DNA of 33,275 bases from Candidatus Peribacteraceae bacterium (GTDB lineage Bacteria; Patescibacteriota; Gracilibacteria; Peribacterales; Peribacteraceae), in the NCBI GenBank assembly GCA_028711345.1, contig JAQTSK010000014.1:1-33275 (forward strand), given 5' to 3'. The translations under genes and the position numbers were made by a program. Of the stretch, positions 1-33,275 are shown one piece after another. Within the stretch, counting starts at the first letter, position 1. Each line of letters opens with the position of its first letter. Below the pieces are notes generated by a model. The model did not search any database, was not told the DNA's origin, and worked only from the letters and a program-made list of their open reading frames with translations.

Positions 1-120
1 TTCTTCATAGATCGCGAATTGCAATGAGAACATATTTTTCATGATGCATTGGGAAAGAAACACGTGCATCTTCCCTGTAATAAGAGAAAAAGACACTCTT
101 CTAGCCCAGAAAAACTTCCA

Positions 121-777
121 TTAGACCAAAAATGACTTGTTTGCCCTGATCACCACCCTTGTTTTGGATTGGTCGAGCCTGCTGAAAATCACTTCAACCC
201 TTTTGAATTTGTCGTTTCCAAACAGGAATGATGCGTAGTTATCTTTGGGGTTATCATCGTTTGTACTTAAAAACGTTCCAAACCCCAGGAGTGTCGCGCC
301 TGCATCTGTGAGAGCTTTCTCAACAATCTGTTTCGCTGCTTCCATCGGTGCATCAACAGATGCATCCACCTTGATTCTGTAGGGGAACTTGTACTGACTA
401 TCTGTCCGACGGATGATTGCATTGACCGTGATTGTTTTAGGGAATTGGATCATATCGAGCAGGATGTCGCTTTCCTTCCGAATCAATACAAAGAGAGACA
501 GGAAGATCAAGATTACTATGCCAGAATGAGCCAACCTCCATCCTCTAGGAATGAACAACAGTGAGACAACTCCATAGATGAGAAGGAGAGTCCCGATTGA
601 TACTCGCAATTCCGATCCCATCAGGGGGTCAAGGAACATGTAACAAAGCATGTAGGGCAGTGAGACCAGAAGCGGAATGAATGATCGACCACTTGGAAAT
701 ACTGCAAGGAAAATAAAGAATTCCAATATTAAGGCTAAAAAATGCCATCGTTTCATTTTGAATATTCTGAAACGCAT
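121..777 (-). CDS. hypothetical membrane protein (several N-terminal hydrophobic segments, soluble C-terminal domain)
   Basis: 218-aa ORF, hydrophobic N-terminal half; more AT-rich than neighbouring genes. Confidence 0.55.
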   Translation of the reverse strand: MRFRIFKMKRWHFLALILEFFIFLAVFPSGRSFIPLLVSLPYMLCYMFLDPLMGSELRVSIGTLLLIYGVVSLLFIPRGWRLAHSGIVILIFLSLFVLIRKESDILLDMIQFPKTITVNAIIRRTDSQYKFPYRIKVDASVDAPMEAAKQIVEKALTDAGATLLGFGTFLSTNDDNPKDNYASFLFGNDKFKRVEVIFSRLDQSKTRVVIRANKSFLV

Positions 778-799
778 AGAGTCGGAAGAAAAACCAGTA

Positions 800-1168
800 T
801 TACTCCTTCTTATTTTCTACCACAACGATCGCCTTCTTCTGCTCCTCCCAGCTCCAGAACGCCTGATTCAACGCTTTCGGCAGTACCTCTTCCAACTGCT
901 TGTTCGGCTCCGCTTCCTTCATTTTGCCCTCAAGCTTGTAGATCTTCCGCATACTGCGATACGTACCCCACGGGTAATACTTCCTGTGAAATGAACGCTT
1001 CTTACCCTTGACGTCGGCAGTGACGGGGGCCGGAGGAATCGCTTTGGACAGCGGACGACCGTTCTTCCCCCACTCGACAATGCCGACGACGGTGCGGGTT
1101 TCGGGGTCGACGTACACCAAATCATCATCCTTGTATTTGCCTGCGGTCGACAGAGGCATCTGGCTCAT
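800..1168 (-). CDS. hypothetical protein, basic
   Basis: 122-aa ORF; its ATG overlaps the stop of the upstream gene (ATGA), suggesting an operon. Confidence 0.5.
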   Translation of the reverse strand: MSQMPLSTAGKYKDDDLVYVDPETRTVVGIVEWGKNGRPLSKAIPPAPVTADVKGKKRSFHRKYYPWGTYRSMRKIYKLEGKMKEAEPNKQLEEVLPKALNQAFWSWEEQKKAIVVVENKKE

Positions 1169-1749
1169 GATCGTGTGGTGAAAAGGGCGTGCTCTTCTGG
1201 AGGCGGGGGGGGAGGCGGAGGCGGAGGCGGGGGACGATCATCGGGAAACGTATCCGTCTTCGGCTTCGGTTTCATAACCGGTTGATCAGGATGATGGAAG
1301 AGCGCCTGAGCCTGCATGCGCTTTTCCTCCTGATACTTCAGGAATGCATACAGTGACGACAGTGCACTTCCGATCAGCGCAAGATGCATTCCGAAACGGA
1401 TTTCAATGCCATGCAGCTCGTTGGAAACCCGGAAGAGCACCGTAAACGCGCTCAGCAGGAGAAGAAGAGTCCCACAAGATAACAACAGTCGGACGATGTG
1501 CCTGTTCTGACGTCTCACGATGATCGGACCGCCAAACAGCGGAGAAGCGGTGATCGAGAAAATAACGATCAGGAAAAAAAAGCTCACATGACCGATATAC
1601 CCGGTATGGTAACCGAAACCGTTCCATTGCTGCGTACTGTCGTTCAGCCAGGGAAAGAAGAGACCCGTCAGGCAGAGCACGACGCCGACATGGAGCACTT
1701 TTTCTTCCAACTCCATCGCCTTCAGCACACGGAAAAATTTTTCAAACAT
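1165..1749 (-). CDS. multi-pass membrane protein with C-terminal poly-proline tract
   Basis: Hydrophobic segments plus a run of 12 Pro near the C-terminus; start set at MFEKFF because TGCTACCAT (extended -10) lies 7 nt upstream. Confidence 0.55.
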   Translation of the reverse strand: MFEKFFRVLKAMELEEKVLHVGVVLCLTGLFFPWLNDSTQQWNGFGYHTGYIGHVSFFFLIVIFSITASPLFGGPIIVRRQNRHIVRLLLSCGTLLLLLSAFTVLFRVSNELHGIEIRFGMHLALIGSALSSLYAFLKYQEEKRMQAQALFHHPDQPVMKPKPKTDTFPDDRPPPPPPPPPPPPEEHALFTTRS

Positions 1750-1854
1750 CGGATGTATGGTAGCAGAAACGGCTGTCAAAAAGACAAGAAAAGACAGCGA
1801 GAGCCGATCGACGGCTTTTCACCGTGCAATACGTTCTTCTGCTAGCATAATGAC

Positions 1855-2760
1855 ATGGAACTTCGTTACCGAACTGTCGGCATCACGGCGCGTTCCGATA
1901 TGTCCGACACGGACACTGTCGTGATGAGCATCGCCGCAATAGCGGAAAATGCAGGCGCCACCGTTCTTCTGGATGCGAAAAGATGCCGATCACAGCAGAA
2001 AACCAGACCGATGTTCACCCGTCATGATGCATTGGACGCCCTCATTGTCATCGGGGGAGACGGAACCATACTGAGAGCCGTCCGCGAGATGTGTCTCACG
2101 GACAGTTCGGATGTTCCCATTCTCTCGGTCAATACGGGGACGATGGGCTTCCTCGCGGAACTGTCGCTCCATGAAACAAAGAAAATGATTCCTGCCCTCC
2201 TGCAGGGGAAAGGAGATATCGAGGAGAGAACGATGCTCAAAGTGACTGCGCGCAGAAAAAAGGAAATCCTCTGGTCCGGATCCGTGCTCAATGAAGCAGT
2301 AATTTCACAGGGAGCCATCTCGCGTCTCATCGACCTGAGAACAACGGTGAACGGGGATCCGCTGGCAACCTTTCATGCGGATGGAGTCATCCTCTCGACG
2401 CCGACCGGTTCTACCGCTTACTCTCTCGCCGCGGGTGGCCCCATCGTTCATCCGCAACTGCAAGCGACGATCCTGACACCCATCAATCCTCACAGCTTCA
2501 GTCAGAAGCCGATCGTCCTTCCGAAAGACCACACCATAGAAATAACGATCGTCACGAAGCCCAACAAGTTCCGCGACATCCAGATCAGCCTGACACTGGA
2601 CGGTCAGCAGTACGTCACGCTGCAACGCGATGACGTGGTTCGTGCGGAAGCAACGAACGAAACGGTCAAATTCCTGCGAAAGAAAGAAGAGAACTTCTTC
2701 TCGACCCTGCGGAGCAAACTGAAATGGGGGGAGAGACCGGAGGCGGCGGATCGGGACTGA
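1855..2760 (+). CDS. nadK: NAD kinase
   Basis: GGDGTILRAVRE, NTGTMGFLAE and DGVILSTPTGSTAYSLAAGGPIVHP motifs. Confidence 0.93.
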   Translation: MELRYRTVGITARSDMSDTDTVVMSIAAIAENAGATVLLDAKRCRSQQKTRPMFTRHDALDALIVIGGDGTILRAVREMCLTDSSDVPILSVNTGTMGFLAELSLHETKKMIPALLQGKGDIEERTMLKVTARRKKEILWSGSVLNEAVISQGAISRLIDLRTTVNGDPLATFHADGVILSTPTGSTAYSLAAGGPIVHPQLQATILTPINPHSFSQKPIVLPKDHTIEITIVTKPNKFRDIQISLTLDGQQYVTLQRDDVVRAEATNETVKFLRKKEENFFSTLRSKLKWGERPEAADRD

Positions 2761-2762
2761 GA

Positions 2763-2828
2763 AAGGCAATAAGGGCAGAAAAGTACCTTATTGCCGTTAT
2801 TGCCTTTACTGCCCTGATTGCCTTCTCC
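2763..2828. repeat. 9-bp-period repeat family B (AAGGCARTN), inverted pair
   Basis: aaggcaataagggcagaaaag followed by ccttattgccgttattgcctttactgccctgattgcctt; 21-nt identity to 30400-30420 inside tgt. Confidence 0.8.
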
Positions 2829-2851
2829 AAATGGCATCAGACAGCGAAGTA

Positions 2852-2860
2852 TGCTATACT
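2852..2860 (+). promoter_or_regulatory. extended -10 promoter TGCTATACT, 6 nt before ATG
   Basis: TGnTATACT directly followed by aaaccg-ATG; predicts a leaderless mRNA. Confidence 0.6.
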
Positions 2861-2866
2861 AAACCG

Positions 2867-3982
2867 ATGGCTTCGATCGACCCTGCAAGACTGGCCCAAC
2901 TCCAAGGCGAAGAACTGCTCTCCACGCTGGAGCAGGAAGCCGTGCGCAATCATATCTCGGACATCCACATCAACCCGCAGAAAACATCCGTCAAAATCGA
3001 GTGGCGCGAGCTGGGGCTCCTCAGCAAAATCCTCGATGTCTCGTACGAGACATTCGACACGCTCAAGCGTCGCATCAAGTTCAAGTCAAAGCTGAAAATG
3101 AACGTCGAGAACGTCCCGCAGGACGGCCAGTACTCTTTCCAGACCTCCGGAAGAATGGTGAACGTCCGTGTCGCCAGCCTGCCGACGAAATACGGCGAGG
3201 TGTACACACTGAGACTTCTCGATCCCGAGCGGGGCATCGTCCCGCTGGAAAAACTCGGCTTCCCCGGAAATACGAAAGAAAAACTGCAGGAAGTATCCGA
3301 ACTTCCGAACGGATTGATTCTCGTGACAGGTCCGACGGGATCCGGCAAAACCACGACGCTCTACGCACTCCTTTCGACATTGTCGGGGAAGGACAGGAAC
3401 ATCATCACACTGGAAGATCCCATCGAATATGAGCTGAAGGACATCATCCAGAGCCAGATTGAAGCGGACTCCGGATACACCTTCGCCTCGGGCTTACGCT
3501 CCATCCTGCGTCACGATCCGGACATCATCCTCGTGGGAGAGGTTCGCGATCAGGAAACCGCCCAGACAGCCATCGACGCTTCGCTCACCGGCCACCTTGT
3601 GTTCGCCACGCTGCATACGAATTCCGCGATCGAAGCCATTCCGCGCCTGCTGTCCATGGGAGTCAGCACGTACACGTTTGCACCGGCGCTGCGTGCCGTA
3701 CTGGCGCAACGACTCGTTCGGACGGTCAATCCTGCACTGAGAGCCGAAAGCGAAAATCACGACGAAAACGACAAAGGCTTCTATACCGGACAGTGTGCCC
3801 TCTCCGAACTCCTGATCGCGACTGATGCCGTCAAGAATCTTATTTTGAACCAGGCAACCGCATCGGAAATACTGGAAACGGCGAAAAAGGAAGGGTACAA
3901 AACCATGGCGGAATGGGGAAGGATTCTGGCGGAGGAGCATGTGACAACGATGGCTGAAGTCGCGCGAGTGACGGCTGTCTGA
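2867..3982 (+). CDS. compact GspE/PilB-type secretion/pilus assembly ATPase
   Basis: GPTGSGKTTTLYALL Walker A, DIILVGEVRDQETAQTAIDASLTGHLVFATLHTN; no N-terminal MshEN-like domain and no tetracysteine motif. Confidence 0.85.
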   Translation: MASIDPARLAQLQGEELLSTLEQEAVRNHISDIHINPQKTSVKIEWRELGLLSKILDVSYETFDTLKRRIKFKSKLKMNVENVPQDGQYSFQTSGRMVNVRVASLPTKYGEVYTLRLLDPERGIVPLEKLGFPGNTKEKLQEVSELPNGLILVTGPTGSGKTTTLYALLSTLSGKDRNIITLEDPIEYELKDIIQSQIEADSGYTFASGLRSILRHDPDIILVGEVRDQETAQTAIDASLTGHLVFATLHTNSAIEAIPRLLSMGVSTYTFAPALRAVLAQRLVRTVNPALRAESENHDENDKGFYTGQCALSELLIATDAVKNLILNQATASEILETAKKEGYKTMAEWGRILAEEHVTTMAEVARVTAV

Positions 3983-4050
3983 GAAGCGTTCAAGATCTCC
4001 GAGGCGTACGCCTTGCATACTGCAGCAGAAGACGCATATCATGGGATGCC

Positions 4051-5775
4051 ATGTTGATCCGGCGCCATCGCAGGCCGTACCTTGTGAACGAACACGGACA
4101 ACGAAGACCTGCGCTGCTCCTGAGAATCGTGAGCATAGGCGTCTTGGCGGTCATCATATGGTATCTGGGAGGAAAGATGTTTCCCTTCTTTATGAGTGCG
4201 GTGGGTAGGAACGCATCGGTGCTGTTGTCCCTGAAAGAGGGAGCGAACGTACAGTTTTCGCTGCAAGGACAAGGCTGGCAGGCGGCGGTTCCGAACGTGA
4301 AGCTCTACCCGCAGGACGGAGTGATGACCAAGAAAGGCGGCGATGCCATGCTCACGTTCTTCGACGGTTCACTCGTCCGGCTCGATGAAGGATCGGAGGT
4401 GCTGCTGGAACAAAGCGAGCAGGTGTCCGGAGGAACATCCGAAACGACGTTCACGCTGAAATCCGGAAGAGTATGGATATCGTCTCCGGATGCGGCAACG
4501 TATTCGGGAGCCATCAAGAGAACGATCCGGACAACCAATGCCGAAGTCGATCTCCCGACGGATACGCAGGCGGCGATCAGTGAGTCATCCGTCTCCGTCC
4601 TGTCCGCGGACGGCCTCGGGGTCGGCGTCACCCTCACGTTCGAGGGAGGAGACGATCGGGTGATTTTCATCGGCGAAGGTCAGACATTCTCGCTGACGGA
4701 TCAGTCAATGACGGCCATCGGAAATGGCGGGGATCCGTACGATTTCCGGGACCCGCTCACATCCCAGACGGTCCGTGACCCGTTCATCATTTCCAGTTTT
4801 ACGAAAACGCAGGACATCGCAGCCGCAGCAGGAACGGGAGCTTCCGATGCGGTGGTGAATGCAGGTAATGGCGATGCCGATCTCACGTTGACTTCTCCGG
4901 CAGATAACCTGAAGACGCAGAAAAAGACCGTCACCGTAGCGGGACGGATCAGCGAACGCGTCGCGCTTCTGCTGGTGAACGGTGAGGAAGTCGCTCCCGC
5001 TCAGGACCACACATTCTCGGTCTCGGTCAGCCTCGGAAACGGTCCGACGAGTCTCATCAAAGTCGAAGCGCAGAATGCCCAAGGCCTTCCGATCCAGAGA
5101 ATTGAACGCACGATTCAAGTGGAAGAAGCAGTCATCGCCGTGGAACCGGTACGCATCAAGTCGCCGGTCGGCTCGGGTGACACGCTGACGACGAATCAGG
5201 CTGAGATCGACATTTCCGGAGAAGCCCCTGCGGGGACAGATGGCGTCATGGTGAATGATTACCGACTACAGCTCTTCAAGCCGGGCAGCAGGACGTGGAG
5301 CTACCTCGCGAGTACTTCGCTCGGAAACCTGCGGGAAGGATCGAATGCATTCTCGATCTATGCGCTTGATGCGGACGGAAACAAGAGTCCGGCTCGAACC
5401 ATCACCATCGTCCTGACGAGCGGAACCGGAGCAGCGGCAGTAACGGGCGATGCGGTGACTACGCCTCCCCTCAGGCAGAATGCGCCGCTCACTCCCGGTG
5501 TGCTTTCCGTCCATGAACCGGCACCTGGTACGAGTGCGGAAACCGGACTGAATGAAGTGATTCTGGCGGGCAAGACATCCGGTGACACAGCCTCCATCTC
5601 CATTAACGGCTACACCCTTTCCCTCTACGAAGCCGGAAAGACGACGTGGAACTACATCGCATCGACGGCGCTCACAACCATGAAACGGGGGAATAACGTC
5701 TACCGCATCGTCGCCCGCAACAGCGGCGGGGAGATCCTGGATGTGCTGGAGTACACGCTGACGTATAAACCATAG
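4051..5775 (+). CDS. FecR-domain protein with C-terminal duplicated beta-domain repeats, N-terminal TM
   Basis: FecR-like region (FFDGSLVRLDEGSEVLLEQ...TTFTLKSGRVWI); two related C-terminal modules. Confidence 0.7.
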   Translation: MLIRRHRRPYLVNEHGQRRPALLLRIVSIGVLAVIIWYLGGKMFPFFMSAVGRNASVLLSLKEGANVQFSLQGQGWQAAVPNVKLYPQDGVMTKKGGDAMLTFFDGSLVRLDEGSEVLLEQSEQVSGGTSETTFTLKSGRVWISSPDAATYSGAIKRTIRTTNAEVDLPTDTQAAISESSVSVLSADGLGVGVTLTFEGGDDRVIFIGEGQTFSLTDQSMTAIGNGGDPYDFRDPLTSQTVRDPFIISSFTKTQDIAAAAGTGASDAVVNAGNGDADLTLTSPADNLKTQKKTVTVAGRISERVALLLVNGEEVAPAQDHTFSVSVSLGNGPTSLIKVEAQNAQGLPIQRIERTIQVEEAVIAVEPVRIKSPVGSGDTLTTNQAEIDISGEAPAGTDGVMVNDYRLQLFKPGSRTWSYLASTSLGNLREGSNAFSIYALDADGNKSPARTITIVLTSGTGAAAVTGDAVTTPPLRQNAPLTPGVLSVHEPAPGTSAETGLNEVILAGKTSGDTASISINGYTLSLYEAGKTTWNYIASTALTTMKRGNNVYRIVARNSGGEILDVLEYTLTYKP

Positions 5776-5776
5776 G

Positions 5777-5823
5777 GAGGAAACCGAGGATTCCGAAGAA
5801 ACCGAAGAGTCCGACGAACCGGC
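5777..5823. repeat. 9-bp-period repeat family A (CCGARGARW), single orientation
   Basis: aaaccgaggattccgaagaaaccgaagagtccgacgaacc between two convergent stops. Confidence 0.8.
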
Positions 5824-5824
5824 T

Positions 5825-6778
5825 TTAGGTCAATGTCCATCGTATTTCGGACAGCTCAAGAGCTTTCATGAAATTCCCTGGAAGCGGACTCTCCACCTCC
5901 ACGCGCTTGTGCTTGAGCGACGTAAATGAGAACTTCCAAGCATGCAGACAAATCCTCTCGATGCCGGATTCCTCTGCCATTGTTTTGGAACGATCTGTCC
6001 CGTACGTCTCATCGCCGAGAATGGGATGCCCGATTGTGGAAAGATGAACACGGAGCTGGTGCGTTCGTCCTGTATGAAGATCACATGCCAGCAGTGCGGC
6101 ATTCTTGCCGTGAGAAAGAGTGCGATATGTAGTCTTCGCCTCCCGCAGTTTGGACGACGCATCCATGACCGACATTCTGGTCCGGTGATGCTTGTGCCTG
6201 CCAATGGGTGAATCAATGACGGCAGCGGCAGGGGAGGGGAGCCCTGCGACGAGCGCGAGGTAGGTCTTCCGCACCTCACGCCCCGCAAACTGCTTCTGCA
6301 GGGCGATGTGCGCTTCCGGCGTCTTGGCGATGAGCAGGCAGCCGGTGGTGTCTTTGTCAAGACGATGGACAAGAACGGAAGCGGGATGAAACGGCAGATC
6401 ACGCTTACGGAAGAGCGGCGTAAGCGCGGAGAGAATGGTCGTATCTCCAGGCTTCATGCCGTGACCGGGATGAACAATGATGCCTGCGGGCTTATCGATC
6501 ACCATGCAAGTGGCATCCTCGTACAGGACAGGCAATGCCACCTGCTTGGCATCTGAATCTTGCACAGGAGGAGGGGAGGGGAGACTGAGTTCCAGCCGAT
6601 CGCCGGCTTTCACGGACGCGGATGCCTTTAAACACTTCGTTCCGTTGAGCTTCACGCGGCCCGCTTTGATCAGGCTGAGTGCCTCGGATCTGCTCCGGCA
6701 ATGGGCACTGTCGCCCAAATATTGATCGAGCCGCATGCCGCCCGAGCTCACCGTCAGCGTTGTGTCGGATTTACTCAT
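5825..6778 (-). CDS. RluA/RluD-family pseudouridine synthase with S4 domain
   Basis: VHRLDKDTTGCLLIAKT catalytic motif, HTGRTHQLRVHLSTIGHPILGDETYG; S4 domain at N-terminus; ATG at 6778. Confidence 0.93.
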   Translation of the reverse strand: MSKSDTTLTVSSGGMRLDQYLGDSAHCRSRSEALSLIKAGRVKLNGTKCLKASASVKAGDRLELSLPSPPPVQDSDAKQVALPVLYEDATCMVIDKPAGIIVHPGHGMKPGDTTILSALTPLFRKRDLPFHPASVLVHRLDKDTTGCLLIAKTPEAHIALQKQFAGREVRKTYLALVAGLPSPAAAVIDSPIGRHKHHRTRMSVMDASSKLREAKTTYRTLSHGKNAALLACDLHTGRTHQLRVHLSTIGHPILGDETYGTDRSKTMAEESGIERICLHAWKFSFTSLKHKRVEVESPLPGNFMKALELSEIRWTLT

Positions 6779-6807
6779 AACCACACTATGCCGTACTCTA
6801 CAGTCCT

Positions 6808-7974
6808 ATGGCGAATGCATCCGAACTGTTGACTCGTGCCGTCGAGGACGTCGTGCCGCGCAAAGTGGCGGAAGATAAGCTGAAAAGCGGGAAGCCGCTG
6901 CGGCTGTACTGGGGAATAGATCCGACCGGAACGAAGATTCATCTCGGACATTCCGTACCGTTGCGCAAAATGCGAGCTTTCCAGGATGCAGGACACCATG
7001 TGATTCTCCTGATCGGAAGCTTCACGGCGATGATCGGGGATCCCACCGGTCGCGACGAGCTGCGTCAACCGCTGAGCGCGGAGGATGTGAGGAAGAACTT
7101 CGAAACGTACATCGATCAGGCAAAGAAGATACTGGATATGAAGAAATTGGAAATCCGCTACAACCATGAATGGCTCGAGAATTTGACGCTTAAAGAAATC
7201 CTCGGACTTACAAGAAACTTTACGGTCCAGCAGATGCTTCACCGCGATATGTTTGCAAAACGTATGAAGGAAGACGCCCCCATCAGCCTGACGGAATTCA
7301 TGTACCCGCTGATGGTCGGCTACGACTCGGTCATGCTGGATGTTGATGTCGAACTGGGGGGCAATGACCAACTCTTCAACATGCTTGCGGGAAGAACGCT
7401 CCAAACGGGCTTCGGTAAGCGCGATAAGTTCGTCCTCACCACAAAACTGATCGACGGTACCGATGGCCGCAAGATGAGCAAAACGTACAACAACTGCGTC
7501 TACCTCACCGATCCGCCGCAGGAAATGTACGGCCGCCTGCTCTCCATGCCGGACAACCTGATTCCGCTGTACATGGAATGCTGCACAGACATTCCGATGG
7601 AAGAGGTGAAAGCGTGCGGTAAAGCCCTCAAAGACGGCAAAGAAAATCCGAAAATCCTGAAGATGCGCCTCGCGCGGGAGATCGTGACGATGTACCACTC
7701 CAAGGAGGCCGCCTCGCATGCCGAAGCCGAGTTCGAGAACGTGTTCAAGAACAAAGGGATTCCGGAGGACATTCAGGAATTCAAAGCCAAGAAGGGGATG
7801 CTGCTGATTGATGCACTTGCAGAGAGCAAGATCGTCTCCAGCAAGAGCGACGCCCGCCGTCTCATCGAACAAGGAGGCATCAAGATCGATGACAAGCCCG
7901 TCACCGCGATGAATGCCAAAGCGGAGAAGGGGATTGTAAGGGTGGGGAAGAGGAAGTTCTTGAAAATTGTCTGA
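6808..7974 (+). CDS. tyrS: tyrosyl-tRNA synthetase
   Basis: Class I fold: GIDPTGTKIHLGHSVPL (HIGH-like), GRKMSKTYNN (KMSKS), C-terminal S4 domain. Confidence 0.92.
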   Translation: MANASELLTRAVEDVVPRKVAEDKLKSGKPLRLYWGIDPTGTKIHLGHSVPLRKMRAFQDAGHHVILLIGSFTAMIGDPTGRDELRQPLSAEDVRKNFETYIDQAKKILDMKKLEIRYNHEWLENLTLKEILGLTRNFTVQQMLHRDMFAKRMKEDAPISLTEFMYPLMVGYDSVMLDVDVELGGNDQLFNMLAGRTLQTGFGKRDKFVLTTKLIDGTDGRKMSKTYNNCVYLTDPPQEMYGRLLSMPDNLIPLYMECCTDIPMEEVKACGKALKDGKENPKILKMRLAREIVTMYHSKEAASHAEAEFENVFKNKGIPEDIQEFKAKKGMLLIDALAESKIVSSKSDARRLIEQGGIKIDDKPVTAMNAKAEKGIVRVGKRKFLKIV

Positions 7975-8594
7975 TGCTTCCCCGATCCATCATCGCCATC
8001 GGCGCAAGCTCGTTCTTCGGACGGGTGGATCCGGAGGGTGGGGGATTCATCGGACGCCTGAAAACATGGCACGAATCGAACCATCGCAAGAACCGCGTCT
8101 ACAACCTCGGCATTTCCAGTGAAACGTCCACCGATCTGCTGAAGCGACTCACATCAGAATGCACGCCGCGGAAGCCGGATTTGATCATCCTCGGTGCATC
8201 GAGCAACGACGCAAGACGAACCGGGTCGAAAGAAGCGCCATGCGAAACGCCGATTGGTCAGTATGCGGAGAACCTCTTGGAATTGATCGGACAGGCGATG
8301 TCCTTCTGTCCCGTCCTCGTCATGATCGGCCATCCGATCGATGAAAAACGAACCAATCCGGTGCAGGGAACGAGCAAATACTTCAGCAGGGACGATCTGG
8401 AGATCTATTTCGATGTCGCACGGAAGATTTGCAGTGAGAACAACGTGCTATGCCTCGACATCTACACTGAATTCATCAATGACGAATTCATGCAGGGGCT
8501 ATGGGAAGACGGGCTCCATCCCAATGCATTCGGACACCGGAAAATCTTCGAATCACTGAAGGATTACCTGATTGCACATTTTGATGTGAAGTAA
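7974..8594 (+). CDS. SGNH/GDSL hydrolase-like protein
   Basis: IAIGASSFFGRVDPEGGGF block I, GASSND block III, DGLHPNAFGHRKIF block V; ATG overlaps the tyrS stop. Confidence 0.8.
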   Translation: MLPRSIIAIGASSFFGRVDPEGGGFIGRLKTWHESNHRKNRVYNLGISSETSTDLLKRLTSECTPRKPDLIILGASSNDARRTGSKEAPCETPIGQYAENLLELIGQAMSFCPVLVMIGHPIDEKRTNPVQGTSKYFSRDDLEIYFDVARKICSENNVLCLDIYTEFINDEFMQGLWEDGLHPNAFGHRKIFESLKDYLIAHFDVK

Positions 8595-8623
8595 CTTTTC
8601 TCCGGAGAAGGGGATAGCAAACC

Positions 8624-8741
8624 GCACTCCCCTGCTCAATTCCCTGCTTTGTGCATAGTTTCTGTGACGTTTTGAACCAATTCAGCTAATCACGGTTGAT
8701 AATAATCCTCATCTGTAAGCCAAATACGGGTGAGGGGAGTG
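8624..8741. repeat. 10-bp inverted repeat GCACTCCCCT / AGGGGAGTGC enclosing about 98 nt
   Basis: 8624-8633 and 8732-8741 are perfect reverse complements in the non-coding gap. Confidence 0.6.
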
Positions 8742-8788
8742 CATCATCAGCTATCAGACAACGATTTATTGATTCGGTCGATCAAAGG

Positions 8789-8855
8789 TTTTCCACAGTT
8801 CTGTGCATATCTTTGTCTGTGGATATCTTTTGATAATTTGTATGTTTTTATTGAA
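8789..8855. other. DnaA-box-like cluster next to an AT-rich segment (candidate origin-like region)
   Basis: TTTTCCACA (8789-8797), ATATGCACA on minus (8802-8810), ATATCCACA on minus (8818-8826), followed by ttttgataatttgtatgtttttattgaaa. Confidence 0.35.
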
Positions 8856-8948
8856 AGGATGCGCAAAACAGAGAGAGGGGAGGAGAATCCGGCTATCTGG
8901 TTAATCACGCACAATGTATCTTGTACATAATTGAAAGAGCGAAGAGCT

Positions 8949-10571
8949 TCAATTCTCCATCTCAGTGATCGAGATACTGTCTTCAATGGACGGCACAGTC
9001 ATCGCCCACGGCGGCCATAACGTCACTTCAACACGGGAGACCTCGGGGAGGTTCTTGATGATCCGATAGGTTTCTGCGACCGACTTCCCTGCCGTGTTGT
9101 CCCGAATATACTTCCCGAACTTCGCTCCGCTGGGCGTGACGGGGCTGATGATGTACCGATGACTGTACGTGAGGTCGACTGTCAGCTTCACCCATAGTAA
9201 ATCATCGTTCCACGGCGGAATGACGTGCAGACCGATATTTTCCTTCACGAGTGACGCGGGGACGATCATTTTGTTTGCCGGAACACGAAGGGCGACCTCG
9301 CTTTTCAACATGTCCAAGAGCACTTGCTCGTCATACAGAATGACCGTGTAATCAATCTCCCCCTCAATGGGAATAGAGGAAACGTTCTGTCCAATGAACG
9401 ACTCACCGAGATCAAAATTGCTGAAAACGGTCTTCGTGAGTTCTTCGTACTGCAACTGAAAAAAATGGGTATTCTTAAGAAAATTCCTGCTCGTGCGATC
9501 TTCTTCCACCTGCTGCCGTACAACCATGAGGAGCTCCTGTTCCAGGCGCTGTCGGGCTCCCGGAAAGCGGGGGGCTCCCTCTATATCCTCCCTCGTCAGA
9601 ATATTCACGTAGGAGGTCTTGCCTCCGAAACCGGCACGGTCGTTTCTGGCATAAACGTACTTGCGATCCGCTTCCGGAAGCCCGATGAAATCCCACTTCA
9701 CCCCGATCGGAACATTTCCCCGCTCACCCAACACCTCACCATATTGATCCAGCGGATCCGCTACGGACAGAACCTCCTTCTTGGAATGCGCCGGAAGAAG
9801 CACATCCTGCTGCAGCCGGAACCGCATTCCCGCTTGGTTGATCAAACGCGTCCCCTGCCTGAGGGAATACGGCTCATCCGCATCGTTGATCACCGTCACA
9901 TACATCTGCGCATTCGTGCCCGTAAACTTCTTGCTGACCTGATCGTACGTCATGCTCCTGCTGATGTGGACGGTGAGCAACTCCAGAGGGAGAACATGAA
10001 CGCGATCCAATGGCACAGGCAAAACGGCTCCGGAGGACATCAGATAGACGTTGGTCGTGAAGTTCGCCGTTTCCTGATTCGGCCAGATGCGGATCTGGGC
10101 GGAAGGAAGCAAGCGCAGAAAAACGAAAATGAACGCGAGGATGCTGATGACAAAGAGCGTCCAGATGCGCACTTTCGGCAGCGTCAGCAAACCTGCGGAC
10201 TGGAGACGCGAACGGATGTCCTGCCTCCACGAAACGGGGCTGAATGCACGGATGCCGCCCGCCTCATGGGGGGATCCGGCCAAGGCGATGCGCAAATCCT
10301 TGAGTGTACGGATGACAGTCCATCCCTCCGTCGCCGCCAGCTTCGCGGCTCGGGCATCTTTCGTCGCAACGGTCAGTGACCTGTCGGAATGGAGTGCGCG
10401 TGCTTCGCGGAAGAACGTCACCAAATCCTCATCGGACAGATGCTTGAATCCTTCGGGCACGGCAATGACGATGACCGCACCCGCAATTTTCCGGACGACA
10501 CTCAGAAGAATCTTGCCGGACGACTGTTCCTGCACAATGAAGACCGTCGGTAACACTTCAGGGGTAGCCAC
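8949..10571 (-). CDS. hypothetical single-pass membrane protein with large C-terminal region (possibly baseplate-J-like)
   Basis: Long ORF with central TM (WTLFVISILAFIFVFLRLLPSA); GTG start at 10571 supported by CATACT 6 nt upstream. Confidence 0.55.
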   Translation of the reverse strand: MATPEVLPTVFIVQEQSSGKILLSVVRKIAGAVIVIAVPEGFKHLSDEDLVTFFREARALHSDRSLTVATKDARAAKLAATEGWTVIRTLKDLRIALAGSPHEAGGIRAFSPVSWRQDIRSRLQSAGLLTLPKVRIWTLFVISILAFIFVFLRLLPSAQIRIWPNQETANFTTNVYLMSSGAVLPVPLDRVHVLPLELLTVHISRSMTYDQVSKKFTGTNAQMYVTVINDADEPYSLRQGTRLINQAGMRFRLQQDVLLPAHSKKEVLSVADPLDQYGEVLGERGNVPIGVKWDFIGLPEADRKYVYARNDRAGFGGKTSYVNILTREDIEGAPRFPGARQRLEQELLMVVRQQVEEDRTSRNFLKNTHFFQLQYEELTKTVFSNFDLGESFIGQNVSSIPIEGEIDYTVILYDEQVLLDMLKSEVALRVPANKMIVPASLVKENIGLHVIPPWNDDLLWVKLTVDLTYSHRYIISPVTPSGAKFGKYIRDNTAGKSVAETYRIIKNLPEVSRVEVTLWPPWAMTVPSIEDSISITEMEN

Positions 10572-10679
10572 GATGCAAGTATGCAAGGTCGCTGGTCGAA
10601 AGTCACCCGCTCTTTGCGAGGTTCACCACCGGCGACTGGTTTCAGGTCAACCTGCCACGAACAATGGACGACCAGTGAC

Positions 10680-11876
10680 CTATTTTTCCAGAACCTTGAG
10701 CGATGCAAATTTCTTCCCTGCGACAAATTCAAGCATTGCACCGCCTCCCATACTGACAAATGTATAGGCCGAAAGCGGATACTTGTACTTCAGATGGAAA
10801 TCGATGGTATCCCCTCCTCCGACAAGGCTGACTGCTCCATTCTTCGTGGCAAGGGCAATGGCTTCGGCGATCCGCTTCGTGGCATGAGAGAAACGGTTGT
10901 ATTCGTACACGCCGAGCGGACCGTTCCACACGATCATTTTGGATGCCGCAATCATGTCGCAGTATCGCTTGACCGTGACTGTGCCGATATCGAAGATCGA
11001 CATGTCCCCCACCACATTTTCAACCGGAAGATCCAGCTTCGCAGCTTTCTCATCCAGCGCGGAGGCGACAACGACATCTCGCGGAATGATAATCTTGGCG
11101 GCACCGTCTCCTTCGCTTGCGAGCATGAGATTCTGCGCAAGCTCGAGCCCCGATTCATCATACTTGGAGGTTCCGACATCAAAACCGCGAGCGGCGATCA
11201 ATGTGTTGGCGATACAGCCGCCGACCAATATGTTGTCCCCTTTCTTCAGAAATCTCTCCATCACCGGAACCTTCGTTTCCATTTTCGCGCCGGATACGAT
11301 GAGGGTGAGCGGTCTCGGAGGATCTCGCAATACCATCGACAGATACTTGACCTCTTCAGCCAGATTGAAGCCCATGAAAGCGGGAACGATGGCCGGCAAT
11401 GCCACCATGCTGGCGTGGACACGATGGCAGTTAGTGAAAGCGTCATTCACGTAGATATTACCGAGCTTTGAGAGGGCTTTGGCGAACACTTCATCGTTCT
11501 TTTTTTCCTCCGGATGAAAGCGTAGATTCTCAAGGAGAACCACTTCGCCGGGTTTCGCGGCCTTCACGGCTTTCTCCGCTGCCGGACCGACGCAATCTGC
11601 TGCGAAATGAACGGTGGTCTTGAGCAGCTTCTCCAGTATGGGCACAAGCGGTTTCTGCGAGAACGCGGGATCCGGCTTATCCTTGGGACGACCCTGATGT
11701 GCGAGAAGAATGAGAACGGCACCTTGATCCAGAATGTACCGCATGGTCTTCTCGACTGCCTCGATCCGCGTCGTATCGCTTACGTTTCCGTCTTCCATGG
11801 GAACATCGAATCCGGCGCGCATCATTACGTGCTTCCCTTTCAACTTTGCTTGATCGAGTGTGCGGTAGGTGGTCAT
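10680..11876 (-). CDS. pgk: phosphoglycerate kinase
   Basis: MMRAGFDVPMEDGNVSDTTRI, LLAHQGRPK, FMGFNLAEEVKYL, WNGPLGVYE, VGGGDTI; ATG at 11876 with TAGACT 7 nt upstream. Confidence 0.95.
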   Translation of the reverse strand: MTTYRTLDQAKLKGKHVMMRAGFDVPMEDGNVSDTTRIEAVEKTMRYILDQGAVLILLAHQGRPKDKPDPAFSQKPLVPILEKLLKTTVHFAADCVGPAAEKAVKAAKPGEVVLLENLRFHPEEKKNDEVFAKALSKLGNIYVNDAFTNCHRVHASMVALPAIVPAFMGFNLAEEVKYLSMVLRDPPRPLTLIVSGAKMETKVPVMERFLKKGDNILVGGCIANTLIAARGFDVGTSKYDESGLELAQNLMLASEGDGAAKIIIPRDVVVASALDEKAAKLDLPVENVVGDMSIFDIGTVTVKRYCDMIAASKMIVWNGPLGVYEYNRFSHATKRIAEAIALATKNGAVSLVGGGDTIDFHLKYKYPLSAYTFVSMGGGAMLEFVAGKKFASLKVLEK

Positions 11877-11987
11877 GGCAGTAAGTCTAAATGGTTGAAA
11901 GAAAAGAGCAAGAATTCCCGAGGGCATACGTGTGTACAAGAAAAGAAGAAAGAGGACATAATTTATACCTTTCAAACACCTACCCCA

Positions 11988-12350
11988 TCAAAACCACATT
12001 GTAAGTATCCGCATCCTCACTGCCTCATCATTCCAATCCCCCATCCAATATCCGCAAATCACTCCACCGTTATTCACAACGATATCCACACTCCCCTCCC
12101 CTTTCGCCGAGGCATCCAGTCGATCCAGGAGAGGAACAATAATTTTTTGCAGTGCCGGTACCACGAGGTATCCGCGCCTGCCAAGATGGAACATCTCCGC
12201 AAGCCGGAGCTCCAGATCGGCAATCGTTGAAGCTTTGTAACAATCAAAGAACGCATCGATCCCCTTCTCTAAAAACAGCGCATTCCACCGCTTTCTCTCC
12301 CCCGCGATACAGCGAGGTCCCAGTAACCCGCAGACAGACCGATGCGCCAT
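11988..12350 (-). CDS. stand-alone shikimate dehydrogenase N-terminal-domain-like protein (degenerate AroE-N)
   Basis: Manual alignment to the AroE substrate-binding domain: NALFLEKGIDAFF..., PLLDRLDASAKGEGSVDIVVNNGGVICGYWMGDW; no NADP-binding domain. Confidence 0.55.
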   Translation of the reverse strand: MAHRSVCGLLGPRCIAGERKRWNALFLEKGIDAFFDCYKASTIADLELRLAEMFHLGRRGYLVVPALQKIIVPLLDRLDASAKGEGSVDIVVNNGGVICGYWMGDWNDEAVRMRILTMWF

Positions 12351-12367
12351 CGGTACAATCCTACGCA
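12351..12367. promoter_or_regulatory. bidirectional overlapping -10 elements between two divergent start codons 17 bp apart
   Basis: Plus TACAAT 12354-12359 (8 nt before ATG 12368); minus TAGGAT 12358-12363 (7 nt before ATG 12350). Confidence 0.5.
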
Positions 12368-13417
12368 ATGGTCACCCAAGTTGCCATCGTGTTCCTCGCC
12401 ACCGCCGTGATGTACGCCGTATCACTCCGGCTCTTTCCGATACTCGGACTGATGGACTTCCCCGAGAGATACGGACTCAAACGTGCACGACTCCCCTACC
12501 CCGCCGGCATCGTCGCGATCATCGCATTTCTCGGAGCATTCATCCTCACGACCGACATCGGCCGGAAAGAGATTGGGCTGATCGCAGCCGTAGTACTCCT
12601 GGGAACCGTATGCTTCTTCGATGACCGCACTCCCCTCCCCTCTTCCGTCCGATTGACGATCCAGGCACTCTGCGCAGTGATCGTATTTTTGACAGGATCG
12701 CAAATTTATACGATCACCAATCCGCTGGGCGGAATCATCAAACTCGATTCCATCATTCTCACCGTACAGGCGATCGGACCGATTCCGGTATTGAGCGGCG
12801 TCTTCACGCTGGTCTGGCTCCTCTTCACCATCAACGCGCTCAACTGGCTGGACGGCATCACCGGACAGGTGAGTGCTCTATCCACCGTCGGCTTTCTGAT
12901 GCTCGGGTGCTTGGCGTATTTCCGCAACGGCGAGATCCAAACCGCACAAATTGCTTTTACGCTTTCCGCCATAGCCGGTGCCGGTATCCTCTTCGATTTT
13001 CCTCCGGGGAAAATGCTGATCGGTGATGCCGGATCGATGTTCTTCGGCCTGATGCTCGGCCTCCTCGGCATCTTCAGCGGAGGAAAAGTCGCGACGGTCT
13101 TCCTCGCGCTCGGCATCCCCCTGCTGGACGCGGTCTTCGTCATCATCCGCCGCATCAGTCAGGGAAAATCCCCGTTCCGCGGCGGCAGAGATCACCTCCA
13201 CCACCTCCTCCTCGCCCGCGGGTGGAGCCCGAGACAGGTGATTCTGCTGATGACCGGAGCCGGCACCGCATTCGGCGTAGCCGCACTGTTCCTCTCAACG
13301 GGGGGAAAAGCTGCGTTGGGAATCGTCCTGATCCTTCTCATGCTTCTTCTCTACATCCAAACCAGAAACCTGAAACCCCGCCCTTGGCGAGGTCCGCCTC
13401 CGGCGACAGAAACCTGA
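12368..13417 (+). CDS. glycosyl-1-phosphate transferase, WecA/TagO/MraY superfamily
   Basis: Multi-TM, NALNWLDGITG, FPPGKMLIGDAGSMFFG, GRDHLHHLLLARG. Confidence 0.88.
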   Translation: MVTQVAIVFLATAVMYAVSLRLFPILGLMDFPERYGLKRARLPYPAGIVAIIAFLGAFILTTDIGRKEIGLIAAVVLLGTVCFFDDRTPLPSSVRLTIQALCAVIVFLTGSQIYTITNPLGGIIKLDSIILTVQAIGPIPVLSGVFTLVWLLFTINALNWLDGITGQVSALSTVGFLMLGCLAYFRNGEIQTAQIAFTLSAIAGAGILFDFPPGKMLIGDAGSMFFGLMLGLLGIFSGGKVATVFLALGIPLLDAVFVIIRRISQGKSPFRGGRDHLHHLLLARGWSPRQVILLMTGAGTAFGVAALFLSTGGKAALGIVLILLMLLLYIQTRNLKPRPWRGPPPATET

Positions 13418-13427
13418 AACCTGCGCC

Positions 13428-14897
13428 TCAGCGCTCATACACCATTGGCGCGCTCGTCGTGTTGAATGCTCCCCGTGTCGCCAGAATGATCGTCTTCGTG
13501 CCGCGGGAGAGGACGTTGACCGTCGCAACACCGTTGACGAAGTCCGAAGCAGACAATTCCGCCGGACGGATCTCCGCCTGTCCGAAATCGGTAATCAGAT
13601 AGATGCGGCCGCTGAATGATGGGGTTTTCACAAGATTACCATTGCGATCGAGTGCTGAAATCTTCACCTTCTGCCACGTGCGGCTCAGCGTTCCGGAATG
13701 ATCGATCCGGATGTGATCCACATCAGAACTGATGCCGCCGGATGGAACGGGGGCGATGGCGTCCACCTGTGCCGTTTGAACGGTGGAAGCCGTGGAAACG
13801 ACGGAGGGAGGGGCAGCGGAAGCGACGACGGCCGCCGGCTGCCGCGAAGCACTGCGTAACGTCGACCGGGACTGTGCCTGCGCCAACCGAAGAGCCCGCC
13901 TCGCAGCAATGCTCTCCGAGAGGCTGAGCGGCGTATTCGTGAGAGACGCGATGGTTGTCGTGGTTGTCGTCTTCGTGATGACGGGAACGGAAGAGGCCTT
14001 GAAGTTCTCAAATCGTTGCACCAGCAGGAGAGGGCTCACAGTGTACTTATCCCCCTGACTCTGATTCAGTCCGGAGTCGATCGCAGCATTGAATGACAAA
14101 CGCGCAGCGTTCATATCGGCAGTATTGAACGGCCAGTACGGATGGAACGGCGCATCGTCGCGGTCGATCTGGAAATGCAAATGCGGACCGCTGGCCAGCC
14201 CGGTCTGCCCCGACGTGGCGATCGATTGCCCCATATGCACCGTCTCCCCCTGCGTCACGAGAATGGTATCCAGGTGAGCGTAGATCGAGTAAATGGTTAT
14301 AGTCTGACCCGCATGATCCGGATCCGGTACATTGGGGTGACGGATGACGACATGGTGACCGTAGCCGCTCGAGATCATCGCTTCGGTCTCGACGACACCG
14401 TTTGCGATACTGACGACCGGCGTCCCGACAGGCACACGGATATCGACGCCCGGATGGCTGCCGCTGTGATCCTGTCCGGTCGCGTAACTGCCCATGTGGC
14501 CGATGGAGTAGACGAGATTCAGGAGACCTGCGCCTTCCGACGTGCGATGTAATGCGGAAGGATCATACGTCGGAAGAGGAATCAGGACGCTTGCGGGAAC
14601 CTGACGGAACGTATGATCCGGCGAGGAACCTCCCCCGTACGACGACCACGCGCCATAGTCCGGCACACGCTCGATGGGCATGACCATCCCGACGAACGGG
14701 ATCAGCGCATCATTCTCCTTGCCGAGTACTGTCTTCCAGAACGCATACCAACCGTGCTGGCCGACCATGTTCCCTGCAACGAAGGCGATCAGAGACAACG
14801 ACGCTATAAGGAAAGACATCTTCTGCTTCGCGATCTCGAATGCGCGAGGCTTCCGAAGTCTGTAGATCGTCCGAATGCGGAATCCAAGTCGTTTCAT
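13428..14897 (-). CDS. M23-family (LytM) peptidase, membrane-anchored
   Basis: HSGSHPGVDIRVPVGTPVVSIANG, YGHHVVIRHPN, IYAHLDTILVTQGETVHMGQSIATSGQTGLASGPHLHFQID. Confidence 0.87.
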   Translation of the reverse strand: MKRLGFRIRTIYRLRKPRAFEIAKQKMSFLIASLSLIAFVAGNMVGQHGWYAFWKTVLGKENDALIPFVGMVMPIERVPDYGAWSSYGGGSSPDHTFRQVPASVLIPLPTYDPSALHRTSEGAGLLNLVYSIGHMGSYATGQDHSGSHPGVDIRVPVGTPVVSIANGVVETEAMISSGYGHHVVIRHPNVPDPDHAGQTITIYSIYAHLDTILVTQGETVHMGQSIATSGQTGLASGPHLHFQIDRDDAPFHPYWPFNTADMNAARLSFNAAIDSGLNQSQGDKYTVSPLLLVQRFENFKASSVPVITKTTTTTTIASLTNTPLSLSESIAARRALRLAQAQSRSTLRSASRQPAAVVASAAPPSVVSTASTVQTAQVDAIAPVPSGGISSDVDHIRIDHSGTLSRTWQKVKISALDRNGNLVKTPSFSGRIYLITDFGQAEIRPAELSASDFVNGVATVNVLSRGTKTIILATRGAFNTTSAPMVYER

Positions 14898-14969
14898 AGG
14901 AATTTCGGCGTGATAGAGTGGGTATGGATTTCGACCGTTACTTGCATATTGTATTACATATTATCTTTT

Positions 14970-15977
14970 ATGTCAATAGTTGACCGCTGCACTCTTCGGG
15001 CTGATAACGTCGATGAGATGCGGAAAATCGGCCAATCCTTGGCTAGAACAATCTACGTGCAACCCGTGACGATCCTGCTGAGCGGCGAACTGGGTGCAGG
15101 GAAGACGACATTCGTACAGGGATTGGCGCGGGGACTGGGCGTCCTCGGATCGGTGGTGAGTCCCACGTTCGCGCTGGAGCAACGGTACGGAGACATTCTT
15201 TGTCACATCGATCTCTACCGGCTGACCTCTCCTGCACAGGCGCACGACGTATTGGCGCACTCGCACGACTTCCCCGGCATCCGCATCATCGAATGGCCGG
15301 AGCGAACAACGGAATCCATCGATGCCGGCATCTGCATCAAGATCGAAGAAACGGCTCGATCATCGAGAGAGATTCAATGCACCTTTCAAGACATCGCCAT
15401 TCCTTCCGAAAAGGAAATCACACAGTGGATGGATGAGGTGATGCTGCCGGAGAATGTCCGGCTCCACACGCGTGCAGTTGCCGGAGTCTCCGATGTCATT
15501 GCTCAAGAACTGATCTCACAAGGAAGGATCGTACGACCCCGAGCGCTCCATGCGGCGGCACTGGGACACGACCTCCTGCGATTTCTCAATTTTCGCGCCA
15601 CTGTCGCGGGAGAGCCAATGGCAACTGACGAGCAACTCACGGTCTGGGAACGTTTCCGGAAGAACATGCCGGCAAGACATGAGGATGCGGCGGAGCAATT
15701 CTATGCAATGCGGAGATATCCGGAAACCGGCTCCATCATAGCCACACATCAGGGAAAGCCGGAAGAAATGGATATTGAAAAGAGAACGATTGAACAACTC
15801 GCTTTGGCATATGCGGACAAGAGGATTATGTTCGATACGCGCATCCGTCTCGACGAGAGATTTGCATACCTGAAGAAACGTTACGGATCTGGAAACGGGA
15901 AACAGGACTACGAAGAGCGCGAAACTGCAATGGAGCATGTAGAGAAATGGCTCTTTCCCGACGGAACGCCATTCTAA
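14970..15977 (+). CDS. TsaE (tRNA t6A37 ATPase) fused to a C-terminal HD-domain hydrolase
   Basis: TsaE: GELGAGKTTFVQGLARGLG, SPTFALEQ, HIDLYRL, IIEWPER; HD: LHTRAVAGVSDVIA, AALGHDLLRF, IIATHQ, YADKRIMFDTRI. Confidence 0.82.
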   Translation: MSIVDRCTLRADNVDEMRKIGQSLARTIYVQPVTILLSGELGAGKTTFVQGLARGLGVLGSVVSPTFALEQRYGDILCHIDLYRLTSPAQAHDVLAHSHDFPGIRIIEWPERTTESIDAGICIKIEETARSSREIQCTFQDIAIPSEKEITQWMDEVMLPENVRLHTRAVAGVSDVIAQELISQGRIVRPRALHAAALGHDLLRFLNFRATVAGEPMATDEQLTVWERFRKNMPARHEDAAEQFYAMRRYPETGSIIATHQGKPEEMDIEKRTIEQLALAYADKRIMFDTRIRLDERFAYLKKRYGSGNGKQDYEERETAMEHVEKWLFPDGTPF

Positions 15978-16610
15978 TCACAGTGCCGGAATGAGCTCGT
16001 GCGCCAGAATATCGAGCAATGTGATTTCGCGTCCATGGAAAAGCAAGACGGACAGAGCGAGCAGCATCAAACAGAGATACGACACCTTCAGAGACCAATG
16101 CTGGATTCTTGTGAGAGGAACCTGAAGATTCGGATGGATGGAGTGAAGGTATGATTGGAGATTGAACAGAACGCAGGCCAGGTTCTCGAGTATGCGGACT
16201 TTCGGAACGATCGTCCCGAAGGCACGGAGAATCGTCATCTCCGAACGCAGAAGTCCGCTGAGAGCCGTCATGAAGTAGGCATGACTGAGGTAGATGCCCA
16301 CAGTGAGCGAGAAGAGGAAGAGCGCGATATCAACGATGCTCTCGAGTAGCATCCCCTTGAAGGTCATCCGTAAGTTGAAATGATGGACGTCGCGATACTT
16401 CACGAAGTCGAGCGCCATGTGAGCGATAATGAGCAGCAGGAAAAATCCGAGGTTGAAAAGCGCTGCGGCGAGAACCGTACAGACGAGGAACGTGGCATGG
16501 AATGCGGGCACATCATCATGTTGATGCGCGAAGATCCGGAAACGGTGTAACACAGTATGCATATGAATTTTGATATATTCTAACACCTTTTGAGCTTGTT
16601 TGCAAATCAC
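15978..16610 (-). CDS. hypothetical multi-pass membrane protein
   Basis: 210-aa hydrophobic ORF; start may be internal (ATG at 16562); its stop codon directly abuts the TsaE-HD stop. Confidence 0.5.
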   Translation of the reverse strand: MICKQAQKVLEYIKIHMHTVLHRFRIFAHQHDDVPAFHATFLVCTVLAAALFNLGFFLLLIIAHMALDFVKYRDVHHFNLRMTFKGMLLESIVDIALFLFSLTVGIYLSHAYFMTALSGLLRSEMTILRAFGTIVPKVRILENLACVLFNLQSYLHSIHPNLQVPLTRIQHWSLKVSYLCLMLLALSVLLFHGREITLLDILAHELIPAL

Positions 16611-17890
16611 CTCAATATTCCCCGGACTCTCTTGAGCCTCTCTGAAACCTCCGCTTCAAACCCCCGATCAGTCGGCTCATAGAAACGCTTCCCGCCCTTC
16701 CAATCCGTAGGGAAGTAGTCCGCATCCACCACCGCACCGACAGCGTCATGCGGATACCGATACCCCTTGTGATACCCGTGTTGCTCCTTCATAGCCTTCA
16801 CCGGCGCATTGCGCAGATGCAGCGGCACTTCCAATGATGACGCTCCTTCGATTGCCGCTTTGATCGAATCCTTTGCCACCGTCACCGCATTGCTTTTGGG
16901 TGCCTGTGAAAGATAGACGCAGGCATGGGCAAGGAAGAATTCGCCTTCCGGCAGACCGACCATTTCAAAGGCCTGCCACGCTGATACGACCAGCTGTAAG
17001 GCACGGGGATCCGCATTGCCGATGTCTTCGCTCGCAAAAATCATCATCCGCCGGAAGAGGAAGCGCGAGTCTTCGCCGGACTTGATCATTTTGAAGAGCC
17101 AGAGCATTGCGGCATCTGTGTCACTTCCACGCATACTTTTGATGAACGCGGAGATCGTATCGTAGTGATCCTCGCCTTTTCGATCGTATCGCTTATAGCG
17201 CTCCTGCAGGAGCTTCTCGGCTTGTTCCCGTGAAATCTTTCCTCCGATAACAACGCAGGCGAGTTCCAGCAGATTGAGTGCGGCACGCGCGTCGCCGTTC
17301 GCCAGCATCGCAATGTATTGCAGTGCATCCTTCGAAATCGAGATCTTTCCGGCGAATCCTTCAGGATGTTTCAGCGCACGCTCAAGGATCCCGATCAAAT
17401 CATCCTGCGTCAGCGGCGTCAGAAGAAATACCTGAGAGCGGGAAATCAATGCGGAGTTGACTGAAAAGTACGGATTCTCCGTCGTCGCCCCGATCAGAAC
17501 GATCGTTCCGCTCTCGACCGACGGCAGCAGCGCATCCTGCTGGGATTTGTTGAACCGGTGAATCTCATCCACGAACAGAACCGTTCGCTGCTTGAATCCG
17601 GTCTTGAGCTGATGCGCATCGGCGCACACTGCCTTGATGTCAGCGACTCCGCTCGTCACGGCGCTCAACGTCACAAAATTTGATTTCGTCGTCTCGGCAA
17701 CTATCGTCGCCAGCGTCGTCTTACCGGTCCCCGGCGGTCCGGCGAAAATCACGGACGTCAGCGCATCTGCCTCGATCAACTTCCGGAGCGCAGTCCCCTC
17801 CCCGATCACGGCGCTCTGCCCGAAAAACTCGGCGAGTGTCGTCGGCCGGAGACGGTACGCCAGCGGAGCGTGAGGGTCGGGGTGGGACAT
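16607..17890 (-). CDS. rarA: replication-associated recombination protein A (MgsA/RarA AAA+ ATPase)
   Basis: [70 protein letters not shown] 6 nt before ATG. Confidence 0.94.
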
Positions 17891-17930
17891 GGGGTGAGAA
17901 TAGCAGCCGGGATGAAGTACGAGGAGACCG

Positions 17931-18058
17931 AACGTAGAGGATTCCGAAGAATCCGAAGAAACCGAGGATCCCGAGGAACAACTGCAATTACCTTCGAGTG
18001 AGAAACAACTTCTTTTCGTCGGACTCCTCGGACTCGTCGGTATCCTCGGCTTCCTCCC
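17931..18058. repeat. 9-bp-period repeat family A, inverted pair
   Basis: gaggattccgaagaatccgaagaaaccgaggatcccgagga ... tcgtcggactcctcggactcgtcggtatcctcgg between divergent rarA and flippase genes. Confidence 0.8.
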
Positions 18059-18099
18059 TCATTTCTTCTATTATGCACCAGAACCTCCACTACATTTCG

Positions 18100-19596
18100 A
18101 TGTCCACCCGCAAGATCGCCCTCTCCACCTTCTGGCAAATTCTGAGTCAGGCACTGATGGCTCTGATGAGCGCGGTGTCTGTGAAGTGTGTCGCTCTGGG
18201 ATTGGAACGTGAGCTGGCAGGTGCGTACAACTCGGCCTACGGCTACCTCCAGCTCTTCGCCATCCTCGCGGACTTCGGGCTCTACGCAGTTTCCGTGCGG
18301 GAAGTCTCGATCGCAAAGGATAAGAGCCGGGTCTTAGGCTCGCTCTTAGTCCTCAGAACAATCGCCACCATCCTGTCACTCGGCGTCGGAGTCGGCATCG
18401 TCTGGCTCGTGCCGGCTTGGGAAGGCAGTCCGCTGCGCATCGGCATTTCCATCGCGGCGTTCGTGCCGTTCTTTACTTTATTGGCAGGCGTTCTCCGGAG
18501 CATCTTCCAAGTGGAGTACAAGATGCACTTCGTCTTCATCGCGGAGACCTTTCAGCGCATCCTCACAACCGGTGCAATGCTCCTGATCATCTGGTCGGGA
18601 GTGAGACTGAGTCAGAATCCGAAAACCTACGAAGCATTCCTGTGGATCGGATCGCTGGGAGCCGCAGTCCTCTTTTTGATGTCACTCTTTTTTGCGCTGA
18701 GGATTTCCACCGTGCGTCCCTGCTTTGATCCCGAGCTGCTCAAAAGATTATTCATGAAAGCCGCGCCATACGGACTCGCATACCTGTGCATCGCGCTCTA
18801 CCGGCAATTCGACCTGACGATGATCGCGCTCCTGCGACCGGACTTCGCGAATCTCAATGCGCTCTACGGGTTCGCATCGCGCATCACGGAGATGACGTAC
18901 ATCGTCCCGACGTTCCTGCTCAATTCCACATTGCCCATCCTGAGCGAACGGCATGAGAATCGCCAGCCGGTGGATATGCTCCTCGGCAAGACGCTCCTCG
19001 CCGTTCTGATTCTGGGATCCGTCGCCGCCACGTTCTCCTTCTTCTGGTCCAGACCGATCATGCTCCTGCTGACGACTGTGGATTACGTCACTCCTCTCAG
19101 CAGTCCGGGTGCGGATACGGCTCTCAGACTCCTGAGTGCGCCGCAATTCCTCAATGGCATCGTCCTCTTCAGTTTCTACGTTCTGCTGACCAGGCACGCA
19201 TGGAAAACACTCGTGCTCCATATGGGCATCGCAGCGGCACTCTCCATCTCACTCAACCTCTGGCTGGTGCCTGCCTACGGATTCGTCGGCGCGATTTCGA
19301 CACTCACCATCGTCCATCTCTTCCTTGCTGTGACCCTGTTCTCCGCGGCACAACACGCACTCAGAACCGCTTTCCCGTGGAAAACCGGACTGCTCTGGGG
19401 AGGCTTCTTCCTCTGCATCGCCGTGGGCGCCGCAATCTCCGCACCATACATCACCACAACCGCTTCAACGTTCATCGGACTGACAATTGCCTGCATCATG
19501 TTGGTAGTGCTGGCCTTCCTCTTCCGGTTCCATCGTCTCCTCCGCTGGAATGCGGACGCACCGCAACCGGAAGCCGGACTGGAAATTGCAGTGTGA
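18100..19596 (+). CDS. oligosaccharide flippase (MATE/Wzx/MOP superfamily)
   Basis: About 12-14 hydrophobic segments, N-terminal ALSTFWQILSQALMALMSAVSV typical of polysaccharide flippases. Confidence 0.8.
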   Translation: MSTRKIALSTFWQILSQALMALMSAVSVKCVALGLERELAGAYNSAYGYLQLFAILADFGLYAVSVREVSIAKDKSRVLGSLLVLRTIATILSLGVGVGIVWLVPAWEGSPLRIGISIAAFVPFFTLLAGVLRSIFQVEYKMHFVFIAETFQRILTTGAMLLIIWSGVRLSQNPKTYEAFLWIGSLGAAVLFLMSLFFALRISTVRPCFDPELLKRLFMKAAPYGLAYLCIALYRQFDLTMIALLRPDFANLNALYGFASRITEMTYIVPTFLLNSTLPILSERHENRQPVDMLLGKTLLAVLILGSVAATFSFFWSRPIMLLLTTVDYVTPLSSPGADTALRLLSAPQFLNGIVLFSFYVLLTRHAWKTLVLHMGIAAALSISLNLWLVPAYGFVGAISTLTIVHLFLAVTLFSAAQHALRTAFPWKTGLLWGGFFLCIAVGAAISAPYITTTASTFIGLTIACIMLVVLAFLFRFHRLLRWNADAPQPEAGLEIAV

Positions 19597-19610
19597 ACTT
19601 AACTGAAACC

Positions 19611-20390
19611 TTAAAAATGGAACGGATTGAAATTAGTCTCCAGATCGTACACATCTTCCTGTTCCGATCTCTTGAGGAACGAGACGACCGCATAGGTCAG
19701 CGGAGTAAGAATGATTTCTATCCCCACTTTGAAAATGTAGTTGGCGACGATCAGGCTGAGCGCGATCTCCCACGGGAATACGCCGAATGCACAGGCGATT
19801 GCCACAAAGACCACCGTATCCAATCCCTGACCGATGATCGTTGAACCGATCGTGCGCATCCAGAGCCATTTTCCATCGGTCACGACTTTCATTTTCGCCA
19901 GAATGTACGAGTTACTGAATTCCCCGAGGAAATATGCTGACAAGCTGGCGATGATGAGCCCGAAGCTGCTGACGCCGCCCAGAATGGCTGCGTAGGCGCC
20001 GTCTCCTGCAGACTGCTGCCACAGAGTCTCACCGGGCAATTGTTGAATGACATAAAAGAAGAAACTCATCCCGAGAGACGCGATGAATCCTGTCCAGATC
20101 ACCCGTCTGCTCCGAGCGAAGCCGTAGACCTCGGTCAGAATGTCACCGAAGATATAGCTCAAGGGGAAGAGCAGCGTTCCGGCATCGAAACTGAGCGGCA
20201 GTCCGGCGATGGCCACGCCCCAATCGAGGATTTTCGCGGACGAGGCAATATTGCTGATAAGCAATACTGCGACGAACGCGGCCATGACGAGGTCGAAATG
20301 GCGGTAGGGACGCATGAAATATTGGAGGGAGACAGAGGGGCCCGCCTTCGCTTCTGATGGCTTGCCATCCGTAGCGCAGCGGTTTTTCAT
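19611..20390 (-). CDS. yhhQ: queuosine precursor transporter, YhhQ/VUT family
   Basis: LLFPLSYIFGDILTEVYGFARSRRVIW, SAYFLGEFSNSYILAKMK, IGSTIIGQGLDTVVFV signature; TATACT 5 nt before ATG 20390. Confidence 0.88.
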   Translation of the reverse strand: MKNRCATDGKPSEAKAGPSVSLQYFMRPYRHFDLVMAAFVAVLLISNIASSAKILDWGVAIAGLPLSFDAGTLLFPLSYIFGDILTEVYGFARSRRVIWTGFIASLGMSFFFYVIQQLPGETLWQQSAGDGAYAAILGGVSSFGLIIASLSAYFLGEFSNSYILAKMKVVTDGKWLWMRTIGSTIIGQGLDTVVFVAIACAFGVFPWEIALSLIVANYIFKVGIEIILTPLTYAVVSFLKRSEQEDVYDLETNFNPFHF

Positions 20391-20447
20391 GCAAAAGTAT
20401 AAACAAGACTCAGAAGCTACGGTGGGCATCCTTGGCTGCGCGAAGGA

Positions 20448-20524
<77 letters not shown>

Positions 20525-20716
20525 AAGTGGCAGGGCGAAGAATACGGGGTTCTTTACTGAAAAGGAAGGTCAGAGAACCGAGACGCGCTTGTCGACCGAA
20601 GCCTTGGCGAAGGCTGAGCGTCCCGGCTGCGGGAAGTAAACAAAATACCATGCTGTCTTCACATCCAATCAGCGGTAATCTTCCCCTGACCCTGACCCTG
20701 ATACCTGACCCCCTCC

Positions 20717-22837
20717 ATGTTCCTCTCCGTCGTCACCGCCGAGCAATCATCCTTCGGATCCGAAGGACTGACGTATCAGACGAATGACCACGTGTCGCTC
20801 GGATGTCTTGTCTTGGTTCCGCTACGGAAACACGAGGTGGAGGGCATCGTCATCGCGATGCAGCAAGAGAAACCGGAGACCAGCTTCGAAGTGAAATCCA
20901 TCATCCGCGTCATCAGCGACAAACCTCTCCTGCCCACCGCACTGCTCAAGACATTCCAGTGGCTCCGCGGGTACTACTGTTGTTCTGCGCGTCAGGCGAT
21001 GCAGATATTCCTGCCTGCTCCGCCGTGGCACCATCTGAATGAACGTGAGCCGGATCCGGTTTTTACACTCGCGAAGTCCGACGTAACCGTTCGCGGAAAG
21101 AAACAGATCGAGATCATTGAATTCCTCCGAACGCGGCGCACGGCGAATCAGGATGAAATCATCGAAGAGACAGGCGCATCGGCAGCGACACTGAAAGCAC
21201 TTATTGAAAAACAGATTGTCATTGCTGAGAAAGCCGAACGAAGCGAAGGCGAATCAACGACAATCGATCCGACAAGAATCCAAGCCACCCGATTGAGCGA
21301 TGACGATTCCAAGCTTGTGACTGCCATCGGCAATGAGCGGAAACCTGTCCTTCTGGTCGATGGAAGATCCGAAGAACATCGAAATCAGCTCTTCGCCGGT
21401 TTGGCGACCGATTGCCTGAAAAATCAGGAGAGTGCACTGATCCTCTTCCCGAATATTCATGCGGCGATCGAAGCCAACCGACAAATCGAAGCATTGATCG
21501 GATCGGAATACGTCCATGTCCTGCATAGCGGCACCGGTCAAGCGGGAAGACGAGAGCTCTACCGTCAATCGCAAACCGGAAAACCGATGATCGTCGTCGG
21601 TACGCGGACGGCGCTCTTCACTCCCCTTCCCTCCCTCGGTTTGATCGTTCTGGCGGACGAGCACGAGTGGACGTGGAAGAGCGACCAGACACCCAAGTAT
21701 CACGCACGGCTCACGGCGGAGATTCTGGCGAAGCAGTCCGGCTCAAAGCTGCTCCTGACATCGCCGACGCCGTCGCTGGACAGCCTCAAGCATGCACTCG
21801 GCGATGATGCCGATGTTCGCTACAAACTCATCCGGATTCCGACGCACAAGGATGCCGAATGTGCCATCCAGCTGATCGATCTCGGCACCGCTCAATTCGG
21901 AAAATACTACCCGTTCACGCAGCCCTTGGTCGATGCCGTCACCGGTAGGATTGAGAAGAAGCAAGCATCGGTCCTCTTCCTCAACCGTCGCGGGACGGCG
22001 ACCAGCCTCCTCTGCCTGGATTGTCGCGAGACCACGCTTTCTCCCACGTCGCATTTGCCGCTGAGAGTCATCACCCGCAACGGAAAGCCGCTGCTCATCG
22101 ATGAAGCGACAGGTGAGCGATCGGAAGTGCCGATGGAATGTCCGAAGTGTCACTCCCCCAAACTGAGAGCGGTGGGTGCGGGAACCGAACGCGTGGAAGC
22201 CGATGCACGGATCCTCTTCCCGAATGCGAAGATCGCACGGGCGGACGCCGACACACTGGATCATCCGAAGGCGATGGAGGAATTGATCGAACGACTCAAC
22301 GCCGGACACATTGACATTCTGCTGGGCACACAGCCGGTTCTCCGAGCGCTCCGGTGTCCCCGCGTGACACTCGGTGCAATTCTCGTCGCAGATGTCGGAC
22401 TTTCCATTCCCGATTTTCGGGCAGGTGAACGCATCTTCTCCACCGTCTCATCCGTCGTGCGGCACATGCACGGGAGAGAGAACGGCAGAGCGATCATTCA
22501 GACCTACCGTCCCGATGCGCCGGAAATCCGTTGCGCCATCACCGGCAACGAGCACGAGTATTGGGATGCGGAACTGAAGCTCAGGAAAGATGCGGGCTAC
22601 CCCCCGTTCACGCAGATGATCGAGCTCTTGATCAGAACCGACAGAGCGAAGGCGCTGGAACTGCATAAGCGGGCGAAAGGACTGGCGCAGGAAATGAAGA
22701 CGAGCGTGGTATTCAGGGAAGAACAGCGCGGCGGACTGACGACATTCCGGATCACCTTGCGAGGGGAACATCCGCGGATGCTGCTTGCGGCACTTCCTTT
22801 GCGCGGTGTTTCGGTTGATATTGATCCTGTTGAGTAA
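20717..22837 (+). CDS. priA: PriA-like primosomal protein N', degenerate helicase
   Basis: PriA N-terminal domain (DHVSLGCLVLVPLRKHEVEGIVI, RGYYCCSARQAMQIFLP), DEHEWTWKSDQTPKYHARLTAE, GAGTERVEADARILFPNAKIARADAD; no GxxxxGKT. Confidence 0.88.
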   Translation: MFLSVVTAEQSSFGSEGLTYQTNDHVSLGCLVLVPLRKHEVEGIVIAMQQEKPETSFEVKSIIRVISDKPLLPTALLKTFQWLRGYYCCSARQAMQIFLPAPPWHHLNEREPDPVFTLAKSDVTVRGKKQIEIIEFLRTRRTANQDEIIEETGASAATLKALIEKQIVIAEKAERSEGESTTIDPTRIQATRLSDDDSKLVTAIGNERKPVLLVDGRSEEHRNQLFAGLATDCLKNQESALILFPNIHAAIEANRQIEALIGSEYVHVLHSGTGQAGRRELYRQSQTGKPMIVVGTRTALFTPLPSLGLIVLADEHEWTWKSDQTPKYHARLTAEILAKQSGSKLLLTSPTPSLDSLKHALGDDADVRYKLIRIPTHKDAECAIQLIDLGTAQFGKYYPFTQPLVDAVTGRIEKKQASVLFLNRRGTATSLLCLDCRETTLSPTSHLPLRVITRNGKPLLIDEATGERSEVPMECPKCHSPKLRAVGAGTERVEADARILFPNAKIARADADTLDHPKAMEELIERLNAGHIDILLGTQPVLRALRCPRVTLGAILVADVGLSIPDFRAGERIFSTVSSVVRHMHGRENGRAIIQTYRPDAPEIRCAITGNEHEYWDAELKLRKDAGYPPFTQMIELLIRTDRAKALELHKRAKGLAQEMKTSVVFREEQRGGLTTFRITLRGEHPRMLLAALPLRGVSVDIDPVE

Positions 22838-22925
22838 ATGGCTAAATTGTTCAATGGTTAAATGGCTTTTGTGACACAAAAACAATCCATTCGCTTGCGA
22901 ACCATTTAGCCATTTAGCCATTGAT
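22838..22925. repeat. short-period repeat family C (AATGGYTAA-like), inverted pair
   Basis: aaatggctaaattgttcaatggttaaatggc ... ccatttagccatttagccattg between convergent priA and recG. Confidence 0.75.
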
Positions 22926-22932
22926 CATTCTT

Positions 22933-25005
22933 TTAATTTGATGATGTGAGTTCCCGATTCCCTCCGATGACCCTCTCCGCCGCCTTCCTCGCCCGCACCA
23001 CCAGCTCCGCATTGAGGAGACTCGCGAAGCGGAACTCCGGAATGCCGCTCTGACGGGTGCCGAACATCTCCCCCGGACCGCGCAGCTTCAGATCGATCTC
23101 TGCAAGCATGAAGCCGGAGTCGTGCTTCTCCATGGCTCTCAGCCGCTCCGATTGAGCCTGACCGGGTGATGTGGTGAACAGGAAACAGTAGCTTTGAAAA
23201 TCACTGCGACCGACGCGTCCGCGGAACTGATGCAGCTGGGAGAGGCCGAACCGTTCCGCGCCTTCGATAATGATCATCGTCGCATTAGGAACGTCAATGC
23301 CGACTTCGATGACCGATGTGGAAACCAGAATATCCGCTTTCTTCGCTTTGAACGCATCCATGATGTCCTTCTTCTCCTCACTGCTCAACCGACCATGGAG
23401 CTTGAGAATTTTCCGTCGTGGAAAGGCGAGCTTCAGCCGTTTCTCCTCCGCTTCGACGTTCTTCACCTCCGCAATCGAATCATCTTTCGATTCTTCGATC
23501 AGCGGACAGATAACGAAGACCTGCCGACCCTCACCGATCTGCTGATCGATGAAGAGCTCCACAGTTTTCCTGCCGGTCGGCGACACGACCTTGGTTTCGA
23601 TCTTCAGCCGCTGTCCGGGCTTTTCAAGCAGTACGGAAAGATCATGATCACCGTACGCCGTCAGTGCCAATGTCCGCGGAATGGGTGTCGCGGTCATGGA
23701 GAGGAAGTGCGGATTGCCCTTGTCCTTGAGCCGTTGCCGCTGCATGACGCCGAACCGGTGCTGCTCATCAACAATGGCAAGGGAAAAATTCTTGAAACGC
23801 ACCGTGTCCTCGATCAGCGCATGCGTCCCGATGACGATATCGATGCGGCCTTCCGCAAGTTTCCGGCGGACGTCATCCGCTTCGATTTTCGGAATGGAAC
23901 CTGTCAACAAAGCAACTGTCGGCTGCGGCAGGGTCAACAAATGATCGGCTTTGATCTCCTGCTCCTTGAACTTCTTCGACTGAATGTAGGTGTGATAGGT
24001 CATGAGTAATCGCGACACAGTTGCAACGTGCTGCCGCGCCAATACTTCCGTCGGCACCATCAGCGCACATTGGCCATGATGTGCCAGAACATTCGCGATC
24101 ACCGCGACCGCAACGAGCGTCTTGCCTGCTCCAACGTCGCCTTCGAGTAACCGCGACATCGCCCTGCCCTGCTCCATATCTTTGAGAATCTCGTAGATGG
24201 CGACCTTCTGTCCGCCCGTCGGCGTGAAGTTCAGTGATTGGAAAAAAGCTTTGATGAGTTCCACGTCCATCGAAATCGTGAGACGATCCTGCTTCTCGCC
24301 CTGCCACAATTTTTTCCGCTCCAACGCCTCCTCCTGCACACGGAACAGCTCCTCGAACGCCATGCGTTCCTGCGCCTGCTTCAGGCGTTCCGGTGTCGTC
24401 GGGAAATGTAATTCTGTAAATGTCTCAACTCGGGAAAGCAATTTTTCGTCCGAAATAATTTCTTTGGGAAGCGTCTCCTTGAGTTCGTTGATGATACTTT
24501 TCACGAGTGCCATCTTCTCCCGAAGCCACCGGCTCGTAATCTTCTCAGTTTGGGAATACACCGCAACGATCCTCCCTGCATGGAGAGGAGTAGCCCGACT
24601 CGCATCCTCAAACTGCGGGCTCTGCAACACCAGCTTGTACCCGCTCTCCATGACCTTGCCGGTGAGCGTGACCGTCTGCCCGTCCTTCAGCATCCGCAGA
24701 ATGTGCGGCTGATTGAACCAGACCACTTCTGCCTGATCTCCATTGTCGTCCATGAAGACGCCCTGCACGATAACCTTCCTTGATCTTGTTCTGACCAACT
24801 TCAGTTTTTGGATGATGCCGCGCACGGTGACCTTCTCATTCAACGGTGCATCCGCGAGTGTGGTCACCTGACTCAGGTCCTCGTACGTCCGCGGCAGGTA
24901 CAGAATCAAATCCTCCACTGTCCTGATGTTCATGGCATCCAGCGCATCGATGAACTGCTGGGTGGTTCTGAGGAGCGCGGTGGTGAGAGGCGAGGAGAGT
25001 TGCAC
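22933..25005 (-). CDS. recG: ATP-dependent DNA helicase RecG
   Basis: LEGDVGAGKTLVAVAVIANVLAHHGQ, IVDEQHRFGVMQRQRL, SMTATPIPRTLALTAYGD, QFRGRVGRSDFQSYCFL; GTG start at 25005. Confidence 0.93.
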   Translation of the reverse strand: MQLSSPLTTALLRTTQQFIDALDAMNIRTVEDLILYLPRTYEDLSQVTTLADAPLNEKVTVRGIIQKLKLVRTRSRKVIVQGVFMDDNGDQAEVVWFNQPHILRMLKDGQTVTLTGKVMESGYKLVLQSPQFEDASRATPLHAGRIVAVYSQTEKITSRWLREKMALVKSIINELKETLPKEIISDEKLLSRVETFTELHFPTTPERLKQAQERMAFEELFRVQEEALERKKLWQGEKQDRLTISMDVELIKAFFQSLNFTPTGGQKVAIYEILKDMEQGRAMSRLLEGDVGAGKTLVAVAVIANVLAHHGQCALMVPTEVLARQHVATVSRLLMTYHTYIQSKKFKEQEIKADHLLTLPQPTVALLTGSIPKIEADDVRRKLAEGRIDIVIGTHALIEDTVRFKNFSLAIVDEQHRFGVMQRQRLKDKGNPHFLSMTATPIPRTLALTAYGDHDLSVLLEKPGQRLKIETKVVSPTGRKTVELFIDQQIGEGRQVFVICPLIEESKDDSIAEVKNVEAEEKRLKLAFPRRKILKLHGRLSSEEKKDIMDAFKAKKADILVSTSVIEVGIDVPNATMIIIEGAERFGLSQLHQFRGRVGRSDFQSYCFLFTTSPGQAQSERLRAMEKHDSGFMLAEIDLKLRGPGEMFGTRQSGIPEFRFASLLNAELVVRARKAAERVIGGNRELTSSN

Positions 25006-25021
25006 GGGGATGAGTGTACAC

Positions 25022-25076
25022 CCGACGAACGGATTCCGACGATACCGAGGAGTCCGAAGAGTCCGAGGAGCAAGAG
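25022..25076. repeat. 9-bp-period repeat family A upstream of recG
   Basis: acggattccgacgataccgaggagtccgaagagtccgagga. Confidence 0.75.
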
Positions 25077-25228
25077 GCATGAATCGCTGCAAGGAGAAAA
25101 ATCTTTTTAGCCCGCTACCGGAGCCGCTCCGCACAATCATTTGCATACTATTCTTGACAAGAAGAAGAAGAATGAACGGTAGTGTCAATCCGTAGCGCCT
25201 TTTTTGCCCTATGGGCAAGGAGGAATCC

Positions 25229-25297
25229 ATGAAGACGCTGCTAGACACCGGCCAAGTTCGTTTCCACCAGCTGCAGAAGACGTTCCAGAAGAGCTGA
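25229..25297 (+). CDS. putative 22-aa small protein MKTLLDTGQVRFHQLQKTFQKS
   Basis: Strong Shine-Dalgarno (aaggagg) 6 nt before ATG, upstream hairpin ttgccc-tat-gggcaa, strong terminator just downstream. Confidence 0.45.
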   Translation: MKTLLDTGQVRFHQLQKTFQKS

Positions 25298-25313
25298 GGA
25301 AGCGGAGCTTGGT

Positions 25314-25350
25314 GGGGGGTTTCGGACGTTCCGGAGCCCCCCGGTTTTTT
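25314..25350 (+). terminator. intrinsic terminator
   Basis: 13-bp stem ggggggtttcgga-cgt-tccggagcccccc (with G-T wobbles) followed by ggtttttt. Confidence 0.8.
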
Positions 25351-25417
25351 GATCTGAAATCATCACAGTCCATCACTCTGAATATCAGTCATAAAACCGG
25401 TTTGCACATCAGTATCC

Positions 25418-25678
25418 TCACGCAGCCAAATGCAGAAACTGTTCCACGCGCGTGATCCTCGTGCCATGTTCCACGATTTTATGTTCATGTTGCGTCACCC
25501 GGTCGCTCTGCGCCCCGAGGAAGTCCGAACGGAAACTCTCGAAAAGCACGTCGACGTGAGTCAATATGCGATCTTCGGAGGCACGCATTTCCTTCCGAAG
25601 CCCGCATATATTCCTCTCCAGTTTCTTCTCCAGTTTCTTCCCATCCGCCTTCGTCAGTGGTGACTTATCATCAGTCAT
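25418..25678 (-). CDS. small coiled-coil hypothetical protein
   Basis: MTDDKSPLTKADGKKLEKKLERNICGLRKEMRASED..., charged heptad-like; TTGTATGAT 7 nt before ATG. Confidence 0.5.
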   Translation of the reverse strand: MTDDKSPLTKADGKKLEKKLERNICGLRKEMRASEDRILTHVDVLFESFRSDFLGAQSDRVTQHEHKIVEHGTRITRVEQFLHLAA

Positions 25679-25906
25679 GCCTCGCATCATACAACCCGAG
25701 TCAAGGATATCAGGATGAATCGTGACAATGTACTGCTGAATAACGGGAGTGTTCCGTCAGTGCTTAGAACAGGATTGAAGCACTGCCTGATTCAAAAGAA
25801 TGAAGGCACCGGAAATTATTCCACGAACGCCTATGACCATGTGGCAAAAAGGCATGGAGCCATCCCTTTTCCACGAGGGAATGCGCAGGCTCTCACCACA
25901 GATTTC

Positions 25907-25946
25907 GCTGTCGTAGAGACGCAAAATTTTGCGTCTCTACGACAGC
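25907..25946. repeat. 40-bp perfect palindrome
   Basis: gctgtcgtagagacgcaaaa|ttttgcgtctctacgacagc. Confidence 0.95.
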
Positions 25947-26021
25947 AGCCTTAGCCGATTGTGAGTTCTGCCGAGTTTTTCTCTGCAAAACCAAGCCTAA
26001 ATATGGTATACTGATGCCGTT

Positions 26022-26408
26022 ATGTCGGACTACAAGACAACCATGGCTAACCCTCGGACTCTTTCCGAAGCTGCCCAGAAACAAGCGGGTCAGCCGATCG
26101 GCGGGGACATGGGCGACCAGGAGAAGAACTTCTGCATCACCATTACCAAGCTGTTCGAGAGGAGCGAAATCGACGTCACCAAGCCGGAATCATTTCTGAA
26201 CAAAGATGTATACGATCGGCTGGAACCGGAGTGGAAGACGAAGACGGATCTCTCCATCGGCAATATTGCCATCCTTCTGAATCACATCTACGAGTTCTAC
26301 AAGTCCAAGCAAACGCCCGACGCCTGTCCACAGCTGGCAACAATGATCAAGCAGCTCTGGGAGATGAAACAGAGAATCGAAGTCCACGCCGACGTTTTTA
26401 AGTTCTAA
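26022..26408 (+). CDS. hypothetical protein
   Basis: 128-aa ORF, soluble, plausible composition; extended -10 TGGTATACT shortly upstream. Confidence 0.55.
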   Translation: MSDYKTTMANPRTLSEAAQKQAGQPIGGDMGDQEKNFCITITKLFERSEIDVTKPESFLNKDVYDRLEPEWKTKTDLSIGNIAILLNHIYEFYKSKQTPDACPQLATMIKQLWEMKQRIEVHADVFKF

Positions 26409-26428
26409 TTCCATTTTCCGACAGTTCT

Positions 26429-26737
26429 ATGGCGAATCAGGGAAAAACCCAAAAGATCGATGTGCCGCGGGAAAACATCCCTGCGGTGGAACGCAATCCA
26501 TCCGCATCTGAGAAGGGGGTACTGGATGAGCTCCGTACTGTCGTTGAAGCAGCCAAAAAGAGCCCCGCCGAGTCGCTGGGTGCGCTGGCCAAACTGCTCC
26601 AAGCGAAAGCGGAGGGTATTGTGGCATTCGAGAAAAGGAATCCGGAACTCGTACAGCCGGGGAAACCCCATGATTCATACCTCGCGAAGCGGGTCGCCGT
26701 CACTGACAGGCTGGAGCTTGTTCAATCAATGGCCTGA
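26429..26737 (+). CDS. hypothetical protein
   Basis: 102-aa ORF, co-directional 20 bp after the previous gene. Confidence 0.5.
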   Translation: MANQGKTQKIDVPRENIPAVERNPSASEKGVLDELRTVVEAAKKSPAESLGALAKLLQAKAEGIVAFEKRNPELVQPGKPHDSYLAKRVAVTDRLELVQSMA

Positions 26738-26791
26738 TCACTCTCGTATCTCTCTTCCACCACGCGCAAAGCATTGCGCTCCTTTGCCTAT

Positions 26792-27961
26792 TTATTTTTG
26801 AATCGGAATCCACCTGATTCTTGCATCCCTCCTCCACCACGTCATGTGCCGCTTGGCATAGGCCCGTGTTTTCAATGCAATCTCATCTGATAATGATTTG
26901 ACATGCGGACTGTGCGCGTTTTGCAGCGGCAACTCGAAAGTCGCCTCATTGTTATGCCGGGATCCGCAGCGGTTTTCGAACCGCTGCTGCGATTGTTGCA
27001 AATACCCGACGATTTCCCTGTACCCGATACTCTTCATCCCCGGATCATCGACGGAATAACCGCGATCGAGCAACTGCCGGACTTCGTCGATCCAGCCGGA
27101 CTCCATCATCAACTTTGTTCTATCGTTGATCCTCATATTCAACTCTTCCCGCGGAACATCCATGCCGAATATCAGCAAATCATACGGTGAAACAGCTTCA
27201 ATCTTCTGCACTGACTTCGGCTTGCCGGTCTGCTCAAAGATTTCCAGTGCGCGCAGAAGATAGACCTTGTTCTCCCGCGGAATGGATGCGGCGGACTGCG
27301 GATCCACTTGAGCCAGACGACGATGCAATGCCTCCCCCTGATCGATGTCATACTCTTCGCTCAGACGCGTACGCAATGCCGGATCGGACGGAAGAGGCTT
27401 GAGCCCGTCGACCATCGCCGAGACATACAGCATCGATCCGCCGACGAGTACGGGGATGTTTCCGCGGCCATGGATCTCGCCGATGACCCTTGCCGCTTCC
27501 TTCTGAAACCATGCGATGGAACACGGCTCCTTGGGATCGAGTACGGAAAGAAGATGATGAGGAATGCCGTGCATCTCCTCCGGTGTGATCTTGGCCGTTC
27601 CGATATCCATGAAACGATAGAACTGTCTGGAATCGGCATTGATGATCTCTGCTGACGCCGCAGGAAGAAAGCCTGCTCCGCTTTTCATAGGAACCTCTGA
27701 AAAAGGAAGAAAAGTTGTCATGGTGAGCGGAGTCGAACCATGACAACGAGCCAAAATGTTCATCCTTCGACTCCGCTCAGGATGACATTTTGGTAGTTTT
27801 TCAGAGGTTCCCATAGATAATGCCAGATTCACTGAGAACATTGTCTTGCCGCTCGCCGTCGGACCGATGACGACAATCAGAGGTTTATCAGGAGAGTATC
27901 CGAGAAACTCCCGAAGAATCTTGAAAGGATTTTGCGCGTCTGAAAGCGGTGAAGATAACAT
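26792..27961 (-). CDS. miaA: tRNA dimethylallyltransferase (MiaA) carrying an in-frame palindromic insertion
   Basis: VVIGPTASGKTMFSVNLALS, AEIINADSRQFYRFMDIGTAKITPEE, PHHLLSVLDP, VLVGGSMLYVSAMVDGL; insertion GTSEKLPKCHPERSRRM...FSEVPM. Confidence 0.9.
   Translation of the reverse strand: MLSSPLSDAQNPFKILREFLGYSPDKPLIVVIGPTASGKTMFSVNLALSMGTSEKLPKCHPERSRRMNILARCHGSTPLTMTTFLPFSEVPMKSGAGFLPAASAEIINADSRQFYRFMDIGTAKITPEEMHGIPHHLLSVLDPKEPCSIAWFQKEAARVIGEIHGRGNIPVLVGGSMLYVSAMVDGLKPLPSDPALRTRLSEEYDIDQGEALHRRLAQVDPQSAASIPRENKVYLLRALEIFEQTGKPKSVQKIEAVSPYDLLIFGMDVPREELNMRINDRTKLMMESGWIDEVRQLLDRGYSVDDPGMKSIGYREIVGYLQQSQQRFENRCGSRHNNEATFELPLQNAHSPHVKSLSDEIALKTRAYAKRHMTWWRRDARIRWIPIQK
27690..27811. mobile_element. 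MITE-like palindromic element, 15-bp perfect TIRs, 4-bp TSD (CATA), inside miaA
   Basis: TIR ggaacctctgaaaaa 27690-27704 / tttttcagaggttcc 27797-27811; cata at 27686-27689 and 27812-27815; 122+4 = 126 bp = 42 codons. Confidence 0.8.
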
Positions 27962-28100
27962 GATAAGTAAACTAATCTTAGTACGATCCAACAACAATCG
28001 GAAATAGTGAACACTGACCGATTCTCTGCATCTACGGTATACTAACTGCAGAAAAGAAAAATACTTTTCAATGTTCAATTATCAATTTTCCATTCTTCCC

Positions 28101-28754
28101 ATGCATCCCCAGATTCAGTCGATCGCCCAAGGTATCTCCCGCGGATACATCACGCCGCACAGCGACGTTCTTGTCCCGACCGTCATCGAGAAAACACCGA
28201 TGGGAGAGCGCGCCTACGACATCTACTCCAGATTGCTGGAGGAGCGCATCATCTTCCTCGGCACGCAGATCAACGATGCGGTCGCCAACACCGTCATCGC
28301 GCAGTTCCTCTTCCTCGAGAAGCAGGATCCGAAGAAGGACATCATCTTCTACGTGAACTCTCCCGGCGGACAGGTCAGTTCGACGCTTGCGATGTACGAC
28401 ACCATGCAGCTCATCACGCCGGACGTATCGACGGTGTGTCTGGGCATGGCAGCCTCCGGTGCGGCGATCATTCTGATGGGTGGCGCCAAGGGAAAACGGT
28501 TCGCACTCCCCCACTCCGAAATCATGATCCATCAGCCGCTGGGCGGCACGGAAGGACAGGCGACGGACATCGCCATCCACGCGGATCACATCATCAAGAC
28601 GAAGGACATGCTCAACGAGATGATCGCGAAGCACTCCGGCCAGAAGATCGCGAAAGTGAAGATCGACACCGAGCGCGACAAATTCATGACGGCTGACGAG
28701 GCACTCGCCTACGGACTGGTCGATAAGATCATCACGAGGAAGGACACGCTGTAG
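28101..28754 (+). CDS. clpP: ATP-dependent Clp protease proteolytic subunit
   Basis: [66 protein letters not shown]; Ser/His/Asp triad positions present. Confidence 0.95.
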
Positions 28755-28757
28755 AGA

Positions 28758-28830
28758 GAAACCCGAGGAGTCCGAGGAAAAGTGTGCTCGTCGGTTTCTT
28801 CGGTTTCTTCGGACTCGTCGGTTTCCTTCC
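28758..28830. repeat. 9-bp-period repeat family A, inverted pair
   Basis: gaaacccgaggagtccgaggaaaa ... tcgtcggtttcttcggtttcttcggactcgtcggtttcc between convergent stops. Confidence 0.8.
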
Positions 28831-28856
28831 AGAATCAAGTATTGTACGAAACTATC

Positions 28857-29261
28857 TCAACTCGCATCCTCATCCGGCGCCGTCTTCAGCGCAATCACGA
28901 ATGCGAGCAGCCAGACAATCACCGGATAGGAGGCCGCAAGCATGTCGGGGAGTGGCAGTCCGGTCATGACGGTCTTCAGCACCATGCCGATAGGTACCGA
29001 TGCCAATGCAAGACCGCCCGTCCACGCCGCGAGAACCAGATACCGACCGATCACAAGGAATACCCCTCCGAAAATCAGGAGGGCAGGGAGGAAGAATGCC
29101 CAGACGTACCCGAGGAACGTGATGCCTCCGAGGCCATCGGTGACAAGTTCGACGAACGGGACAAAGTCACGATACGCGGTGATGCCGATGAACGCCATGG
29201 TGACACCCAGTGAAAGACGGAGGGTGAAGTTTCCTGCGCGGAGTGCTGGAGGGAAAGACAT
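28857..29261 (-). CDS. DoxX-like small membrane protein
   Basis: 134 aa, 4 hydrophobic segments, similar layout to the next gene. Confidence 0.5.
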   Translation of the reverse strand: MSFPPALRAGNFTLRLSLGVTMAFIGITAYRDFVPFVELVTDGLGGITFLGYVWAFFLPALLIFGGVFLVIGRYLVLAAWTGGLALASVPIGMVLKTVMTGLPLPDMLAASYPVIVWLLAFVIALKTAPDEDAS

Positions 29262-29277
29262 GGAAGCGGGGGGAAAG

Positions 29278-31034
<1,757 letters not shown>

Positions 31035-31035
<1 letters not shown>

Positions 31036-31075
31036 GAAACCGAAGAAACCGAGGAGTCCGAAGAAACCGACGAAA
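31035..31075. repeat. 9-bp-period repeat family A, single orientation
   Basis: ggaaaccgaagaaaccgaggagtccgaagaaaccgacgaaa between convergent stops. Confidence 0.8.
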
Positions 31076-31076
31076 G

Positions 31077-31346
31077 TTATGTTCGCCGCCTGGAGATCCA
31101 CCATCGTTTGATGAATGGAAGAGATTGAACTGAAAGTATGAAACCAATCGTCGGAATCAGCGCACTGAGAAACGGCTGCCACGAACCGATCCAAATCAAT
31201 ACAACCGACGCTACGACGTACGTCATAACGGCAATCGTCGCTTTCCTGAACACACTCACCTCCCACGCTTTCTCCGCTTCGACCCGCGCATTGCGCTCCT
31301 CGATAGTTTTGATTCTCTGCTCAAGTTGTTCCAATGATTCGGACAT
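31077..31346 (-). CDS. small coiled-coil plus two-TM protein
   Basis: MSESLEQLEQRIKTIEERNARVEAEKAWEVSVFRKATIAVMTYVVASVVLIWIGSW... Confidence 0.6.
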   Translation of the reverse strand: MSESLEQLEQRIKTIEERNARVEAEKAWEVSVFRKATIAVMTYVVASVVLIWIGSWQPFLSALIPTIGFILSVQSLPFIKRWWISRRRT

Positions 31347-31361
31347 AACAAAAAGAATGAG

Positions 31362-31398
31362 GTAATTATCAATTATCCATTTTCAATTATCCATTATT
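31362..31398. repeat. short-period AT-rich repeat family D (CAATTATCCATT-like)
   Basis: aattatcaattatccattttcaattatccattatt; related stretch ttcaattatcaattttccattc just upstream of clpP at about 28074-28095. Confidence 0.6.
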
Positions 31399-31708
31399 TG
31401 ACAATTCCCGTCACCTCCACTTCCGTGAAGAGCTGCCGGTGACCACGGAGGATCTTGTGGTATCGCTTGCGGCGCTTGAACTTGCGAACGACGATCTTGT
31501 CGCCCTTGCCGTGCTTGAGCACCTTGAGAGAAACCGACGCGCCGGTGACGTACGGCTTGCCGACTGAGACGTCCGTCCCATCTGAAACCAAGAGCACCTT
31601 GTCGATCTTGACCGTCTCCCCTTCCTTCACATCGATATGCTGAACCTTGAGCACCTGACCCTTTTCGACGATTTCCTGAAAGCCGGTGATATCGACGACT
31701 GCGAACAT
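31394..31708 (-). CDS. rplU: 50S ribosomal protein L21
   Basis: MFAVVDITGFQEIVEKGQVLKVQHIDVKEGETVKIDKVLLV...KVLKHGKGDKIVVRKFKRRKRYHKILRGHRQLFTEVEV. Confidence 0.92.
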   Translation of the reverse strand: MFAVVDITGFQEIVEKGQVLKVQHIDVKEGETVKIDKVLLVSDGTDVSVGKPYVTGASVSLKVLKHGKGDKIVVRKFKRRKRYHKILRGHRQLFTEVEVTGIVK

Positions 31709-31769
31709 GAGCTGGCAGAGTGTAACGGGGGATGTCACCCGACGCAATACCTTGTATGATGACACCCGT

Positions 31770-31846
31770 GGGCGCCTAGCTCAGTTGGTTAGAGCGACTC
31801 GCTTACACCGAGTAGGTCAGGGGTTCGAATCCCTTGGCGCCCACCA
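31770..31846 (+). tRNA. tRNA-Val(TAC), encoded CCA
   Basis: GGGCGCC/GGCGCCC acceptor, ACTCG-CTTACAC-CGAGT anticodon arm, AGGGG-TTCGAAT-CCCTT T-arm, ACCA; TTGTATGAT 7 nt upstream. Confidence 0.95.
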
Positions 31847-31874
31847 TGCCGAATGGCTTATTTATGCCAAAGTA

Positions 31875-33059
31875 TTAGTCAATGCTATCATCGGTACTGA
31901 ACAGACCTGTCTTCTGAATGAATTCCCGAAGCGGATCCGAATTTTCATCAAATAAATCTCCAAGAGTGGAATCAGTTTGTCTTTCTGCCATTGTGCGATA
32001 CAGCTCTTTTGTCTTATTTGTTTTACCACCAAGGAGATAATTTGCAGTTGTCGAAGAAGCTGATTGCATCAACGCCACAATACCGGTTATACGAAGCTGT
32101 CTTGGAGATGTAGGATGCTTCAATTGAGCTTTACCACTTGCATGTTGGAGCATATCCAGAACGTTCCGACGGGTCATTGGTCGAATCCCCAACACTCTCT
32201 TTCTGGTGCATGAGGGGAAAAGAGTTGCATTTTGATCATCAGATAATGGTGCGATATCGAGATATGTATCAAGATGCCCGGATGCCACAGGGTGCAAGGG
32301 AACGAAATACTCTTTACCAGACACTGTTAACCGTAATAATTTTTGATTCCTTCTGTAATCACCCATTTTCAAATCAACCAATGAAGACAGTGGAATAAAT
32401 GCATACAACATCAGAGCTGTCATGGCACGGTTCCGATGATCGAGAACAGTATCCTCATCGAAAGACTGAAAGATTTGATCGATTTCTTCTACGGCAAGAC
32501 AGGGCGTCTGTGGTCCATTTTCATTGTTTGCATCAGGGATCTTTAAAGCAGGAACGGGATTCCCTTGAAGAAAGCCTTCCTTCATCAGCCAATCGCATAC
32601 TGTACGGATCGCGGAAATATTTTGTCGGACGCTCGCGAGGCTAAGTTCTGATTGAAGAATTTCGATGTATGCGGCGACATGTCGATATTCCAAGGAAATC
32701 ATTGAAAGTTTTTGATCTGTACACCATTGGAAGAAACGTCTAAATGCTCTGATGTATGCGCTCTTTGTCGATTCATTTTCAGAATAAGACGATAAGAATG
32801 TCTCTATGCGCTGGGCTAATGATGTAGCAGTTTGCTCAATATCAACAGTAGAAAAACATGTCGATATTTGATCTTTCAACTGAAAGACTAACTCAAGAGT
32901 TTTATCTGGTAATTCTCCATCAGCTTCAACTGCTCTTGTAAGAAGCCGGGCAAGATCAGACAAACCAGCTCGTTTATTCTCGATAGTAAGCTTGCCTTCC
33001 GGAGAATCATTATTGTTCCTGTGATCCATCATGAGTGGGTAATTTTCGATTTTTTGCAT
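31875..33059 (-). CDS. tyrosine-recombinase/integrase-like protein with eroded catalytic motifs
   Basis: N-terminal SAM-like domain (TKSAYIRAFRRFFQWCTDQ...VAAYIEILQSELSLASVRQNISAIRTVCDWLMKEGFLQGNP), C-terminal PRQLRITGIVAL...YLLGGKTNKTKELYR. Confidence 0.7.
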   Translation of the reverse strand: MQKIENYPLMMDHRNNNDSPEGKLTIENKRAGLSDLARLLTRAVEADGELPDKTLELVFQLKDQISTCFSTVDIEQTATSLAQRIETFLSSYSENESTKSAYIRAFRRFFQWCTDQKLSMISLEYRHVAAYIEILQSELSLASVRQNISAIRTVCDWLMKEGFLQGNPVPALKIPDANNENGPQTPCLAVEEIDQIFQSFDEDTVLDHRNRAMTALMLYAFIPLSSLVDLKMGDYRRNQKLLRLTVSGKEYFVPLHPVASGHLDTYLDIAPLSDDQNATLFPSCTRKRVLGIRPMTRRNVLDMLQHASGKAQLKHPTSPRQLRITGIVALMQSASSTTANYLLGGKTNKTKELYRTMAERQTDSTLGDLFDENSDPLREFIQKTGLFSTDDSID

Positions 33060-33225
33060 GACTGGCTGCTCGCTTCTTGAAGCGTTCCAGTCCAGATTGA
33101 ATGGCTTCGATTGCCTGTTGTAGCTCTTCTGCCCTTTCTGGAGACCAGCGCGCTAGAGGAATGCCTTCGAGAAAATCCAGTAGTTGCTCACCCCGGAGTA
33201 CCACGCCTTGCAGCTTTCCTTTCAT
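33010..33225 (-). CDS. small hypothetical protein upstream of the integrase-like gene
   Basis: 71-aa ORF, helical and charged, overlaps the start of the integrase-like ORF. Confidence 0.4.
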   Translation of the reverse strand: MKGKLQGVVLRGEQLLDFLEGIPLARWSPERAEELQQAIEAIQSGLERFKKRAASHAKNRKLPTHDGSQEQ

Positions 33226-33275
33226 GTGATCATCAGAGAGTGCCTCGCCTTGTTTTCTAAGTTTATGCTTGCGAT

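Follow-up and report, generated by a model that had tools for sequence, protein, structure and literature searches.

The frame encoding MiaA in the window (the 33,275-nucleotide stretch of DNA analysed here, from a Candidatus Peribacteraceae bacterium) remains open through a 122-bp palindromic insert, which raises the question of what kind of element this is, what could have moved it and whether MiaA can accommodate it. Very probably the segment is a non-autonomous MITE of the IS5 type, with an inverted REP-like doublet as its core, through which the MiaA frame stays open. The source genome (G000) is a draft assembly of 1.77 Mb in 93 contigs, and its miaA was clearly identified by protein family models (TIGR00174, E 1.7e-69; PF01715, 7.1e-75). 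The features discussed are listed in Table 1.

Table 1. Features of the miaA region, in window positions, and sites of a second carrier elsewhere in the genome
Feature	Position	Strand	Evidence or remark
miaA, 389 aa, open through the insert	26792..27961	-	only miaA found in the genome
Composite MITE, 122 bp	27690..27811	- (miaA sense)	9 genome copies, 3 identical
TIR GGAACCTCTGAAAAA	27690..27704	+	sequence; near-identical TIR on IS5-family element G000:C6:47709-48901
TIR GGAACCTCTGAAAAA	27797..27811	-	sequence; exact reverse complement of 27690-27704
TSD CATA, copy 1	27686..27689	.	sequence; 4-bp TSDs at other copies
TSD CATA, copy 2	27812..27815	.	sequence
REP-like hairpin, CATGG type	27716..27745	+	loop 27725-27736 GAGCGGAGTCGA; stand-alone elsewhere in the genome too
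REP-like hairpin, CATCC type	27752..27793	-	loop 27767-27778 TCGACTCCGCTC; outer CCAAAA/TTTTGG stem; compensatory stem changes
Divergent neighbour gene, ClpP-like by sequence	28071..28754	+	matches ORF beside miaA in same-genus genome
Second-carrier sites (G000)	L011 C80:16449; L012 C66:5281; L020/L022 C72:5050/C23:21; L026 C48:22486		

The inserted element and its folds

An earlier note on this DNA had described a 122-bp insert with perfect 15-bp TIRs, flanked on both sides by CATA, and direct reading of the sequence bore this out. The insert and one copy of the TSD together add 126 bp, or 42 codons, to MiaA, and the 12-nt loops of its two hairpins (GAGCGGAGTCGA and TCGACTCCGCTC) are exact reverse complements, both as the note had stated. 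Its two hairpins stand as an alternative fold of the element, the lowest-energy fold being instead a single long hairpin of the whole element. Compared with dinucleotide shuffles, the fold z-scores were -7.9 as RNA and -9.8 as DNA. With up to three mismatches allowed, the 15-mer GGAACCTCTGAAAAA is expected 1.1 times per window; two perfect copies facing each other were observed, and this pair is far beyond chance.

Of the element's six reading frames, just one lacks stop codons, and miaA uses this one. In the mechanism that we propose, an IS5 transposase would bind the TIRs and place the element into a target of 4 bp. The miaA copy would have landed at CATA in the sole stop-free orientation and phase, and the 122 bp together with 4 bp of duplicated target would preserve the frame.

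A draft in 93 contigs that contains a repeated 122-bp sequence could in principle have been assembled by joining repeat copies wrongly, but both flanks of the insert make up one miaA frame with a matching TSD. Since miaA and its divergent neighbour lie in the same order in a same-genus genome, a chimeric join is further argued against, and we regard such an artefact as extremely improbable.

Copies, target duplications and a candidate transposase

A search of 380 genomes of the phylum for the exact TIR-pair pattern returned five matches in this genome, three in G069, one in G070 and none in any of the others, and the reversed control pattern gave no match in the same genome search. The further genomic copies for which the earlier note had called were found, with TSDs of their own: there are nine copies in the genome, seven of them with matching 4-bp duplications (CATA, CTAA, TTCA, TTAA, TAAG, TTAA and TTAG). 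Three copies (miaA, C21:16989 and C6:14326) are 100% identical, indicating that the MITE was recently mobile, and the insertion in miaA itself looks recent. Others are 94-97% identical; one copy has a REP loop lengthened by 30 bases, and there are two decayed copies. The element thus occurs as multiple dispersed copies that have no coding capacity for a transposase, as is usual for a MITE. The copy in miaA appears to be the sole intragenic one, the remaining eight apparently being intergenic; the copy at C6:53399 is covered by a 163-aa frame, judged spurious because it overlaps a preceding 410-aa ORF on the opposite strand. No relatives of the element were found in plasmid and phage collections.

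Target duplications of IS5-family elements follow a YTAR rule. Most copies have TTAA, TTAG, CTAA or CTAG, in agreement with this type, the exceptions to strict YTAR being CATA, TTCA and TAAG. The composites from other genera are flanked by CTAG, CTAA, TTAA and TTAG.

An IS with nearly the same TIR, another find for which the earlier note had called, is present in a single genome copy of 1,193 bp (C6:47709-48901). Its TIRs are GGAAACTCTGAAAAA and GGAACCTCTGATGAA, its TSD is TTAG, and it encodes a 326-aa transposase that scores 322 bits against the IS5_4 model NF033581 (cut-off 140). The MITE TIR differs from the two ends of this IS by one and two mismatches, a sharing of TIRs of the kind seen between IS5-family elements and their MITEs. 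In another genome of the same order (G049), a transposase that is 86% identical lies between the TIRs GGAACCTCTGAAAAA and GGAACCTCTGAACAT, one of which matches the MITE TIR with 0 mismatches. These ends make the C6 element the likely source of transposase for the MITE. The assignment rests on the TIR and the TSD because the C6 IS and the MITE have in common only about the first 15 bp, with mismatches. The IS5_4 transposase was not detected in three genomes that bear composites (G069, G070 and G018).

G069 itself has no fewer than five TIR composites (L173, L174, L175, L176 and L181), among which two or more types of REP loop occur. In the two decayed copies of the source genome (L008, C8:48766; L009, C56:24266) the CATGG hairpin has a longer and different loop, of the GAGCCCTTCGGCAAGCTCAGGATAAACTCCGTCGA type. 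A solo MITE end lies beside a TTAG/CTAAG-like flank at C91:6000-6035 (L058:1000-1035), apparently as the remnant, about 30 bp long, of an internal deletion.

A REP-like doublet as the core

The interior of the element is an inverted pair of REP-like hairpins. Without these TIRs, this interior is also found at many places, both in this genome and in relatives, and the hairpins likewise occur within TIR composites of two other genera. The miaA element is therefore a composite, in which the REP-like doublet, missed by the earlier note, exists independently of the TIRs. A single pattern search for the loop counted 54 exact units genome-wide, grouped into 36 sites. All 17 inverted pairs analysed combine one hairpin of the CATCC type with a partner of the CATGG type or a near variant, and the variable loop base is concordant between the arms in every pair (nine G/G, eight T/T and none mixed; Fisher P = 4e-5, uncorrected for shared ancestry).

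When 14 composites from three genera were aligned, 11 pairs had changed on both sides in the form with local hairpins and eight in the form with loop-loop pairing. Three pairs within each count belong to the TIR stem, which is common to both forms. In both, covariation exceeded that in column shuffles and slid controls. Because compensatory changes support each form, the whole-element hairpin is maintained as well as the two local ones, through selection for pairing or through copying from arm to arm. The REP cores would accordingly stay palindromic either because their spread depends on pairing or because changes in one arm are transferred to the other by strand switching during replication.

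Other flanks, CAATTC..ACAAAGGC and TTGATTGAGTGTC..GGAAATGG, with weak terminal complementarity, are shared by the REP doublets of four or five sites (L011, L012, L020/L022 and L026), which suggests another composite. An identical 30-nt palindrome (around TTCGCGAACGCCAGTG) occupies the same position in the REP loop in L026 and in the IS5-type copy at C77:57575 (L007:1502-1653). This suggests that REP units pass from one carrier to another, either by insertion or by recombination.

The presence of REP doublets and singlets without these TIRs at many sites, in a genome with five Y1_Tnp matches, could mean that the mobile unit is the doublet itself, a REPIN moved by a RAYT (Y1_Tnp), and that the TIR-like ends are merely part of a long REPIN. 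Single-strand Y1 transposases, however, make neither 4-bp target duplications nor exact TIR ends, both of which are seen at the TIR-bearing copies, and the TIR matches an IS5 element. Nor was the REP motif, searched as one motif in flanks of about 1-2 kb, found at any of the 20 Y1_Tnp loci inspected. We consider it very improbable that a RAYT moved this element, and it is not filed as a REPIN because no REPs were found flanking the RAYT-type loci inspected.

Movement as an IS5-type MITE agrees better with these ends, and the element combines traits of several known systems. Like IS5-family MITEs, it is short and non-coding, with IS5-family TIRs and a 4-bp, mostly YTAR-like TSD; unlike them, it has as its core a REP doublet that is found elsewhere in the genome, not an internal deletion of the IS. 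REPINs are defined as inverted REP doublets that fold into a hairpin (PMC3116915), and the core of the miaA element does consist of two inverted REPs able to fold into one hairpin. It differs from REPINs in its 12-nt loops, in lacking a GTAG tag and in that some members of the population sit within IS5-type TIRs. In the GTAG REP superfamily the tag marks one end and the loops are mostly short (PMC3733652), whereas the hairpins described here start with TGTCA and have loops of 12 nt. Nested REPs have precedents in Coxiella QMITE2, where a MITE carries a REP (PMC5896051), and in A. variabilis, where REP dimers lie within long palindromes (PMC3733652); the miaA element resembles both. QMITE2 has direct repeats of 7-11 nt and is located for the most part in intergenic DNA or 3' UTRs, with in-frame cases in hypothetical proteins (PMC5896051), in contrast to the conserved miaA in which the present element lies.

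MiaA and other genes with in-frame palindromes

Comparison with homologues agrees with the earlier note in placing the insert after the P-loop helix and before the DSRQ strand of MiaA, where the protein reads ...LALSM-GTSEKLPKCHPERSRRMNILARCHGSTPLTMTTFLPFSEVPM-KSG.... The P-loop GKT and DSRQ are separated by 17-33 residues in homologues, versus 69 here (27 + 42). For the empty site that the note had proposed to look for, the comparison is at species distance only: the insert is absent from MiaA of the same genus (69% identity, 23 residues between GKT and DSRQ) and from the other homologues measured. In an AlphaFold model (AF2, 16 sequences) residues 55-100 had pLDDT below 50 and most blocks of the core had means of 83-96, and the top matches of the model in a fold comparison were crystal structures of MiaA (3exa, 3foz and 2zm5). 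Since the loop between alpha-1 and beta-2 varies in length, MiaA with the insert probably still folds, with the 42 added residues as a disordered loop. It is plausible that MiaA tolerates the insert, because helix alpha-1 of P-loop folds ends on the side away from the nucleotide site.

The open frame could instead be the luck of a recent insertion into a miaA that is inactivated and drifting: identity to other copies implies recency, and one insertion in six would be open by chance. Against this, MiaA is otherwise intact and preserves the columns that are invariant in 16 homologues, this is the sole miaA found in the genome, and further REPs within core genes keep the frame too. A drifting gene is thus unlikely. 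That the insert has been co-opted, its added peptide or its mRNA hairpin regulating or changing MiaA, would fit the strength of that hairpin (-58.2 kcal/mol, z -7.9) and the number of in-frame REP hosts that modify tRNA or rRNA (MiaA, MnmA, RsmF-type and TsaD, by simple count). But two intergenic copies have exactly the same sequence as the insert, which has therefore accumulated no host-specific change, and the added peptide is predicted to be disordered; we think co-option very unlikely.

REP sites were tested for open frames spanning them, and stand-alone REPs or doublets were found in-frame in ProB, an RsmF-type rRNA methyltransferase, MnmA and AroDE of this genome. The match of ProB to solved glutamate kinases is interrupted at about residues 65-94, and that of the RsmF-type protein at 126-169. 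An unassigned 556-aa membrane protein is a further such host, and a 733-aa open frame that reaches the edge of the examined stretch is a possible further case. In a relative (G042) a REP doublet lies within TsaD. Six hosts are thus named, and by simple count four of them modify tRNA or rRNA, the others being ProB and AroDE. In-frame insertion of REPs is recurrent in this genome, and the counts are lower bounds because relatives were scanned in one reading frame only. Seven long frames over REPs in relatives (L213, L214, L215, L218, L219, L220 and L221) were set aside by eye, either because the REP was at the edge of the frame or because the frame looked antisense to real genes.

The earlier note had likened the element to Rickettsia palindromic elements (RPEs), and as a description of behaviour this holds, given the further REP palindromes in-frame in other genes. 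RPEs are palindromic, about 150 bp long and found in-frame in unrelated protein genes, such fusions being reportedly frequent (PMC10969869), and recurrent in-frame presence in unrelated genes is what the present family shares with them. Unlike RPEs, the miaA element has clear IS5-type TIRs, TSDs and a candidate transposase, and it belongs to another lineage; the likeness would be one of behaviour, not of ancestry. Intragenic REPs are known in several species, including in tRNA pseudouridine synthase genes (PMC3733652).

In-frame palindromes in genes (in Rickettsia and as REPs), in-frame MITEs and a REP inside a MITE are thus already known. What is new is an IS5-type MITE with a REP-doublet body, in-frame in a conserved tRNA-modification gene, and its setting, a genome with repeated in-frame occurrences of the same palindromes. 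A literature search found no description of the peptide HPERSRR or of the REP-core motif, and nothing on MITEs together with the Candidate Phyla Radiation. The findings extend the Rickettsia-type case, mobile palindromes encoding peptides in conserved proteins, to a distant lineage with small genomes, one in which a candidate transposase, target duplications and recent copies that are nearly identical can all be seen. This makes two questions testable, namely how REP doublets spread without a partner RAYT and whether proteins tolerate or use the inserts.

Tentatively, and at somewhat less than even odds, the REP-doublet family may spread both alone and as cargo within terminal repeats of the IS5 type or the second kind, with a sizeable share kept in-frame in conserved genes. 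If so, many of the in-frame hosts would be RNA-modification genes, and the family would keep supplying new protein loops outside Rickettsia. The findings also suggest that CHPERSRR and CHGSTPLTMT peptides in environmental proteins may derive from these palindromes. A separate repeated motif close to AAAACCTGTGGTGAGCGWAGCCGAACCAT was seen near the starts of open frames at three places in the source genome (L237, C9:3823; L239, C44:174; L241, C63:23971).
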